Origin: a virus
DNA length: 64,000 bases
Direction: 5' to 3' (one strand)
IMG/VR virus record: IMGVR_UViG_3300021962_000023
Location: 62,001 to 126,000 of that record
How positions within the stretch are numbered: the stretch's first letter is position 1; each line of letters starts with the position of its first letter. A model generated the notes under the pieces. It had not been told where the DNA came from, searched no databases, and worked only from the letters and a program-made list of their open reading frames with translations. Made by a program: the position numbers and the translations under genes. Shown piece by piece: positions 1 through 64,000 of this stretch.

Positions 1-1003
1 CATTACCATTCTCATACATTTGTGCAAAATATACACCTCTTTGGAATCCATGGTCATAAGCGTTACCTTTGATACCCAACTCTTTGAAAATCGCCTGAAT
101 AATCTTTTGTTTGATTCCACTTACAGGTCCGTTTCTATCGTAACCCATATTAGCACCATTTCGTTCTCTCTCATCCATAATGTGCATTTTATACCATTCT
201 GAACGATTTTCTTTTAACCATTGATGCCATGGGTCATATACCTTATCATCCGGCTTTGTAGAAATCTTACCTTTGGATTCTCCCAATGTTTTGAAATGAG
301 GAATACCATTATATTGTGAGTGGATACCATATAAAGATGTTGTACCAACTCCAATCAATGGGTTATTGTATTTCTTTTGCCAGTAATCTCTAATTTCAGG
401 TGCGGTTGCCAATGCTGCAATTAACTTACCACCCAAAAAATTGTAACCAAATGGTTGTGTTGATACAATAGTAGTTGCAATAGTGGTACAATTCAATTTA
501 CCATTCTGAAACTTATCTTCCTTTTGCCATCCAATGTAATTATCTCTAACTCCTAATGATGTAATATCCGAACCTAAACAAATCTGCCCTAATATCTTAC
601 CACTTGTTCTATCTTTTACATAGCACTTTACATTACGACCTGGGTTAGCTTGGAATTCCATTGTATGAATTAATCTACGGATTTCAGTCCATCTAGTAGA
701 TTCTTTTGGATTATCATCTACAATATCGACATAAGGGTCTATTGATTGAATTTCCGCAATAGTTAATTCCTTATTCATTATGTCCGTAGGTTTCCACAAC
801 GAATCGTAGTGAGATTGTAATACAGGTAATTTTTTCATATTACCAATTAAATCTTCATTCCACTCCATCCATTTTTTGTATAGAGTTTGTTCTTCAACTG
901 ACATTTCTTTAAGATAATCTAAGTTCTCAATAAACTTCTTTTTCATCTCATCGTAGTCAAATACCTCTGTGTTGGTTTGTTCACCTGTATCCCAAAATTT
1001 CAT
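1..1003 (-). CDS. DUF4338 / Druantia DruA-like protein, C-terminus beyond window
   Basis: Reading the minus strand from the ATG at 1003 gives 334 residues open to the window edge; the stop lies outside. An N-terminal region (1-105) is followed by a stretch resembling DUF4338 (DruA) proteins: LGQICLGSDI at 138-147, RDNYIGW at 153-159, a hydrophobic core around 184-222 and TLGESKGK at 239-246. DruA belongs to the Druantia defence system; the biochemical role of DUF4338 is unknown to me. The gene follows two Mom-like genes and has its own host-type promoter overlapping the end of the upstream gene, with a leader of about 26 nt. It could be a DNA modification or counter-defence protein. The family call is from motif recall, not a search. 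Confidence 0.6.
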   Translation of the reverse strand, partial: MKFWDTGEQTNTEVFDYDEMKKKFIENLDYLKEMSVEEQTLYKKWMEWNEDLIGNMKKLPVLQSHYDSLWKPTDIMNKELTIAEIQSIDPYVDIVDDNPKESTRWTEIRRLIHTMEFQANPGRNVKCYVKDRTSGKILGQICLGSDITSLGVRDNYIGWQKEDKFQNGKLNCTTIATTIVSTQPFGYNFLGGKLIAALATAPEIRDYWQKKYNNPLIGVGTTSLYGIHSQYNGIPHFKTLGESKGKISTKPDDKVYDPWHQWLKENRSEWYKMHIMDERERNGANMGYDRNGPVSGIKQKIIQAIFKELGIKGNAYDHGFQRGVYFAQMYENGN

Positions 1004-1029
1004 ATTTTAGATTTTATTATTATGTTTTA

Positions 1030-1062
1030 CAAATATACGAAAAATTATTAGTATTACCAAAA
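1030..1062 (-). promoter_or_regulatory. Host-type promoter for the DruA-like gene
   Basis: Coding strand TTTTG (1058-1062), 20-nt spacer, TATATTTG (1030-1037), 26 nt before the start. The -33 box lies inside the last codons of the second Mom-like gene, so the DruA-like gene can be expressed apart from it. Confidence 0.7.
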
Positions 1063-1857
1063 TTTAACGGATATTTCTGAATCTGGTTCAATTGTAGTAT
1101 GGTGCTGAACACCTTTATTATATTCTCTAGCATTTTTAGGATAAGGCCTAACTTCGTGTTTTAACCTCTTAATCAAATCTTTCTTCTCCTTTTTATCTGC
1201 TCCTATGATTTGTATGTATCTATGCTTTGGTGGTTCTTCTCTTCTCCAAAATTCTTTGTAACCATCTTTACCGATTTCTCTACGAAGATGTTCTAAATTA
1301 CCACTACCCCATTTGGTAAACACAGTCCTACTATGAATCCATTTAAATGGGTCATTTGATAGAGAGATACCATAATTTGGCATTAGGGCAATATCAGTAT
1401 TTAACCCCTGATAAATCCAATTGGTTGCTTGATAAATTCCTCCCAAATGTTCTTGTCCGTTATCTGCATAGGAAATAAGTACTTTGATATTCTTATCATT
1501 TTCTCTGAACCATTTGAATGATTGTCCTAATGCATATGATTCTATATTTGAACCATATCCATCATCACAATATAAACGAGTCAATTCCAAAATATTATCT
1601 TTGGTCAATCCCTCACATACCGATGTAGATGCTCTCGCACCTACGGGAAATCCATAAACCATACATCCAATTAGAATCTCATCATCACCAATTACATTTT
1701 GATTATCAGTTTTGTAAAATATACCCAATGCATATCTACAAGCAGTCCAAGCGTGAGTATAGTGTTTTTTAACAATAATCTCTTTGGCTACATTACTATT
1801 GATTTCTCTTATGGATACTTTACTCGTATCACAATATAACTTATTAACTTCTTTCAA
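1054..1857 (-). CDS. Mom-like GNAT-fold DNA modification protein, copy 2
   Basis: 267 residues. Motifs match the Mom family of phage DNA-modification proteins (GNAT acyltransferase fold; Mu Mom makes a carbamoylmethyl-type adenine): HY at 32-33, ELTRL at 91-95, NIES at 104-107, SYAD at 129-132, HLGG at 137-140 and YQATNWIYQG at 142-151. It is a paralogue of the upstream gene and overlaps it by 14 nt, so the two are probably translationally coupled. The N-terminal nine residues are almost identical in both copies (MKEvNKLYCD/MKEpNKLYCD). Acyl donor and target base cannot be read from sequence. A protein acetyltransferase is the main alternative. Confidence 0.7.
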   Translation of the reverse strand: MKEVNKLYCDTSKVSIREINSNVAKEIIVKKHYTHAWTACRYALGIFYKTDNQNVIGDDEILIGCMVYGFPVGARASTSVCEGLTKDNILELTRLYCDDGYGSNIESYALGQSFKWFRENDKNIKVLISYADNGQEHLGGIYQATNWIYQGLNTDIALMPNYGISLSNDPFKWIHSRTVFTKWGSGNLEHLRREIGKDGYKEFWRREEPPKHRYIQIIGADKKEKKDLIKRLKHEVRPYPKNAREYNKGVQHHTTIEPDSEISVKFW

Positions 1858-2605
1858 TTGGTTCTAATTTATGTATTTCTTCAATAAATTCCTCTTTTGC
1901 TTTTGGATATGGTAACGATGGATACTTTAAAGATTTTAATAACTTCTTTTTTTCCCTACCACTCAAAAGTATATAAACATATCGATGCTTTCTCGGTTCT
2001 TTTTTAATCCAAAATGGTACGGATACCATTGTTTGGATTATCTTTGGGTCATTAGTACCATATCTTACAAAAGATGTTCTACTATGATGCCATTCATCAT
2101 CTTCCTTCCACTTAAAACTCCAACTATCATTTGGTCTGATTCGATTTCCCTGATATATCCAATTTGTTGCTTGATATACAGTTCCTAAATGACCTGCTTT
2201 TGGGTCTGAATACGATACTAATGCTTTGATATGTGATGCGTTTTCTCTCAACCATTCAAATGATTTACCAACAAACCAACTTTCAATATTACTACCATAT
2301 CCATCAAATACAAATAAACGGGTTAGTTCTAAAACCTCCGTTCTATCTAATAGTTCCGAAATGGATGCGCCGGAATGTCTACCAACCGGGTCACCATAAC
2401 AAGCTACTCCAATAAGTTTTTCGTTTACTCCACCAAAGAATTTGTGTTCATCGTTTGAAACATGAAACAAACCAATAGCATAAGATACCTTCGTCCATAT
2501 ACCACTATAATGGTTATTGACGATGATATCTTTTGCTACATTTTTATTTATTGCTCTTACGATTAATTTAGAAATATCACAATATAACTTATTAGGTTCT
2601 TTCAT
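1844..2605 (-). CDS. Mom-like GNAT-fold DNA modification protein, copy 1
   Basis: 253 residues, paralogous to the downstream gene. The same motif series is present: HY at 32-33, LIGVACYGDPVGR at 64-76, ELTRL at 93-97, NIES at 106-109, SYSD at 131-134, HLG at 139-141 and YQATNWIYQG at 144-153. The C-terminal 60 residues are Lys/Arg-rich, as expected for DNA binding. It overlaps the HTH-like gene before it (14 nt) and the second Mom-like gene after it (14 nt), forming a tight three-gene run. Two diverged copies may form a heterodimer or have split specificities; this is inference. Confidence 0.7.
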   Translation of the reverse strand: MKEPNKLYCDISKLIVRAINKNVAKDIIVNNHYSGIWTKVSYAIGLFHVSNDEHKFFGGVNEKLIGVACYGDPVGRHSGASISELLDRTEVLELTRLFVFDGYGSNIESWFVGKSFEWLRENASHIKALVSYSDPKAGHLGTVYQATNWIYQGNRIRPNDSWSFKWKEDDEWHHSRTSFVRYGTNDPKIIQTMVSVPFWIKKEPRKHRYVYILLSGREKKKLLKSLKYPSLPYPKAKEEFIEEIHKLEPIERS

Positions 2606-2789
2606 AAGGCCACTTTATCATGTGTGTCCACGTTTGGTTTGTAACTATTTTTTTAATGTTAGCAGGGGATACTTTATAGTTCCTAGCAATAACATTTATA
2701 TTCCTATGACCTATTTTGTATAGTTCTCTGATTTGCAATATCTGCTCTTCAGTCAATTTGTGCATTGGATGCGATTCTCCTCTTAACAT
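2592..2789 (-). CDS. Small helix-turn-helix protein
   Basis: 65 residues from the ATG at 2789. A GTG at 2822 would add 11 residues, and an ATG at 2765 with AGAGGAG before it would shorten the protein. The sequence KLTEEQILQIRELYKIG followed by NVIARNYKVSPANIKKIV is the helix-turn-helix seen at the C-terminus of phage HNH/homing endonucleases. No HNH part is present, so this is either a stand-alone DNA-binding protein or a homing-endonuclease remnant. It overlaps the first Mom-like gene by 14 nt and may regulate that pair. Confidence 0.55.
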   Translation of the reverse strand: MLRGESHPMHKLTEEQILQIRELYKIGHRNINVIARNYKVSPANIKKIVTNQTWTHMIKWPYERT

Positions 2790-2831
2790 ATGTCTAATAT
2801 AACCAATTTTTTTGATAATCACAAATTTATT

Positions 2832-3095
2832 TTACTTTAAATGTTCATTTAATGCATTTACATAGGTTAATTTCGAAGATGCTCCGGTGAATCTATCCAC
2901 TTCTTTTCCATCTTTTTCGATAATTACCGTAGGTACGGAACGGATTCCGTATTTTGTAGCTTCATCGTATGCCACATCAACATCATAATCTTCAAATATT
3001 ACATTTGAAAATTGAGTCTTTACTTCGTTCATAACCGGAGCTAGTGCTCTACAAGGTCCGCACCATGCTGCGGAGAATTTTTTAACTGTTACCAT
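2832..3095 (-). CDS. Thioredoxin/glutaredoxin-like protein
   Basis: 87 residues with the active site WCGPC (Cys12, Cys15) after the first strand and the cis-Pro motif SVPT around residue 54, so a complete minimal thioredoxin fold. It would reduce the C-terminal cysteines of the phage ribonucleotide reductase, whose genes lie just upstream on the same strand. It overlaps the preceding gene by 7 nt. T4 carries an analogous gene, nrdC. The fold assignment is secure; the partnership with NrdA is inferred from gene order. Confidence 0.9.
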   Translation of the reverse strand: MVTVKKFSAAWCGPCRALAPVMNEVKTQFSNVIFEDYDVDVAYDEATKYGIRSVPTVIIEKDGKEVDRFTGASSKLTYVNALNEHLK

Positions 3096-4129
3096 TCTTT
3101 TAAATTTTTAGTTCGTTCTATTGATGTTAAATAATGTAAATTCATCATTTTAATTTCATTTGGGAATATAGTTTTGAAATTTTCATTCATTTGTTTTGCA
3201 TGATAGAATATTGATTTTCTATTATGTTCGTAATTATCTATACATTTCTCCCACATTGTATAAATTTCTTCTTTAGATTTTTTTGATAAATCTAAAATTA
3301 TTTCTTGTATCCTATCCATTCGTTCCGAATCAGGCAAATCATCATAACTTTCATCTATAATATCAGAAAATGTTCTGAATCCCATTTTTTGTAAATTTCT
3401 CAAAGTATGTCTTTGCCCTATTACAATAAATGGTCTAGGAAATGCCAATGCTCTAAATGTTTTTTCAGATATAAAAGTATATGGTATTGATAATATTTCA
3501 GAAGAATATTTAGATTCATTCAATATATTAATAGCACTATTTTTATATATTTCAGTTAATTCATTATGGTTTGCATGCGTTGATTGATTGTAATTTTCTT
3601 CAAAATTACGCTCATTATTCCATAAAAATGAGTAATATGATATGCTTTTTAAATCATTAGAATCAAAAAATGTTTTGAATTGTATTTTATGTTCTTTACT
3701 CGTTCTATTTAATGTTAAAAAATGTTTTTCAAAATTCATATCCAATGGAAAAGGATATTCTCCTGAATTAAAGTATTCTGCTGGTGTTACAAAATTTAAA
3801 TGAAATGGATAATAATAAAAATTAAATTGAAAAAATCCCAATAAACTTTCATATTCTTTACTTCTATTTTCATATAGAATGTGAAATTTTTTAGTATTAA
3901 TTTTCTTCTCTAAAAAAAATTCATGTATTCTATATAAATGTAATATAGATGTTTGTGTAAGCGGTTCTCCACGTTCACAATATATTAGTTTATATTCTCT
4001 ATAATTTGCTTCATAAAACTCCAACAATTCATCAATTTCTTTGTTTGAAAAAAATATAAGAATTGGTCGATTTATTAACAATGTTTTAGATATATCATCT
4101 ATTACAATATATTCTTTAAAATTATTCAT
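3089..4129 (-). CDS. Putative glycosyltransferase-like protein
   Basis: 346 residues, very AT-rich and rich in Asn, Phe and Tyr compared with the flanking nrd genes, which suggests a later insertion. The C-terminal half has a pattern known from viral and bacterial glycosyltransferase-like proteins: FISEKTFRALAFPRPFIVIG around 218-237, then LRNLQKMGFRTFSDIIDESYDD around 243-264, where an EK pair and a DESYD motif occur. No membrane segment is seen. Sitting between nrdA and the thioredoxin gene it has no obvious tie to nucleotide metabolism. Its target could be modified DNA or a host surface glycan. The family call is tentative. Confidence 0.45.
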   Translation of the reverse strand: MNNFKEYIVIDDISKTLLINRPILIFFSNKEIDELLEFYEANYREYKLIYCERGEPLTQTSILHLYRIHEFFLEKKINTKKFHILYENRSKEYESLLGFFQFNFYYYPFHLNFVTPAEYFNSGEYPFPLDMNFEKHFLTLNRTSKEHKIQFKTFFDSNDLKSISYYSFLWNNERNFEENYNQSTHANHNELTEIYKNSAINILNESKYSSEILSIPYTFISEKTFRALAFPRPFIVIGQRHTLRNLQKMGFRTFSDIIDESYDDLPDSERMDRIQEIILDLSKKSKEEIYTMWEKCIDNYEHNRKSIFYHAKQMNENFKTIFPNEIKMMNLHYLTSIERTKNLKEW

Positions 4130-4139
4130 TTCATTTATT

Positions 4140-5921
4140 TTAACCTTCGCAACTCACACAAGTTTCATCCATTGCTCTTGCTGCTATATCACCTCTCAAT
4201 ACTGATTCGGTTCTCATATAGTACAAAGTCTTAACTCCTTGCTTCCATGCTTCCATATGAATTTGGTTAATCCACTTTGGTTCTGCTGTTGCAGGGAATG
4301 CTAAGTTTAGAGAAACTGATTGGTCAATGTATTGTTGTCTTACACCGGCTTGTCTTACTAAATCCAATTGATTAATTTCCTTAAATGTTTTGAATACATC
4401 TTTAACTGAACTACATCTATGTGCTCTCTCGTCAATTGATACTTCTTTACATTCAATTAGTTTACCATCCGAAAAACACCAATCATCTAAGAAATCTAAA
4501 TCTTGTACCGAACCACCATCTGCAAGGATTTTATCCCATACTTCCTTAGTGTTCTTACCAATTTTCTTAAATACTCTTTCCAATTCAGGGTTCTTTCTAA
4601 TGAAAGTTCCTTTTGATGTTTGTTCGGTAAATACATTGGCTGCCCAAGGTTCAATACCACTACTTACATTACCACTCAACTTAGAGTTTGAAACAGTTGG
4701 TGCTACTGCTCTTAGGTGTGTGTTTCTAAATCCACTTTCTTTACACCACAATGGTTCACCATATTCAGATGCTAAATCTCTACTTGCTCTTTCGGATTCA
4801 ATCTTCATTTGAGAGAAAATCTTACGAGTTTCAAATTGAGCTTGCAATCCTTCAAATGGTAATCCTTTTTGTTGTAAGTAAGTGTGCCATCCTAATACAC
4901 CTAACCCCAATGCTCTACCTCTTTCTGCAGAACGAACCGAATTCTCAAATCCCTTCATATTCTTTGCTCTCTGAATGAACTCTTCTAATACACCATCTAA
5001 AAAGATAGTAGCAGTGTATACTAAATCAGTATCTTTCCACTCATCGTATTTTGCTAAATTTAAAGAACTTAAACAACAAACAAATGAGTGTTGTTCATCG
5101 GTATGTAAAACGATTTCAGAACAAATGTTAGTCATATGTACTTTTAATCCGTTCTTCTTATACATTTCAGGGTTTTGTTTGTTTACATTACCCTTATACA
5201 TAATGTAAGGTTCGCCAGTTGCTTTACGCTTCTGAAGTAACTTACCCCATTTTCTACGAGCTTCCGAATCACCTTCCTCAACTTTCTTCATAAATCTATC
5301 ACTAACTACAACGCATTGATGTAAGTTAAGTGATTGGCGATTTACATCTCCCTTTGGTTCTCTGATTTCTAAAAAATCTTCGAAATCCTTATGTTCGATT
5401 TTAATGTTTACCGATGCTGCCCCTCTACGAACACTACCCTGATTGGTTGCAAGTATCGTAGAATCGTAGATTTTAGCAAATGGTACAATACCATCACTCG
5501 TTCCATTGCCGGTGATTTTAGAACCTGCGGGTCGTATCATATTGATTCCAATACCAACACCACCACCATGCTTTGCTAACAACATCAATTCTAAGTTCTT
5601 AGAACCAATTTCATAAACACTATCACCCACATCGATACCGAAGCAAGAGATTGGTAAACCTCTATCAGTACCTGTGTTTGATAATACAGGCGTTGCTAAA
5701 CACAACCATCCCTTCCAAATGTAATCAAAGAATTTTGTTGCTAATTGCGGTTTATCCAATCTTTTAGCAACTGCCGTAGCAACTCTCCAATATGCATCCT
5801 TTGGCTTTTCGCCAGCTTGTAAATAAGTTTTCGATATAGTTTTTACATATATCTCATTATTTCCCCACGATGGGAAATCAACATCGACTTCCCATCCGTA
5901 TTCTTCTCCGAAATTTTTCAT
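4140..5921 (-). CDS. nrdA: Ribonucleoside-diphosphate reductase, large subunit (class I)
   Basis: 593 residues. It reduces ribonucleoside diphosphates to deoxyribonucleotides with the NrdB radical subunit. Visible residues are Cys93 (SCFG) with Cys282/283 for the redox pair, the thiyl-radical site NICSE (Asn265, Cys267, Glu269), YYMRTE near the end, and the C-terminal CVSC tail that thioredoxin reduces. At under 600 residues it is shorter than cellular NrdA (about 750); the N-terminal ATP-cone that senses dATP is missing, so it should lack overall activity feedback. It lies 10 nt after nrdB. Confidence 0.95.
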   Translation of the reverse strand: MKNFGEEYGWEVDVDFPSWGNNEIYVKTISKTYLQAGEKPKDAYWRVATAVAKRLDKPQLATKFFDYIWKGWLCLATPVLSNTGTDRGLPISCFGIDVGDSVYEIGSKNLELMLLAKHGGGVGIGINMIRPAGSKITGNGTSDGIVPFAKIYDSTILATNQGSVRRGAASVNIKIEHKDFEDFLEIREPKGDVNRQSLNLHQCVVVSDRFMKKVEEGDSEARRKWGKLLQKRKATGEPYIMYKGNVNKQNPEMYKKNGLKVHMTNICSEIVLHTDEQHSFVCCLSSLNLAKYDEWKDTDLVYTATIFLDGVLEEFIQRAKNMKGFENSVRSAERGRALGLGVLGWHTYLQQKGLPFEGLQAQFETRKIFSQMKIESERASRDLASEYGEPLWCKESGFRNTHLRAVAPTVSNSKLSGNVSSGIEPWAANVFTEQTSKGTFIRKNPELERVFKKIGKNTKEVWDKILADGGSVQDLDFLDDWCFSDGKLIECKEVSIDERAHRCSSVKDVFKTFKEINQLDLVRQAGVRQQYIDQSVSLNLAFPATAEPKWINQIHMEAWKQGVKTLYYMRTESVLRGDIAARAMDETCVSCEG

Positions 5922-5931
5922 AAATTATAAT

Positions 5932-6945
5932 TTAAAATATATCATCCCAATTTTCACCTTCTCCTGCTTTTGAGTAATCCGTTGGTCTCATTGCAAAGAA
6001 ATCGGTATGTGTAACTCCTCCTGTAAGATGATAAAACCAATCCAATTCAGATGCTTTCTTCTCATCAAATTCAAAGTAATCATCTCCTCCTGGTATTGGA
6101 TTGTAACCTAATTCTGCTAACTTTTCATTAACTCTCTTTGTAATGAATTCTTTTAGGTCATCTTTTTTAAGATTCTCCAAATCACCCATTTCGAAAATCT
6201 TATCAATGAATTTGTGTTCCAAATCTCTAATTATTTCAGCTGCTTTGTAGATATCCTCTTTTGCTTCTTCTAACAATTCAGGAAACTCTTCACACATATG
6301 TCTGAATAATTGTACTCCCATCTTTGAGTGTAGTGATTCATCCCTTACACTCCATTTCATTTGTTGTCCAATTCCTTTTAATAGGTTTCTCATTTGAAAT
6401 GAATACAATACAGCGAATGATGAATACAATGCAACTCCTTCAGCGAATGCTGAAAAGATTGCAAGTGAACGAGCTACTTCCTTTCTAGCAATTGGATTTG
6501 TATCCAAATCTTTTGGAGTCCAATCTGCGGTTGTATTTGTTAATAACTCAAATCTCTCTTTCATTGCTTCATCGTGTAAGAATCCTTCAAAGTCATCTAA
6601 CCCCAATGTTTCATTTAAGTATGAATATGCAATTGAGTGAATTGTTTCTTGTGAACCGAATGCCATTGCCATCTGTCTAATCTCATGCTTTGGAAACCAT
6701 TTGGTAACCATACCAGTCCAATAATCAGAAACGGCACATTCAGTTTGAGCAAATCCTAAAAGAATATTACCTACTAAATGCTTTTCTTCTTTTGTTAAAT
6801 TTTCATTCCAATCTTTGACATCCCCTTGCATTGGTATTTCAGTATGTAACCAAAACGCCTGCATTTGTTTCAGCCAACCCTCATTATAATAATCCGGATA
6901 TTCAAAGGGTTTAAAAGGAATTCTTTCTGTAAATAATTTGCTCAT
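5932..6945 (-). CDS. nrdB: Ribonucleoside-diphosphate reductase, small subunit
   Basis: 337 residues, all-helical di-iron protein that generates the tyrosyl radical for NrdA. The ligand and radical motif ETIHSIAY gives Glu100, His103 and radical Tyr107, as in class Ia enzymes; the second ligand pair lies in the RDESLHSKMG region. The C-terminal tail is acidic and ends in aspartates and Phe, as expected for docking on NrdA. There is an 87-nt space to the helicase gene, in which I could not identify a convincing promoter. Confidence 0.95.
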   Translation of the reverse strand: MSKLFTERIPFKPFEYPDYYNEGWLKQMQAFWLHTEIPMQGDVKDWNENLTKEEKHLVGNILLGFAQTECAVSDYWTGMVTKWFPKHEIRQMAMAFGSQETIHSIAYSYLNETLGLDDFEGFLHDEAMKERFELLTNTTADWTPKDLDTNPIARKEVARSLAIFSAFAEGVALYSSFAVLYSFQMRNLLKGIGQQMKWSVRDESLHSKMGVQLFRHMCEEFPELLEEAKEDIYKAAEIIRDLEHKFIDKIFEMGDLENLKKDDLKEFITKRVNEKLAELGYNPIPGGDDYFEFDEKKASELDWFYHLTGGVTHTDFFAMRPTDYSKAGEGENWDDIF

Positions 6946-7032
6946 ATTTTTATTTTGTTTATGTTTGAAGTGTAGGTATAACTATGTTCCGAATTTATAA
7001 ATTTTCCTTTTTCTTTAGAAAATTTTATACAA

Positions 7033-8388
7033 TTATCCCATATTTTCAACATACTTTTTGTGTAATAATTTCTTCTCTAAATTCTCTCCGTTTTTAGAGT
7101 CTTTGGTTGCATTCATACCATCTTGCGATGTTGCTGCAAATACATCCATCACCCCATGGAATGTATCAATCTTAGCTGGAAAAGTCATTCCATCAGGTCC
7201 AAATCGATTTTTAACGATGTGAATACGACCTGTATTTGATAACTTATCCTTAGTTTTTCTACTAACACTCATAATAAAGTCGGCAGTTTGAACTTTCTTA
7301 TACGAATCTCCAACCGAATCCGCTTGAATAACTTCATGCTCAATAGCCGCTCTATTGGTCTGTGTTGCTGTCCAAATTGGAATACCGGCTTCTCCACTTA
7401 AACCTCTAAGTTCTTCGTAGATTCCACCTAATTCAGCGTATAAACCATCTCTACCACTGCCACTTTTTAATAAATCGGCGTAATCGATGATGATTAAATC
7501 TGGTGCAAATCCAATTTGTTTTAACTTTTCAATATGAGCTGCAAGAGTTTTAGAAGATGCGAACTGTGGTGGATAGTACTTAATACGAACTCTGCCCGGC
7601 GTACCTTTAATCTTTCTGATAATCTCATCCTTTCGTTCTTTATGTTCTGATGTTTGGATTCCAGTCAAAATTGTAGTATATCTTTGTCCTACATAACTTT
7701 CGGATAATTCCAAAGAGTAGTGTAAAACATTTTTACCTTTTTGTAATGCCGAACATGCTATCTTTGATAAGAACCAACTCTTACCAATACCAGATGGTGC
7801 CATTACAACTCCTAATTCACCTGGTCCTAAACCACCATCCATTAATTCATCAATAACTTCCCATCCCGTTGATACTGAATTTCGTTTGACATCTTCCATA
7901 ATGAGTTCAAACTCATCAATGTAATCCAAACCCAAATCAGATTCTACACCAACTTTGGATGCTGCCATCATTGTTTCTATAATCCTATCGTAATTACCTG
8001 CTTTAAGTAAATCTACGGATTTTAGAAGAGCATCTTTAACTTTTTGATTTTTAGCGAATGTAAGATATTCTTTCTTAACATAAGGTAAATCATTTGATTC
8101 AATTTGTAGATAAACATGTTTTAATTGTTCAACTACGGTTTGCTTTAATGCCTTATCTTCAATACTTCCAACTTTGATTTTGAACACTTCCATAGTTGGA
8201 ACTGCACGGAATTCGTTGAAGTAATTTTGTACCTCATCTACAATCCATTGGTTTGCTTGTGATTCAAAAAATGCCGGTTTAGTGATTTCGTTTACCTGTT
8301 CAAGAAACTTAACATCCGTTATAAGTGAAGCAACAACTTTTGATTGATACGATTGTCCATATTTTACCAATGTATCTACTGCTTCCAT
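7033..8388 (-). CDS. 41: Replicative DnaB-type helicase (T4 gp41 equivalent)
   Basis: 451 residues. The N-terminal helical domain (1-150) is followed by a RecA-like core with Walker A APSGIGKS (197-204), the LHYSLELSE segment, and Walker B LIIIDYADLL. This is the hexameric 5'-3' helicase that unwinds the fork and recruits primase. The start overlaps the stop of the upstream 79-residue gene by 1 nt, so the two are coupled. No intein or insertion is seen, and the length matches T4 gp41 (475). Confidence 0.9.
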   Translation of the reverse strand: MEAVDTLVKYGQSYQSKVVASLITDVKFLEQVNEITKPAFFESQANQWIVDEVQNYFNEFRAVPTMEVFKIKVGSIEDKALKQTVVEQLKHVYLQIESNDLPYVKKEYLTFAKNQKVKDALLKSVDLLKAGNYDRIIETMMAASKVGVESDLGLDYIDEFELIMEDVKRNSVSTGWEVIDELMDGGLGPGELGVVMAPSGIGKSWFLSKIACSALQKGKNVLHYSLELSESYVGQRYTTILTGIQTSEHKERKDEIIRKIKGTPGRVRIKYYPPQFASSKTLAAHIEKLKQIGFAPDLIIIDYADLLKSGSGRDGLYAELGGIYEELRGLSGEAGIPIWTATQTNRAAIEHEVIQADSVGDSYKKVQTADFIMSVSRKTKDKLSNTGRIHIVKNRFGPDGMTFPAKIDTFHGVMDVFAATSQDGMNATKDSKNGENLEKKLLHKKYVENMG

Positions 8389-8627
8389 TATGCTTCAGCG
8401 TTTTGTTTTCTTAATTGTTTTTTAGATTTAACCGTTTCTACTTGGTCGGTTGCTTGGTCGGTAGCTTGGTCGTTCTTTGGTTTACGAATTGCTGCTTTCC
8501 ATTCTGACTTTGGACAGAATGCCCATACTTTGGTACTTACTTTTGTATCTGCTTCCGAATCTGTTACTCTACGGATTGTACCTAGTTTGTTGTCTTTTGT
8601 TTCTTTTACTACTTTAATACACTTCAT
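8388..8627 (-). CDS. Small conserved-looking hypothetical protein
   Basis: 79 residues, basic, with an N-terminal half that looks folded (MKCIKVVKETK, TKVWAFCPKSEWK) and a Lys/Gln-rich tail. A 12-bp tandem repeat at about 8442-8474 encodes ATDQATDQ, a low-complexity linker prone to copy changes. It sits between groES and the helicase gene and overlaps the latter by 1 nt. The function is unknown; placement suggests a helper of replication. Confidence 0.6.
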   Translation of the reverse strand: MKCIKVVKETKDNKLGTIRRVTDSEADTKVSTKVWAFCPKSEWKAAIRKPKNDQATDQATDQVETVKSKKQLRKQNAEA

Positions 8628-8655
8628 ACTTTTTGTCCATGTTTAATTTAAAAAA

Positions 8656-8961
8656 TTATTTTACTACCATTAAGATTTCCGATTCTCTTAATAAGATGTA
8701 TTTGTTACCACCTACTTTGATTTCTTGTCCTTGGTGATATGGTGGAAGAATCACTTCATCGCCTACTTCAACACTCATTGGAATTAATGTTCCACTTTGT
8801 GTATAAATGCCAGGTCCTACTGATTCTACTTTTGCTCTTTTGATATCTTCACTTCGAACTGAATCGGGAATAATGATACCACCTGCTGTTTGTGTAACTT
8901 CTGGTTCTAACTCTGATAGAAGAACTCTATCTCCTAAAGGTTTTGCTAATCTGTCTGCCAT
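8656..8961 (-). CDS. groES: GroES-type co-chaperonin
   Basis: 101 residues that align by eye with true GroES from end to end: PLGDRVLL near the N-terminus, the mobile loop with GGIIIPDS (27-34), GDEVILPPYHQGQEI and the C-terminal KYILLRESEILMVVK. It should cap host GroEL. T4 uses gp31, a highly diverged analogue, to fold its capsid protein; this phage carries a recognisable cellular-type GroES, probably for the same job with gp23. It is embedded in the replication operon, 4 nt after the exonuclease gene. Confidence 0.93.
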   Translation of the reverse strand: MADRLAKPLGDRVLLSELEPEVTQTAGGIIIPDSVRSEDIKRAKVESVGPGIYTQSGTLIPMSVEVGDEVILPPYHQGQEIKVGGNKYILLRESEILMVVK

Positions 8962-8965
8962 TTGT

Positions 8966-10033
8966 TTAAAATTTTGCTATGTGAGAGAATGTGGATTGTA
9001 ACCAGTCCGTAACATTTGGAAATGAATCCAATACACGCGTTTTCAATCCGATTTTTAAAAATTCTTGCTTACTGAATTTATCCGTTGGTTCGTTGTATCT
9101 ATCCATAATTTTCATACGAAGATTACCACTAAATGTTGGTTCAGATAATTGCATCAATTTACGATTTCTTTTTAAGATTTCCAAATTATTCTCAAATAAA
9201 TCGTGAGCTTTTGTTTTCTTTGGTTGCTCTTTGATATATTCTAATAAAGATTCGGTAGTTTGTACTTCCTCTTCTGCTAATATTGGAAATGATTTAATAA
9301 TCGTTTTCAGTCCTAAACCAGTAATACCTTCTACATTATCCGATTTATCACCATCAATCATTCTGAAATTGATAAAATTATGTGGGTGAATACCAAATTC
9401 TTCTTTAACTTCATCAATATTGTAAACTTTCTTTTTAGATGGTGAATATACACTCACATCCTTGTTTACCAATTGTAAGAAGTCCTTATCGGTACTCATT
9501 ATAATAACTTTCTCATTTTCTTGCTTCAATTGAGTAGCAATATATGCAATAACATCATCGGCTTCAATTCCATCATAAATCATAATGGAAACGGGTAGAG
9601 CTGAAAGTAACTCACCTAATCCAACCATTTGGCGTTTCATAGATGCGCTTTCTTCTTCAGGATTCATTTCAACCGAAGCGGCACGATTCAATCTCATTTT
9701 GATTTTGTTCTTACCTCTTTCGGATTTGTAACCCGAATATATATCCTTTCTGCTTTGTGAACCCCCTTTACCATCGAAAACTACGACTACTCTTGTAGGG
9801 TTTAATGTACGGATGGCGTAGCCGATACTTTTTAAAGTACCGACTATTCCTCCAATGTGGTCACCATTATCATTAAGATTTGGTGCAGTTGACCAGGAAC
9901 GAATGAATGTGTTTAATCCATCAATTACTAAAGTTTTTGAATTACGATGTAAATCGCCAAAACCTTTGTGTTCCTCATCTATTTGTTTTAGTATATCTAA
10001 ATACTTTTTGTTAATCTGACTCATTGCCTTCAT
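8966..10033 (-). CDS. rnh: 5'-3' exonuclease / RNase H (FEN superfamily)
   Basis: 355 residues. The N-terminal TLVIDGLNTFIRSW and VVVVFDGKGG strands and the EADDVIAYIA plus STDKDFLQLV acidic clusters are the metal-binding core of FEN-type nucleases; GDKSDNVEGITGLGLKT is the helix-hairpin-helix DNA clamp. T4 Rnh removes RNA primers from Okazaki fragments. The start at 10033 overlaps uvsX by 23 nt; an ATG at 10024 is the alternative. It is co-transcribed with gp32 and uvsX. Confidence 0.9.
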   Translation of the reverse strand: MKAMSQINKKYLDILKQIDEEHKGFGDLHRNSKTLVIDGLNTFIRSWSTAPNLNDNGDHIGGIVGTLKSIGYAIRTLNPTRVVVVFDGKGGSQSRKDIYSGYKSERGKNKIKMRLNRAASVEMNPEEESASMKRQMVGLGELLSALPVSIMIYDGIEADDVIAYIATQLKQENEKVIIMSTDKDFLQLVNKDVSVYSPSKKKVYNIDEVKEEFGIHPHNFINFRMIDGDKSDNVEGITGLGLKTIIKSFPILAEEEVQTTESLLEYIKEQPKKTKAHDLFENNLEILKRNRKLMQLSEPTFSGNLRMKIMDRYNEPTDKFSKQEFLKIGLKTRVLDSFPNVTDWLQSTFSHIAKF

Positions 10034-11114
10034 CCGTTGTTATTTCAACTTCCTCTGATGCTGATGTTTTGTATTGTAATATAGTTGCTTCACAAATCCT
10101 ACGATAGATTTGGTCTTTCAATTCTTCGTTTTCTAGCATTTTTGCGAAATCTTTGGATTGAAACTTCATAATCTCTCCGGTATCGATATCAGTATATTCG
10201 TACCAAGCACCTGCTTGCTTTACTAATTTACCATCTTTCATAACCGATAACCAACCTCCGTAGTTATCAATACCTCTATCAAAGAAGATATCGAAATCTG
10301 CGTGTCGTAATGGTGGTCCCATACGATTCTTAATAACCTGGCAACGAACTTTAATACCTACGATTTTATCTCCGGCTTTAAGTTGTCCCATATTCTTCAA
10401 ACGAACTCTAACAGAAGCATGGAATGCTAATGCTTTACCACCCGATGTTGTCCAAGGGTCACCAAACATTGCGTTCATCTTTTGTCTTAATTGGTTTGTG
10501 AAGATTAAAGCGATGGATTGTCTACCAATCATATTGGTAATCTTTCTCATTGCCTTACTGATGATAATTGCTTTATCAGTTGCGTAACCATCTTTATCAT
10601 AATCAGCTTCCAACTCTTTTTTAGTTGATGCGGCTGCTACTGAATCGACTACGATTGTAACTAATCTATCCTTATCGCCTTTACGAACCTGCTCAATAAT
10701 TGTTTCACATGCTTCGAAGATACCTTCAACGGTATCAACTGAAACATATAGGAGTTTTGAGATATCTACTCCAATTGCTTCCAAAAATTCTCTACTAACT
10801 GCGGTTTCGGTATCAATCAATACTGCAACACCACCTTTTCGTTGTGTTTCAGCAAGGAGATGGGCGGAGAGCAAAGATTTTCCACTTTGCTCTAAACCCG
10901 TAATCTCACTAATACGTCCTACTGGCAATCCACCATAAGGTCGGTTTGATATTGCTACATCCAACATTGCGTTACCCGTAGATAACCAATCTTTAACATT
11001 TGTAGGGGCATCGCCTCCTTCATCTGTCAGGAAGTATGCAATCTTACCATCCTTATTTTGTTTGTTTAGAGAATCGGCAAGTAAACCTGCTAAATCTTCT
11101 TCTCTTTTTGCCAT
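10011..11114 (-). CDS. uvsX: UvsX, RecA-family recombinase
   Basis: 367 residues. Walker A is GLEQSGKS (73-80), followed by VLIDTETAVSREFLEAIGVD and Walker B region LVTIVVDSVAA; TNQLRQKMNAMFGDPWTTSGG is the L2 DNA-binding loop and its flank. It drives strand exchange and recombination-dependent replication. The C-terminus is acidic, as in T4 UvsX. It follows gp32 by 15 nt, so the recombinase and its ssDNA-binding partner are in one transcript. Confidence 0.95.
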   Translation of the reverse strand: MAKREEDLAGLLADSLNKQNKDGKIAYFLTDEGGDAPTNVKDWLSTGNAMLDVAISNRPYGGLPVGRISEITGLEQSGKSLLSAHLLAETQRKGGVAVLIDTETAVSREFLEAIGVDISKLLYVSVDTVEGIFEACETIIEQVRKGDKDRLVTIVVDSVAAASTKKELEADYDKDGYATDKAIIISKAMRKITNMIGRQSIALIFTNQLRQKMNAMFGDPWTTSGGKALAFHASVRVRLKNMGQLKAGDKIVGIKVRCQVIKNRMGPPLRHADFDIFFDRGIDNYGGWLSVMKDGKLVKQAGAWYEYTDIDTGEIMKFQSKDFAKMLENEELKDQIYRRICEATILQYKTSASEEVEITTDEGNESD

Positions 11115-11129
11115 TGTAACTTTTTAATT

Positions 11130-11984
11130 TTAGTTGTTGAATAAATCATCAAATGCCGATGCTACATCATCTTTTGGTGCTGCTGCTTTAGGAGCTTCTG
11201 CTTTTGGAGCCGGAGTTTCCCAAGGCAAGTCACCGAATTCTTGTGTACCACCCAAATCTGCCGATGGTTGTGTTGGTGTTGGTTTTGGTGCTTCCAATGC
11301 CTCATTTACAGGGTTACCTGCGCCGTTAGCGTTTGCTGTTGGGTTTAACCAATTTTCTAATACACCTTTTAATTCATCATAAGATAATTCCTGATATAAT
11401 TCAGTAATTTCTTTTTGTCCATCTAACAATTGTTGAACCTGTGTCGCATCATCTAAGATTTTAGAAGTTGCCGGCTTAACTCTGATTGTAGTTGTTGGAT
11501 AAGCCGCATTTGATTCTTCAGCTGATACTACTTCTAATACGATATCTCTACCAGTAATTGGGTCAGTAATATCTCCGTAATCAGGGTCAGCGATGTATCC
11601 TAAGATGTCCTGATAAACAGTCTTACCAAATCCCCAAAATTTAACACCTTCATTTTCCTTACCACGAACGATAACTGGTGCAAATGTTCTTAACTTTGGC
11701 TCCATCTTCTTACCTGCTTTCCAATCATCAGTATCACCTGTTCGTTTAAGTTTTTCTGCAAACTCTACGATTGGGTCAGGTCTACCAAATGACATTGGAG
11801 ATAAATAAGTTTTGTTGTTAATATTGTAGTGAAAATACAATTCAATAAAAGGATTATCTTTGTTGAATTTGTAAGGTACTAAACGGATTTGAGATTTTCC
11901 GTTTGCCGGTTTCCAGATTGAATCCGACTTTTTTGTGTTGTTTTGAAGAGAGCTAAATCTCTTTAGTGCTAATGAAATGTCCAT
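11130..11984 (-). CDS. 32: Single-stranded DNA-binding protein gp32
   Basis: 284 residues. The basic N-terminus (1-25), the core with QIRLVPYKFNKDNPFIELYFHY and the very acidic C-terminal tail ending in DDVASAFDDLFNN correspond to the T4 gp32 cooperativity, ssDNA-binding and protein-interaction regions. A linker rich in Pro and Ala lies at 215-270. The protein has no cysteine at all, so the zinc site of T4 gp32 is absent. A host-type promoter and a leader with a 10-bp stem lie upstream, where T4 gp32 has its autoregulatory site. Confidence 0.88.
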   Translation of the reverse strand: MDISLALKRFSSLQNNTKKSDSIWKPANGKSQIRLVPYKFNKDNPFIELYFHYNINNKTYLSPMSFGRPDPIVEFAEKLKRTGDTDDWKAGKKMEPKLRTFAPVIVRGKENEGVKFWGFGKTVYQDILGYIADPDYGDITDPITGRDIVLEVVSAEESNAAYPTTTIRVKPATSKILDDATQVQQLLDGQKEITELYQELSYDELKGVLENWLNPTANANGAGNPVNEALEAPKPTPTQPSADLGGTQEFGDLPWETPAPKAEAPKAAAPKDDVASAFDDLFNN

Positions 11985-12025
11985 TGCTTTTTTGTTTTAA
12001 AGTTTATAAAAATTGTTTAAGTTTT

Positions 12026-12067
12026 AAGGTTTTATATCGATACTTACCTATATCTAAATATAACCTT
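12026..12067 (-). promoter_or_regulatory. Possible structured leader of gp32 mRNA
   Basis: Within the roughly 95-nt leader, bases 12026-12037 can pair with 12057-12067 as a 10-bp stem (AAGGTT..ATAT with ATATAACCTT) with a 2-nt bulge and a 19-nt loop. The rest of the leader is A/T-only, unstructured and suited to gp32 binding. T4 gp32 represses its own mRNA through a leader structure; a similar role here is inference. Confidence 0.3.
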
Positions 12068-12083
12068 TTCGTCTTTTGTTACA

Positions 12084-12115
12084 CAAATATACGAAGTTTT
12101 TTTGGATTTTCCAAA
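12084..12115 (-). promoter_or_regulatory. Host-type promoter for the gp32-uvsX operon
   Basis: On the coding strand a TTTG box (12112-12115) is separated by exactly 20 nt from TATATTTG (12084-12091). This is the Bacteroidota primary-sigma promoter layout. It lies 100 nt before the gp32 start. Confidence 0.75.
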
Positions 12116-12484
12116 TTATTTTGCCCATTTGTTTCTAGTCACCAATTGTGAGATAACCGAATAAACTGCAAGGTCTTGATAGGTATCTTCAATCGATTCT
12201 CCTACCTCATCTGGCTGACCTAATACTACTAATTGTTTTAATCTTTGGATTTTATCATTTTTTCTGAACCATAATCCACTTAATGATAACTTAACATCTT
12301 CTTTGGTTTGAAGTGCCGTTCCTACCGAAATGTTACCAGGTCCGTAGTTTCGTTGTTTCTTACAAAATGTAACATACATTTCGTCTAAAATGTTTTTGAA
12401 CTCATCCGTCATTTCAGGATATGTTTCTTCGCAATATGAGATTGCGGATACATTTTCAATTGTTGAACCTTTTTCTTTTTCCAT
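12116..12484 (-). CDS. Nmad1 / DUF1599-like nucleotide-modification-associated protein
   Basis: 122 residues. The pattern CKKQRNYGPGN (41-51), then FRKNDKIQRLKQLV (72-85), then GESIEDTYQDLAVYSVI (95-111) is that of the nucleotide modification associated domain 1 family, found in phages and in loci for modified nucleotides. The enzymatic role of the family is not established. It could work on nucleotide precursors together with the modification genes at the left end of the window. It follows a 41-residue gene by 3 nt. Confidence 0.65.
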   Translation of the reverse strand: MEKEKGSTIENVSAISYCEETYPEMTDEFKNILDEMYVTFCKKQRNYGPGNISVGTALQTKEDVKLSLSGLWFRKNDKIQRLKQLVVLGQPDEVGESIEDTYQDLAVYSVISQLVTRNKWAK

Positions 12485-12487
12485 AAC

Positions 12488-12613
12488 TTATTTTTTTAAA
12501 TTCCACTTTTTATTTAAATACTCATAATACTCCTTGTGCTTCCTACCATTGTATAGAAAATACACCAAATGGATATCAATCCAAAATTCGATTTTTTTCA
12601 GTAACTTTTTCAT
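12488..12613 (-). CDS. 41-residue hypothetical protein
   Basis: The minus strand from the ATG at 12613 reads through 41 codons to TAA at 12488. The product starts MKKLLKKIEFWID, has a hydrophobic, aromatic middle and a basic tail ending WNLKK. It overlaps the 3' end of the upstream gene by 38 nt and ends 3 nt before the Nmad1-like gene, filling what would otherwise be a gap in a tight operon. Function unknown; coding status rests on position only. Confidence 0.45.
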   Translation of the reverse strand: MKKLLKKIEFWIDIHLVYFLYNGRKHKEYYEYLNKKWNLKK

Positions 12614-12917
12614 TTGATTTATTTATTTTTTGTTTAAGTTTCATAGCTAAAGCGCACACTTCATACTCCTCATATTCAACGAGAGTTTTTACATTTTCAT
12701 CCAATAAATCTAAAAATTCTTTACTGTCAATTGCAAGTGTAATTACAATCATACCTCGTACAATGATACGAGCAAAATCGACTTTGTTTTTTTTATTACG
12801 AATTCCAAATTCAATACCTTTAATGATAGCAGTGGATATTTCCATACGATGTGTTTCGAAAATATCCGATGGGTCATTTGCTTGTATTTCGATAGGTTTG
12901 AATCTATTTCTTTTCAT
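12576..12917 (-). CDS. Hypothetical protein with leaderless-type promoter
   Basis: 113 residues, not recognised. It is mostly helical by composition, with IIVRGMIVITLAI as a buried strand or helix at about 48-60 and a Lys-rich C-terminus. Its ATG lies only 4 nt beyond the -7 box, so the transcript should be leaderless or nearly so. It is the first gene of the run 12917-12116. Confidence 0.6.
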   Translation of the reverse strand: MKRNRFKPIEIQANDPSDIFETHRMEISTAIIKGIEFGIRNKKNKVDFARIIVRGMIVITLAIDSKEFLDLLDENVKTLVEYEEYEVCALAMKLKQKINKSNEKVTEKNRILD

Positions 12918-12921
12918 ATTA

Positions 12922-12953
12922 CAAATATATGAAAAATAAATTAGAATTCCAAA
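12922..12953 (-). promoter_or_regulatory. Host-type promoter, leaderless configuration
   Basis: Coding strand TTTG (12950-12953), 20-nt spacer, TATATTTG (12922-12929), then TAAT and the ATG of the 113-residue gene. The same box and spacer lengths occur at the gp32, polymerase and portal promoters. Confidence 0.75.
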
Positions 12954-13348
12954 TCATTAGTATTAAAACTTTTGAAAACTTTTGTAGGGATTTTTTTGTA
13001 ACCTATGTTAGATGTAGTGATTATGCAATTTCTGAATTCATCCCAATCAATCATATATGAATTATCCAACATACCACCTGTTTTTGATTTAACTACTTCG
13101 TTTAAAGCGTTAATGGTATATATGGTATTTGATTGTTTTTTTCTATGTACCAAAATAGTTTTCCATTCTGATGGAATAGCAGATGAACCTTTACCCACAT
13201 TAAATGTAATAAAGGCTTCTTCAGGTTTTATTTTGCTTTCTAAAATGAAAACATTTGGATTTGTTAAAGTATAGTTTGTTAATACAAAACTAACCGATTT
13301 ATCTAACTCTTCCTTTGTCGTAAATAGGCAAAGTAATTGTGTATTCAT
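12941..13348 (-). CDS. Hypothetical protein
   Basis: 135 residues, not recognised. It has alternating strands and helices (LLCLFTTKEELDKSVSFVL, EAFITFNVGKGS, WKTILVHRKKQSNTIYTINALN), suggesting a small alpha/beta fold. It starts at the last base of the upstream 683-residue gene, so translation is probably coupled to it. Its stop is embedded in the promoter region of the next gene. Possibly a late protein, since the upstream operon has a late-type motif. Confidence 0.6.
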   Translation of the reverse strand: MNTQLLCLFTTKEELDKSVSFVLTNYTLTNPNVFILESKIKPEEAFITFNVGKGSSAIPSEWKTILVHRKKQSNTIYTINALNEVVKSKTGGMLDNSYMIDWDEFRNCIITTSNIGYKKIPTKVFKSFNTNDLEF

Positions 13349-15399
13349 TATGCTTGATTTATTTTATTGTCTATTTCTTTACAAGCCATCTGAAATTCTT
13401 TTGATGGTAAACATTCTAAAGAAACAGCCCCATTATATCCAACTCCCTTTTCTCTCATTTGAATATTAGCTATTTTTAATGGTTTTGCATTATTACCCTT
13501 TGCTGAATATGTTAATGATGCCACACCATTTGTAACTTTAATACTTAAAAATTCTTTTATATTATCCCACTTATCAGTTCCAAACATTTCTTGCATATGT
13601 TTTTGTGTGATATACATACTATCAATTTGCATTGTTTCAACCCCCTCAACCATTGTTTTAACAGGAATTGCTTCTTGCAATTTTCTCAATAACATACCTT
13701 GGAAATCTTTATTAGTTGCCATTTTTTTAGCAGCTTCTTGCATAAATCCATATGTTATTTCTTTGTGAGATTCTAACCAATCGGTTTTACCAGAATATGC
13801 TCCTAACATTTTATGATAAACCATTACTGCTTTTTTGAAATCCTTTGCACCTCCACCAATATTTTTTGCAAAATCTTCCATATCCATTTGTTTAACACTA
13901 TTTAGATATGATTGAACTCTTAATGCCAATTGAGCTTCATTTTTATCCATAGCTAATGGGTCATTTTTCTTACGGCTTGTACAATCTTCAATTACCTTAT
14001 TAAAATCTTTCTTTGGTATTTCTCTAATCAATCCAAATCCTCTTTGTGCACTTTCTAATTGTGCATCTTGCAACTCTTTATTTTTAATAGGTGCCTTTGA
14101 TAATGCGATTTTAGAATATTCTCTTAATTCTGCATCTTCATTTTTACCAAAACGAGGGTCTTTTGCATCTTTCATATTCTGCAAATCATTAGCTCTACTC
14201 TCTTTTTCCGGTCCTAATGTATAGAACCAGTTTTTAGCTTCACCTAAACCTGCATTTAATAAAAATATTTCCCAATTCTTTTTACAACTGATTTCAATGT
14301 TTTCAATTTGCCCTTTTATTTTAACTTGTGCATTAATATCAGTTGAATCACCTTTATCATCGTAATTTGCACCCAATGCTTCTTGTTGTTGTCTAACATC
14401 CCAAGTCATACCTGTAACTTCCCAATTTCCATCACCATATTGTCTGTTCATATTTTTAATGAACGCATCATGTGCACCTGAAAATTCTTTAATCCAAGTT
14501 TTATCTAATATAGGAGTTCCACCTGCTTTTTCAATTGCATCAGCGTTTTGTACTAATGAATCTATAAATTGATTTCTCAATTGAATACCTTTTGGCGTAT
14601 TTGGAAACGAATATACCGCTTGTAATGCCAACTCGTTAGCTTGTGCTGAAATTTTACCTGCGCCATATTGGTCGGTAATCATACTAATAGGTGGTTCGAA
14701 ATCACCTTGCTTAGACATTTTTAAAATACTTTTTAAAGCATCATATCCAGCTGGTGGTAATTTACTTCTCAACATTGCATCCGATTCTTTTGGATATTCA
14801 TATTTTGTAGTAATACCTTGTGGATATGTTTTCTTAAAATTAGAAAGAGCCTTTTCAGTTGAAACGCCTGATGGTGGTAATGCTTTTAATCTATTTGCTG
14901 CTCTTTTTTGGTCAACTGTTTTAGAACCTCTAGTACCATATTTTTGTTTTGGTGGAGCAACTACTACACCTTTTTTAACATCTACCTCTTTTGATGTAGA
15001 TTGTTTTTTCTTCTCAGCTCCACTCAATCCAATATCAGCTTTTGGTGCAATATTTTGTTTTCCTACATTTGGTTGTGATGGAGTTTCTTTTGGTATCGTA
15101 CCACCATTTTTCTGCTTTGCTTTAGCTATTTCGGCAGGTGTTGGTTTAGTATGATATGTCGGGTCCATCTTCTTAACCACATAGATGTTTCCTGATTTTT
15201 TATTTTTAACTACATCATCTTCATTCAAATACGAAAAATACACTCTAGCTCTTTGTGCAAGATGTGCAGCATCCGATATACCATTCTCTCTTAAAATATC
15301 GATTAAATGATTAACATGAGATTCTTTGTTTAAATCGGGTATTCCCCCATCTACTCTATAACTTAACTCGTCTAATATTTCTTTGAAATTCGGAATCAT
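13348..15399 (-). CDS. Putative internal virion protein, 683 aa, with possible nuclease-like core
   Basis: 683 residues. The N-terminus MIPNFKEILDELSY resembles T4 capsid-targeting peptides and contains LDE, the same tripeptide as the predicted gp23 processing site. Residues 75-175 are a basic, Pro/Lys-rich linker. A central region (about 315-385) contains STDINAQVK and IEISCKK separated by a short loop, which could be the acidic/lysine pair of a PD-(D/E)XK-type nuclease; this is tentative. The C-terminal 200 residues are helical. It is coded next to another LxE-starting protein with a late-type motif upstream, far from the head genes. Function unknown; packaging with DNA is the working idea. 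Confidence 0.5.
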   Translation of the reverse strand: MIPNFKEILDELSYRVDGGIPDLNKESHVNHLIDILRENGISDAAHLAQRARVYFSYLNEDDVVKNKKSGNIYVVKKMDPTYHTKPTPAEIAKAKQKNGGTIPKETPSQPNVGKQNIAPKADIGLSGAEKKKQSTSKEVDVKKGVVVAPPKQKYGTRGSKTVDQKRAANRLKALPPSGVSTEKALSNFKKTYPQGITTKYEYPKESDAMLRSKLPPAGYDALKSILKMSKQGDFEPPISMITDQYGAGKISAQANELALQAVYSFPNTPKGIQLRNQFIDSLVQNADAIEKAGGTPILDKTWIKEFSGAHDAFIKNMNRQYGDGNWEVTGMTWDVRQQQEALGANYDDKGDSTDINAQVKIKGQIENIEISCKKNWEIFLLNAGLGEAKNWFYTLGPEKESRANDLQNMKDAKDPRFGKNEDAELREYSKIALSKAPIKNKELQDAQLESAQRGFGLIREIPKKDFNKVIEDCTSRKKNDPLAMDKNEAQLALRVQSYLNSVKQMDMEDFAKNIGGGAKDFKKAVMVYHKMLGAYSGKTDWLESHKEITYGFMQEAAKKMATNKDFQGMLLRKLQEAIPVKTMVEGVETMQIDSMYITQKHMQEMFGTDKWDNIKEFLSIKVTNGVASLTYSAKGNNAKPLKIANIQMREKGVGYNGAVSLECLPSKEFQMACKEIDNKINQA

Positions 15400-15407
15400 T
15401 ATTTTAT

Positions 15408-15869
15408 TTATCTTTTTGATGCGTAAATTTTTGTAGATTTAGTTTTAACTGCATCATGCGGTCTAAATACTTGGAATCGTGTACCATCTTTAAAAACTAT
15501 ATTTCCACCATGTGGGCTGGTACGAGTATATACACCACTATCTCCCTTACTTAATCTGTTTGCAAGTTCTTCGGCCTCTTTATCTACAAATCCGTGTCTA
15601 TCTTTAACTTCTAAACCTTGTGAAAGAGAGTTAGATACCATTGATACATCTACTTGCTTATCTGCTTTTATATCAGTTATAGATTTATCAGCACCTCCAC
15701 CAAAAACGGATGTTCCTTTAACTTTGGCAGCTTGGCCAGCAGTTGTTGTTTTACCAGCTATCGTAACTTTGGTATCCGGTCTTAATTGGTGTTGTTTATG
15801 ATATGCATCAAATGCGTCCTGATTTCTAAAATCAATTTCTTTTAAGGGGATTAGGTTTACTAATTTCAT
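15408..15869 (-). CDS. Putative internal virion protein, 153 aa
   Basis: 153 residues, basic, with N-terminus MKLVNLIPLKEIDF: a short amphipathic peptide ending in LKE, a site type cut by T4-family prohead proteases. Two other head-module proteins start in nearly the same way. The rest is Lys/Gly/Thr-rich with predicted strands at the C-terminus (GGNIVFKDGTRFQVFRP). It precedes the 683-residue protein by 8 nt, and a late-type motif lies 34 nt upstream. Not recognised otherwise. Confidence 0.5.
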   Translation of the reverse strand: MKLVNLIPLKEIDFRNQDAFDAYHKQHQLRPDTKVTIAGKTTTAGQAAKVKGTSVFGGGADKSITDIKADKQVDVSMVSNSLSQGLEVKDRHGFVDKEAEELANRLSKGDSGVYTRTSPHGGNIVFKDGTRFQVFRPHDAVKTKSTKIYASKR

Positions 15870-15902
15870 ATTTTACGTGTTTATTCCTATATAATTATAT
15901 GA

Positions 15903-15911
15903 TATAAATAT
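15903..15911 (-). promoter_or_regulatory. Late-type promoter motif before the 153-aa gene
   Basis: Coding-strand ATATTTATA, 34 nt before the start codon, inside a 48-nt intergenic gap, with no TTG box 20 nt upstream. It places the two putative internal proteins in the late class. Confidence 0.5.
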
Positions 15912-15917
15912 AAATTT

Positions 15918-17186
15918 TTAATCTATTCCAACTAAATTATCGTAATTAGTTCCCTCTTCCACTTTGACAGGGAATCCACCCACCTCCATAATCGACTTTA
16001 CTTCACTCAAAACCCAATCCCTTTCAACAGGATGTGTATCTATAAGAAACGCATCGTAGGTGTACAAAATCATTTTACTCATCTTACCATTCAGTAAATC
16101 TAACACCTTCTCAATCTTCATATAGTTCACTTCAGTTTCCAACGCCTGTAACAAATAGTTGAATACCTTTTGTTCAGTCGCTCCTTCGATTTTTGAGAAA
16201 TGAATTTCCCTCTTATAAAGAGGAGTCGTTAAACGACCGGAAATTACGAACTTTTGGTACAATCCCCTTATATACTTTTCTACTTCCGCAAAGAAAGGTA
16301 TTCTTCTTGCGTTATCATCTAACCCCCCATACAAATATGTGAAGGTTATCTTCTTCGCAGTTTCATAATCACATCCATATAAGTCGGCAAGGTGTTGGTG
16401 AGCGGTAACCCCTTTAGGAAATTCGTATCCAACCAATTTGGCAATCAATCGTATGTGATAAGACTCGTAATCGAATTGTAAGAGAGTACCATTTGGATTT
16501 CTACTAACGAAGCACCCCCTACTCCCATCCGATTTGTTTAAGGCAGAGTAGTTAATGTTTAAGTGTCTATTGGAAGGTCTACCCGTTGTTGTGTATGGAT
16601 TGTATTGTGTGTACACCAATCCTCTTTTGATGTAATCTTTGGAAAGGCTAAAACTATCAATAAATTTTTCTTCTTCGACTTTCACCCCAGCCCCCTCCAG
16701 CCTCCCAAGTGTTCGGATAGCTGATGAATATGTGATTGATGATTGGGTAATCGTATTTGTTACAGGCATTGCTTTTAACACCTCATACCACTTCATTAGA
16801 GGAATACAATCATTCAACTCTTTATAATCGATTCTATACCCCTTATACACCGATTCAGCGAACTCATTGAATATGAATGGTTTACCATATTGTTCAAAGT
16901 ATATCCATTCGTAATCAAGTCCTTTTGTTGCTACATATCTATTTCCTAATACAATTGTATTTTCTGAAACTAATGTATCAATTGGAAATTTCTCAATCTT
17001 TTTTGCATCTATATGATTGATATTGATTATACCATCATTTCCATCGTTCAATCTATAATAGATAAACGATATACGATTCATAAATGGATGTGCTTTGTGG
17101 GAACTCCATACGGGTACTATCAAATCAATTGTTGGATTTGATTTGACAAAAAAATGTAGGGCAGATTTAGTTTCTATTAAATTCAT
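15918..17186 (-). CDS. Compact family A DNA polymerase
   Basis: 422 residues. The polymerase core is visible: TTGRPSNRHLNINY (200-213, motif 1), motif A LLQFDYES with Asp239, motif B AKKITFTYLYGG with Lys278, Phe282 and Tyr286 matching Klenow K758, F762 and Y766, and motif C YTYDAF with Asp378. Two positions differ: the Arg usually four before the motif B Lys is Tyr274, and the motif C H-D-E is Y377-D-A379. The N-terminal 150 residues have no 3'-5' exonuclease acid motifs and no 5' nuclease. T4 itself uses a family B enzyme, so this is either the replicative polymerase or a second repair-type one. Its ATG is 6 nt from its promoter box. Confidence 0.8.
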   Translation of the reverse strand: MNLIETKSALHFFVKSNPTIDLIVPVWSSHKAHPFMNRISFIYYRLNDGNDGIININHIDAKKIEKFPIDTLVSENTIVLGNRYVATKGLDYEWIYFEQYGKPFIFNEFAESVYKGYRIDYKELNDCIPLMKWYEVLKAMPVTNTITQSSITYSSAIRTLGRLEGAGVKVEEEKFIDSFSLSKDYIKRGLVYTQYNPYTTTGRPSNRHLNINYSALNKSDGSRGCFVSRNPNGTLLQFDYESYHIRLIAKLVGYEFPKGVTAHQHLADLYGCDYETAKKITFTYLYGGLDDNARRIPFFAEVEKYIRGLYQKFVISGRLTTPLYKREIHFSKIEGATEQKVFNYLLQALETEVNYMKIEKVLDLLNGKMSKMILYTYDAFLIDTHPVERDWVLSEVKSIMEVGGFPVKVEEGTNYDNLVGID

Positions 17187-17192
17187 ACCCTA

Positions 17193-17224
17193 CAAATATA
17201 CAAAAAATATTTTAATTATCCAAA
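17193..17224 (-). promoter_or_regulatory. Host-type promoter of the polymerase gene
   Basis: Coding strand TTTG (17221-17224), 20-nt spacer, TATATTTG (17193-17200), then six bases and the ATG. The transcript is expected to be leaderless. The -33 box overlaps the last codons of the upstream oxygenase gene. Confidence 0.75.
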
Positions 17225-18001
17225 TTACTCTCCCCAATGTTTTTTACGAAGTTCGTACATATCGATTGCTTCTCTCTTCATTTGGTTACCTGGATGGAAA
17301 TATGCTCCTTTTTTTAAATACCCACCTAAGAAGTTTCTTCTCATTCTATTAGGGTCTCTATTTGGTTCTGAACCGTGTACTACATGGGAGTGTAATAATG
17401 CTACCTGTCCTTTTTTCAAATAACCCTCTACCTTACGGAAATCATGTCCTTCTGGCATTACACAACTTTTACCTCTTTCACTTCTCCAGTTATCAGTATT
17501 TGTTGCTTTTCTTTCTTCGTTATCTTCAATTGGTAAAACTGGTAATCTATGTGAACCTTCATAGTTCCATACTGCTCCGTTTTCAGGGTCGTGATTATCT
17601 AATGCTAATGCGGTATTGATAATCTCATTGTGTCCACATCCTGTGTAAAATGCGTTTTGATGTTGGTCTCTTCCTAATTCACCTTTTGGTTTGTAATATC
17701 CCCAAGTTTGTAAACCAACAACTTCTCCTTCCATTAAGAATTCAGCTGCTTCCATAATTTTTGGATGTGCAAATAATTTTTCAATTAAAGCAGATTCTCT
17801 ATGTGGATACATAATAGGTTCGAACTCTTGCCATTTGCCAGGTTCTCTTTCATTACGCTCTACACGTAATCTATCTAATTCTACATTGATTTCATCCACT
17901 TCAGTTTCAGTAAGTAATTCTAAAACAGTGAATCCACGATATCTCCAATCAAATGACATTTGTTGAAGTTCTTCCGTTGTAAGATGTTTGTATTGTGCCA
18001 T
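17225..18001 (-). CDS. PhyH-like Fe(II)/2-oxoglutarate oxygenase
   Basis: 258 residues of the phytanoyl-CoA dioxygenase family: YYKPKGELGRDQHQNAFYT (102-120), ENGAVWNYEGSHRLPVLP (140-157), and HSHVVHGSEPN with His209 followed by RMRRNF with the 2-oxoglutarate-binding Arg around 221. The usual metal motif HxD is H114-Q-N116 here: the codon is AAC, so Asn replaces the aspartate ligand. Family members hydroxylate small molecules; halogenases of the same fold also lack this aspartate. Substrate unknown. It is placed between the baseplate genes and the polymerase gene, with a late-type motif upstream. Confidence 0.8.
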   Translation of the reverse strand: MAQYKHLTTEELQQMSFDWRYRGFTVLELLTETEVDEINVELDRLRVERNEREPGKWQEFEPIMYPHRESALIEKLFAHPKIMEAAEFLMEGEVVGLQTWGYYKPKGELGRDQHQNAFYTGCGHNEIINTALALDNHDPENGAVWNYEGSHRLPVLPIEDNEERKATNTDNWRSERGKSCVMPEGHDFRKVEGYLKKGQVALLHSHVVHGSEPNRDPNRMRRNFLGGYLKKGAYFHPGNQMKREAIDMYELRKKHWGE

Positions 18002-18018
18002 AACTTATTTAGTTTATA

Positions 18019-18027
18019 TATAAATAT
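18019..18027 (-). promoter_or_regulatory. Late-type promoter motif before the oxygenase gene
   Basis: Coding-strand ATATTTATA embedded in a longer TA-rich run, 18 nt before the start codon, in the 71-nt gap after the baseplate genes. Confidence 0.45.
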
Positions 18028-18072
18028 ATATAAGATTTTTTATCAAAAAGAATAAAATCTAAATGATTTTTA

Positions 18073-18447
18073 TCATTTGTAAAATTGTAAAAGATTAGGT
18101 AAATATAATCCTATATTGTTTAGTTTACTACTTACCAATCTAATAGATGCGGTATTGGATGATTGTACACTTATATCCGATATATTTCCATTTGAATCAT
18201 ATACAGTACTCAAAGGACCTTTGATTCTCCACTTCATATCTTCTACTTTCCAAAATGGCGATTCATTTAATTCGGAATATACTTCTCTATCTACTTCGTA
18301 AATATGTCCATAGATATCATTTGCTTTTTGAGCAAAATATCTTCTAATGTAACCAGATTCATAATCGCTATCAGTTGGGGATGGTACGATTGTTTTTGGA
18401 ATCTCTATTTTAAATAAATCTAAATTATTAGCAATATCTTTATACAT
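18073..18447 (-). CDS. Conserved-looking tail/baseplate protein
   Basis: 124 residues. The string SGYIRRYFAQKANDIYGHIYEVD followed by MKWRIKGPLSTVY resembles a small conserved protein of T4-like phages that sits among the baseplate genes; I know no function. It follows the putative hub gene by 4 nt and is the last gene before the oxygenase, so it probably belongs to the baseplate operon. Confidence 0.6.
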   Translation of the reverse strand: MYKDIANNLDLFKIEIPKTIVPSPTDSDYESGYIRRYFAQKANDIYGHIYEVDREVYSELNESPFWKVEDMKWRIKGPLSTVYDSNGNISDISVQSSNTASIRLVSSKLNNIGLYLPNLLQFYK

Positions 18448-18451
18448 ATTT

Positions 18452-20761
18452 TTAATTTTTTGGAGTTATTCTAAATTGTGCTTCCAATGTAGTTATCCAA
18501 CCATCATTTGAAATACTATGTTTAACATTTGTAATCTGAAATACACCGATTTGATTATATATTTCAGGCACACCATTAATTCTAAAATATTCACCACAAC
18601 TGAATCCACCCATACCATCTATTCCAATTGTAACTTCAATTGGACTCAATGTACTTTTGGCATCGGATTGAGGAGCTTTTACATATTTTTTAATTAAATC
18701 AACATCGGTAAATATTAATGGTTTAATATCTCCTTTTCCTTTTTTAAATTTTATAGATTTTTGAGCAATTATATCGGTATAATTTTTTGGCTCATTTGGT
18801 TCGGGTTCTTTATCATCCTTTGGAACAACTTCCTTTTTAGCAGCTTCATTGTAATTCTTCTCCAATGCTTTTAAATCTATTACATTGATAGAAAAAAATC
18901 CATCAGCATTACTCATTAATGAATTATCAAACTCTTGATAAACTTCCGGTGGTAGAGGTATTTCCGGTAACTTCTTATCCGTATCTTTTAATTTTTTTAA
19001 AGCATTTGTTAAAAATCTCTGAGCGTTGAATACAGTTCTACCGGCAACTAAATTACTCATTTCAAAATTAAAACTAAAATTTCTTACATTTGATTCTAAT
19101 GAATTAATTTTAAATTTATAAATGCCAGTTTCTTCAATTGGTTTATCATGTGTAGATGTCCAATCAATTACCGATGCAGTTGTTCCTTCTTCGTAAGAAC
19201 TATTGGTAAGTCTAAATTTACCCAAAGATGCACCATTTATACTATTCAATATTGCTACTAAAAAATCTTTTCTACTATAAGATGCTTTCCAAGCTTGTAC
19301 TATTATTTTATAATTTACAAAAATATTTAAAGCATTTCCACAAGTACTACCATCATCCAATGTTGGATTTATTATACCATCGCTATCTAATGAATTTTTA
19401 ATTTTCTTACCCTCATTTAAAGAATACCCATTTATAGAACCATCTATTGTTTCTTTTGCTATTTGAATATTATCTTGCTCTTTATCCCCCTTTATAGGTG
19501 CTCTGAATTTAACCATTTCCTTATTTGGAAATATGACATCAGTATTAGTTGATATTATGTTTTTATGAGAACGAATTGGAATATATTCTTTCATAGAACC
19601 ATCAACATTATATTGTGGTATGTTGAATTTAAAAGTATCTTCGGCATATCCACCATTATCTCCCAAAGAATAATTCATTAATTTTTTTAAAATAAATCTA
19701 AGAGTAACATATGAATCAGTTGATGCAACTTCATCAGCTTTAGTTTCATTTACTTTACCCCAATTAAAAAATTCAGATTCTACTTCTTCTTTTGTTACTT
19801 TACTTTTAAATTGTTTAGCTTCTAAATTTAAATCAGCTGACATTTGAGATAACCATTGCTGCCAATGTGGTGTATTTACTTTTGCTTGAGTTGCTATATT
19901 TGATTTATCATTACCAATATTAATTGGAATTGCTAATGACATTTGATTTCCTTGAGAAACTTCCAAATTAACAGTATATGTACCATCGGCATCAATTCCA
20001 AATGAGTAATCAGTCACCTTGCCGGCAACCATATCATATGAACCCAATGATTTTTCAACATGCTTTTGAAATAATTTTAAAGATGTTGTGTTGAATCTAT
20101 AATAATTTGAAAATTTTTCTACAAAATCATTATAGTTTGTTTTATCAAATAATTGACCGGATACATATGCTGAATTTGAATATGCATCCTTTGGTTTTTT
20201 ATTACCTCTGTATATATCCAATGTATTATCACCATACTCTACTAATATGTTCATACCAGGTTTACAAAAAAACAATTCAAACATTTCAAATTGCTTTAAT
20301 GAAAAACATCTAACATTTACTTTTGCTGTTTTTAATGTATTGTTAGCACCATCGGTGTCAATTTCAATAGATTCTATAATTGGTGTAGAAATTCTTCTAT
20401 TAGTTTCACCGATAATTTTTATAGGTGTGCCTTTAAAATCTATACCAACTATTGTTTCATTTTGTTGATAAGTAAGTGCTTCGGAATTTATATCATTCTT
20501 AATTATACATCCCCAATAATCACTACTATTTGTTGAATTATCCGATATTATATCTTCAAATTTTCTAGCCTTAGCATTCGGGTCAGTACTCTTCATACCA
20601 CTAACACTAACAACCTTTGCACCAGATGTTAATGTAGCCCAAGGCATTTTTAAATAATTATTAATTGGATTAGTATTCTCACCTACTAAGTAAGATGCTT
20701 CCCTATCTTCCAATACATTCTTAACCCAATCTTTAAGTGGAGCCAAATATGGAAATCCCAT
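18452..20761 (-). CDS. Putative baseplate hub protein
   Basis: 769 residues. The N-terminal part (1-330) contains LEDREASYLVGENTNPINNYLKMPW and a strand-rich domain around 120-190; the C-terminal 80 residues include FRINGVPEIYNQIGVFQITNVKHSISNDGWITTLEAQFR, typical of hub proteins (gp27/gpD-like) whose last domain forms the ring that holds the spike. Gene order (tape measure, tube-like protein, LysM protein, this gene) also matches a hub. No lysozyme domain like that of T4 gp5 is seen. Specific orthology is unproven. Confidence 0.55.
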   Translation of the reverse strand: MGFPYLAPLKDWVKNVLEDREASYLVGENTNPINNYLKMPWATLTSGAKVVSVSGMKSTDPNAKARKFEDIISDNSTNSSDYWGCIIKNDINSEALTYQQNETIVGIDFKGTPIKIIGETNRRISTPIIESIEIDTDGANNTLKTAKVNVRCFSLKQFEMFELFFCKPGMNILVEYGDNTLDIYRGNKKPKDAYSNSAYVSGQLFDKTNYNDFVEKFSNYYRFNTTSLKLFQKHVEKSLGSYDMVAGKVTDYSFGIDADGTYTVNLEVSQGNQMSLAIPINIGNDKSNIATQAKVNTPHWQQWLSQMSADLNLEAKQFKSKVTKEEVESEFFNWGKVNETKADEVASTDSYVTLRFILKKLMNYSLGDNGGYAEDTFKFNIPQYNVDGSMKEYIPIRSHKNIISTNTDVIFPNKEMVKFRAPIKGDKEQDNIQIAKETIDGSINGYSLNEGKKIKNSLDSDGIINPTLDDGSTCGNALNIFVNYKIIVQAWKASYSRKDFLVAILNSINGASLGKFRLTNSSYEEGTTASVIDWTSTHDKPIEETGIYKFKINSLESNVRNFSFNFEMSNLVAGRTVFNAQRFLTNALKKLKDTDKKLPEIPLPPEVYQEFDNSLMSNADGFFSINVIDLKALEKNYNEAAKKEVVPKDDKEPEPNEPKNYTDIIAQKSIKFKKGKGDIKPLIFTDVDLIKKYVKAPQSDAKSTLSPIEVTIGIDGMGGFSCGEYFRINGVPEIYNQIGVFQITNVKHSISNDGWITTLEAQFRITPKN

Positions 20762-20764
20762 AAC

Positions 20765-21067
20765 TTATTTATTTATTTTTCTTAAATCATTTAATATTTT
20801 ATTCGTATCGGATGGTATTCTCATTTGTTTACCAGCTTCAACATAAAATGTAGCATCATTTATATTATTAGCGGTTGCTATAACCCACCACATTGATTGG
20901 TCACCATAATATTTATGTGCTAATAAATCTAATCTATCCCCAGCTTCAGAAATAATATATAAATCCTTATCATTTGGTTTAATAATAGGATATATTGTAG
21001 ATTCTAAATATTCTTTCTTAGTTTCGTTTGTTTTTAATACTTCACTGTATGTGTATCTACTCGCCAT
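20765..21067 (-). CDS. LysM-domain baseplate protein (gp53-like)
   Basis: 100 residues. After a short N-terminus it contains a LysM-like module: DRLDLLAHKYYGDQSMWWVIATANNI then EAGKQMRIPS. Small LysM proteins between tape measure and hub genes are baseplate components in many myophages, and T4 gp53 contains a LysM. It lies 3 nt before the hub gene and 9 nt after the 527-residue gene. The LysM call is firm; equivalence to gp53 is inferred. Confidence 0.7.
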   Translation of the reverse strand: MASRYTYSEVLKTNETKKEYLESTIYPIIKPNDKDLYIISEAGDRLDLLAHKYYGDQSMWWVIATANNINDATFYVEAGKQMRIPSDTNKILNDLRKINK

Positions 21068-21076
21068 AATTTAAGT

Positions 21077-22660
21077 TTATTTAGGTTCTTCAGCCGATGA
21101 GTTTTCATCCGGAATTTGGGGTTCTTCTTCAAAGGCAAATTTAGTCTGAGCTTCAATAATACTTTGTTGTATTTGTTTAGCTAATTTATTTCTATCACGC
21201 TCTACTTCTGCTTTTGCTGATATCGTATAATTATCATACCCATCAAAATTATATCTAATAACTTTAGTACCGGTATTAACCGCACTATCATCAACCATAT
21301 GTCTTTCAATAATTTTCATACCAAAACTAACATTTATAACTGTTGGGTATAGTCTATTATTAAATTCAGCGGCGCTTGATTGATTAGGGTCAGTACTTGC
21401 CCAAGATGTATTATCATCAATTGAAAATGATAAAGAATCAATTGCACCTAATACATTCTTATATAATTGACCAATTGTTAATTCTATTAAATTTGGAGAA
21501 TATGCTAATGCCGTTGATTCATTTTTATATTTTATATCAGAAATTTCATTATAAGGGAATGCCAATTCTTTTAAAGAATTTAAATTGGAAATCATTCTGT
21601 ACTTTGTTATTTCATCTAAATAATATAATTTAAATTCAAATTTTAAACTTCTATCAACTCCACCATAACGTCTTATTTTATATGGAGAGCCTACATATTT
21701 AAATTCAGACCATTCAGGTGCTATATCTTCATTTAACCCACTAATTGATGCTGGAAATACTAATGAATATTGCTTACCATATGGTTTTATTTTGATATAA
21801 GTTTGTCCTAATTTTGTATTAGCTTTTATTGCTTTTTCAAAATCGGAATCATTATCAAAATCACCATTACTTAACAATATAGTATTGAATTTATCTAAGC
21901 TAATGTATTCATCGGATTTTCTCTCAATTATTTTAGTAGGTGTTTGCCCTGTATAATTTGTAAAATAATCCGAATTTTTTTGTTTGTTACTATAAAGTTT
22001 ACCTGCTAAATTTTTATCGTTAGAAGGTGGTTGTGATTTTTGTCCTTTTTTTCTTTTTTTAGTTACTAATCCCGTAACAGCTTTACCAACGGCTTTTTTA
22101 GCTGCTCCAATACCTGCGCCAATGGCTTTACCAGCCATTTGATTCATATCACCTTTCAACACACCCGAAAGTGCATTTGGTCCCATTGGAACTTTACTTA
22201 TAAAATAATCCTTATTAGCTTCAACTGCATATCTTTCAGCAGAATGGTCGCCAACCGATGTGGGCAATGTACCTTTTGTAACGGGAGAACCTGATTTACT
22301 TTCGAATATAGTATCAGAAGGTCTATTAGCCGACCCACCTAATAAAGAACCTAAGTTTAATAATGGTGGTTTTGCTCCTGGTTTATTAGGGTCATCATTA
22401 TATTTGGCAGATGTGGTTGCTAAACTTCTCGGAGGGTCTACTGTACCTTTAAGAGATATTCTAGGTGTTTCAGTACCATACAACAATGGAGGAGTTACTA
22501 ATTTTTTATAGAAAGTAATTCTTGGTCCGTTTGGATTCAATTCCGCTTGAATAAAATCCATCGCACCACCGATTATTCCTTTATCCTTATGTCCTCCGTT
22601 CCAAGTGGTGACATCTTTATCACCATTTGCTTTTTTAAATAAATCTAAGATTGTTGGCAT
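21077..22660 (-). CDS. Baseplate/tail-tube-like structural protein (gp48/gp54-like)
   Basis: 527 residues. The N-terminal 260 residues are low complexity with a Gly/Lys-rich stretch (about 170-215). The C-terminal half holds a strand-rich domain: YSLVFPASISGLNEDIAPEW, then SPYKIRRYGGVDRSLKFEFKLYYLDE, then YPTVINVSFGMKIIER. That succession resembles gp48/gp54 and related tube-initiator proteins. It follows the tape measure gene, as gp48 follows gp29 in T4. It could equally be another baseplate wedge component. Confidence 0.5.
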   Translation of the reverse strand: MPTILDLFKKANGDKDVTTWNGGHKDKGIIGGAMDFIQAELNPNGPRITFYKKLVTPPLLYGTETPRISLKGTVDPPRSLATTSAKYNDDPNKPGAKPPLLNLGSLLGGSANRPSDTIFESKSGSPVTKGTLPTSVGDHSAERYAVEANKDYFISKVPMGPNALSGVLKGDMNQMAGKAIGAGIGAAKKAVGKAVTGLVTKKRKKGQKSQPPSNDKNLAGKLYSNKQKNSDYFTNYTGQTPTKIIERKSDEYISLDKFNTILLSNGDFDNDSDFEKAIKANTKLGQTYIKIKPYGKQYSLVFPASISGLNEDIAPEWSEFKYVGSPYKIRRYGGVDRSLKFEFKLYYLDEITKYRMISNLNSLKELAFPYNEISDIKYKNESTALAYSPNLIELTIGQLYKNVLGAIDSLSFSIDDNTSWASTDPNQSSAAEFNNRLYPTVINVSFGMKIIERHMVDDSAVNTGTKVIRYNFDGYDNYTISAKAEVERDRNKLAKQIQQSIIEAQTKFAFEEEPQIPDENSSAEEPK

Positions 22661-22680
22661 TGATAGTATATTCTATTTAC

Positions 22681-22689
22681 TATAAATAT
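22681..22689 (-). promoter_or_regulatory. Late-type promoter motif before the 527-aa baseplate gene
   Basis: Coding-strand ATATTTATA, 21 nt before the start codon in the 49-nt gap after the tape measure gene. Confidence 0.5.
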
Positions 22690-22709
22690 CCTTTAAGAAA
22701 ATTTATGGA

Positions 22710-25586
22710 TTATTTCTTAGGTGTAGCACCTTCGGTATTCCCTTTGTATTTATTATAAGATGCTGATATATGTTTACCATCCAATGATAATACAACTGCC
22801 TTCTCTTGTCCAGTATAAGTTGCTATGGTTAATGCTTCAATTGTTTTTGTCAATTTTACCATTGCCGTTGTATTGGCATTTAAAGTTTGTAATTCTTTAG
22901 TAGTATTTGCAGTATTCTCCATTGTTTTATGGGTTCTATCAACTACTCTTTCTAAATTACCACTCATATAGGTAAGTTTGGCTTGCAACCACTTATCCAT
23001 TTCAGTTATAATTGATGCATTTCCAGGAGTAGATGCTTTTACTGCCGTTGGAGTTACCGGCGGTATTTGAGTTGCAACACTTGCAGCAGGTGTTGCTTTT
23101 TTAGCCTGCGCTTCTGCTTTTATTTGGTCGGAATCTTTTCCAAGTAATCCAAATGTTAAACCACTTAATACACTACTACCGGCATTCATAAATTTCTGAC
23201 CAGTACTTGCGTTTTCATCTGCTGTAAATCCTTGGAATCCATCATAAAGTCCTTTGGCAATCATCAATGGTGCCGCTACTTTACCCAATAATCCACCTGC
23301 TTTGCCTAATATACCACCACCTGCTTTGCCCAAAAATCCACCGGCTTTACTTAAAAGTCCACCACCTCCGCCACCCATTGCTCCGGCTGCTTTTGGTAAA
23401 AGTTTATTTGTAAGTAATCCACCAGCCAATCCACCACCAAGTGTTAATGCGTTTTCTCCAACACTTCTTTCTACACCCAATTGTTTTTCTTGCGCTTTTA
23501 GAGCTTGCATTTGAGGACTATTAAGTAATGCTTCCTCAATAAGAGTATTCAATTGAGCTTGTTTTGCTTGTTGGTCTGCTAATGAATTTTGATATGCAGT
23601 ATAACCAGGTGAATTTAAATAAGCTTCAGTAATTTTTTGAGATAACTTTGCATCTATAATAGCTTGGTCAGCTGAAATAATAGCTTGCTGAGATGCCAAT
23701 GTTTGTTGTGCAGATTGAGTTCTACTTAAAAACGATTGGTTACCAGCTTTTACATTTCCTGCCGTAGCACTAACTGATGTTCCTGTATTTTGGTTTATTT
23801 TAGATAGGGTTGTCAAATCCATACCTGTGGCTTGTTGCAACATTTGTTGTTGGAACATATCCATATTAGCAGGGTCTAATCCTTGAGCCTTTAATGCGTT
23901 TACCGCACCAGCCGTATCTCCACTTGCAAATTTAGCTCTTACTTCGGAAAGGTCTACATTCTTACCTAACATAGCTGATAACTGCATTTCGGATTTGATA
24001 CTATCTTTATAGTTCAAAACCATACCTTGTCCAGCTTTTGCTATATCATTGAAACTAACACCCATTGATTTAGCAAATATAACTTGTTTAGATAATGCAG
24101 ATGCACTTTTGATTTGGTAACCTAACATATCTTTAGATGCGGTTGCCATTTCTTCCATAACACCACCTAAATTAACATTAGCTTGTGCAGCCATTGCTCT
24201 CAAACCTTCTTGCATATTGAGTGCACTTGTGGCAGTTAAGCCATCCATTCTCATATATGCTTCATTGATTGATGCTATATTTTCGGCAGATTGACCCGTT
24301 CTACTTTGTAAAACTGCCATATCAGAACCTACTTTACCAGTTGGCATTTTACCAGTCGCATCTGCTGCGGCTGTCATTGAACTAGCGATTTGGTCTGCCC
24401 CAATACCTGCCAATTGTAATTGTCCGGCTGCATATGCTACACTTCCAATTGAATTACCAAATAAACCTGTTTTAGATGCAGCCTGAAATTCAGCGGCATT
24501 AGATTTCATAGTAGCACTGAACTGATTTGCTGCTCTTTGAGCTGCAAAATTTCGTTCAATTCCCAATCTATTTAATTCATTCTCATTATCAATTTGAGAT
24601 TGAGAAAGTTCTAATCCAATTTTTTGTGATATGAAACCTCTTTCGTTATTTATTTTTACAAGCTCTTTGGCTCCATCGATTATATTTTGTTGTTTATCAA
24701 AATATGTTTCGGCGGCAACTTGCATCGGTGCTCCAAAATAATTCATTGCTAACGCACCGGCTGCGGCTCCCAATGCTACCAATCCCGCTCTAAGTCCGGG
24801 CATATCTTTGTTAGCCATATTTTTGAATACATCGGACATCTGACCTGCCAATGGTATTCCGGAACTACCAAATGTATCCAATGATTGATTCAATGATTCT
24901 AATCTATCTGCACTTCTTTGAGCAGATGCATTAAATTCATCCATCTCTTGCTTTGCAGCAGTTATCATTTTTAATAATTCTCTACCCGATTCAGTTGAGT
25001 CATCTATTTTTGATACCAATGTATCAAAATTTTCATATGAATCTTTTACCATATCATTGAATTGTGATTGGGTCATTTTACCTCTCATCAATTCTTTACT
25101 AGCATTTGCAATAGAAACATTCATTCCCTTATATGCTCTACTAGCTTCTATAACATTATCTACCTGTTGTTCGGATAAATCGTTGGAGTTTTGCAAAACA
25201 TTTGAAATGCTTTGCATTGTATTTTTTGCTGAATCTAATTTGGTAGAAAAAACATCATATAATTTGTTAGTTTTACCAATTTGGCTTCCAATACTTGTTA
25301 AGGTATCATCTATATCATCGAAGTTTTCTAATGTTCTTTTAATGTTTTTATTAGAATCCTCAATTTCATCATTTAATTTTTCATACGATTTAAAAGCACT
25401 ATTTATCTTATCTTGTAAATTTTTCATACTTCCGTATGTTTTTTCAAGATATTTTAAAGTATCCTCATCAATTTTTAAACCTTTGGATTTGGCTTCATTG
25501 ATTTGCTTCCACTTATCAGCCATTTGATTAAGCTCATTGAACTGATTTGCGTTATTCTGCCCCTCGCTTCGTATGTTTTTAGCCAT
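22710..25586 (-). CDS. Tail tape measure protein
   Basis: 958 residues, the usual make-up of a tape measure: a long coiled-coil N-terminus (1-230) rich in Asn, Lys and Ser, a hydrophobic segment LVALGAAAGALAMNYFGAP (about 267-285), an Ala/Gln-rich helical middle, and a Gly-rich hydrophobic region with repeated GGGLLSKAGG-like units (about 755-820) that could insert in membranes. It fixes tail length and is released on infection. It follows the sheath, tube and chaperone-like genes in standard order. Confidence 0.85.
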   Translation of the reverse strand: MAKNIRSEGQNNANQFNELNQMADKWKQINEAKSKGLKIDEDTLKYLEKTYGSMKNLQDKINSAFKSYEKLNDEIEDSNKNIKRTLENFDDIDDTLTSIGSQIGKTNKLYDVFSTKLDSAKNTMQSISNVLQNSNDLSEQQVDNVIEASRAYKGMNVSIANASKELMRGKMTQSQFNDMVKDSYENFDTLVSKIDDSTESGRELLKMITAAKQEMDEFNASAQRSADRLESLNQSLDTFGSSGIPLAGQMSDVFKNMANKDMPGLRAGLVALGAAAGALAMNYFGAPMQVAAETYFDKQQNIIDGAKELVKINNERGFISQKIGLELSQSQIDNENELNRLGIERNFAAQRAANQFSATMKSNAAEFQAASKTGLFGNSIGSVAYAAGQLQLAGIGADQIASSMTAAADATGKMPTGKVGSDMAVLQSRTGQSAENIASINEAYMRMDGLTATSALNMQEGLRAMAAQANVNLGGVMEEMATASKDMLGYQIKSASALSKQVIFAKSMGVSFNDIAKAGQGMVLNYKDSIKSEMQLSAMLGKNVDLSEVRAKFASGDTAGAVNALKAQGLDPANMDMFQQQMLQQATGMDLTTLSKINQNTGTSVSATAGNVKAGNQSFLSRTQSAQQTLASQQAIISADQAIIDAKLSQKITEAYLNSPGYTAYQNSLADQQAKQAQLNTLIEEALLNSPQMQALKAQEKQLGVERSVGENALTLGGGLAGGLLTNKLLPKAAGAMGGGGGGLLSKAGGFLGKAGGGILGKAGGLLGKVAAPLMIAKGLYDGFQGFTADENASTGQKFMNAGSSVLSGLTFGLLGKDSDQIKAEAQAKKATPAASVATQIPPVTPTAVKASTPGNASIITEMDKWLQAKLTYMSGNLERVVDRTHKTMENTANTTKELQTLNANTTAMVKLTKTIEALTIATYTGQEKAVVLSLDGKHISASYNKYKGNTEGATPKK

Positions 25587-25597
25587 TTATTAAGTGG

Positions 25598-25852
25598 TTA
25601 TTTTATACCATATTTTTTAGTAAATGCATCAATGTGGCTAGAATCTAAACCCAACTTATCCATAGCAGCTTTTTGTACTCTTACACTATTAGATAACGAT
25701 TTATCATAATCAGACCATATATTAGCCAATTCCGGGTCAGCTTTTCTTAATTTTTGAAGCCATTCACTTTCATTCCCATCAGCTTTTGCTTTAAAAAAAC
25801 TTTTGAAAAAGTCCATTAAACCCGATTCTCTTACCAATATTCTTTTAGACAT
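25598..25852 (-). CDS. Small tail-module protein, unknown function
   Basis: 84 residues, basic and helical, with MDFFKSFFKAKADGNESEWLQKLRKADPELANIW in the first half. It is coded between the chaperone-like gene and the tape measure gene (11 nt before the latter), so a role in tail assembly is likely. An internal ATG at codon 13 is an alternative start. Not recognised. Confidence 0.6.
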   Translation of the reverse strand: MSKRILVRESGLMDFFKSFFKAKADGNESEWLQKLRKADPELANIWSDYDKSLSNSVRVQKAAMDKLGLDSSHIDAFTKKYGIK

Positions 25853-25875
25853 GATTGTTTATATTATAATACTAT

Positions 25876-25884
25876 TATAAATAT
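25876..25884 (-). promoter_or_regulatory. Late-type promoter motif before the 84-aa gene
   Basis: Coding-strand ATATTTATA, 23 nt before the start codon, just after the stop of the preceding gene. Confidence 0.5.
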
Positions 25885-26144
25885 CATCTTCTTCTCGTTT
25901 TAGAAGAATTATTTGATGATTTAGCTTTTTCGATGGTTTCATTTTCTTCTTCTTTTGTTTTAAGAAGTTCTCTCCAATAAAAATCTCTTAATTTTATAGG
26001 CATAAAATATAAGTCATGCCAATTAAAACCACCATTGGCAAAGTAAATCATTTGAAAAATTTTCTGATGTAAAACTACTGAATAGTTAGTCGGCAGGGTA
26101 AAAAAAGTCAACCCCAAACGGGATTCGGAGAGCCTCCTTCTCAC
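25884..26144 (-). CDS. Second tail-assembly chaperone frame, possibly made by frameshift
   Basis: This frame overlaps the end of the gp26-like gene. Its first possible start is GTG at 26144 with no ribosome site before it; an ATG at 26051 would give 55 residues. The part LHQKIFQMIYFANGGFNWHD followed by MPIKLRDFYW continues on both sides of that ATG and resembles a small conserved protein that follows gp26 in T4-like phages. A run of seven T on the coding strand (26100-26106), just before the gp26 stop, could let +1 or -2 shifting ribosomes enter the frame. The position between tube and tape measure genes is where other tailed phages make G/GT chaperones by frameshift. Confidence 0.55.
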   Translation of the reverse strand: MRRRLSESRLGLTFFTLPTNYSVVLHQKIFQMIYFANGGFNWHDLYFMPIKLRDFYWRELLKTKEEENETIEKAKSSNNSSKTRRR

Positions 26145-26895
26145 CGGTCAATGGAGATTCATAATCAAATGTTAAATCCAAATCAGGTGTCATTGATGCC
26201 ATATGTTTTCTCAATGCTTTTGAATCACCTGCTAATAATCTATTTGATACGAAGTTACTAATACTACCCAAATCTCTATTCCCATCTATCTCCACAATAA
26301 TACGTCTATATCTTGCTGTGATTTCATTACCTTGCTTTAAAGTCTTTTCACTTGCTTCAATATCTTTATTAATAGCAAGTTCATCAGTATGGGTTAATAA
26401 TTTAAATTTAATTTGAGATTTTGAAATAGGTAAAGTGAAATCGTATTCATTTTTTCTATTAAACAATGATTCATCAATTTCTTTAATTTTTATTTTAGAT
26501 AAATCAACAATAGTTTCGGTTGGTTCACCGGTTTCAGGGTCTGTAATTGTTACCGAATATTCTGGTCCAAATGCCAATATTCTCGATGAAATCAAAATAG
26601 CATTTTTATCTCCAATAAGTAAATCACCTATATTAACTCCCGGCTCAACTACAACCGATTCTAATAATTTGTCCAAATGGATACCTTTTTTAATCAAATT
26701 AGATGAAGTCAAAATATCTTCTTCTTTGGCAGTCATTAATTTAATTGTGATTTCTCCTTTGGATAATGGAGATGATTCCGGGTAACATAAACCTTTTGAT
26801 GGTAAACTAATAACCTCTGTTGGAAATGGATATGTTCTTTGTGTAGATTGTACACCCAATCCTCTTGTAACTTGTTGTTCTAATTGTTGTTCCAT
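26086..26895 (-). CDS. 26: gp26-like baseplate hub / tail-assembly protein
   Basis: 269 residues from the ATG at 26895; a longer frame to 26937 runs through the terminator region and is unlikely. LPSKGLCYPESSPLSKGEI then IKLMTAKEEDILTSSNLIKKG and VNIGDLLIGDKNAILISSRILAFG are the signature of the T4 gp26-type protein, described as a hub component or assembly factor. It sits between tube and tape measure genes. The frame ends FFYPAD-stop, directly after a seven-T run that may direct some ribosomes into the overlapping frame. Confidence 0.75.
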   Translation of the reverse strand: MEQQLEQQVTRGLGVQSTQRTYPFPTEVISLPSKGLCYPESSPLSKGEITIKLMTAKEEDILTSSNLIKKGIHLDKLLESVVVEPGVNIGDLLIGDKNAILISSRILAFGPEYSVTITDPETGEPTETIVDLSKIKIKEIDESLFNRKNEYDFTLPISKSQIKFKLLTHTDELAINKDIEASEKTLKQGNEITARYRRIIVEIDGNRDLGSISNFVSNRLLAGDSKALRKHMASMTPDLDLTFDYESPLTGEKEALRIPFGVDFFYPAD

Positions 26896-26935
26896 AAATA
26901 ATAACTTAATGTTTATATATAAGTATATATAAAAC

Positions 26936-26971
26936 AAAAAAGCAGTGAGGAATCCCCCACTGCTTTGTTTT
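26936..26971 (-). terminator. Strong rho-independent terminator
   Basis: A 9-bp GC-containing stem (AAAGCAGTG with CACTGCTTT) closes a short loop at 26938-26967 and is followed by T-rich sequence on both strands. It ends the transcript of the 72-residue gene; it also separates that cassette from the gp26-like gene. Confidence 0.8.
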
Positions 26972-26986
26972 TAACATTATGAAAAA

Positions 26987-27205
26987 TTAAAACTCACATT
27001 CTTCTTCCATATACTGCTTACGCTGTACCAACTCCCATTTAGCTCTCTCATACATCTCATCGGAAATCAACATTCTCTCAAAGAAAATATCCATATTCAA
27101 CTCATGGGGAGGAATTCCCAAATGAAGAGCTCTACTCTCCACAAAATCACAATACTCATTAACACTCATACCACGCACATCGATTAAATTATTCATATCT
27201 CTCAT
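26987..27205 (-). CDS. Small acidic hypothetical protein in autonomous cassette
   Basis: 72 residues, acidic and Met/Glu-rich (MSVNEYCDFVESRALHLG, MYERAKWELVQRKQYMEEE), probably all-helical. It has its own TTG-N20-TACCTTTA promoter and a strong terminator, unlike the neighbouring structural genes. Base composition is less AT-rich than around it. Together with the next gene it looks like a moron insertion between tube and gp26-like genes. Function unknown. Confidence 0.6.
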   Translation of the reverse strand: MRDMNNLIDVRGMSVNEYCDFVESRALHLGIPPHELNMDIFFERMLISDEMYERAKWELVQRKQYMEEECEF

Positions 27206-27219
27206 TTTTTATTACATAG

Positions 27220-27250
27220 TAAAGGTACACAATTAGAAGCAAAAAGTCAA
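27220..27250 (-). promoter_or_regulatory. Cassette promoter for the 72-aa gene
   Basis: Coding-strand TTG (27248-27250), 20-nt spacer, TACCTTTA (27220-27227). The stretch TACCTTTACTATGTAATAA is repeated exactly at the next cassette promoter. Confidence 0.7.
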
Positions 27251-27258
27251 GCTTTTTC

Positions 27259-27555
27259 TTAATTATTTTTCAAAATATATTCAGCTTCTTCTGCCCAACT
27301 TTCGTTCACTAAATGCCAGTAACAAACATTAAGGTCAATAATATCGTAACCACTATCGTTAGGGTTGACGGTAACTACTCCCTTTTTAACCAAAGAACTC
27401 AAAGCACCTCTGATAATTTTAGTAGAAACACCAGTACATGCACTAATATCATTTACATCCACATCGGAGAAACCAGGTTCAGCGTATAAACAATCGGTGA
27501 AAGCAGTTAAGGTTTTTGATTCTAATTCGGTCAAATTTAATTCTGAAATGTTCAT
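27259..27555 (-). CDS. Winged-helix DNA-binding protein in autonomous cassette
   Basis: 98 residues. The central part VNDISACTGVSTKIIRGALSSLVKKGVVTVNPND is a winged helix (recognition helix, then beta wing), preceded by a helix from LTELESKTLTAF. It is likely a transcription regulator of host or phage genes. It has its own strong promoter whose -7 region is identical to that of the 72-residue gene downstream, so it might regulate both. It lies between the tube gene and the gp26-like gene, an unusual place for a regulator. Confidence 0.6.
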   Translation of the reverse strand: MNISELNLTELESKTLTAFTDCLYAEPGFSDVDVNDISACTGVSTKIIRGALSSLVKKGVVTVNPNDSGYDIIDLNVCYWHLVNESWAEEAEYILKNN

Positions 27556-27590
27556 ATCTTTATGTTTTATGTTTAACTCTTATTACATAG

Positions 27591-27621
27591 TAAAGGTAAT
27601 ACATTTCACGTCAAAAGTCAA
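27591..27621 (-). promoter_or_regulatory. Cassette promoter for the winged-helix gene
   Basis: Coding-strand TTG (27619-27621) in a TTGACTTTT context, 20-nt spacer, TACCTTTA (27591-27598). Same -33, spacer length and -7 sequence as the promoter at 27220-27250. Confidence 0.7.
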
Positions 27622-27670
27622 GCCTTTTGTAAAATATTTTTGAAATTTATAATCATTCTAAATAAGACAT

Positions 27671-27702
27671 AAAAAAAGGGATGTATTTCTACACCCCCTT
27701 TA
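27671..27702 (-). terminator. Terminator after tail tube gene
   Basis: A hairpin of AAAGGG-ATGTA with TACACCCCCTTT around TTTC, followed on the coding strand by seven T. It lies 27 nt beyond the gp19 stop. Confidence 0.75.
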
Positions 27703-27728
27703 ATGATTTTAAGTTTTACAATTAGAGA

Positions 27729-28217
27729 TTAGTACTCAAGGATTGCGTAATCATATGTTAAAGTTAATTCAATCGATAATGGGTCATTTGAAGCCCAATC
27801 CAACTCACCGAAGTTTGCTGAAGAAATGAATGCTCCTTTCAAAGTCCATTGTTCTACTTTATCACCAACCGGTCCTAATAGATAGAATGTGATATCTTTC
27901 TTATAAAAAGCTGCATATCCATCTCTACCAGTGATTGATTCATGTGATTGACGAACCCACTCCATAACTTGCTGTGCACCTGATGGTACAATTGGGTCAT
28001 AAAGAGAGATAGTTACATCATCCCATGTAGATTTTCCCTTAATCTTTCTTTTTACATTGATGTGGTCTAACTCAACTACTTCCGATGTGAAAGTTGGTCT
28101 ATTAGCTGTTTTTATCATATATGATTCTATACCATCGATTTCCATAATAAATCGGTTTCCCAATTTTGGTTCGAAGTTTGTATAAAACATTTTGTCGAAT
28201 TCTAATACTTCTGGCAT
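27729..28217 (-). CDS. 19: Tail tube protein gp19
   Basis: 162 residues, matching T4 gp19 (163). NRFIMEIDGIESYMIKTANRP near the start, then VELDHINVKRKIKGKSTWDDVTISLYDPI and SIELTLTYDYAILEY at the C-terminus are the strands of the tube fold. It follows the sheath gene by 47 nt and is followed by a terminator, so it can be expressed in large amounts. Confidence 0.92.
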   Translation of the reverse strand: MPEVLEFDKMFYTNFEPKLGNRFIMEIDGIESYMIKTANRPTFTSEVVELDHINVKRKIKGKSTWDDVTISLYDPIVPSGAQQVMEWVRQSHESITGRDGYAAFYKKDITFYLLGPVGDKVEQWTLKGAFISSANFGELDWASNDPLSIELTLTYDYAILEY

Positions 28218-28243
28218 TTTATTCTCTATTTAGTTGTTTCTAT

Positions 28244-28252
28244 TATAAATAT
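28244..28252 (-). promoter_or_regulatory. Late-type promoter motif before gp19
   Basis: Coding-strand ATATTTATA, 27 nt before the start codon, in the 47-nt sheath-tube gap. Confidence 0.55.
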
Positions 28253-28264
28253 TTGTTTTTCAAA

Positions 28265-30499
28265 TTATCCGTTAAAACTTGCACCAGTTGGTAAGATGTT
28301 GAAATCGATTTGGATGAATTCAGCTGTCTTAGTTGGTTGTAAGTAGATAGCCCCTTTCATAATGTTTCTATCAATTACATCCGGTGTGTTGTTCGTATCA
28401 TCCATCACAACTCTAAATGCGTATAAACCTTGTCTTTGTTGGATTGATTCCAAATAAGGGTTTACAATATTTAAGAATCTATTTCTAGTAGTTGATGTGT
28501 TTTGTTCGAACACTAAATATCTCGAAGTAGAAGCGATGTATTTTCTAACAGTTAATAATAATCTTCTTACATTAATTCTATCCAATGCAGATGGTTTATC
28601 TTGTAATGTTTTTTGTCCGAACACTACGATACCTTGTCCTGGGAACTGAACGATTGGGTTTACCTTTCCTTCATATAATGTATCTTTCTCTGATTGAGTT
28701 AATCTATTCAATACACTAACTGCTCCTGTCAATCCACCTCTATTTAAACCGGCTGGTGCGAACCATTCTGCTGCTACTCTATCGTTAGAAGCGAATACGC
28801 CAGGTAATAATACTGATGGTGGAACTGAAATTAATTTGTTTGTATTTGTATCAATAGTTTTAATCCAAGGATAGTAAGTTGCTGCCATATTTGAATCCAC
28901 TGCATCAGATTGAGTAGTAGCTTGTGCAATTGAATCACCTGCCGCTGTTTGGTCCATAATGTAGAAACAATCATTTCTAGCTTCAACCATATCTAAAACC
29001 GAAGTTGCTACTGAAGAGTGTAATCTTCTAATAACACCTGGAGTTACTACCATATTGATATCATATTCATCAGCGTTTGATAATGCCGCTATATGTTTAG
29101 CGTATGCTACTGAACCACTTGCGGTTGCTGATGATAAATCGAAACCTTGTGAGTTTCCAGCACTCATATCAGAACCTTTGTTAATTGCTGTTGCTGGATT
29201 CATACCATCGAATCCTTCTTGGAATCCTACTAAGAATTGTGCCAAAGAAGAACCTACTGATAATGTACCACCATTAGATGCATCCAATCCAAATACTGAA
29301 TTAGAACCTACACCTGCTCCTACTGGAATTGGTTTTAAGTAGATTGAGTTATCAGTATTACCATCTAAATCAATACCACCATATTGTGTTGCGGATGCAG
29401 TCACAAATGTTACCGATGGAATTAATGCCCCAACACCTGCTGATGCGGAAACTGGCAAAGTATATGCAGCATGTCCAAACGGTACTGCTTGTACCGGTGC
29501 CGATGTATTTAAGTTTGCAATTCTAACATATTTAGAATTATTAACCCAATCACCTGTTTCGGTAATTTTGCCTTCTGAATTGATAGTTAATTTTCTATCA
29601 CCAATTACTCTACTAATAAAGTTAGGAGAATTAGGGTCTAAATTAACATTTGAATATGTTTCTAATACTGTTTTCTTTTTATTTGTATCATTGAAATCTC
29701 TAACAACCACAGTGAATACGCCATAATCAGTTCCATTTACAGAACCGGCTGCTTTAATATTTGTAATACCAATTTTAACTTTAGTATTTGCCGCATTTCC
29801 TGCGCCTAAAGTTTCGAATTGGAATAAGCTATATCTATCACCACTAATTGTTTGTGATTTAATCATTGGTGTTAATGCTTCTTGTGCATCGAATGTAAAG
29901 TCTTGGTTACCTAATATAGATAAAGATGCGGTTGCATTTGAATCAAATGTGATATTAGTATTTTTAAAGAAACCATATGCATATGGATATTTTGCACCCA
30001 ATGCAGATGTTCCAAATACTGCTTCAATATCATTTGTATCTGCTACATCTAATGATGCTGATAAGTTTAGACCTGTGCCTCTTAATACAAAATCACCTTG
30101 TCCACTCAATGAAGCAGTTAATTGTGCATTTGCAAAACCTGCATTTGCCGCAGTTGATGTATTAAAAAGTATACCTAATGATGCTGATACTGAACCAGAA
30201 GTTGCTGTTAATAATAAAGGAGCTGTTTCGGTATATCCACCAACACCAGCTACTCTACAAATTGTAGCACTTCCTGCTTCTCTTAAATACGATTGTACTG
30301 CTAAAGGAGTGTAATAAGTGTCATCAACTGCTCCAAAAAGAGTTTGAAATTCTGCTTGAGAATTTACAATTGTTGGAACTAATGGGCCTTCTTTAAAAGG
30401 ACCAATAAATGCTGCACCGATTTCAGCTACACCTTGTTGTAAAAATGATAGGTCGTTTTCTTTTGTAAAAACACCCGGTGATACTATTTTCTCTGCCAT
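28265..30499 (-). CDS. 18: Contractile tail sheath protein gp18
   Basis: 744 residues (T4 gp18 has 659). The N-terminus EKIVSPGVFTKENDLSF and YREAGSATICRVAG-like strand and the C-terminal PGQGIVVFGQKTLQDKPSALDRINVRRLLLTVRKYI are the conserved inner sheath core that contacts the tube. The middle (about 100-420) is a Ser/Ala/Thr-rich, strand-rich region that is variable and surface-exposed in this family and accounts for the extra length. Sheath contraction drives the tube through the cell envelope. Confidence 0.95.
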   Translation of the reverse strand: MAEKIVSPGVFTKENDLSFLQQGVAEIGAAFIGPFKEGPLVPTIVNSQAEFQTLFGAVDDTYYTPLAVQSYLREAGSATICRVAGVGGYTETAPLLLTATSGSVSASLGILFNTSTAANAGFANAQLTASLSGQGDFVLRGTGLNLSASLDVADTNDIEAVFGTSALGAKYPYAYGFFKNTNITFDSNATASLSILGNQDFTFDAQEALTPMIKSQTISGDRYSLFQFETLGAGNAANTKVKIGITNIKAAGSVNGTDYGVFTVVVRDFNDTNKKKTVLETYSNVNLDPNSPNFISRVIGDRKLTINSEGKITETGDWVNNSKYVRIANLNTSAPVQAVPFGHAAYTLPVSASAGVGALIPSVTFVTASATQYGGIDLDGNTDNSIYLKPIPVGAGVGSNSVFGLDASNGGTLSVGSSLAQFLVGFQEGFDGMNPATAINKGSDMSAGNSQGFDLSSATASGSVAYAKHIAALSNADEYDINMVVTPGVIRRLHSSVATSVLDMVEARNDCFYIMDQTAAGDSIAQATTQSDAVDSNMAATYYPWIKTIDTNTNKLISVPPSVLLPGVFASNDRVAAEWFAPAGLNRGGLTGAVSVLNRLTQSEKDTLYEGKVNPIVQFPGQGIVVFGQKTLQDKPSALDRINVRRLLLTVRKYIASTSRYLVFEQNTSTTRNRFLNIVNPYLESIQQRQGLYAFRVVMDDTNNTPDVIDRNIMKGAIYLQPTKTAEFIQIDFNILPTGASFNG

Positions 30500-30537
30500 T
30501 GTATATGCTTAATTTTAAAAATTTATAATAATCTTAG

Positions 30538-30546
30538 TATAAATAT
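30538..30546 (-). promoter_or_regulatory. Late-type promoter motif before gp18
   Basis: Coding-strand ATATTTATA, 39 nt before the start codon, in the 70-nt gap after the Hint-domain gene. Confidence 0.55.
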
Positions 30547-30569
30547 AAAAAATATTTTCAAAACAACAC

Positions 30570-32294
30570 TTACGGTCTATATGTTGGTTGGAAATAATCG
30601 TATATTTGTCCTATTTTAGTCGAATCTAATTGTGTATTGTAAAATAATACAGGTCCCAATTGTCCATTGAAGTAATAATTGTTATCACCATATCCACCAC
30701 CGATTTGAATTAGTGCAGATGTGGTGTAATCTTTTGAACCATTTGATACAGTTCCTCTTGATGTTTTATCGGTATATGCAACATTAGTACCATTCAATGC
30801 CGCCGTATACGAAATCATATACCAAGTATTTAATGATAAACTAAATGTGTTACTATTAAATTGTACAGTCGTACCATCATGTATAAAATAAGTACCACTA
30901 CCATTTGAATTTAAATAAACTGCAATTTCTCTCGGTGATGCTCCATTATTATGTTTACCAAAAATTTGATAATATCCACTAGCAGGATGTGATGTAAATC
31001 TAACCCAAGCTACTACTGAATATGCTGATGTATTAAATTGAGTATATCCACCATTAATGTTCGTTGTACCATCTTTGTACCAAAATTTATTAGTAGATAA
31101 TGACCAATATTTATCAATTCTAGTTGCACCATTGTTATATGTAGGATTACCACCACTTATACCGGCTGCATTACTTACAGCCGCAGGTCTAACACCTGTA
31201 CCATATCCACTTAAATCTAACCAGTCCGATGTATCAACTCCGGATGTAGATGCCGCTTTTGATGGGTCTAAATACATTCTTAAACCAGCCGATGGAATGA
31301 AAGGCTGTGCGGTTGTTCCCTTATTGTGCGAAATCAAACCATTTGAAATATACACGTCGGCATTTTCAACATTCACAGTTACAATTTCAACATCTTCAAT
31401 GACAACTTCTATATTTGTTACATCTATTTCAGTTTCATCTTCCATTACCAATTTATCACCAGGTAATATATCTCCTATATTTTTGAATTTGTATTTTTCA
31501 ATCTCATTATCCCAAACATAAAGAGGATGGGTTTCGGTTGCTTTAATCAATCCATTATTAATAGAGTAATATCCTTCCGCAAAATTAAATGTTACATCCT
31601 TTACAGTTACATTTTGTGCAGAACCCGATAAAATGGATGTATGATAGAATCTCCAATCAACTTGGTCGGATTCAGGGTCTTGAGTTTCATCAGGCAATCC
31701 TGCTGGCACCCATGCTTTAATCGTATCACCCACATTCAAATCTTCAACATTTACCGATGTACCATCTTCTAATTGAATTTGTGTACCAAATAGTAAACAA
31801 AAATCAGGTTGGTTAATTGTATTATAAACATCCACTGCGTATAATACTTTTGTAGATGGTGTATTGTAATTTGTTGCCGCAGTGTTATATCCATCAGCAT
31901 ATGCCATAGTTAAAGTAGCAGATGCTTCCGAATAATTTGATGCATTAATTGCTGCCGGAGTAATTGGAAATACGGATGGTCCACTAGATAATGTTTGTGA
32001 ACCTACTGAAAAATTTGCATTATTAAATGAACAAGTAAAATTGTTTGCTACACCTTGCACTTTAGAATAGAACAATGAACCTGTTGTTGAAAATGAAAAT
32101 TGTGCATTTTCCGTAGTACTTTCTACGATGTATGTATATGTTGGTAAACTTATACTAATTGCATCAGCTGCGAATCCAATCATAGAACTATTTGATGCTC
32201 CACCGGATAAACCACCCAATGAAACTGCCCCAGCTCTAACTGAACCACTTACTGCTCTATATAAGTTACCTAATGATAAATTTGTTCTTGCCAT
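30570..32294 (-). CDS. Tail adhesin-like protein with internal Hint domain and LamG-like C-terminus
   Basis: 574 residues in three parts. Residues 1-165 form a strand-rich structural N-terminus. Residues 166-324 are a Hint (intein/hedgehog-type) domain: Cys166 at CLLFGTQIQLEDGTSV, NVGDTI, the block-B TETHPLYVW with His256, and the closing VYISNGLISHN with His323-Asn324. Residues 334-574 resemble a LamG/concanavalin domain (LRMYLDPSKA, DWLDLSGYG, YSVVAWVRF, NTWYMISYTA). No homing endonuclease is present. The residue after Asn324 is Lys, not Cys/Ser/Thr, so ordinary splicing is not expected, but cleavage could separate the lectin from the base. Confidence 0.75.
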   Translation of the reverse strand: MARTNLSLGNLYRAVSGSVRAGAVSLGGLSGGASNSSMIGFAADAISISLPTYTYIVESTTENAQFSFSTTGSLFYSKVQGVANNFTCSFNNANFSVGSQTLSSGPSVFPITPAAINASNYSEASATLTMAYADGYNTAATNYNTPSTKVLYAVDVYNTINQPDFCLLFGTQIQLEDGTSVNVEDLNVGDTIKAWVPAGLPDETQDPESDQVDWRFYHTSILSGSAQNVTVKDVTFNFAEGYYSINNGLIKATETHPLYVWDNEIEKYKFKNIGDILPGDKLVMEDETEIDVTNIEVVIEDVEIVTVNVENADVYISNGLISHNKGTTAQPFIPSAGLRMYLDPSKAASTSGVDTSDWLDLSGYGTGVRPAAVSNAAGISGGNPTYNNGATRIDKYWSLSTNKFWYKDGTTNINGGYTQFNTSAYSVVAWVRFTSHPASGYYQIFGKHNNGASPREIAVYLNSNGSGTYFIHDGTTVQFNSNTFSLSLNTWYMISYTAALNGTNVAYTDKTSRGTVSNGSKDYTTSALIQIGGGYGDNNYYFNGQLGPVLFYNTQLDSTKIGQIYDYFQPTYRP

Positions 32295-32304
32295 TTGTTA
32301 AGTA

Positions 32305-33303
32305 TTATTCTCCGTTATAAATATCTAAAAGTTTTTCTTTCCACACATCTTTATTTTCGAAGTGGTCTATCATCCAATTTTTAAGTTTTTCGAATTCCTT
32401 TTTACGGGTTTCGTAATCATCCTTACAAATCGTTTGGTAGGTTTTCTTAAATGATTCCGCATCACTAGCTTTGTATTTGTAGTCAAGTGGAACATACCAA
32501 TTCTCATGTAGTATGGGAAGCTTTCCGAAATCAACTGCCTCAAATATTCCGTATCCGAAGGGTTCGTGCTGAAAGCAAGAATGAGAGATTCCCCAATCAA
32601 GTCCATAGAACCTTTCTTTAAATTTGTAATCAAATTTGTAAACTTTGGCTTTTTCGAATTTGAAACCATACTTCTTTTTGTAGTATTTGTTAAATGTTTC
32701 TGAATTAGTTGAAATATATCCACCCAACCCATCCATATATTCTACATTTTTTCTACCTTCAACTCTTGCCGCATATCCAATTTGTGTGGATTTCGAAAGT
32801 TCGTTGTTTTGTATAAATTCGTAGTTATTTGGAATGTGATGTAAGTTTTCCGTTTTATATGGAAAATGATATAATCCTACCCAAACTTTATGTTTAATTT
32901 TATCTATTAATTCAGATTCATATTCCCAATTACCATACCAATGTAGGTATTCATCTTTTTGCATTTGTGCCATCAAAGACACTTTTGTTAAATTATGGAA
33001 AACAATTGAATCAATTTTTTCCAAATTTTGATGAATAGCTCTGGTTGGAGTATAATGACCATGTAGTATGTGTATCCTTCTAGCACCATCTAATATTTTT
33101 ATTATTTCATCTTCCGATGTTTCCCAAATATGTTCAATATCGATTGGAAATTCTTCGTAGTTTTGGGGTTTATGTCTATGGAAAAGAAGAAGTGGCTTCA
33201 CTTCTAAATGAGGTGCCACTTCTTTTATCCAATTAGTTACCCATATATCAGCACCGCTGTTGAACCAAGGGCCTCCAGCGGTGGTGTAGTAAACATCATA
33301 CAT
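32305..33303 (-). CDS. Putative glycosyltransferase (GT4-like)
   Basis: 332 residues. The N-terminus VYYTTAGGPWFNSGADIWVTNWIKEV has the Gly-rich first loop of GT-B enzymes; the second half has IGYAARVEGRKNVEYMDGL and a donor-site-like FGYGIFEAVDFGKLPILHENW with the acidic E(x7)E-type spacing. It is coded between two fibre-like genes with gaps of 10 and 3 nt, so it is expressed with them. It could modify fibre proteins or host surface glycans. The fold call is moderate, the substrate unknown. Confidence 0.65.
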   Translation of the reverse strand: MYDVYYTTAGGPWFNSGADIWVTNWIKEVAPHLEVKPLLLFHRHKPQNYEEFPIDIEHIWETSEDEIIKILDGARRIHILHGHYTPTRAIHQNLEKIDSIVFHNLTKVSLMAQMQKDEYLHWYGNWEYESELIDKIKHKVWVGLYHFPYKTENLHHIPNNYEFIQNNELSKSTQIGYAARVEGRKNVEYMDGLGGYISTNSETFNKYYKKKYGFKFEKAKVYKFDYKFKERFYGLDWGISHSCFQHEPFGYGIFEAVDFGKLPILHENWYVPLDYKYKASDAESFKKTYQTICKDDYETRKKEFEKLKNWMIDHFENKDVWKEKLLDIYNGE

Positions 33304-33306
33304 TAA

Positions 33307-35178
33307 TTATAAACCTTTTGATTCTTTTAACTTTTCGATTTCTAATGTTAAAGAATGAATTTGCGTTTGTTGTTCTTTAATACCTTCAATTAATAATGCT
33401 ACTAATTTATCGTATTTAACTGCTTTATATCCTGTTTCTCTAGTTGTTACCAATTGTGGTAATATTGCTTCAATTTCTTGTGCAATTACTCCCACATCAT
33501 TTCCTTCGAATCCGTGATACTCTTTCATATCCTCTTTCCAATCATAAGTGTTACCGCTAATTTTAGAAATTTTTTCTAAAGCGTTTGGAATTGGAGTAAT
33601 ATTTTCTTTAAAGTTTCTATCCGAAGTTGAATATGCAACGATATCACCACTTGCATCAATTCTACCAGCAGTTGCCGATGCTGCCATTCCAACTCCTAAT
33701 GAGTTAAATTGAACATTTGATGAAGTTGCTACCGACTGTCCGATTGCAATTGTTGCGTTTGAACCTTCGGCCGGTGTGTGAGTTATAGTAACCCCAGTTC
33801 CTGCGGTTAAATCACTCATATAGTTACCGGTCGTATCCGTACCCAATGCTACCGAATTTGCAGCTATTGTAGTTGCGAACGAAACATTGGCTAAATTAGT
33901 AATAGTTCCCGTACCAGTCACATCGCCTGTTAAAGTGATTGAGATATCAGTTCCTTCTAAATTACTTAATCTAGTTAATGCAGAAGAACTGAATGCTTCT
34001 AAGTTAGCAGTTTCAATTTCTAATGCATTTAATCTAGTGATTGCCGAACCACTTGCCGTTGATAATTGGTCTAATCTACTATTTTGAGTTGTATTAGTTG
34101 TATCGTTTGAACCTGTGTAAGTGTTCAATGAATCTAATATTCCAATTATTTGTGAAGAGCCTGATACAACACCATTTGTTGCGTTAATTGTACCATTATG
34201 AATACCATTAAATGAAGTACCTGTAAATGCCCCGGCTTTGAAATCTGCTAATGTAAATCCAGTCCCGTTTACATCTACCTGTGCAGATGTTTCATCTTGT
34301 AAACCATTGAATACTTTCCAAGTATGCCCATCACTTGCATCCATAAAGATACCCGCGTGTCTATATGTACCATCATTATAATGTCCTACAACACCTAAAT
34401 CATTATCAATAGATGCCGTTGGTGATAAGTAAAGTATGTTATCCGAAATTGAAACATTTTGTGAATTGATTACGGATTGTGTGCCATAAACAACAATGTT
34501 TCCTAAGAATGAAACAGTTGAACCAGTCATTTGAATACCGGCTTGTAATGAAGCGGTATATGAATTTAAATTGGTTAATGAAACATCTTGTGAATCATTT
34601 TTAGTCTTTGCTGCTGAAGCAGATGTTATTAAACTTCCACTTACAACTCCAATTTCAGTCAATCTTGTTTCAACTGAACCTGTATAAGTAGCTAATGTAC
34701 TATTTTGGGTTAATTGAGAACCACTAAATGTATTTAATGAATCTAATATACCCAATACTTGAGATGAACCACTTACAACACCGTTAGTTGCTGCAATAGC
34801 ACCACTAATAGAAGTTGCGTATACATTTCTATATACTTTGGTTGTACTACCTAAATCAAATGTATTAGTTGCATCTGGTATAATTGATGAACTTAAATCT
34901 GCGTTTAATGCGATTGTATCGGTATTGGCATCACCAATTGTGATATTTCCACCTAATATTAAATTACCATGTATTTCTGCATTTCCTGTGATATCCAAGC
35001 CAGACCCTGAAATATCTCCAAAAGTAGCAACACTTGCTGTACCGACTGTTGCTAATTGAATATCACCATTATCACCACCTACCAACAATGTTTGTAGAGT
35101 TGTATTTACGAATGGTTCTCCGAATGCTAACGAACCTGATTGTTGTGCGGTTGTCCCACGTCTAAATTTAAGTGCCAT
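33307..35178 (-). CDS. Tail fibre protein with C-terminal S74 chaperone domain
   Basis: 623 residues. N-terminus LKFRRGTTAQQSGSLAFGEP resembles the attachment domain of phage receptor-binding proteins such as Mtd. The middle is a trimeric-type repeat region rich in Ser, Thr and Asn. The last 110 residues are an S74 intramolecular chaperone: SDRNFKENITPIPNALEKI, then YDWKEDMKEYHGFEGNDVGVIAQEIEAILP, and a terminal coiled coil. The S74 Ser/Asp pair (SDRNF) marks the self-cleavage site that releases the chaperone after trimer folding. Of the fibre genes here, only this one carries the domain. Confidence 0.85.
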   Translation of the reverse strand: MALKFRRGTTAQQSGSLAFGEPFVNTTLQTLLVGGDNGDIQLATVGTASVATFGDISGSGLDITGNAEIHGNLILGGNITIGDANTDTIALNADLSSSIIPDATNTFDLGSTTKVYRNVYATSISGAIAATNGVVSGSSQVLGILDSLNTFSGSQLTQNSTLATYTGSVETRLTEIGVVSGSLITSASAAKTKNDSQDVSLTNLNSYTASLQAGIQMTGSTVSFLGNIVVYGTQSVINSQNVSISDNILYLSPTASIDNDLGVVGHYNDGTYRHAGIFMDASDGHTWKVFNGLQDETSAQVDVNGTGFTLADFKAGAFTGTSFNGIHNGTINATNGVVSGSSQIIGILDSLNTYTGSNDTTNTTQNSRLDQLSTASGSAITRLNALEIETANLEAFSSSALTRLSNLEGTDISITLTGDVTGTGTITNLANVSFATTIAANSVALGTDTTGNYMSDLTAGTGVTITHTPAEGSNATIAIGQSVATSSNVQFNSLGVGMAASATAGRIDASGDIVAYSTSDRNFKENITPIPNALEKISKISGNTYDWKEDMKEYHGFEGNDVGVIAQEIEAILPQLVTTRETGYKAVKYDKLVALLIEGIKEQQTQIHSLTLEIEKLKESKGL

Positions 35179-35220
35179 CTAGTTTACCTTTTTTTTAGTA
35201 CGATTAATTAATTATATGTT

Positions 35221-35229
35221 TATAAATAT
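35221..35229 (-). promoter_or_regulatory. Late-type promoter motif before the S74 fibre gene
   Basis: Coding-strand ATATTTATA, 43 nt before the start codon, in a 68-nt intergenic gap. Confidence 0.5.
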
Positions 35230-35246
35230 CTATTTTTTTATCAAAA

Positions 35247-38141
35247 CTACACATTGAAATCAATATGGAATTGACTTCCACTATAAGTAAAGTATTGTGC
35301 ATATGATGCTGAATATAATTCCAATGCTTCAATTCTACTATCAGTCGATGCAGTCCATTGGTTTATCTTAGTAAATTCAGCTGCTAAACCAGCTCCTACC
35401 GAAATAGATGCCGTATATTCTAACAAATCTATTCTAGCTTCGTGGTCTGAACCTGTCCAAAATAAACTAGCCGTAGCGGTTATCAAAGAAGAAGTTACTT
35501 GTGCTAAAGTAGTTGCTCTCGTTTCTAAACTTCCCGTTTCAATTTTTAAATCAGCAAATCTACTTTCGAATGAAGATGCTGAACTGATTAAAGAAGATGA
35601 TACTATTCCAATTTCAATTGCTCTTGTTTCTAATGATGCAGTTTCAGTTCCTAATGTTGCAAATCTACTTTCAAATGAAGATGCTGAGCTTATTAACGAA
35701 CCTGTTACAATACCAATTTCAGTTGCTCTTGTTTCTAAACTAGCCGTTTCAGTTGCTAATGTTGCAAATCTACTTTCAAATGAACTTGCAGAACTTATCA
35801 AACTAGCCGTTACAATACCAATTTCAGTTGCTCTTGTTTCTAAACTAGCCGTTTCAGTTGCTAATGTTTGGAATTGAGTAAGAATTGATGCCGATAACGA
35901 ATTTAAATTAGTTATTGAGATTGTATTCGCAGATGCAGTTGAAATCAATGAACCACTAATTGTTGCTAATGATGTAAATCTAATATCATATGAACCAGAT
36001 TTAGCTTCTATATCCCCTAATCTTTGTTCGTGATTGGATGCAGTTGATATTAATGAACCACTAATTGTTGCTAATGTAATTGCTCTGGCTTCTAAACTAG
36101 CCGTTTCACTATTTAAATTTGAAATAGCGATTGTATTTGCGGATGCCGTTAAAATCAATGAACCACTAATTGTTGCTAAATTTGCATTTCTTGCTTCAAA
36201 AGAAGATGCCGAGCTAATTAATGAACCTGTAATAGTTGCTAAATTCGAATTTCTTGTTTCAAATGAACTAGCAGAAGTAATTAATGAACCTGTAATAGCT
36301 CTTAATGCGGAATTATATGTATCAAATCCACTTATAGATTCCAATGTAATTTGAGATGAACCCGAAACTACACTATCTCCACCTGCCAATAATATTTTTG
36401 ATTCACCATCTTTAATTCCACCCTTCCAATAATCATTCGTTGCATCCCATAATAATGAACCCGATACAACTGAACCACCGGTAGGGTCTTTAACTAATAA
36501 ACCACCATTTGTATTTGCTGAACCATTTAATTCGATTACATTATCACCGATTTGAATAGTAGTTGAATCGATGGTAGTTTGTGTTCCTTTAACAACCAAA
36601 TCACCTAAAATGGTTACAGATGAACCAGTTAATTCAATTGCAGTTTTTAAAGATGATGTATATGATTCAATACTTCCAATTCTTTGTTCGTGATTCGAAG
36701 CAGTTTCTATCAATGAGCCGGTAGTAATTGCCAAACTTGCAAATCGTACATCATGTGAAGATGCTGAACTAATCAATGAACCTGTTATTACACCGATTGC
36801 ATTTAATTGTGAGTTTTTAATACTTCCGGATATTTCTATTACTGAACCACTATTACCTATAATAATAGATTCAGCATGATATGCTCCAATTTGTACAAAA
36901 TCCGCATATACTAATGCTTGAGTAGTACCATCTTTTAAGTCTTGAACCGATACATTGCCGATGTTTCCGCCTGAACCAGATGGGAATATTTGCATTTGTG
37001 ACCTATACGGGCCAACCGATAATAATGAACCATAAGTGTCAGTTGGGTCAAACATATACATCGCCAATGCGTTGTGTAATGCGCCTTGTCCATCATCATA
37101 ATGTTCTAATGCAACTGCCGAATATCCGTATTCTCTACCATCCAATGTAAACCCATCGGTTTTTATTATATGTTTTTCAGTTCCAACAGAAGGCCATTTA
37201 ATATTGAATTGAGCATCAGAACCACTTGTTATCAATGAACCTGTGATTATTTGATTTCCTACAAATGAGTTTGCTCTATCTATTCTCGCATATGAACCAC
37301 TTTCCGATTCAAATGTATCTAATCTTTGTTCGTGGTTAGAAGAAGTAGAAATTAAAGAACCACTAATAGTTGCTAAATCAGCAAATCTATTTTCGTGATT
37401 TGATGCAGTTACTATTAATGAACCACTAATAGTTGCTAAACTTGCATTTCTTGTTTCAAACGAAGATGCTGAACTGATTAATGAACCACTAACAACTCCG
37501 ATTTCGGTAAATCTCGAATCGTATGATGCGGTTACATTTCCTAATGTTGTAAATCTACTTTCATGCGAAGATGCGGTTGCTATTAATGAACCACTAATAG
37601 TTGCTAAACTTGCATTTCTTGTTTCATGTGAAGATGCGGTTAGTATCAATGAGCCAGTAATTGTTGCTAAAGAAACTGCTCTAGTTTCTAAACTACTACT
37701 TTCAGTTTCTAATGAACCTACTCTTTGATTTAATGATGTAACATCTATACCATTTACACTACCCGATAAAGATGCCGTAACACTATTTGCCCACAATGTT
37801 CTCCATTTAGCACCACTTGTACCTAAATCCAAAGTTCCGTTTGTACCTGGAACTAAATTGGTTGTAAATACACCTGGCACACTAATGTTATCTCCCGATG
37901 TATTACCTAAAAATAAATTACCTGAAATTGCAACATCGCCACTAAAATATGCATTCGATGCGGTAATATTTCCGCCTATATTTAATGAACCAGAGTTTGG
38001 TTGGTCTAATCTAGCTAAAGTTATCGGATTACCATCTCCTAATGAAATTTGTAGAGAACCCGAACTCTTATGTAAATATAATTCACCATCCATTAAGGAT
38101 ACTGAACCCGAACCTCTTCTTAATTGAAATATCGCTGCCAT
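35247..38141 (-). CDS. Repeat-rich tail fibre protein, 964 aa
   Basis: 964 residues. N-terminus FQLRRGSGSVSLMDGELYLHKSSG is the shared attachment-type domain. Most of the rest consists of repeats of about 35 residues of the form ASLETRATEIGIVTGSLISS followed by ASSFESRFATL, interrupted around 520-600 by a module (IQIGDNVIELNG, GGLLVKDPTGG, LLWDATNDYWKGG) that recurs in the 681-residue fibre. The repeats predict a long trimeric coiled or beta-helical shaft. DNA repeats of 105 bp lie near its 3' end. No S74 domain. Confidence 0.75.
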   Translation of the reverse strand: MAAIFQLRRGSGSVSLMDGELYLHKSSGSLQISLGDGNPITLARLDQPNSGSLNIGGNITASNAYFSGDVAISGNLFLGNTSGDNISVPGVFTTNLVPGTNGTLDLGTSGAKWRTLWANSVTASLSGSVNGIDVTSLNQRVGSLETESSSLETRAVSLATITGSLILTASSHETRNASLATISGSLIATASSHESRFTTLGNVTASYDSRFTEIGVVSGSLISSASSFETRNASLATISGSLIVTASNHENRFADLATISGSLISTSSNHEQRLDTFESESGSYARIDRANSFVGNQIITGSLITSGSDAQFNIKWPSVGTEKHIIKTDGFTLDGREYGYSAVALEHYDDGQGALHNALAMYMFDPTDTYGSLLSVGPYRSQMQIFPSGSGGNIGNVSVQDLKDGTTQALVYADFVQIGAYHAESIIIGNSGSVIEISGSIKNSQLNAIGVITGSLISSASSHDVRFASLAITTGSLIETASNHEQRIGSIESYTSSLKTAIELTGSSVTILGDLVVKGTQTTIDSTTIQIGDNVIELNGSANTNGGLLVKDPTGGSVVSGSLLWDATNDYWKGGIKDGESKILLAGGDSVVSGSSQITLESISGFDTYNSALRAITGSLITSASSFETRNSNLATITGSLISSASSFEARNANLATISGSLILTASANTIAISNLNSETASLEARAITLATISGSLISTASNHEQRLGDIEAKSGSYDIRFTSLATISGSLISTASANTISITNLNSLSASILTQFQTLATETASLETRATEIGIVTASLISSASSFESRFATLATETASLETRATEIGIVTGSLISSASSFESRFATLGTETASLETRAIEIGIVSSSLISSASSFESRFADLKIETGSLETRATTLAQVTSSLITATASLFWTGSDHEARIDLLEYTASISVGAGLAAEFTKINQWTASTDSRIEALELYSASYAQYFTYSGSQFHIDFNV
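35546..35870 (-). repeat. 105-bp tandem repeats in fibre gene
   Basis: The string CTAATGTTGC recurs at 35651 and 35756 with a near match at 35861, a period of 105 bp, and flanking sequence is closely similar in each unit. Each unit codes 35 residues (TETASLETRATEIGIVT-type). The repeats are nearly identical at DNA level, so unequal recombination could change shaft length. Confidence 0.75.
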
Positions 38142-38160
38142 CTAATACTTTTATGTTTCT

Positions 38161-38169
38161 TATAAATAT
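38161..38169 (-). promoter_or_regulatory. Late-type promoter motif before the 964-aa fibre gene
   Basis: Coding-strand ATATTTATA, 20 nt before the start codon, in the 30-nt gap. Confidence 0.5.
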
Positions 38170-38171
38170 GA

Positions 38172-38972
38172 TTAAATATTAAAATCCAAATCTCCTGCTG
38201 TTGATATGTATTTTGCTAAATGCATATAATTTGCTGTTATACTACCTGTGGTTACATTCATAGCTGATGAACTAATTGATAATGGGGTATTATTACCAAT
38301 TAATACATCAAACGAACCCGTTCTAGCAACCGCTTGGGTATTACCAGTACTATCTTCTACAAAGTTTATAGTACCTGCGGCATCCGGGTCTAAATTAAAA
38401 TCAAATGTATTTGGTCCGGCTGCTACACCAACTTCAGTTCCATTTACTAAGAATGAACCTGTTATTGAAACTGAACCAGTAAATGAATGTAAATCATCTA
38501 ATGTATCTCCAAATTTTGTTGAACCACTTTGGAATAATACTGATGATGATATTACCGAAATATTAAATTGTCTGGCATTAACTTCACCTAATACAACTAA
38601 ATTATTCGTAATAGTTTGCGAACCACTTAGGATTAAACTTCCACTCAATAAAGCGGAACTACCTGTGATATCACCACTTATATCTATATCACCTGCACCT
38701 ATAATATGATTTGTTACATATAAATCTCTAGCAACATTGGCATCCTGTGTTATTACTAATTCTCCAAACGAACCTGTCTTTGTTAAAGATATTGAACCGG
38801 TTGTGATTGAATTCGTTGTTACGATTCCTTCTATTGAATCTAAATTTCCCGAACGCTTGATAAACAATTTACCATCATAGGTATTTATTGCAATTTCACC
38901 AACATTCAAAGAATTTGTATCCGGCACTTTGCCAGGAAGCGAGGAACGCTTTAGTATAATACTTTGTGCCAT
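38172..38972 (-). CDS. Tail fibre/adhesin protein, 266 aa
   Basis: 266 residues with N-terminus IILKRSSLPGKVPDTNSLNVGEIAINTYDGKLFIKRSG, the same type of attachment domain as its neighbours, then Gly/Ser/Thr-rich strands (ITGSSALLSGSLILSGSQTI) and a C-terminus ending LHLAKYISTAGDLDFNI. It may be a short fibre or a connector. Closest to the 220-residue gene upstream, from which it may have arisen by duplication. Confidence 0.65.
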   Translation of the reverse strand: MAQSIILKRSSLPGKVPDTNSLNVGEIAINTYDGKLFIKRSGNLDSIEGIVTTNSITTGSISLTKTGSFGELVITQDANVARDLYVTNHIIGAGDIDISGDITGSSALLSGSLILSGSQTITNNLVVLGEVNARQFNISVISSSVLFQSGSTKFGDTLDDLHSFTGSVSITGSFLVNGTEVGVAAGPNTFDFNLDPDAAGTINFVEDSTGNTQAVARTGSFDVLIGNNTPLSISSSAMNVTTGSITANYMHLAKYISTAGDLDFNI

Positions 38973-39005
38973 ATCTATGGACTAATTGTTTTAGAGTTAT
39001 ATAAC

Positions 39006-39032
39006 AAAAAAAAGGTACTATATAGTACCTTT
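39006..39032 (-). terminator. Palindromic terminator between two fibre genes
   Basis: A perfect 11-bp inverted repeat (39011-39032, AAAGGTACTAT with its complement and no spacer) followed by eight T on the coding strand, lying after the 220-residue gene. Confidence 0.75.
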
Positions 39033-39040
39033 ATAAATAT
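39032..39040 (-). promoter_or_regulatory. Late-type promoter motif before the 266-aa fibre gene
   Basis: Coding-strand ATATTTATA, 60 nt before the start codon; it adjoins the upstream edge of the terminator stem, so transcripts from here would start inside the hairpin. Confidence 0.4.
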
Positions 39041-39061
39041 AAAATATTTTTATTATAGTAA

Positions 39062-39724
39062 TTAAAATTGTCCAGCATCAATTAAAGATGCGGATATTTC
39101 CAAATTTGCTAATCGGATTGCTACCGAACCACTAAATGATAATACATCACCTATACCATATAAAGAACCACTAAATCCATTTGTAGTTGTAAATGTTCCT
39201 TGTACTTGTTCATTGTATCTAAATTCAACCGCATTGTTTGTAGTTGCTACTTTGTAAAGAGAACCACTACCCTGAATATATCCAATTGTTCCTGCAAATG
39301 GTTCTGAATTGAAATCAAAATCATCAGGTCTCATTGATGCGGTAATTCCTACCAACCCACTACCATTACCAAAGAATGCAGATGCGGATACTATTGATGC
39401 GGATACTGCCCCTGCTATATCAATATCACCATTACCAACGATATCACCCGTTACATATGCTCCACCTGCAATATTTGCATCATTATTTACAACCAATTCA
39501 CCAAATGAACCCGTTTGTAAAATGTTAATCGAACCTATTGTATCAGAACCAGCTACTACAATATCAACTATCGTATCAACGGAGCCTGATTTATGTAAAA
39601 AGGCTTTACCATCATATGAGTTTACTCCAATTTCACCTACAAGTAATGTAGATTCCGTTGGTCTTGAACCAGATGTGGCCGACCTTCTTTGTAATATTAT
39701 GGTTTTGTTGTTATTTGTAGCCAT
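39062..39724 (-). CDS. Tail fibre/adhesin protein, 220 aa
   Basis: 220 residues. N-terminus TIILQRRSATSGSRPTESTLLVGEIGVNSYDGKAFLHKSG is the shared attachment-type domain; then Gly/Ala/Ser-rich strands (GDIVGNGDIDIAGAVSASIV) and a short helical C-terminus. It is a paralogue of the 266-residue gene and is bounded by a terminator on each side, so it is a separately transcribed unit, though no perfect late motif was found just upstream. Confidence 0.65.
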   Translation of the reverse strand: MATNNNKTIILQRRSATSGSRPTESTLLVGEIGVNSYDGKAFLHKSGSVDTIVDIVVAGSDTIGSINILQTGSFGELVVNNDANIAGGAYVTGDIVGNGDIDIAGAVSASIVSASAFFGNGSGLVGITASMRPDDFDFNSEPFAGTIGYIQGSGSLYKVATTNNAVEFRYNEQVQGTFTTTNGFSGSLYGIGDVLSFSGSVAIRLANLEISASLIDAGQF

Positions 39725-39756
39725 TTAAGTTTGGTATTTTAATTCATTTAATAATT

Positions 39757-39788
39757 TAAAAAATCCCCCCATATTTCAGAGGGGATTA
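39757..39788 (-). terminator. Terminator after the 681-aa fibre gene
   Basis: AATCCCC (39762-39768) pairs with GGGGATT (39781-39787) around a 12-nt loop, and six T follow on the coding strand. Confidence 0.7.
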
Positions 39789-39795
39789 AATATTA

Positions 39796-41841
39796 TTAGA
39801 ATGAACCACCATCAATTACATTACTCATTACAAAATCACTACCATCCCATTGTAGTAAATCTCCAGCAACACTTGCAGTTGGAACTAAATCCAAATTACC
39901 ATTTGTGTTTCTAAATGCTACTCTCTTAGAACTTCCAGCGCCAGAACCTAAATTAATAGATGCAGTTACCGCCGGTGCAGTTATTGCGATTGATGAAGTA
40001 AATGTTGTTGAAGAGTGTTGGTAAACAAAGTTTGCACTTGCACCAGCTACTTCAAATCCTGCACCATCTGCGGTTGCCGATGATGTAGAACCACTTGCTA
40101 ATGTTATTACCTTATCTTCTACTACTAATTGTGCAGTATTTAATGTTACAGTATTACCCTGTACTACCAAATCACCACCAACTACTACATCACCCGTTGT
40201 TGTTACTTTAGCGAAAGTTACATTATTAGAAGTACCTACACCTTGTATTGTACCTGTACCTTCTAATGTATCTAATCTACTATCAGCGGATGCTGTGAAT
40301 GTGTTAATATTTGAAACCGAAGTGTTTAAACTTGCAGTTGTTGAGTTTAAGTTTGAGATACTTACATCTTGTGAATCATTTTTAGTTTTTGCAGCTGATG
40401 CTGATGCTATTAATGAACCACTTACAACACCAACTTCAGTCAATCTCGTTTCTACTGAACCCGTATAAGTTGCTAATGTAGAATCTTTTGTTAATTGAGA
40501 AGAACTAAATGAATTTAATGCTGATATTGAAACATCTTGTGAATCATTTGTAGATTTTGCAGCTGATGCAGATACTATTAATGAACCACTAACAACTCCG
40601 ATTTCGGTAAATCTAGTGTTTGCCGATGCAGTAAATGCGTTTAATGCGGTTGTTGATGTATTTGATGATGTATATGCGTTTAATGCCGCAACTGATACAT
40701 TTACACTTGCAGATGTTGATTCTAAATTATCTAATCTAACGCCTTGCAAATCATTTGTAGATTTTGCAGCTGATGCTGAACTAATTAACGAACCTGTTAT
40801 AGTTGCTAATGCCGAATCAAATGCGGTAAACCCAGTTGTTGATTGTAAAGTAATTTGAGATGAACCACTAACTACCGAATCACCACCTGCTAAAAGAACT
40901 TTAATTTCAGAACCTTTAACACCGGCTTTCCAATAATCATTTGTAGTATCCCAAATAATTGAACCAGTTGCCGTATTAGGTGCGGTTGGGTCTTTAACCC
41001 ATAATCCACCATTTGTAGCACCCGTTCCGTTTAATTCAATTATATTATCACCTAACTGAATTGTTGTAGAATCTACAATAGTTTGTGTACCTTGTACAGT
41101 CAAATTACCGGCAATAGTTACATCAGAACCACTAATATTAAATGCGGTATCAAATGATGAACTAAATCCTTCTATATTCGTTAATCTACTTGCCGCATTT
41201 GATGCTGAGCTTATCAATGAACCAGTTACTACACCAACTTCTGCCAATCTCGTTGATACTGATGCAGTAAATGTGTTTTGATTTGCATTTGTAATTGCTG
41301 CAGCCGATGCTGAAGAAATCAATGAACCACTAACTACTCCAATTTCTGTCAATCTTGTATCAACCGAAGCCGTATAAGTTGCTAATGTACTATTTTGAGT
41401 TAATTGAGAGCCTGTAAAATCATTTAATAATGTTACAGATGTACCAATAGTTCCACTACCAATAGATGCAGATAATGCATTGATTGATGTTGCTACCGAA
41501 GAGCTAAATGGTTGGATGTTACCTACTAAATTAATAGCAGTGTTTCCACCACTACCTAATAAGTATAATGTACCACTTCCACTATCGTAGAAAGGAACAC
41601 CATTAACCATTCCATTGTAAGTGCTAGCCGCAAATGTTGCAGGTGCAGAACTACCAATAAGAAATCTATTTACCGCTTGAACCTGTCCATCGGATGGTAC
41701 TGCGAATACAATAGATGAACCATTGGTTGTGGTTAGGTTTGACGACCCCGATGCTATTACTATTTCACCTTTTTGTAATGAGCCGGTTACAGCTGATAGG
41801 GATTCTAAACTACCACGTCTGTGTTTAATGATTTGTGCCAT
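39796..41841 (-). CDS. Repeat-rich tail fibre protein, 681 aa
   Basis: 681 residues. N-terminus IIKHRRGSLESLSAVTGSLQKGEIVIASG is the attachment-type domain. The body repeats GVVSGSLIVSASAAKSTNDSQ-type units and contains the module IQLGDNIIELNG, GGLWVKDPTAP, IIWDTTNDYWKAG that also occurs in the 964-residue fibre. The C-terminus has a second related module (LVVEDKVITLASG) and ends VPTASVAGDLLQWDGSDF. A Ser/Thr-rich fibre shaft with a strand-rich tip is likely. No S74 domain. Confidence 0.75.
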   Translation of the reverse strand: MAQIIKHRRGSLESLSAVTGSLQKGEIVIASGSSNLTTTNGSSIVFAVPSDGQVQAVNRFLIGSSAPATFAASTYNGMVNGVPFYDSGSGTLYLLGSGGNTAINLVGNIQPFSSSVATSINALSASIGSGTIGTSVTLLNDFTGSQLTQNSTLATYTASVDTRLTEIGVVSGSLISSASAAAITNANQNTFTASVSTRLAEVGVVTGSLISSASNAASRLTNIEGFSSSFDTAFNISGSDVTIAGNLTVQGTQTIVDSTTIQLGDNIIELNGTGATNGGLWVKDPTAPNTATGSIIWDTTNDYWKAGVKGSEIKVLLAGGDSVVSGSSQITLQSTTGFTAFDSALATITGSLISSASAAKSTNDLQGVRLDNLESTSASVNVSVAALNAYTSSNTSTTALNAFTASANTRFTEIGVVSGSLIVSASAAKSTNDSQDVSISALNSFSSSQLTKDSTLATYTGSVETRLTEVGVVSGSLIASASAAKTKNDSQDVSISNLNSTTASLNTSVSNINTFTASADSRLDTLEGTGTIQGVGTSNNVTFAKVTTTGDVVVGGDLVVQGNTVTLNTAQLVVEDKVITLASGSTSSATADGAGFEVAGASANFVYQHSSTTFTSSIAITAPAVTASINLGSGAGSSKRVAFRNTNGNLDLVPTASVAGDLLQWDGSDFVMSNVIDGGSF

Positions 41842-41885
41842 ATTTATGTTATTCTCTTTTTTAAGAAATTTCTCTTTTTACTTCT

Positions 41886-41894
41886 TATAAATAT
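41886..41894 (-). promoter_or_regulatory. Late-type promoter motif before the 681-aa fibre gene
   Basis: Coding-strand ATATTTATA, 45 nt before the start codon, in a 99-nt gap that otherwise holds nothing recognisable. Confidence 0.5.
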
Positions 41895-41940
41895 AACTTT
41901 TTTTTCGAATCGTATTAGATTAAATGATATATCTCATTTT

Positions 41941-42387
41941 CTAAAATTCTCCCATATCAACATTTAAATTAGAAGTGGTAACCGCTAACTCAATATCCGT
42001 TGCATATGTATCATTCAACGATGCAGTAAAGGTATTTAACGAATCTAATACTCCTATAATTTGTTGTGAACCGGATACCAATGTTGGTTTGTTAATAATA
42101 TCTGCAAAATCAATTGAATCCGCAAGTATTTCTCCTACAATTTGAGATGCTGATATATTTCCCGTTGCTTGTGAAAGATTTATTTGTGTGGATGATGATA
42201 CTATACCATCCGGCAATGCTGCTTGAACATTATTTACAATTATATTTACTATCGATTGAGATAATGATGTTTCTAATGATTGGCTAACAATTGCATTTAC
42301 AGATGCCGAAAAATCAGTACCTGCTGCCGCAGATTGTTGTAACGCAGAACCACTTTCTATTTGTTTTAATCTTATAAATGTTGCCAT
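41941..42387 (-). CDS. Small fibre-region structural protein
   Basis: 148 residues. N-terminus FIRLKQIESGSALQQSAAAG, then an Ala/Val/Ser-rich helical stretch (VNAIVSQSLETSLSQSIVNIIVNNVQAALP) and a C-terminus IIGVLDSLNTFTASLNDTY that repeats a motif of the larger fibres. It is probably a fibre connector or a short fibre. No enzyme motif. Confidence 0.55.
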   Translation of the reverse strand: MATFIRLKQIESGSALQQSAAAGTDFSASVNAIVSQSLETSLSQSIVNIIVNNVQAALPDGIVSSSTQINLSQATGNISASQIVGEILADSIDFADIINKPTLVSGSQQIIGVLDSLNTFTASLNDTYATDIELAVTTSNLNVDMGEF

Positions 42388-42400
42388 ATTGATAAATATC

Positions 42401-43165
42401 TTATTTTATATAAACTGCCAATGTGTTAAAAGTCGATGATAAACCATTTCCAGTAGTTGTTGTATTTGCCAATCCATAAACTTGATTAGTTGTTCTATTA
42501 GTCCAACCACCTGTTCCTAATGCATTTCCACTTCTACCATAAGGTGCATCGGGATAAGCATTTGTTGGTCCGTTTGTAGTCCACCAGTTAGTATCATAGT
42601 TCCAATCACACGGTGCTACTACCGGATAAGAAGATGCTGTCATAAAGGTATATCCTTTTATTGAAGACCAACTACCTGTTAATGCAGGTGAAAGTTTTAG
42701 AGTTACAGGTGTAGTTATACTTATATCCAATGCATTTGGATTTGAATAAACCGTCTGATGTGCAATACTACAATTTGATAAATGTGGTTGAACTGATGCA
42801 GTTGATGCCATTCTCATTACCGAATTACATTGTGCACTTCCACTTACATTAAACCAAAGATTTTCTGCGTTTCTATAATGTTTTATAAATGATGGTGTTT
42901 GCAAACTTCCACTATCTGCATTTGGATATGGGTAACCCAATTGTGTTGAACCAGATGGATTGTATGATACTAACATCCAACCACCACCATTATCAGTTTG
43001 ATTACAATAAACTTGAACCGAACTTGTCATCATACTCGTTTGTATGTAATACCACCCACTTGTTTGAATTCCGGCATTATATAGTTGAGTTGCAGAAAGC
43101 GCAGGATTACCAATAGTACCCAATGTACTACCCATAGTAAATCCATTTTCAAATATTATAGCCAT
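42401..43165 (-). CDS. Adhesin with fibrinogen-like domain
   Basis: 254 residues. SGWYYIQ (about 35-41), VYCNQTDNGGGWMLVSY (53-69) and later WNYDTNWWTTNGPTNAY match the start of fibrinogen-related (FReD) lectin domains, in which the Cys and GGGW are the core. Phage proteins with this fold are tail adhesins that bind glycans. It overlaps the next upstream gene by 1 nt, so the two adhesins are made together. Confidence 0.7.
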   Translation of the reverse strand: MAIIFENGFTMGSTLGTIGNPALSATQLYNAGIQTSGWYYIQTSMMTSSVQVYCNQTDNGGGWMLVSYNPSGSTQLGYPYPNADSGSLQTPSFIKHYRNAENLWFNVSGSAQCNSVMRMASTASVQPHLSNCSIAHQTVYSNPNALDISITTPVTLKLSPALTGSWSSIKGYTFMTASSYPVVAPCDWNYDTNWWTTNGPTNAYPDAPYGRSGNALGTGGWTNRTTNQVYGLANTTTTGNGLSSTFNTLAVYIK

Positions 43166-43890
43166 TATATTCCGTAAGTTGTTTTTATTGCATTATAGTT
43201 TTGTGTTATTTCTGAACCCGATAATGCTTTATTATATAATCTCATTTGATAAAATACAGGATAATTTGCCGAATTTGAGTTATTCAGTTTATCAGTTGCA
43301 CCCGTTCCTGCATTGGTGTGTCTTGAACCAAAGTAAAAATTATTTGTTGCATATCCAGCATTTGAACCCAATTTAGTAGTTCCCAATTGAGTACCATTTA
43401 AGTATAAACTACGACTAGTGCCATTTAATACAAAAATCCAATGTCTTATTGAATTACTAGCCGTTATGGTTTCTTGCACCGTTGCACCAGGTCTACCATA
43501 TGTTATAAATGTTGCACCTGGCATATATGCAAAATATCCACTTCCAGCACTATAACTTTCATTACCCCAAATAGTCGCCCAAAATGAAGTTGGGTTAAAT
43601 GATGCTACAATTTCTACTGTCGTAGTTGTACTAGCTATATTGTAAGGAACGCTAATGAAATCAGTTCCAGTATAGTTCGGATTGTTTAATTTTATTCCAC
43701 CACCATTATTAGATACATAAGTTGCGGAACCTGAAATTGTTGCATTGTATCCATTTCCACTTGCATCTGTCCAAGTTGTTCCGGAGGATGGTGCAGTTTG
43801 TAAATTAAATACCAACCCACTACTTACTATTGGAGAAGTTGGAGGTGTTAGTGGTGTTAAATTTATTCCTTGTGTGAATACTATTGCCAT
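43165..43890 (-). CDS. LamG/concanavalin-like adhesin
   Basis: 241 residues. GLVFNLQTAPSSGTTWTDASGNGYNATISG, TTVEIVASFNPTSFW, RHWIFVLNGTSRSLYLNG and YQMRLYNKALSGSEITQNYN are the successive strands of a LamG-type jelly roll, as in many bacterial and phage carbohydrate-binding proteins. The N-terminus MAIVFTQGI is near-identical in style to MAIIFENGF of the downstream fibrinogen-like protein, suggesting that both plug into the same virion site. Confidence 0.75.
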   Translation of the reverse strand: MAIVFTQGINLTPLTPPTSPIVSSGLVFNLQTAPSSGTTWTDASGNGYNATISGSATYVSNNGGGIKLNNPNYTGTDFISVPYNIASTTTTVEIVASFNPTSFWATIWGNESYSAGSGYFAYMPGATFITYGRPGATVQETITASNSIRHWIFVLNGTSRSLYLNGTQLGTTKLGSNAGYATNNFYFGSRHTNAGTGATDKLNNSNSANYPVFYQMRLYNKALSGSEITQNYNAIKTTYGI

Positions 43891-43896
43891 AATATA

Positions 43897-46800
43897 TTAA
43901 ACTAATCTTTCGATTGAAATCATATTGTTATTGTAACTTGCTCCTATTATCATTGTTATTCTCCAAGCAATTCCAGCCGATGTATCCATAAGAGTCCAAG
44001 TATCAACTGCACCTGCGACTGTAAAGTTATATGATGGTATTATATATGCAGGTGTTGTTGTAATAGATAAAGGTGAACCACTTGCGATAGTTGTACCAGA
44101 AATACCACTAAATGAATATACACCACTACCATAAACTGAATATGTTCCGGAGACAGTTGATAATTGTAAACTTCTATTTCCCGTTGATGGTATTCTTGCT
44201 TTCAAATTTCCCAATGTAACATCAACATCCGCATTTACCAATCCACCGGCTTTCCATAATAATTCACCAGCTACACCATTGGGTGCTTTTGTTAAATCAA
44301 CAAATACACCTCTTGCATTTCCACCTTGTTCAAAAATTCTTAATCTATTTTGATACGAGTCTATCGTTACACCACTACCGGTAAGTGAGTTATTTGTTTG
44401 CGATTTTGCTAATAGAATTTCACCACCTTCATCACCACTACCAGTTCCAACTTGTAATACCGATGTTATTAAACTTATAGTAGAACCACTAACTACTAAT
44501 GAACCAGTAATTTGTGCTATACCATTATTTTGTAAATAAAAATTACTTCCACTATTTAAAGTTAAAGATGAACTATTTGCAATAAATGATGAACTAACTA
44601 CGGCGATGGAACTTACATTCAATGAACCCGTAATAGTTTGATTTCCATTAAATGAGTTTGAACCCGTAGTTGCTATTGAACTTGTCCAAATATTTAATGA
44701 AGATGTATATGTTCCTAATGTAGTAAATCTAGATAATACGGATGAACTAAATGTTTCTAAATTTAAAGTTTCAATTAATAAACTTGCAGTTGTAGAGTTT
44801 AAATTTGTAATTGATGTTTGCAATGAACCAGTCTCTGTTTCTAAAACATATCTACTATCAAATGATGATGTTAATTGTGATGAACCACTAACAATGCTTC
44901 TACCAGTGGTTTCATATGAACCACTTACAAATCCAAATGCAGTTATTTGAGCAGAACCACTAATTGTTCCACCTGGAACCGCACTCACACTACCACTTAA
45001 AGTATATCGAGTATCGTATGATGAAGTCAATTGAGATGAGCCTGATACAATACTTCTACCCGTTGTTTCGTAACTACCACTAACAAATCCAAATGCAGTT
45101 ATTTGTGCAGAACTACTAATAGTTCCTGCTACACCACCTGCGCTATTTAATCTACTATTTACAGATGAGCTAAATGCTACAACATCACCAATTCCAAAAA
45201 TTGAACCCGATAATGAACCTGTGATTGAACCACTTGAATCTACATAAATGTTACTACCACTCAATATCATCAAAGAAGAACCTGATGGTAATGAAAATGA
45301 AGAACTTATAGATGTTATAGATGTTACATATAATGCTCCACTTATAATTTGAGAACCACTAAATGTATTAGAACCCGTTGTTAAAGCAGATGCAGTAAAT
45401 GAATTAAATGATGAGGTTGTTGTATAACTACCACTAACAAATCCAAATGCACTAATTTGTGCAGAACCACTTATAGTTCCTGCTGGCGTTGTTCCACTTA
45501 CTACACTTCCACTCAAAGTATAACGAGTATCGTATGAAGCAGTAAGTTGTGATGAACCACTAATTAATCCGTTTGGTAATTGAGCAGAAGAGCTATAAAT
45601 TCCACTACCTTTTAATTCTACCGAACTTGTCCAATTGTTGATTGAAGATGTATATGCATTAAATGAACCAGTTGTTACCATATTACTACCACCACCAACA
45701 TCTACTCTATGTATTGTTGCAATTACGGATGGTACTGCTGGTCTTGTTGGTGAAGTTGCCGATGGTATTGCTGATATTGTTGAATTACCACTTGTAGAAC
45801 TCCACATAATTTCATACACATCGTTTGCGTTTGCTCTATCTTGCCAATTCCAAGCTGCTACTAATTTATGGTTTGATGGAATGGTTACTTGAGTATTACT
45901 ATCTGTTACATTTGTTCCATTTTTTCGTAACCATATATCAACATCTTCCGAACCTGCACCATTTACCATTTGTGCAGAAAACTCAATATCATATGTTCCT
46001 GCTTGTAATACCTTCATACCACCACTACCGGAAAGTATTATACCATCATTATTATCGGTAGTATTTAATTTCATTACATATGCAGTTGATGCAGACCCCG
46101 ATTGAGTAGTTGTATCGTGAAATGTAGCATATGAACCAGTTACAAATGTTCCACTACCGGTAGCAACTGTGACAGATAATGTACTCCCATCACCTTTGGT
46201 GAATAGTATTACATTTGTTGTTGAACTTGCACTTACAAAAGAAGATGCAGTTATAGATGAACTTACAAATCCTAATAAAGTAATTTGTGAAGAACCTGAT
46301 ATTGTTCCGGATGGTGTTGAACTTATACTACCACTTAATGTGTATCTTGTATCAAATGAAGATGTCAATTGAGAGCTACCACTAATTAACCCATTAAAAG
46401 ATTGTTCGTTAGTTGCTGCAATAATTCTACTATTTAATGAAGAACTAAAAGTAGATAGGGATGTTCCCAATTCAGAATAATAAGTCGAACCAGATAAAGA
46501 CCAACTTCCAGTCAGTATTGTATTACCTACTCTAGTTATAGTTCCAATATGATTAAAACTACCACTTAAATATTGGAATGACCCCGTTGCGGCGTTAAAC
46601 GCACCATCGCCTAATAATTGCATACCGCCCGCAGATAGTAAAATATTTCCACTAACATTTGAAAGAGTTGTATCTGGAACACCTGGTGTATCGGATTGAA
46701 TATGAATAGATGCTGATTGAATGAATATATCTGCAAATGGTTTATCTTGTGTTCCTAATGTTGCACCTCTTGCTTCTTTAGGAACAATATTTCCACCTAA

Positions 46801-47775
46801 TTCGGTTGTTCCACTTATGAATAGAGAACCACTTATGGTTTCGTTTCCGTTGAATGTATTTGAACCAGTTGTTGCTAATGAACCCGTATCTATTGTTTGC
46901 GAAGAACTTATAAATCCTAATGCAGTTATTTGTTCCGAACCACTAATTGTTCCAATAGGTATAGTTGGAATTGAGTTGATTATATTGGTTAGATTATCAG
47001 TTATAGTATGACCGGTTGAGTTATTAACTGTATTCGTATCACCAATAACTCCTGCTAAATATCCATCGGTAACAATTCCATTTCCTGCGTTCGAAGAACC
47101 AATATAAACTGCACCATCTGCATTAAAAACTATATCACTATTGGTTGCATGTAATGTTATTTCTCCATTAGTAATTGTACCATTTGTAAATGTGAAATCT
47201 GCAATATCCGTAGATTGTGAAACTATACCAGATGGTATGTTTGCTATATTATCCCAAGTTGTTTGTGCAATACTCCCACTTAAAACATATCTTTCATCAT
47301 ACGAAGATGTTAATTGAGAACTGCCACTTATTAATCCATTAAAAGATTGCTCATTTGTAGCCGCTACAATTTCGGTATGTATTGATGCTGAAAAATCATT
47401 AAATGAAGATGTTTGTAATCTTGCATTTATTCCATTTGTGAATGCAGAATTTAATGTATTTTGTGAAGATGTAAATGAATTTAAAGAAGTTATATCGGTA
47501 TGCGATGAACTTATAAATCCAAATGCAGATATTTGCGCCGATGAACTTATTGTTCCATTTGGTATGGAGCTTGCACTATACGATGATGTATATAATTCCA
47601 ATGCATCCAATCGTAAATCGGTAGAGCGTGATACCATATTTATAATAGCATCTTCTAACACATCCAATGTTACTTTATAAGTAGTACCATTATCAACGCC
47701 AACTAATGTGGTTTGCAATGATGCACTTTCTAATGCAGTTAATTCTGATATTCTCTTTGATTGTTTTAATGCCAT
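43897..47775 (-). CDS. Giant repeat-rich tail fibre/adhesin, 1292 aa
   Basis: 1292 residues, the largest gene of the window. N-terminus ALKQSKRISELTALESASLQ. The body consists of many copies of GTISGSAQITAFGFVSGSY, LISGSSQLTSSYDTRYTLSG and TGSNTFNGNQTITGSL, with two inserted strand-rich domains (about 535-660, with DNNDGIILSGSGGMKVLQAG and DIEFSAQMVNGAG, C1q/TNF-like by eye, and a C-terminal 150-residue tip). The repeats predict a long trimeric beta shaft. It follows the neck/tail-completion genes and begins the accessory region. Receptor unknown. Confidence 0.7.
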   Translation of the reverse strand: MALKQSKRISELTALESASLQTTLVGVDNGTTYKVTLDVLEDAIINMVSRSTDLRLDALELYTSSYSASSIPNGTISSSAQISAFGFISSSHTDITSLNSFTSSQNTLNSAFTNGINARLQTSSFNDFSASIHTEIVAATNEQSFNGLISGSSQLTSSYDERYVLSGSIAQTTWDNIANIPSGIVSQSTDIADFTFTNGTITNGEITLHATNSDIVFNADGAVYIGSSNAGNGIVTDGYLAGVIGDTNTVNNSTGHTITDNLTNIINSIPTIPIGTISGSEQITALGFISSSQTIDTGSLATTGSNTFNGNETISGSLFISGTTELGGNIVPKEARGATLGTQDKPFADIFIQSASIHIQSDTPGVPDTTLSNVSGNILLSAGGMQLLGDGAFNAATGSFQYLSGSFNHIGTITRVGNTILTGSWSLSGSTYYSELGTSLSTFSSSLNSRIIAATNEQSFNGLISGSSQLTSSFDTRYTLSGSISSTPSGTISGSSQITLLGFVSSSITASSFVSASSTTNVILFTKGDGSTLSVTVATGSGTFVTGSYATFHDTTTQSGSASTAYVMKLNTTDNNDGIILSGSGGMKVLQAGTYDIEFSAQMVNGAGSEDVDIWLRKNGTNVTDSNTQVTIPSNHKLVAAWNWQDRANANDVYEIMWSSTSGNSTISAIPSATSPTRPAVPSVIATIHRVDVGGGSNMVTTGSFNAYTSSINNWTSSVELKGSGIYSSSAQLPNGLISGSSQLTASYDTRYTLSGSVVSGTTPAGTISGSAQISAFGFVSGSYTTTSSFNSFTASALTTGSNTFSGSQIISGALYVTSITSISSSFSLPSGSSLMILSGSNIYVDSSGSITGSLSGSIFGIGDVVAFSSSVNSRLNSAGGVAGTISSSAQITAFGFVSGSYETTGRSIVSGSSQLTSSYDTRYTLSGSVSAVPGGTISGSAQITAFGFVSGSYETTGRSIVSGSSQLTSSFDSRYVLETETGSLQTSITNLNSTTASLLIETLNLETFSSSVLSRFTTLGTYTSSLNIWTSSIATTGSNSFNGNQTITGSLNVSSIAVVSSSFIANSSSLTLNSGSNFYLQNNGIAQITGSLVVSGSTISLITSVLQVGTGSGDEGGEILLAKSQTNNSLTGSGVTIDSYQNRLRIFEQGGNARGVFVDLTKAPNGVAGELLWKAGGLVNADVDVTLGNLKARIPSTGNRSLQLSTVSGTYSVYGSGVYSFSGISGTTIASGSPLSITTTPAYIIPSYNFTVAGAVDTWTLMDTSAGIAWRITMIIGASYNNNMISIERLV

Positions 47776-47779
47776 TCTA

Positions 47780-48445
47780 TTATATAATTATTTCTTCACC
47801 ATCTTCGGTTAATAAATCTATTAAATTTTCAGTATCTAAATTGATATTCGCAAATTTACCACAAACATAAATATCATTGATTGTAGTATTATCAAAATCA
47901 ACATAGTTATCATTTAATAATATTACAACATTATTATTAATTTGTTTTACATCGAAATCAGTTGGAATATGCAATCCAAACATAAATATTTCAAAATTCT
48001 CAGCCGTAACATCTTCCGTACCATAATCTAATAATGTATTTTTTATAATTAATGCATTATTTGGAACATCAAATTCACTAATTGCTTTTTGTATATTTCT
48101 AGCACTATATTCAAATATTTGAGAATTAAAATCATTTATAACATTATCATTATTAACAATTTTAATTGGATTTGGATTAGAACGAGTATGAGATTGTAAT
48201 GATTGCGAAGTTGGTAATTGTATATTCATTAAACTCGCAGTCAAATATGATTCGGTATTTAAATTATTTGAATTTACAACTGAACTAAATACTGATTGTT
48301 TAGCTTTTGATTGATATTTGGTAGAAGATGGTATTTCTATTTTCAATAAACTACCTGTTAAATCGGAATCGACAAGATTATTTGGATTGATTTTTGCAAT
48401 CACTCTATTCAATTTTCTTGTATTTGATGAAAATTGTCTAAGCAT
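47780..48445 (-). CDS. Tail-region structural protein, unknown
   Basis: 221 residues, not recognised. It contains two related segments, DLTGSLLKIEIPSSTKYQSK (29-48) and YLTASLMNIQLPTSQSLQSH (66-85), and a strand-rich C-terminal half (VILLNDNYVDFDNTTINDIYV). It overlaps the gene before it by 8 nt and lies 4 nt before the giant fibre gene, so it might anchor the fibre to the tail. Confidence 0.5.
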   Translation of the reverse strand: MLRQFSSNTRKLNRVIAKINPNNLVDSDLTGSLLKIEIPSSTKYQSKAKQSVFSSVVNSNNLNTESYLTASLMNIQLPTSQSLQSHTRSNPNPIKIVNNDNVINDFNSQIFEYSARNIQKAISEFDVPNNALIIKNTLLDYGTEDVTAENFEIFMFGLHIPTDFDVKQINNNVVILLNDNYVDFDNTTINDIYVCGKFANINLDTENLIDLLTEDGEEIII

Positions 48446-48767
48446 ATTGTTCGATATCTCCTTTTATTTCTATGTAATCATCAGTGTCTAACTGATATTC
48501 AAAATTGTTCTTTATAAATTTAACCAATAATCCATCGCCACCTTGCTCTATTACATAGTCTCTAGCCGAAATATTTTGAGTATTTACATATATTGTAACT
48601 CTATCTTGAGTTGTTCTAAGTTCTATTTCTCGTAATACATCAACAAATTTATATCCTTTTGCTTCGAAAATCCAATAGGTAGAATTATCCAAATCTTTCG
48701 TAGTTAATACGACTTTAGTTGGAGTTCTACTTATTTTTTTTGTTATGTCTAATAGACTTCGTTTCAT
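48438..48767 (-). CDS. Small neck/tail-region protein, unknown
   Basis: 109 residues, alternating strands (TKVVLTTKDL, YWIFEAKGYKFVDVLREIEL, RVTIYVNTQNIS, DDYIEIKGD). It overlaps the gp15-like gene by 1 nt and the next gene by 8 nt, which implies coupled translation. Not recognised; probably a virion component. Confidence 0.55.
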   Translation of the reverse strand: MKRSLLDITKKISRTPTKVVLTTKDLDNSTYWIFEAKGYKFVDVLREIELRTTQDRVTIYVNTQNISARDYVIEQGGDGLLVKFIKNNFEYQLDTDDYIEIKGDIEQYA

Positions 48768-49885
48768 TATAAATCGACAAATTTACCAGTTATAATAACT
48801 TCATCGGTAGGAGTTACATTGAATCCCAAATTAGCTGGAATGAAATTAATTGTAAAACTTGTAGTTGTTATTGTAACAGTGAAATGTGTTGTTTGATTAT
48901 ATTTAACACCATTTATGTATACTTTTATGTCATATGTCAATCCAGCCACAGATAATCCAGCCGTTACTACCGATGCCAATTGTTCTGGTGTTTTTATTAA
49001 TTTTATATCAGTAAATGTTATAGTATTATCCGAAACAGCATTACCTATTCTACTATTATTCAATGAAAGAAAGTCTACCAAATCTTTATTATCATAATAA
49101 GGAGATGGTGTAGTTAATAATCCCTCCAATCTACCATTTGCAGTTGCATCCGTTTCAGTTGATACTACTACTTTTTTAAGACTATATGATTTTTTAGTTG
49201 TAGATTCTCCATCGAATTTATCTGGCAATAAATAAGCTTTAACATTTAGTGTAAATTCTACTCTATTAATTCTTTCAGTTCCTTCACCTACTTCATTTAT
49301 TACATTATAATCTGCAATTGTAGTTCTGAATTTATATTTTTTCTTATCACCCCAGTAATCAGTAGTAAATGTAAGATTTTCAATAATTTTATTAAGATGT
49401 TCTGTAAATGATGTCCAAGCCATACAATCGTAGTTTATTTCTACATATTCCGGCATTGTTACATTGTATAATTCATACGATGGTCTTGTATTACCCAATA
49501 AAGTAAATCTATCGTATCTATTATTTTTATTCCATTTGGTTACAGTTTGATATGAAACATGATTATTTAGCATTGGCATGGATTCATCCTTTGCAATCGA
49601 TGTTCTTCTAATCATCATTAAAGGTAATTGTATTTTACCTTTTATATCTCTAAATATACCCTCTCTTCTCGCACCATTCCATCTTTCCGAATTGCCATAA
49701 ATTACAGGTATCTTTACAACATTACCATCACCTTCTTCCAATGTAGGTAATGCAACATCTTCTAAGTAAGACATCATAGCATAATCGATATCAAATAACG
49801 ATACCGAATGCTTTATATCGGTTTTTTCCGATTTTATTTGCTTTGCTCTATTTAATTCCGGTCTAATTGGATTTGATGCTGGCAT
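48767..49885 (-). CDS. 15: gp15-like tail sheath stabiliser / completion protein
   Basis: 372 residues. VKIPVIYGNSERWNGARREG then KGKIQLPLMMIRRTSIAKDES and FTEHLNKIIENLTFTTDYWG fit the pattern of T4-like gp15 tail-completion proteins. Position directly after gp14 agrees with the order 13-14-15. The C-terminal 100 residues add a strand domain not expected in T4 gp15 (272 residues), so the protein may be a fusion with an accessory domain. Confidence 0.6.
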   Translation of the reverse strand: MPASNPIRPELNRAKQIKSEKTDIKHSVSLFDIDYAMMSYLEDVALPTLEEGDGNVVKIPVIYGNSERWNGARREGIFRDIKGKIQLPLMMIRRTSIAKDESMPMLNNHVSYQTVTKWNKNNRYDRFTLLGNTRPSYELYNVTMPEYVEINYDCMAWTSFTEHLNKIIENLTFTTDYWGDKKKYKFRTTIADYNVINEVGEGTERINRVEFTLNVKAYLLPDKFDGESTTKKSYSLKKVVVSTETDATANGRLEGLLTTPSPYYDNKDLVDFLSLNNSRIGNAVSDNTITFTDIKLIKTPEQLASVVTAGLSVAGLTYDIKVYINGVKYNQTTHFTVTITTTSFTINFIPANLGFNVTPTDEVIITGKFVDL

Positions 49886-49893
49886 ATTTTAAT

Positions 49894-50349
49894 TTATTTT
49901 ACTCTTGCTTCTATATTTAAATCCGATTTTCTAGTCATAAATGCCGTACAAACTATACTATAATTGTTATCAGGCTGTCCTCCTATAAATTGAATTTCAT
50001 TTGTGTTATCAATTTCATAATAAGATTGGTCAAAGAAAATCATATCACCAATTTCAGGATATATACCTTTTTCTTCGCAAGTCAATTTATCTAACTTAAA
50101 AGTTATTGTCTGAGAATTATCAGGTCCAAATCCTTCATATACTACATTTTCAGGCTCTTTATCTACTATACAATACATTTCAACACCCGGATACCAAGTT
50201 TTATTTAGGGATTCACCATAAATATTTACTTTACTTTCGTATGTGTTTACTTTAAATAATACAATAGCTGTTTGGATGACTGTATCAACCAATTCTCTAC
50301 TTACACTTCTAAAGAAATCAATATCTCTACCTACTAAAAACTTTGGCAT
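49894..50349 (-). CDS. 14: Neck protein gp14
   Basis: 151 residues. GRDIDFFRSVSRELVDTVIQTAIVLFKV near the start, VNIYGESLNKTWYPGVEMYC, PEIGDMIFFDQSYYEI and YSIVCTAFMTRKSD are the gp14 signature in the T4 group. It is shorter than T4 gp14 (256). It closes the head and joins it to the tail together with gp13. It follows gp13 by 1 nt. Confidence 0.75.
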   Translation of the reverse strand: MPKFLVGRDIDFFRSVSRELVDTVIQTAIVLFKVNTYESKVNIYGESLNKTWYPGVEMYCIVDKEPENVVYEGFGPDNSQTITFKLDKLTCEEKGIYPEIGDMIFFDQSYYEIDNTNEIQFIGGQPDNNYSIVCTAFMTRKSDLNIEARVK

Positions 50350-50350
50350 A

Positions 50351-51580
50351 TTATCCTACATATATTTTTAAAGGAACTTTTCTTAACATTTCTTGATGGT
50401 GAGTTGATTCATGTGCTTGTTTTTCAAATACATTTTTTCTACTCATTTCCTCCAAATTTTCTCTCAATTGAGTCATCAACATATCTTTCTCTACCTGTGC
50501 CTCTGCTCTCAATGCTGCCCCATCTAAGGATACTTCCCCATCTGGTATAGGTACTGAACTATATTTCTCTCTAATCGCTCCTAATAGTTCTTTTGATAAT
50601 GCTAATGTATATTTTCTAATCCATTGTTTACCTACATCATTTATATCCGAATATTGAATAAAATCGTATGGAATATCTGAATAATCCGAAAGTGAATCCG
50701 ATTGAATAGTTTGAGAATCATGTTCAAATTCATCTCTACTCATATATTCTATATACACTCTACTAACAGTGCCAGTAGTTGGTATAGGGAATATTTCCAA
50801 TTTATTGTCTACTATATTAAATGTATGTGCCGATTTACGAATGTGGTCATTGAATTCAATTTGTTGCATTCTTAATACATCCTCATAAATTGGCATCATT
50901 AAGAATTGTGCAGCAGGAGAGAAGTTTCCAAATCCTAATTCACTCATTAAGTTTAGAGTTCCTTGTGCACCAACTGAATATGGGTCAAAGAAACGAGCAA
51001 TAGCAGGAGTTGCCTCATGAAATACTCTAGTCACATCTATCGTAGACCCTCCACTAAAAATTGTAGAAAACGATGCAGAGGCACTTCCACTTGCTTCCAA
51101 CATTTCAACATCAACTGCTTCTTTCATTATATCATATTTCTGCTTTCCAGGCGTTAATTCGATATATGCTTTTTTAATTGCAGTTGAACCACCTACTCCC
51201 GCTTGAGTTCCGTATTGTTGTGCCATACGAATAGCAGTAGGTAAGAATGAACCATCAACTAAGGTTTGCGAATAGTTTGCAATTTTACCTTTTGGTTGAC
51301 CTCTTAAAATATCTAAGTTATTTCTAAGATTGAATTGATTTACTTGTGCAGAATATTCCGAAGTTGCTTCTTCAAAACATGCCCAAATTTGTTGATTATC
51401 CAACTCAATATTTACAATAGGATACCCCAATCGCTTTGCTACCCATGTAGCAGTTTTGGGAGCATCATTTCTAAAATCAGTATCAGTATCATACAACCCA
51501 AATGGAGTTGCTTCCGATGATGCCACCGATGCCGAAAATGCTGCCACTGTTGAGCCAGACCAGTATGTGTTTACAGACAT
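50351..51580 (-). CDS. 13: Neck protein gp13
   Basis: 409 residues. WVAKRLGYPIVNIELDNQQIW (46-66) and the C-terminal WIRKYTLALSKELLGAIREKYSSVPIPDGEVSLDGAAL resemble neck protein gp13 of T4-like phages of aquatic bacteria. It is the first gene after the capsid terminator and has a late-type motif. Its length exceeds T4 gp13 (309), with an extra Ser/Ala/Gly-rich segment around 165-190. Confidence 0.7.
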   Translation of the reverse strand: MSVNTYWSGSTVAAFSASVASSEATPFGLYDTDTDFRNDAPKTATWVAKRLGYPIVNIELDNQQIWACFEEATSEYSAQVNQFNLRNNLDILRGQPKGKIANYSQTLVDGSFLPTAIRMAQQYGTQAGVGGSTAIKKAYIELTPGKQKYDIMKEAVDVEMLEASGSASASFSTIFSGGSTIDVTRVFHEATPAIARFFDPYSVGAQGTLNLMSELGFGNFSPAAQFLMMPIYEDVLRMQQIEFNDHIRKSAHTFNIVDNKLEIFPIPTTGTVSRVYIEYMSRDEFEHDSQTIQSDSLSDYSDIPYDFIQYSDINDVGKQWIRKYTLALSKELLGAIREKYSSVPIPDGEVSLDGAALRAEAQVEKDMLMTQLRENLEEMSRKNVFEKQAHESTHHQEMLRKVPLKIYVG

Positions 51581-51604
51581 ATCTAAAATTTATAGTTTTA
51601 CTAC

Positions 51605-51613
51605 TATAAATAT
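51605..51613 (-). promoter_or_regulatory. Late-type promoter motif before gp13
   Basis: Coding-strand ATATTTATA, 25 nt before the start codon and just downstream of the capsid terminator, so gp13 and the following genes can be transcribed independently of the capsid gene. Confidence 0.6.
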
Positions 51614-51624
51614 GATATTAAAAT

Positions 51625-51656
51625 AAAAAAAAGGGATAACTTTCGTTACCCCTTTT
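51625..51656 (-). terminator. Terminator after major capsid gene
   Basis: AAAAGGGATAAC pairs with GTTACCCCTTTT (one mismatch) around a TTTC loop; eight T follow on the coding strand. It lies about 25 nt beyond the gp23 stop. Confidence 0.85.
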
Positions 51657-51679
51657 CTTATTACTCTAATCCGTTAAGA

Positions 51680-53284
51680 TTACAAAGTGTTTAAACCATC
51701 AATTACGATTTTACCGTAGAATTCTGGTCTAACAATTTTCTTAGCGTAACGAGTCATAACTCCTCTTCTTGGAGTGAAGTTAGTTGGGTCGTACACTAAA
51801 GGAGTCATAATCAACGGAACATATGGAGCGTAAACAGCACCTGTTTCGAAGAAGTTAGAACCTTTGAAACCTAATAAGATAACATTTTCTGTCATATAAG
51901 GATTCTTATAAACATCGTATCTATTAGAGATTGAACCGATGTTAGTTACACCTGCTGAGAAAGTTAATGCATCTTTCGATGGATTTGCAGAGAAACCATT
52001 CATTGATTCTAAGATAGTTGCTACATTAGGAGAAACAACGATGAAGTTTGCTCCGCCTCTCATAGTTAATTGGTGAATCTTATTAGAAATCTTTTGTAAT
52101 TTGATTCCTAAAGTTTGATACCAAGTAGATTTTGTGTAAGCTTGACCTGTGAATGAATCAACAGTGAAACCTGCACCATTCCAATCGTATCCAACTCTTG
52201 CAGACCAGTATTCAGTTGTGAATGCGTTTTGCTGTAACATCTCTAAGATTTCTAAATCAATCTCTAAAGAGATGTATTCAGATAACATTTGAGTTAATTC
52301 AGCTTCTGCATCAACAGAGTGGTATGCGTTTAAGTCTTGCGCTAATTCAGGAGTCCAAATTGCTTTCAACTTACGAGTCTTAGCCACGATAGGCTCAGAT
52401 TTCAATTCTAATTCGATTTCTGGAATTGCTAAGTCAGTTCCTCTATCTTCAAAATCTCCACGAGAGATATCAGTAGGTTGTACATGGTATGCTAAAGAAG
52501 CACCATTTGCACCTGCTGAACCTGTACCAGTCACAGTTGCAACGAATTCCACATTAGAACCATTCTTAGTAGTGTATTGAGGGAAGAAAGTTGAAGAACC
52601 TGAAACTAATGATAATTCAAAAGCTCTTACACCATTGAAATCAGCATCAGATGGTAAAGCCACAGTTACTTTCTTTAAAGTGTTTGCTGCATATGATGCA
52701 GAAACAGTAGCATCAGATAAATCATAATCAATATCACCCAAAGATGCAGATGCAACAGTTGCAGTGATAGCAGCAGTTGCATTATTGATTGTATATCCAA
52801 AACGGCCTGCTCCATACAAACCACCTGTTGTAGCTTGAGTAGAACCTAATTTATTTCCTGCTGGAGATAAAGAATCTTTACCTGCAGTACCACCATCACC
52901 AAATAATGATGAACCTGTGAAGTTAGGGTTACCTGCTGGGTTAGAACCATATTTGAAGTCCATGTAGAAAATAAGACCTGAAGGTAAGTTCATTGGTTGA
53001 ACTGAAACGAATTCTTTAGAAGCGATAGAACCGAAGATTCTTCTTACTAAAGGTAACGCAACACCAGCCCACTCTTCAGAACCTGAAGATGTACCTGTTC
53101 TTGTAGCCTCATCTAATAATTGTTTAGCTTGGTTTTCTAACATTACTGCCATACCATGCTTAGTTGTTTCAGAACCTGCGTTCTCTAACAAACCTGTTTT
53201 TTCCCACTTTGCTTTCAAACCTCTAGTTTGCTCAAGCATAATGCTTTGTGGGTTAGCGCCGTTCATTAATTTTTTTAAGTCCAT
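51680..53284 (-). CDS. 23: Major capsid protein gp23
   Basis: 534 residues (T4 gp23 has 521). WAGVALPLVRRIFGSIASKEFVSVQPMNLPSGLIFYMDFKYG is the highly conserved N-arm and start of the HK97 fold; LKAIWTPELAQDLNAYHSVDAEAELTQMLS and ANFIVVSPNVATILESM follow. The predicted prohead-protease site is LDE at 57-59 (QAKQLLDE followed by ATRTG), in the same place as the T4 cleavage at residue 65. It is followed by a strong terminator. Folding probably needs the phage GroES. Confidence 0.97.
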   Translation of the reverse strand: MDLKKLMNGANPQSIMLEQTRGLKAKWEKTGLLENAGSETTKHGMAVMLENQAKQLLDEATRTGTSSGSEEWAGVALPLVRRIFGSIASKEFVSVQPMNLPSGLIFYMDFKYGSNPAGNPNFTGSSLFGDGGTAGKDSLSPAGNKLGSTQATTGGLYGAGRFGYTINNATAAITATVASASLGDIDYDLSDATVSASYAANTLKKVTVALPSDADFNGVRAFELSLVSGSSTFFPQYTTKNGSNVEFVATVTGTGSAGANGASLAYHVQPTDISRGDFEDRGTDLAIPEIELELKSEPIVAKTRKLKAIWTPELAQDLNAYHSVDAEAELTQMLSEYISLEIDLEILEMLQQNAFTTEYWSARVGYDWNGAGFTVDSFTGQAYTKSTWYQTLGIKLQKISNKIHQLTMRGGANFIVVSPNVATILESMNGFSANPSKDALTFSAGVTNIGSISNRYDVYKNPYMTENVILLGFKGSNFFETGAVYAPYVPLIMTPLVYDPTNFTPRRGVMTRYAKKIVRPEFYGKIVIDGLNTL

Positions 53285-53313
53285 TTTAAATGAATTTATT
53301 TTTTTGTTGTTAA

Positions 53314-54534
53314 TTATTTAATAATACCTGCTAATTTCTTAAATCTATCAGAAATTTGAGCGCTTTCAGCGATTACAGCTTTAGCTGCTTTCGGTGCAGT
53401 TGATTTAACTACTTTAGAAGCAATTCCTTCAGAAATTGATTTTTTAGCAATTTTGTTAGAAGATGTTGTGTATTTGAAATTCTCTGCTAATGTAGAGTAA
53501 ACCAATTTCACTTCTCTAACTGATTTTGTTCTATCCAAAGTTTCAATAACTTTAACTTTTTGTTCGTTAGTCATATTGTGTGCTCTGAATAATTTATTAG
53601 CGAATAATAACTTAGCGTTTAATAAGTTTACTTCGTTAATAGTTTTTTGTAATGATTTGATAGTGTTGTAAGCCTCATTCAATTCAGCGTTAATAGCTTC
53701 ATCTTTTGCTTCTTCTTCACCACCCATCTCATCTTGCATTTCACGAAGAATTTCTTCTAAGTCGATAACTTTGTCATCTTCTGCTTCTTCTTCTTCGTTA
53801 GTTACAACTACTTTAGGTGTTTCACCTTTGTCAGTTCCAGCTTCTGAACCATCTGCTAAATCTTCAGCAATTGCTGCATCATCAGCCATAGGTGCTTCTT
53901 CTTCAGAACTTTCATCTCCTAATTGAGCTTCTAATTCTCTGATGATAGCTTCTAAATCCATGTCATCTTCTGATTCTTCTTCAGAACCCATATCGGATGC
54001 CATATCCATTGAATCATCGCCAGCTGCTGCAAATGGGTCTTCTTCTTCAGTTCCCATAGCATCATCTGCTGCAAAAGGATTTTCAGAATCTTCTCCTTCT
54101 AATTCTGCTAATCTAGCTTTCAATTCTGCAATCTCTGCATCCTTGTCGCCTTCTTCAGAAGCAAATGGATTTTCTTCTTCTTCGTTGATATCTGCTACTT
54201 TAGTGTAATCAGTACCAGCTTGTTCTGGCTTTCCTGCATCTTTAGCTACACCAACTGATAAATCAGTTTCTGCATCCAAAGTTGGAGTTGCACCAGGAGT
54301 TTCAGCATATCCTGCTTCAACTTTTGAACCGATTCCAGTAGAATCTAATTCTTCAGCTACTTGTTCTGCATCATCTTCCATATCTTCAGCTTCAGCTCTC
54401 ATCTTTTGAGATAAGATTGATTGAAGTCTTGGTGTAAATGCTTCTTCAAGAGCTAACTTTGCGTTTGCTAAAGCTGTTTCTTTAACGGCTTTGGCATCAG
54501 CGATTGCTTCTTTCAATAATTTTGAATTTGCCAT
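53314..54534 (-). CDS. 22: Prohead core scaffold protein gp22
   Basis: 406 residues, extremely acidic in the middle (about 45-265, rich in Glu, Asp, Ala) with helical ends: ANSKLLKEAIADAKAVKETALANAKLALEEAF at the start, and a basic, coiled C-terminus. This is the composition of T4-like scaffold gp22, which is degraded by gp21 after shell assembly. It is followed by gp23, as in T4. The start has a clear AAGGAG ribosome site 8 nt upstream, rare in this window. Confidence 0.9.
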   Translation of the reverse strand: MANSKLLKEAIADAKAVKETALANAKLALEEAFTPRLQSILSQKMRAEAEDMEDDAEQVAEELDSTGIGSKVEAGYAETPGATPTLDAETDLSVGVAKDAGKPEQAGTDYTKVADINEEEENPFASEEGDKDAEIAELKARLAELEGEDSENPFAADDAMGTEEEDPFAAAGDDSMDMASDMGSEEESEDDMDLEAIIRELEAQLGDESSEEEAPMADDAAIAEDLADGSEAGTDKGETPKVVVTNEEEEAEDDKVIDLEEILREMQDEMGGEEEAKDEAINAELNEAYNTIKSLQKTINEVNLLNAKLLFANKLFRAHNMTNEQKVKVIETLDRTKSVREVKLVYSTLAENFKYTTSSNKIAKKSISEGIASKVVKSTAPKAAKAVIAESAQISDRFKKLAGIIK

Positions 54535-54591
54535 CTTGTTTTCTCCTTGTTTTGATTGTGAAGTTATTTGTAGGAAACTCCAATAGAATTA

Positions 54592-54680
54592 TGTTGATTG
54601 TTCGGTCACACCTTATAAGAGAAGGGTATTCATTAATCAACTATTACTTTTAATAAATCCTTTATGAGAAAGGATATTTG
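54592..54680 (-). promoter_or_regulatory. Structured leader of the scaffold-capsid mRNA
   Basis: Two similar short hairpins lie in the leader: ATCCTTT with AAAGGAT (about 54657-54675) and CCTT with AAGG (about 54611-54626), both enclosing an ATRAGAG-like loop. Followed by the AAGGAG site of gp22. They may stabilise the abundant gp22-gp23 transcript; role inferred. Confidence 0.3.
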
Positions 54681-54682
54681 AG

Positions 54683-54691
54683 AATAAATAT
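54683..54691 (-). promoter_or_regulatory. Late-type promoter motif for gp22-gp23
   Basis: Coding-strand ATATTTATT, one base off the common ATATTTATA, located between the upstream terminator and the gp22 leader. Confidence 0.5.
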
Positions 54692-54708
54692 ATAGTTTTT
54701 TAGAAAAC

Positions 54709-54741
54709 TAAAGAAAAACCCCAAATTTCTTTGAGGTTTTT
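54709..54741 (-). terminator. Terminator between ferritin-like gene and gp22
   Basis: AAAACCCCAAA pairs with TTTGAGGTTTT (one mismatch) around TTTC, flanked by T-rich sequence on the coding strand. Confidence 0.8.
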
Positions 54742-54757
54742 AATTTTTTTTTATTTT

Positions 54758-55129
54758 TTATTGGTGATTTACCAATTTATATTTAGTTCTATATAATAAT
54801 GATACAACTGTATCGATATCATTTTGAATCCAACTATCTTGTAATTTAGGGTTTTGTCTTAATTTTGCAACCATTCCACAAAGTGTTTCAAAATATTTAA
54901 TAATGTTTTTAATATCATTATTTTTATCCAAAACTCCAATGCCGGATAATTGAATTATTCCTTCTTTACCCTGATACACTTCTACTAATCCATCTATTAA
55001 ATCTCCAATTGAATCATAATATTCACCCAATGCTAAATGTGCTGAATGTGCTCCGACACCTTTAACTCCTAAATGAAATGAGTGAGTTTGAGTTCTACTT
55101 TGTAATAATAAAGATGCTAATTCTTCCAT
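54758..55129 (-). CDS. Ferritin/Dps-like small head-module protein (DUF5856-type)
   Basis: 123 residues, all-helical: THSFHLGVKGVGAHSAHLALGEYYDSIGDLIDGLVEVYQG has the spacing of the first two helices of ferritin/Dps proteins, with His and Glu/Asp residues in metal-ligand-like positions. Similar small proteins occur in the head operons of T4-like phages. It starts 1 nt after the gene before it. It may bind metal or DNA in the prohead; metal binding is not proven by sequence. Confidence 0.6.
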   Translation of the reverse strand: MEELASLLLQSRTQTHSFHLGVKGVGAHSAHLALGEYYDSIGDLIDGLVEVYQGKEGIIQLSGIGVLDKNNDIKNIIKYFETLCGMVAKLRQNPKLQDSWIQNDIDTVVSLLYRTKYKLVNHQ

Positions 55130-55567
55130 TTATTTTAATTTTTTGCAAGTTTTGCATTCTTGTAATCCTAATCTTTGTTTCATAACATCTTCGGATACAT
55201 CTGCAATTTCAAAATATCTTCCTAAAACATGCCCCATATCTTCATATAGAGATTCTAATCTTTGTTCTTGTGCTTTTGCTTCGATTGCTTCTTTTTCAAA
55301 TGCGGCTTGTAATTTTTTTAACTCACCCATATTACGCTTAATCGTAACTCTATCGAACCAATCACCACCTTCTCTCAAAGTATATTCTTGTGCTGCATCT
55401 GCGATACCACCTAAAGTTTCTGCAACTTGTCTGATATCAGATTTTCTAGCCATACCTTCTCTATGTTGACCATAGGTAGAAATTATTTCTAAAAAATGTC
55501 TTTTTAGTTCGGTTGGTAATTGTTGAAGTTCTTCCGCTTCGTTTAATAAATCTTTTAAGCGTATCAT
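55130..55567 (-). CDS. Head-module protein, possible internal protein, 145 aa
   Basis: 145 residues, mostly helical, rich in Glu and Lys. N-terminus MIRLKDLLNEAEELQQ resembles a capsid-targeting peptide and contains the LNE site type. The C-terminus ends QECKTCKKLK with a CxxC pair. It lies between the 83-residue and ferritin-like genes with gaps of 3 and 0 nt. Not recognised; prohead core component or internal protein is likely from place and composition. Confidence 0.55.
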   Translation of the reverse strand: MIRLKDLLNEAEELQQLPTELKRHFLEIISTYGQHREGMARKSDIRQVAETLGGIADAAQEYTLREGGDWFDRVTIKRNMGELKKLQAAFEKEAIEAKAQEQRLESLYEDMGHVLGRYFEIADVSEDVMKQRLGLQECKTCKKLK

Positions 55568-55570
55568 ATA

Positions 55571-55822
55571 CTATTTTTTTAAAATATCGTTTTTCTTAAT
55601 GTTCTGAATGTATCTCATTAATTCTTGTCTATCCATTCCCATAGCTTCGATTACTTTAGCAAGAACAAGCATTTCCTTTTTACGATTAAGATTCATTCCT
55701 TTAATTTGAGATACCATTTTATCCAAATATCTCTCTACCGATTGAGGTAATGTTGTATCTAAATCATCAATTGATTCTTTAACATTCATTTGTTTACCAG
55801 GTACTAAATCTACTAATTTCAT
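55571..55822 (-). CDS. Small prohead core-like protein, 83 aa
   Basis: 83 residues from the ATG at 55822; a longer frame back to 55975 would overlap the protease gene by 148 nt and is rejected. The N-terminus MKLVDLVPGKQMNVKE has the MKLV-type start shared by other proteins here. The rest is helical and basic, Met-rich. It follows gp21 by 5 nt. Probably a prohead core or internal protein. Confidence 0.6.
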   Translation of the reverse strand: MKLVDLVPGKQMNVKESIDDLDTTLPQSVERYLDKMVSQIKGMNLNRKKEMLVLAKVIEAMGMDRQELMRYIQNIKKNDILKK

Positions 55823-55827
55823 ATTTT

Positions 55828-56418
55828 TTAGTTTAATTCTATGATTATTTCTCTCATTAAATCTTGTGCTTTGCAGAACTTTCCACATTCTTCTGCAATT
55901 TTTGCCCATTGCTTCGATTCGTTCATTGGTGCCATAAATGCTCCATGTGTAGATGGATTTGATACGAAATCCCATCCAACTAATTCAAAATCTTCCTGAA
56001 CCATTACAGTCCCGTCTCTTAATTCTTTTACTGAACCCAAACCTCTTGATGAAATACCTAAACGAATATTGTTCTTTAATAGTTCTCTAAGAATATTTCC
56101 AGATGGAGTTGAAAGAATTTCTACTACACCACATACATCATCACCTTCCCAATAGATTTCTCTAATATTGTGAGATACATTTTTTAAATTGATAACCGGA
56201 GAATCGGGGTGGTCTAATTCACCCAATGCTCTTCTTTCTTTAATAAGTTGCCCGTATTTCTGGCATTCTCTTTCTAAGATTTCTTTAGGATATCTTCTAC
56301 CATTTTGATTAGCAGCTCCAGCTCTTTGTAGGATTCCCTTAACCAAATAAGTTCCATTATCTTGTTCTACCAATTTTGCTTCAAACAAATGGGTTTCTAT
56401 TAATAATCCTTTATTCAT
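55828..56418 (-). CDS. 21: Prohead core protease gp21
   Basis: 196 residues (T4 gp21 has 212). ANQNGRRYPKEILERECQKYG, then ERRALGELDHPDSPVINLKNVSH with catalytic His70, then IRLGISSRGLGSV with catalytic Ser124, are the diagnostic motifs of the T4-type prohead serine protease. It cleaves after Glu in L/I-x-E sites in scaffold, capsid and internal proteins during head maturation. An LFE site at 11-13 may allow self-processing. Confidence 0.95.
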   Translation of the reverse strand: MNKGLLIETHLFEAKLVEQDNGTYLVKGILQRAGAANQNGRRYPKEILERECQKYGQLIKERRALGELDHPDSPVINLKNVSHNIREIYWEGDDVCGVVEILSTPSGNILRELLKNNIRLGISSRGLGSVKELRDGTVMVQEDFELVGWDFVSNPSTHGAFMAPMNESKQWAKIAEECGKFCKAQDLMREIIIELN

Positions 56419-56419
56419 C

Positions 56420-56758
56420 TTACTTTATATCTTTTTTAACTTTTTCTATTGCCTTATCAGTTATTGATTTATCCATCCAAGACTTTAAAAATATAGTTTT
56501 TAATTGGTTTTCTAATTCCGTTTCATTTAATTTGCCATTTGTACTATCAACCATTTTAATGATTTGAGTTTGTACATATGGTAATTTAACTATTTTATCA
56601 GCCGTTGAATTATCAATTCCTTTTTTGGCATTAACCATATCACTCACATTATCTATAAAATTATCATTATTAGATAATGAAGTTAATATTTTTTGAATCG
56701 GTTCTTTATAATCTTTTTTAGCTGTAAGGTATTTTATACCTTTCTCAACTAAATCCAT
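56420..56758 (-). CDS. Small head-module protein, 112 aa or longer
   Basis: 112 residues from the ATG at 56758: MDLVEKGIKYLTAKKDYKEP, then helical, Lys/Asp/Asn-rich. The frame stays open upstream through a hydrophobic stretch (IATVLGSVVIGKIVFYYI) to the 104-residue gene, but has no ATG there; a TTG at 56800 or a -1 shift on ten A at the end of that gene could extend it. It precedes gp21 by 1 nt. Unknown role; with the extension it would carry a membrane-like helix. Confidence 0.55.
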   Translation of the reverse strand: MDLVEKGIKYLTAKKDYKEPIQKILTSLSNNDNFIDNVSDMVNAKKGIDNSTADKIVKLPYVQTQIIKMVDSTNGKLNETELENQLKTIFLKSWMDKSITDKAIEKVKKDIK

Positions 56759-56832
56759 TATATAATAAAAAACAATTTTACCAATAACAACGCTACCCAA
56801 AACAGTTGCAATATCAATGGCTAAATTTTCAT

Positions 56833-57147
56833 TTACTTTTTTTTTTGAGCCCCTTCGTTTTTGGCTCTCAATTTTGCTAAATCCGAACCTTCAATTTCGC
56901 CATCTCCATCCACATCAATCTTCTTTTGCCCAGCAGTTAGTTCGGCTTCATTGTAACCTCTCAACTTACCTTCTGATTTTGCTTTGTAAGCGGTATCTAC
57001 GGCATTAAAGAATTTCTTCTTATCATCATCGCTCATAGAATTTATATCCTTACCAGTCTTATCCAACATATGTTTAAATAGTTGCTGATAATCTTGTTCT
57101 TCTTTTACTACTTGTCTAACAAGTTCTTTTAATTGAGATACTTTCAT
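56833..57147 (-). CDS. EF-hand-like small head protein
   Basis: 104 residues. N-terminus MKVSQLKELVRQVVKEEQDY is an amphipathic helix. KKIDVDGDGEIEGSDLAKLR near the C-terminus is an EF-hand/dockerin-type calcium loop (Asp, Asp, Asp, Glu, and Asp at spaced positions). It overlaps the previous gene by 1 nt. The last codons lie in a run of ten A, which could cause slippage. Possibly a prohead core protein that binds calcium. Confidence 0.55.
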   Translation of the reverse strand: MKVSQLKELVRQVVKEEQDYQQLFKHMLDKTGKDINSMSDDDKKKFFNAVDTAYKAKSEGKLRGYNEAELTAGQKKIDVDGDGEIEGSDLAKLRAKNEGAQKKK

Positions 57148-57920
57148 TATTCTGAAATTTGTCTAATTTTTTGGTCCAACTTTAATAGTCTTTCTTTTAT
57201 ACTATAAATATGACTATTTGTTCTTTTCCAATAACTTTTATTATCTACACCACTTTCATTCTTAATTTTTCCGTACCAATTAAGAAATTGTTCCATTTCT
57301 GCTAATTGTTTATTGATATTAGATATACCTTTACCTATTTTAGCTTGTGCAGATGATTCTTCATTTTTTAATGCTAACCAACGATTTTCCTTAACTACAC
57401 TATATCCCGTTAAATCTGCTTGTCTTTTACCTTTCTTTTCCTCACTTTCGGGTTTACCAAATGCAAATGGAGTATTATATGGACCGGCTGCACCTGATGT
57501 GTTCATCTCATCTACATCGGCTTTTAGTTCAACATCCTTATACAATCCACTAACTTTTGCATCTAACTCATCTGCAAATTTCTTTTTTAAGGTTTGTAGT
57601 TGTTTTAATCTTTCTACTGCTTTCTTTTCATTAGGAGTTCCTTTTGATTTTTTATACAATTCCAAAGTTTGTGCAATTGCATCAACGGTTTTCATATAAT
57701 CGTTTTGAATGGATTTAACTCCTCTCAATTCGTTTATTACTACTTCTTTAACATGGTCTGGCAATCCTTTATGCTTAGTTGAAGCAAAATCTTTAGCATC
57801 TTTATCAGACATTGAGTCTGCTGCTTTAGAAACTTCTGGAGATGGGTTTTCCATATCACCTTTTTGAGCTGCATGAACCATACCCATAAATCTTTGTTGT
57901 GCTTTTGATTGTGCTGGCAT
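57147..57920 (-). CDS. DUF3008-like head-module protein
   Basis: 257 residues. The first 60 residues (SKAQQRFMGMVHAAQKGD, SPEVSKAADSMSDKDAKDFA, STKHKGLPDHV) match the short basic DUF3008-type protein common in T4-like phages. The remaining 200 residues are a coiled-coil, Lys/Glu-rich extension, so this is a longer variant or fusion. It is between portal and protease genes, where T4 has gp67 and gp68 core proteins. Confidence 0.65.
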   Translation of the reverse strand: MPAQSKAQQRFMGMVHAAQKGDMENPSPEVSKAADSMSDKDAKDFASTKHKGLPDHVKEVVINELRGVKSIQNDYMKTVDAIAQTLELYKKSKGTPNEKKAVERLKQLQTLKKKFADELDAKVSGLYKDVELKADVDEMNTSGAAGPYNTPFAFGKPESEEKKGKRQADLTGYSVVKENRWLALKNEESSAQAKIGKGISNINKQLAEMEQFLNWYGKIKNESGVDNKSYWKRTNSHIYSIKERLLKLDQKIRQISE

Positions 57921-57931
57921 TGTTTATATGT

Positions 57932-58210
57932 TTATGCTAATAAATATGCTGAACCTGCTGTTACTGTAATACTTCTAACATAGCATGGAATTGGTTCACC
58001 TACTGCCAAATATTCTAATTTTATTGTAGAATGGTTATTTGTTTGTGCAAATGTACCACTTACATTATTATCTACAACGCCTTCCAATGTTACTGAACCC
58101 GAACATACAGCCGTTCCTCTCATTACACCCCAAGCTCTATCCAACGAACCAGATGTACCAGCTCCTGCTGCTACGAATTCTTTTGCGTTAAAAATTTTAT
58201 AATTTGTCAT
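57932..58210 (-). CDS. Small strand-rich head protein
   Basis: 92 residues, Gly/Ser/Thr/Val-rich with strands throughout (AVCSGSVTLEGVVDNNVSG, IKLEYLAVGEPIPCYVRSITVTAG). Such a compact beta composition beside head genes suggests a capsid decoration or head-surface protein. It lies 3 nt after the 291-residue gene. No family recognised. Confidence 0.5.
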   Translation of the reverse strand: MTNYKIFNAKEFVAAGAGTSGSLDRAWGVMRGTAVCSGSVTLEGVVDNNVSGTFAQTNNHSTIKLEYLAVGEPIPCYVRSITVTAGSAYLLA

Positions 58211-58213
58211 TTT

Positions 58214-59089
58214 TTATTTATTTAAACTATCTTTTAATTCTTTTAATAATTCGTAACTCATCATCATCGCTGATAGATGTTGTTCTTTAATTTTCTTAAC
58301 AGACTTTATCTTTCTAATATTAGATATCGTTTCTGCTAATTTTATTTTAGTTACTTTATCAGAAATTTTAGAACCAACTTCTTTTAATGAATTAACTAAA
58401 TCAGTTACTTCCTTTGAAACATATTCATTCAATTTACCAGTATTATTGATATTATTGATATATTCTTTCAATAATCCTTTTTGTTCTTTTGATAAATTTT
58501 TGTATTTGTTATTAAAAGATTCTACTAATATTTTATAAGATACTGCTCTTAAATCTTCATCTTGCTTTCTATATTCTTCTAAAACTGCATCTTTAACTTT
58601 TGATTCTTTATTTTGAATCGAGGAATTTATAATACTTTCTGCAATAGTAAAACGTGAATTTACAATATCAGTTGGTTCGTATTGTTCTTCAGTAGTAGCT
58701 ACTTCAAATATTTTGTATATAGATGCTAATGTTTTATAATTTGATATAGGAGATTTGATGAATTCATCTAAACCATATGTATCTTTAATCTCTTTGATAA
58801 GATTATACTTTTCCTTTGTAAGTTTTTTCTCGTCTAATCTTTTACGAGCTTCTAATATAGTATCAATGAATTTTTCAGCTTTAGATTCTGAATTGTATTT
58901 TTCATTAATCAAATATTGATATAATTTTAATTCTTTAGATAATTCTTTTTTCGAATTAAAGTGTTCTTTTAAAATACCTTCCGCTACTGATTTATTAGAG
59001 GACATAATTTCTGATGTAATTTGTCTTACAAGTAATTCAAATATAAATCCAGTATTCTTAAACTTCGAATGTTTTATTTTTTTCATCAA
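58214..59089 (-). CDS. Conserved-looking head assembly protein, 291 aa
   Basis: 291 residues, almost fully helical and Lys/Glu/Ile-rich. The N-terminus KHSKFKNTGFIFELLVRQIT followed later by KLTKEKYNLIKEIKDTYGL recalls a conserved protein next to the portal gene in other T4-like phages; function unknown to me. A late-type motif lies 18 nt upstream. A prohead core role is likely from composition and position. Confidence 0.6.
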   Translation of the reverse strand: MMKKIKHSKFKNTGFIFELLVRQITSEIMSSNKSVAEGILKEHFNSKKELSKELKLYQYLINEKYNSESKAEKFIDTILEARKRLDEKKLTKEKYNLIKEIKDTYGLDEFIKSPISNYKTLASIYKIFEVATTEEQYEPTDIVNSRFTIAESIINSSIQNKESKVKDAVLEEYRKQDEDLRAVSYKILVESFNNKYKNLSKEQKGLLKEYINNINNTGKLNEYVSKEVTDLVNSLKEVGSKISDKVTKIKLAETISNIRKIKSVKKIKEQHLSAMMMSYELLKELKDSLNK

Positions 59090-59106
59090 TTTTATAATTT
59101 GTCAGA

Positions 59107-59115
59107 TATAAATAT
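59107..59115 (-). promoter_or_regulatory. Late-type promoter motif after the portal gene
   Basis: Coding-strand ATATTTATA, 18 nt before the start of the 291-residue gene, in the 43-nt gap after the portal gene. Confidence 0.5.
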
Positions 59116-59132
59116 ATTTTTATATTGGTTTA

Positions 59133-60881
59133 TTACTCTTTTATTAAATCTTCTGTCAAAATCTTCTTTTTATTACCATCCATATCTTTAAATATTTCAA
59201 AATATGAACTCTTTCTTGGTTTATAAGCAACAGAACCTTCTTTTTGTTTTAGAGTTTTTATTCCCAACGGGTCTCTTCCTTCCGGATGGTCATCTTTACC
59301 ATATCTAACCGGGTCTTTAGGTCTACCAACTTCTCCTTCGGTTTCTAATTCCGATTTTAATCTAGTCAATTCTTCTTCTACATTTGTTGGGCCACCTTCA
59401 GTTCCTGTTTCTTTCGCAGGGTCTACACCTTGCGTTTCAATTGATGTTAGTCTGAACATTTGTTTTGTATCTTCTAATACTTGCAATGTTAATTCATCTT
59501 GCTCATCCTTAGCCATCTTCATTACAGAATCATACATCCATTCTTTAGAGAACATCTTCGTTTGTTGCATTTGTTGAATCAATGCTACTTTTGAAGTGTA
59601 TAGTTCAACTTGTTCTTGCTCATAGATTTTAGATGGGATAGTAAGTTCTAATGTAAAATTAGTTAATCTATCATCATCTATTCCTTGTGCATATAAATGA
59701 ATAATTCCAATTTTTGTTAATTCTGAAATTAATACTTTTTGAATTCTTTCAATAGTTTTTGCAAAACGAATATCCATAGATGCCAATGTTGCTTTACCAT
59801 TGGTATCTTCTTCATATCCTAAATATGCTTTGGGAATTTTTAATGCAGCCATTAACTTACTCTTTAAGTAGTTAAGGTCATCAATCATATTATATTCCAA
59901 CCCTTTTAATGTATCAATAGATGTACCATTATCACTACCACGAACTGGCATATAGTAATCTTCAATAAGGTTTTGGATATTGTATTTTAAGTTATACTCA
60001 CCTGTTTTTTCATCAACGAATGGAACTTTCTTCGATGCGTTGATAATCTTCTGCATGTAGTTATCCACTTCATTTGGTGGAATATTACCAACATCTACTT
60101 TGAAGATTCTCTTTTCAGGTGCTCTCATTACTCTATGAATTAACATAGCATCTTCCATCAATTGTAATTGTTTCCAAACTCTTCTAGCACCTTCTATCAT
60201 AGATTTTCCATAAGGTAAGAAGTTTGCATCACCATTTAAACGGAAGTGAGCGATTTCATAATTCTCATATTCGGTTTTAGTTGCCTGATATGCTCCAGTG
60301 TATGGATTCTGATATGGTGCATATACAAATTTAACTCTTTGTGGATTTTCTGCATCGAATCCTTCAACTCTACTCATTTCATATGTAGACATCGGCATTA
60401 CATTTATAATACCCAATCCCTCTGAAATTTCTAATTGTAAATAAAAATCACCATATTTAACCAAGTTTCTTGTCCAAGGCCATAAGTTGAATTCTACATT
60501 AAGAATATCATAAAATAAGTTTTCTAAAATTTGTTTAATATTATCATCTTCGTGGTGTATCTTTAATACATTACCATGTTCATTCGTAGGAGTACACTCA
60601 TCTGCGTAAATATCCAATGCGGATGCCAAAATCGGGTCCATATCCATTGAATCATAATCTCTAAACAAATCTATTCTTACTTGTTGATAAGCTAAAGATG
60701 ATTCCAACGAACCAACCCCATAGTTACTGATTTTTAATTTCATATAACGGTCAACAAGGTTTGTTGTCATATTTTGATACTCATCTGTATCAATTACTTT
60801 AACACCTTTTTGCGTTTTACGAACTATGGTATTTGTTGAAAATAATTTTTGTAACCTACCGAATATTGATTTATCTGCCAT
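59133..60881 (-). CDS. 20: Portal vertex protein gp20
   Basis: 582 residues (T4 gp20 has 524). YQNMTTNLVDRYMKLKISNY, DMDPILASALDIYADECT, AHFRLNGDANFLPYGKSMIEGARRVWKQL and RAPEKRIFKVDVGNIPP are strongly conserved portal segments. It forms the dodecameric ring through which DNA is packed and leaves. The C-terminal 80 residues are charged and variable. It is preceded by a host-type promoter. Confidence 0.95.
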   Translation of the reverse strand: MADKSIFGRLQKLFSTNTIVRKTQKGVKVIDTDEYQNMTTNLVDRYMKLKISNYGVGSLESSLAYQQVRIDLFRDYDSMDMDPILASALDIYADECTPTNEHGNVLKIHHEDDNIKQILENLFYDILNVEFNLWPWTRNLVKYGDFYLQLEISEGLGIINVMPMSTYEMSRVEGFDAENPQRVKFVYAPYQNPYTGAYQATKTEYENYEIAHFRLNGDANFLPYGKSMIEGARRVWKQLQLMEDAMLIHRVMRAPEKRIFKVDVGNIPPNEVDNYMQKIINASKKVPFVDEKTGEYNLKYNIQNLIEDYYMPVRGSDNGTSIDTLKGLEYNMIDDLNYLKSKLMAALKIPKAYLGYEEDTNGKATLASMDIRFAKTIERIQKVLISELTKIGIIHLYAQGIDDDRLTNFTLELTIPSKIYEQEQVELYTSKVALIQQMQQTKMFSKEWMYDSVMKMAKDEQDELTLQVLEDTKQMFRLTSIETQGVDPAKETGTEGGPTNVEEELTRLKSELETEGEVGRPKDPVRYGKDDHPEGRDPLGIKTLKQKEGSVAYKPRKSSYFEIFKDMDGNKKKILTEDLIKE

Positions 60882-60902
60882 TTTTTAATTTATATTAATT
60901 TA

Positions 60903-60934
60903 CAAAGATAAGTAAAATTTTTTGTATTTCCAAA
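60903..60934 (-). promoter_or_regulatory. Host-type promoter before portal gene
   Basis: Coding strand TTTG (60931-60934), 20-nt spacer, TATCTTTG (60903-60910), 22 nt before the gp20 ATG. It is the only structural gene here with this promoter class. Confidence 0.7.
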
Positions 60935-60936
60935 TT

Positions 60937-61446
60937 TTACCACTTTCTACACGACCAATATCTTGCTTTGTGTCTTGGTCCTGGGTTTTCACAATTATGT
61001 CTTGCTCTAAAAGATTTTCTTCTTTCAGGGTTATTCTTTTTAATTTTAACTCCCTTTTGACCAAAGTTTACCTTTACAACATTACCCGCTGGATTTTTAA
61101 CATAAACTTTGAATTTTTTAACATCACCGGCCATTGGTTTACCCAATTGAACTTTTCTACCTTGATATTCAGCTTCTTTTAAACAAGCACATCCTTCATT
61201 CAAAGATTCATTGTATCCTCTCATAAATTTGATGAAATCTTCATAATCATCGTAATTATCTACATCGTATTCCTCTTCAGGTTCTACTATTCCATAATTT
61301 ACATCATCATCACTATTTATATCTTCACTTACAGGTACACAATTAGGAACTTCTTTACCACCTTTGTTTTTCATACCGATTTGTTGGTATCCTTTCCAAC
61401 AAGGACCTTGCTCTTCGCTTAGATTAATTAAATTTATTAATTTCAT
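60937..61446 (-). CDS. Putative internal head protein, 169 aa
   Basis: 169 residues from the ATG at 61446; a longer frame to 61503 runs through the late motif. N-terminus MKLINLINLSEEQGPCWKGY has the capsid-targeting look and an LSE site. The middle is very acidic (about 42-70, Asp/Glu/Tyr-rich), the end is basic and Cys/Arg-rich (FRARHNCENPGPRHKARYWSCRKW), with two Cys-x-n-Cys pairs that may bind zinc. It lies between terminase and portal genes. Confidence 0.6.
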   Translation of the reverse strand: MKLINLINLSEEQGPCWKGYQQIGMKNKGGKEVPNCVPVSEDINSDDDVNYGIVEPEEEYDVDNYDDYEDFIKFMRGYNESLNEGCACLKEAEYQGRKVQLGKPMAGDVKKFKVYVKNPAGNVVKVNFGQKGVKIKKNNPERRKSFRARHNCENPGPRHKARYWSCRKW

Positions 61447-61471
61447 TTTTTTAATTTTAATAGTTTCAACA

Positions 61472-61480
61472 TATAAATAT
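61472..61480 (-). promoter_or_regulatory. Late-type promoter motif before the 169-aa gene
   Basis: Coding-strand ATATTTATA, 26 nt before the start codon at 61446, just after the terminase stop. Confidence 0.5.
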
Positions 61481-61487
61481 ATAAAAC

Positions 61488-63098
61488 TTAACGAAGTAAC
61501 CAAGTTAGGTTTTCAGTTTGCCCTTTTCCTATTTCCATTTCATATGGATTTCTTCCCTGTTGCCAGTTTGTAGCATAAACTCCCGAGTTATTTTGTATCG
61601 TAGTCGAGCTCAACATACTCTTAGTTAAATCGATACCCTCTTGTCTTAAACGAAGAGCAGTATTACGAACCCAAAGTCCGATTGCCAATGCCATAATCAA
61701 GTCATCATTGTATCCTTTCATAGCTTCGGCTCTACCACCACTCCAAATAAATGTAAACATTTCATCTATTAATCTATTAGAACGGATAAGAATTTCCTTC
61801 TCATTCATATAAGTATCCAATGCTGATATGATAAGAGGACGAGTTTTTGATGTTGTGGAGAATCCTGCAACCATTTGCTTTTCATCTCTATAATATTTGT
61901 TACTCATTTGTCTTTCTGTATCGATGTATTTCAAATCATTACTCATATAGAATAAATTTGGATATCCTCTATTGATAATTTGTTGAATGCATGCCCAACC
62001 TACATTTGAGTTTTCCACAACAAGTAATGCATTGTTATATTCGGTTGCCAATGAAGTTAAGAAATTACCAAAATCCTTAGTGTCAATCTTACCTCTATAT
62101 TCTGCTACTTGCGAACTATCTTCAATATCAATTACTTGCGCAGTTGAAAAATCGGCTCCATCTCCACGGGCAACGTCAGCACATACCATATATTGTCTAT
62201 TGTAGTTTGGATGTTCCCAAACCCACAGATTACTATCAAACCCTCTCTTTTCAACCGGCTCCATTACATAGGTATCTTTATACCAACTCAATAATGCCGG
62301 TTCAATTACGGTATCACCTGAACCAATAAAGTCACAATCACATTCTTGTGCCGCTCCTTTAACTCCCAAAATACGAGTTTGTTCATCTCTCCATGCTTGA
62401 TTTCTTTCAGGGTGTACAGTCCAATGTAGATTAATACAATTGAAACCATTTTGCCCAGCTTCACCGGCTACCCAAGTTTTATGGAAGAAGTTACCCACAC
62501 CATTTGGTGTAGAAAGAATAATAGCAGAACCACCCGTTGATAGGGTTGATTGTGCTGATAACCAAATTTCATCGATATCTCTAATGAATGCCGCCTCATC
62601 CACAACTAATAGTGATAAGGCTTCAGAACGACCTGCATCGGGAGATGATGCGATTGCTTTTACTTGCGAACCATTCTTTAATTTAAGTGATAGTTTGTTA
62701 TCTTCAGCTGCCGCCGTTCCACCATCTCTTAACCATATTGGAAGTAAATCGTGCATAACTCTAACCTTTTCTACAAGGTTTTTAGCTACCGTCACTTTTG
62801 TTGCAATAACCAACGCGTTGAAGTCCTGATTGAATATCATTTTCCAAAGAATAAATCCTGCCGAAAGAGTTGATAAACCCAATTGACGAGATTTAAGGAT
62901 GATATTAAATCGGTTTTCCTTAAAGTCCGTTAAACAATCCTCCTGGAAAGGATAAAGGTGAAAGGGAATTTTCCCCCTCACCGGATGTTGAATAACACAA
63001 TACTTCTTCATAAAGTAAATGGGGTCAGCCGCACATTTACGATATTCTTCAGCAATTATTTCTTTTAGACTTTTCGTTGGTTTCCCTTGAACTGCCAT
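61488..63098 (-). CDS. 17: Terminase large subunit gp17
   Basis: 536 residues. The ATPase has Walker A SRQLGLST (70-77), Walker B SLLVVDEAA with Asp167-Glu168 and the coupling motif ILSTPNG. The RNase H-like nuclease domain follows with VCADVARGDGADFST and LVVENSNVGWA as its acid motifs. It cuts concatemers and pumps DNA into the prohead through the portal. No small-subunit gene is visible in the window; it may lie further right. Confidence 0.95.
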   Translation of the reverse strand: MAVQGKPTKSLKEIIAEEYRKCAADPIYFMKKYCVIQHPVRGKIPFHLYPFQEDCLTDFKENRFNIILKSRQLGLSTLSAGFILWKMIFNQDFNALVIATKVTVAKNLVEKVRVMHDLLPIWLRDGGTAAAEDNKLSLKLKNGSQVKAIASSPDAGRSEALSLLVVDEAAFIRDIDEIWLSAQSTLSTGGSAIILSTPNGVGNFFHKTWVAGEAGQNGFNCINLHWTVHPERNQAWRDEQTRILGVKGAAQECDCDFIGSGDTVIEPALLSWYKDTYVMEPVEKRGFDSNLWVWEHPNYNRQYMVCADVARGDGADFSTAQVIDIEDSSQVAEYRGKIDTKDFGNFLTSLATEYNNALLVVENSNVGWACIQQIINRGYPNLFYMSNDLKYIDTERQMSNKYYRDEKQMVAGFSTTSKTRPLIISALDTYMNEKEILIRSNRLIDEMFTFIWSGGRAEAMKGYNDDLIMALAIGLWVRNTALRLRQEGIDLTKSMLSSTTIQNNSGVYATNWQQGRNPYEMEIGKGQTENLTWLLR

Positions 63099-63099
63099 A

Positions 63100-63747
63100 T
63101 TATTTTCTTAAACGGATTTTCCAATAAACACCACCATTGATGTAAGGAGTCAATCCACCATTTGTACCATCTACTACTCTATTTGCAACACCAACACCTA
63201 AATGGAATAATTTATCCTTTTTAGTGTTTAATATAACACCTGCTCCAATGTGAGATACAACATCTTGTTTGTTGAATCCACCTTCGAATCCGTAGAATAC
63301 TTTTGTTTTAGGTAATTCTTTTACGATTGTGGTTTCTTTAATAGTTCTTTGTTTCACATTTGCATTAAAAGTTCTACCTAAGATTTTGTTTTGTGAAATC
63401 GTATCAGTTACAGCCACAATTCCTAACGAATCAGGTAATACTAACACATCTTTATATAATACTTTTGAATAGTAATCTTTAAGTAATGCCATAGTATCTA
63501 CTACTGCAGGAATTTGTACTTCCTTTTCAACGATTGTTTCGTGATAGATATCTTCACCTTTCTTAGTTACTACTTTAGTTTTGATTACATCGATTGTATC
63601 AATTTCATGTTTAATAACTTCATATTTCTTACCATCGATTCTGATAGTTTTACCTGGCATAACTCCACCTGGATTCCAAAGTTCTAATAATACAATTACA
63701 ACTAATACTGCAATTGCAATGTTCTTAATGTTTAAGAATTTTTTCAT
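63100..63747 (-). CDS. Membrane-anchored envelope-spanning protein
   Basis: 215 residues. A basic start MKKFLNIKN precedes a transmembrane helix IAIAVLVVIVLLELW (about 10-25). The central part (60-110) is strand/coil rich in Lys, Glu, Thr and Val. The C-terminal 60 residues alternate hydrophobic and polar residues in strands (VFYGFEGGFN, VSHIGAGVILN, LFHLGVGVANR, YINGGVYWKIRLRK), as in outer-membrane beta proteins. It could span the periplasm and act in lysis or exclusion. No spanin family is recognised; it sits 1 nt before terminase. Confidence 0.5.
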   Translation of the reverse strand: MKKFLNIKNIAIAVLVVIVLLELWNPGGVMPGKTIRIDGKKYEVIKHEIDTIDVIKTKVVTKKGEDIYHETIVEKEVQIPAVVDTMALLKDYYSKVLYKDVLVLPDSLGIVAVTDTISQNKILGRTFNANVKQRTIKETTIVKELPKTKVFYGFEGGFNKQDVVSHIGAGVILNTKKDKLFHLGVGVANRVVDGTNGGLTPYINGGVYWKIRLRK

Positions 63748-63750
63748 AAT

Positions 63751-64000
63751 TTAGTTTTTTATTAATTCTGGATGATTTAATTCACGTAACTTATCTTCTA
63801 ATGCTAACTTACGCTCTAATAACGCTTCAATAGAATCGTATGCCTCATTAATATCATTTTGTAAATCAGATTTAACTTTTTCAATATCAATATCCCATTG
63901 CCATTTACTAAAAGTTCCATCCTCATTAACCATTTCAATTTGCTGTTTGATGCCACTCAATGCTTCTTCGTATTGAACTTTCATATCTCTAGCATAATCT
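63751..64000 (-). CDS. Coiled-coil hypothetical protein, N-terminus probably beyond window
   Basis: The frame is open from the window edge through DYARDM to a stop at 63751; an ATG at 63984 would give 77 residues, but upstream codons also look coding, so the true start may lie outside. It is acidic and helical (KSDLQNDINEAYDSIEALLERKLALEDKLRELN). It ends 3 nt before the membrane protein gene. Function unknown. Confidence 0.5.
   Translation of the reverse strand, partial: DYARDMKVQYEEALSGIKQQIEMVNEDGTFSKWQWDIDIEKVKSDLQNDINEAYDSIEALLERKLALEDKLRELNHPELIKN

What the first reader, a model, noticed from the sequence alone, without database searches (positions are those of the whole stretch)
13348..15869. 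A set of putative packaged (internal head) proteins marked by capsid-targeting-like N-termini, two of them coded far from the head genes
Seen: five proteins of otherwise unrelated sequence start with a short amphipathic peptide ending in a leucine-x-glutamate site: MKLVNLIPLKE (15408-15869), MIPNFKEILDE (13348-15399), MKLINLINLSE (60937-61446), MIRLKDLLNE (55130-55567), and more weakly MKLVDLVPGKQMNVKE (55571-55822). The predicted gp23 cut site is also LDE. Known: T4 internal proteins and Alt are targeted by an N-terminal peptide removed by gp21 at L/I-x-E, then injected with the DNA. Inference: these are internal proteins, and the 153- and 683-residue pair, preceded by a late-type motif, would be delivered into the host at infection start and could be novel takeover or anti-defence effectors.
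Basis: partly seen in the sequence, partly recalled or inferred. Interest (0 to 1): 0.75.

Follow-up and report, generated by a model that had tools for sequence, protein, structure and literature searches.

The report
Phage locus for swappable packaged proteins
In an uncultured relative of phage T4, two late genes beside the DNA polymerase carry short N-terminal tags that look like "pack me into the head, then cut here" signals, and related phages keep the tags while swapping what follows, often for DNA-cutting-enzyme-like domains, so the locus looks like an arsenal of proteins loaded into the virion and injected into the next host.

Summary
The five ORFs and their N-termini are exactly as described. 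By itself an N-terminal L-x-E is weak evidence (12 of 62 genes, about 5 expected), but relatives from IMG/VR make the case. The P153 leader, M[KR]L[IV][ND]LIPxKE, occurs at protein N-termini 144 times and internally 5 times, on at least five unrelated families. L and E are invariant and x is free. P153 and P683 sit in a fixed hotspot (polA – [header 1] – header 2 – MNTQLLC gene – ssb – recA). There, 79 header-2 proteins carry seven C-terminal classes, about five superfamilies. Two are HNH-like by motif; P683's own class is PD-(D/E)XK-like by motif only. The cassette has its own late-type motif (TATTTATA). Refinement: P683's pro-region probably ends at the second conserved site, Y-[LI]-x-E60. 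Relatives exchange leaders at such E| junctions. Best reading: a T4-internal-protein-like, polymorphic injected-effector locus with a new leader, new position and much larger payloads. Packaging, cleavage, injection and nuclease activity are inferred, not shown; fold searches were negative. New variant of a known kind.

The parts
15903..15910 (-). late-type motif TATTTATA heading the cassette
   Evidence: 15/15 such motifs in the window lie 18-60 bp upstream of gene starts; an exact copy lies within 90 bp upstream of the first tagged gene in 65 of 90 distinct hotspot loci, 5.4 expected
15408..15869 (-). P153, header-1 protein (153 aa)
   Evidence: relatives; no Pfam/PHROG family
15837..15869 (-). 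P153 leader MKLVNLIPLKE, predicted prohead-protease site after E11
   Evidence: L9/E11 invariant, x10 K/Q/H/R in 47 distinct headers; leader shared by unrelated families; residues 1-9 disordered in the AF2 model
15726..15836 (-). P153 conserved IDF..RPDTKV..GK.TTAG domain (residues 12-48) after the cut site
   Evidence: alignments A3/A5; follows LNE| instead of LKE| in L014
15411..15692 (-). P153 variable C-terminal module (residues 60-153)
   Evidence: found in only 5 header-1 proteins and assorts independently of the header-2 class
13348..15399 (-). P683, header-2 protein (683 aa)
   Evidence: relatives; no Pfam/PHROG family
15220..15399 (-). P683 header/pro-region (residues 1-60), conserved across unrelated C-terminal classes
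15367..15375 (-). first conserved L-x-E (LDE, residues 9-11)
   Evidence: L9/E11 invariant in 72 distinct headers, x = K/L/S/E/A/D
15220..15228 (-). second conserved [LI]-x-E (LNE, residues 58-60), predicted mature N-terminus at 61
   Evidence: VY[FY]xx[LI]xE in 64 of 79 relatives, another [LI][RN]E there in 10; invariant in A4 including L005, whose 14-residue leader MGILQKVFRLFLSE ends at this column
13351..15219 (-). P683 payload (residues 61-683)
   Evidence: one of 7 C-terminal classes on the same header
14278..14424 (-). PD-(D/E)XK-like core (residues 326-374: WD, KGDSTD, EISCKK)
   Evidence: W333, D334, K349, G350, S352, D354, S371, K373, K374 invariant in 15 relatives, E369 nearly so; shared with class 5, hhalign E 1.6e-6; fold not confirmed
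60937..61446 (-). CWKGY-family protein between gp20 and gp17, leader MKLINLINLSE
   Evidence: relatives carry M[KR]L[IV]NLIPLKE| or other leaders before the same domain; late motif at 61472-61479
55571..55822 (-). 83-aa head-module protein with leader MKLVDLVPGKQMNVKE
   Evidence: relatives MAKLINLIPVKE, MKLVNLIPGKE
55130..55567 (-). 145-aa head-module protein, leader MIRLKDLLNE
   Evidence: relatives LLSE/LLKE/LLRE/ILKE/LMKE: x free, E kept
55828..56418 (-). T4 gp21-type prohead protease
   Evidence: phrog_207 head maturation protease, E 2.5e-52
53108..53116 (-). predicted MCP cut site LDE|A (residue 59)
   Evidence: same site in immuto (VSE|A) and Mel-JY01 (ISE|A)

Best explanation
P153 and P683 form a polymorphic internal-protein cassette of a T4-like phage. 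They are made late, from their own late promoter. Their N-terminal leaders should draw them into the prohead core, where the gp21-type protease cuts after [LI]-x-E (E11 in P153; most likely E60, perhaps also E11, in P683). The trimmed proteins would then stay in the head and be injected with the DNA. Relatives recombine leader/header and payload at these junctions, so the slot works as a cartridge for changing early-acting effectors. P683's payload is most likely a nuclease (PD-(D/E)XK-like) acting on host or competing DNA, or on a defence target; P153's small module is a second effector or inhibitor. Shown here: portable leaders, invariant sites, variable payloads in a fixed slot, the late motif, and the protease gene. 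Inferred: packaging, cleavage, injection, enzymatic activity.
For: A portable leader occurs on at least five unrelated families, 144 N-terminal against 5 internal. L9/E11 is invariant with a free middle residue in 47 + 72 headers. A second [LI]xE lies at the header/payload junction in 74 of 79 relatives. Junction swaps: the L005 leader ends at column E60, L014 joins header 2 to the IDF domain after LNE|, and CWKGY proteins carry LIPLKE|, IIKE| or VVNE| leaders. 79 header-2 proteins fall in 7 C-terminal classes, 2 HNH-like by motif. Fixed slot: polA on the left in 116 of 130 loci, MNTQLLC gene on the right in 121 of 121. Late motif. gp21-type protease. The T4 precedent is the same architecture: leader-only similarity among Ip1-3, a hotspot, injection (PMC12373910), and cleavage after L/I-x-E (PMC9026906).
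Against: There is no virion proteomics for this lineage. A bare L-x-E at the N-terminus is only about 2.4-fold enriched in the window. E11 of header 2 lies in a predicted helix, so its invariance could be structural. The nuclease assignment of P683 rests on a motif: no Pfam/PHROG hit and no PDB fold match at moderate model confidence, pTM 0.54. HNH profile hits in class 4 are below cut-off. Five class-1 relatives lack the second [LI]xE site.
Confidence: 0.72

Rival explanations
1. The leaders are prohead-core targeting signals, but the proteins are structural core or scaffold parts used in head assembly, not injected effectors.
For: Three of the five tagged proteins lie in the head module: two between gp21 and gp22, one between gp20 and gp17. 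T4 IPIII also affects head assembly (PMC9026906).
Against: The hotspot pair lies about 38 kb away between replication genes and has interchangeable, partly HNH-like C-termini. Header 1 can be missing or multiplied. Core parts are expected to be conserved.
Confidence: 0.15
2. The leaders dock the proteins to a phage complex such as the replisome next to which they are coded; they are not packaged, and the L-x-E is part of a binding helix.
For: The cassette lies between polA and ssb/recA. E11 of header 2 is in a predicted helix.
Against: Its own late-type motif. The same leader marks proteins in the head module. Leaders are exchanged at E| boundaries.
Confidence: 0.08
3. The hotspot is a landing site for free-standing selfish endonucleases, and the shared N-termini are recombination homology only.
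For: Two C-terminal classes are HNH-like; the slot changes content often.
Against: Header and L-x-E are conserved at protein level across unrelated payloads, and the leader also occurs elsewhere in the genome on unrelated proteins. Most payload classes are not recognisable homing enzymes.
Confidence: 0.05

Closest known systems
T4 internal proteins IPI/IPII/IPIII and their capsid targeting sequence (Ip1-3; PMC12373910, PMC3012670, PMC9026906)
   Same: Short N-terminal leader ending in L/I-x-E shared by otherwise unrelated proteins; a variable locus; a gp21-type protease in the genome; late-type expression signal.
   Different: Different leader sequences and a different slot (polA/ssb); payloads of up to about 850 aa instead of small inhibitors; a 60-residue second header type; several classes nuclease-like; no detectable sequence relation of the mature parts to any Pfam/PHROG family.
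T4 Alt (packaged ADP-ribosyltransferase)
   Same: A large enzyme-like packaged protein with a short N-terminal pro-peptide.
   Different: No ADP-ribosyltransferase domain found; the locus is polymorphic.
phiKZ/SPN3US ejection proteins processed by gp21-like proteases
   Same: Large packaged proteins with pro-regions that can hold several cut sites after x-x-E.
   Different: Not homologous by any search here; T4-type MCP and protease, L/I-x-E instead of S/A-x-E.
Polyvalent proteins (PMC5512222)
   Same: Multidomain early-phase effectors thought to be injected with phage DNA; modular swapping.
   Different: No polyvalent-associated domain found by Pfam; here the joints coincide with prohead-protease sites and the locus is fixed.

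Membership tests
T4-type internal proteins (capsid-targeted, gp21-processed) | the phage encodes a gp21-type prohead protease and a T4-type MCP with an N-terminal L/I/V-x-E site | tested here: met
   phrog_207 E 2.5e-52; MCP QLLDE|A and the same site in two isolates
T4-type internal proteins (capsid-targeted, gp21-processed) | short N-terminal leader shared by otherwise unrelated proteins | tested here: met
   144 N-terminal vs 5 internal occurrences, at least five unrelated families plus singles
T4-type internal proteins (capsid-targeted, gp21-processed) | leader ends in L/I-x-E with free middle residue | tested here: met
   47 header-1 and 72 header-2 sequences; 74/79 have a second site
T4-type internal proteins (capsid-targeted, gp21-processed) | polymorphic locus with conserved leader and variable mature part | tested here: met
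   7 header-2 C-terminal classes, 9 header-1 C-terminal types, fixed flanks
T4-type internal proteins (capsid-targeted, gp21-processed) | late expression | tested here: inconclusive
   late-type motif upstream and conserved, but no transcript data; the motif assignment itself is inferred
T4-type internal proteins (capsid-targeted, gp21-processed) | sequence homology of the mature protein to a known internal protein or Alt | tested here: not met
   no Pfam or PHROG family for P153/P683, no INPHARED tblastn hit
T4-type internal proteins (capsid-targeted, gp21-processed) | presence in the virion, trimmed N-terminus, injection | not testable with these tools
   needs proteomics of a cultured member
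PD-(D/E)XK nuclease superfamily (P683 payload) | conserved D ... (E/S)xK active-site pattern on adjacent strands | tested here: inconclusive
   D354 and S371-x-K373 invariant, E369 nearly so; strands 355-361 and 364-372 in the model; the motif is a variant one
PD-(D/E)XK nuclease superfamily (P683 payload) | restriction-endonuclease-like fold | tested here: inconclusive
   no significant Foldseek match in PDB; whole-chain model with pTM 0.54
HNH endonucleases (class 4 payloads in relatives) | D-H ... N ... N..K metal/catalytic pattern | tested here: inconclusive
   LDH, N341, W342, N350, Q351, K353 invariant in 10 sequences; profile hits only E 0.06 (Pfam) and 0.008 (PHROG)

The most novel reading that the evidence does not exclude
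A polymorphic-toxin-like arsenal delivered by a capsid. One pro-region and one protease site serve as a universal joint onto which a phage lineage clips unrelated ready-made endonucleases that are packed in the head and fired into the host ahead of gene expression, to destroy host, plasmid or rival-phage DNA.
Probability: 0.4. Interest if true: 0.8.

Novelty: new variant of a known kind. Interest (0 to 1): 0.62.

Why it matters
Injected internal proteins are well studied in coliphage T4, where they counter type IV restriction. This gives a second, independent and much more diverse example in a largely uncultured aquatic T4-like lineage. It comes with a leader signature that can be searched for to list packaged proteins genome by genome, and with payloads that look like nucleases rather than nuclease inhibitors. 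It turns "which proteins does this phage inject?" into a sequence query with named cut sites that mass spectrometry can test directly.

Tried and rejected
(1) A simple enrichment test of N-terminal [LI]xE: weak, 12 vs 5 expected, so not used as the argument. (2) P153 and P683 as a cognate effector/immunity pair: rejected, header-1 C-terminal types and header-2 classes assort freely and header 1 may be absent. (3) Cultured relatives by tblastn: none for either protein or either header; the nearest isolates were reached through gp17/RecA. (4) Fold searches: PDB none at E<=0.001 for either model; BFVD only one uncharacterised phage protein. (5) Profile search of PDB sequences: only chance-level hits. 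(6) Self-protection by 7-deazaguanine or thymidylate-synthase-type base modification: no QueC, TGT or ThyA family in the 198.5-kb record, although the isolate immuto is annotated with such genes; other modifications were not tested. (7) Cellular relatives of the P683 payload in GTDB: none found. (8) PADLOC: none. (9) One family query (PF20157) was a wrong accession and is void.

Full report
1. What is there. The window is part of a 198,534-bp IMG/VR virus record with T4-type head genes. Nearest isolates by terminase are Flavobacterium phage immuto (54%) and Microcystis phage Mel-JY01 (54%; its RecA is 55% identical). P153 (15408-15869) and P683 (13348-15399) lie between a family-A DNA-polymerase-like gene and a conserved 135-aa gene ("MNTQLLC"), followed by ssb and recA-like genes, about 38 kb from the head genes. 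Neither has a Pfam or PHROG family, nor a relative in INPHARED.

2. Is the leader more than chance? Counting [LI]xE near the N-terminus gives 12 of 62 genes against about 5 expected, which would not convince. Relatives do. Patterns derived from the two headers bring in 57 (header 1) and 216 (header 2, 80 kept) IMG/VR loci. The headers sit at residue 1 in almost all matches. In 47 distinct header-1 and 72 distinct header-2 sequences, L9 and E11 never change, while the residue between them is K/Q/H/R or K/L/S/E/A/D. This is what a protease needing L-x-E would leave behind.

3. The leader is portable. The pattern [KR]-L-[IV]-[ND]-L-[IV]-P (searched in a slightly looser form) occurs 144 times at protein N-termini and 5 times internally in all open frames of the fetched loci. 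The N-terminal cases fall in unrelated families. The loci were fetched through some of these families, so the counts are not an unbiased census; the N-terminal restriction and the number of unrelated bodies do not depend on that. The fourth candidate (55130-55567) uses another leader, MI[RK]L[KR]D[LI]LxE, with x free and E kept.

4. Joints coincide with predicted cut sites. Header 2 has a second conserved site at its end: VY[FY]xx[LI]-x-E in 64 of 79 relatives, another [LI][RN]E at that place in 10, none in 5. P1' is mostly A in the VYF form (31 of 51), as at the MCP site. In L005 the P683 payload follows a 14-residue leader MGILQKVFRLFLSE that ends exactly at this column. In L014 header 2 runs into the IDF domain of header 1 after LNE|, where header 1 has LKE|. 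In the CWKGY family the same domain follows LIPLKE|, IIKE| or VVNE|. I therefore place the mature N-terminus of P683 at residue 61, with E11 as a possible second cut. That gives a 60-residue pro-region, comparable with the MCP's 59 here and the 65 reported for T4 gp23. Several cut sites per pro-region are reported for phiKZ-type phages (PMC9026906).

5. A polymorphic slot. The tagged genes are bounded by polA on the left in 116 of 130 loci and by the MNTQLLC gene on the right in 121 of 121 where the flank is present (loci, not deduplicated by contig; 82 distinct header-2 C-termini). Architectures range from header 2 alone to three header-1 genes plus header 2. The 79 complete header-2 proteins fall into 7 C-terminal classes (16, 15, 14, 14, 10, 9, 1). 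With headers removed, profile comparison links class 2 (P683) with class 5 (Prob 90, E 1.6e-6) and class 0 with class 3 (Prob 96), and no others among the six classes compared, leaving about five superfamilies. Header-1 proteins have at least 9 C-terminal types that assort freely with header-2 classes, against a cognate effector/immunity pair. A 484-kb uncultured phage (LR756508) has a header-2-like protein (MDVDLNKILLEWSYRVDKGYP...) in the same slot. Immuto has a tagged protein (MENFDLKKFLVENRLT, leader shared with three other immuto proteins) between the MNTQLLC homologue and ssb.

6. Timing. On the coding strand TATTTATA occurs 15 times in the window, every time 18-60 bp upstream of a gene start, though only 9.6% of positions are within 100 bp upstream of one; most of these genes are tail or head genes. 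P153 has a copy at 15903-15910. Relatives keep an exact copy upstream of the first tagged gene in 65 of 90 distinct loci (5.4 expected). Where header 1 is absent the motif directly precedes header 2 in many loci. This suggests late expression of a cassette embedded among replication genes.

7. What the payload may do. In P683 relatives W333, D334, K349, G350, S352, D354, S371, K373 and K374 are invariant and E369 nearly so. With the predicted strands 355-361 and 364-372 between helices, this fits a variant PD-(D/E)XK site, and class 5 has the same motif (HGTSSD...GISLKKD). Class 4 has an invariant LDH...NW...NQxK pattern, and class 6 DLEHV...N..NQKK, both HNH-like, with sub-threshold profile support for class 4. 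No fold or profile search confirms a nuclease for P683, so this step is a motif-based inference (about 0.5).

8. Mechanism and precedent. The T4 picture (PMC3012670, PMC9026906, PMC12373910): internal proteins share only an N-terminal leader, enter the prohead core, are cut by gp21 after L/I-x-E, are injected, occupy a hotspot, and Ip1-3 block different type IV restriction enzymes. A T4 head can carry foreign nucleases. The present locus meets every testable part of that architecture, with a different leader, a different slot and much larger, partly nuclease-like payloads. It works like an internal-protein locus; membership by homology of the mature parts is not met, and virion presence is untested.

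9. Verdict. Observation confirmed; interpretation partly supported and sharpened. New variant of a known kind.

Noticed in passing
window, 15 sites (e.g. 15903, 28244, 30538, 61472): The putative late promoter of this lineage reads TATTTATA on the coding strand, the reverse complement of T4's TATAAATA; 15 of 15 copies are 18-60 bp upstream of gene starts.
   Followed up: partly
L133:6001-8454: An 818-aa protein is two complete header-1 proteins fused head to tail, with the second leader MKLVNLIPLKE intact at about residue 405; an internal cut would split it.
   Followed up: no
L016/L019 (Flavobacterium phage immuto): Four proteins share the N-terminus F[DN]L[KR][KS]FL[VT]EN[KR]LT with unrelated continuations, one of them in the polA/ssb slot: a second leader type in a cultured phage.
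   Followed up: partly
L017:20277-21106 (Microcystis phage Mel-JY01): Two adjacent genes share the N-terminus MIKLKSLL[QK]EIISDRVWHLTT.
   Followed up: no
window 17225-18001: A 258-aa gene that looks like a phytanoyl-CoA-type dioxygenase (my reading of the sequence, no profile run) has a late-type motif at 18019-18026, next to the hotspot.
   Followed up: no
window 57147-57920: Head-module protein with an N-terminal DUF3008 domain (E 2.8e-9), similar to several phage families including one annotated virion structural protein.
   Followed up: no
window 1054-2605: Two adjacent genes with similar N-termini (MKE[VP]NKLYCD.SK), apparently tandem paralogues.
   Followed up: no
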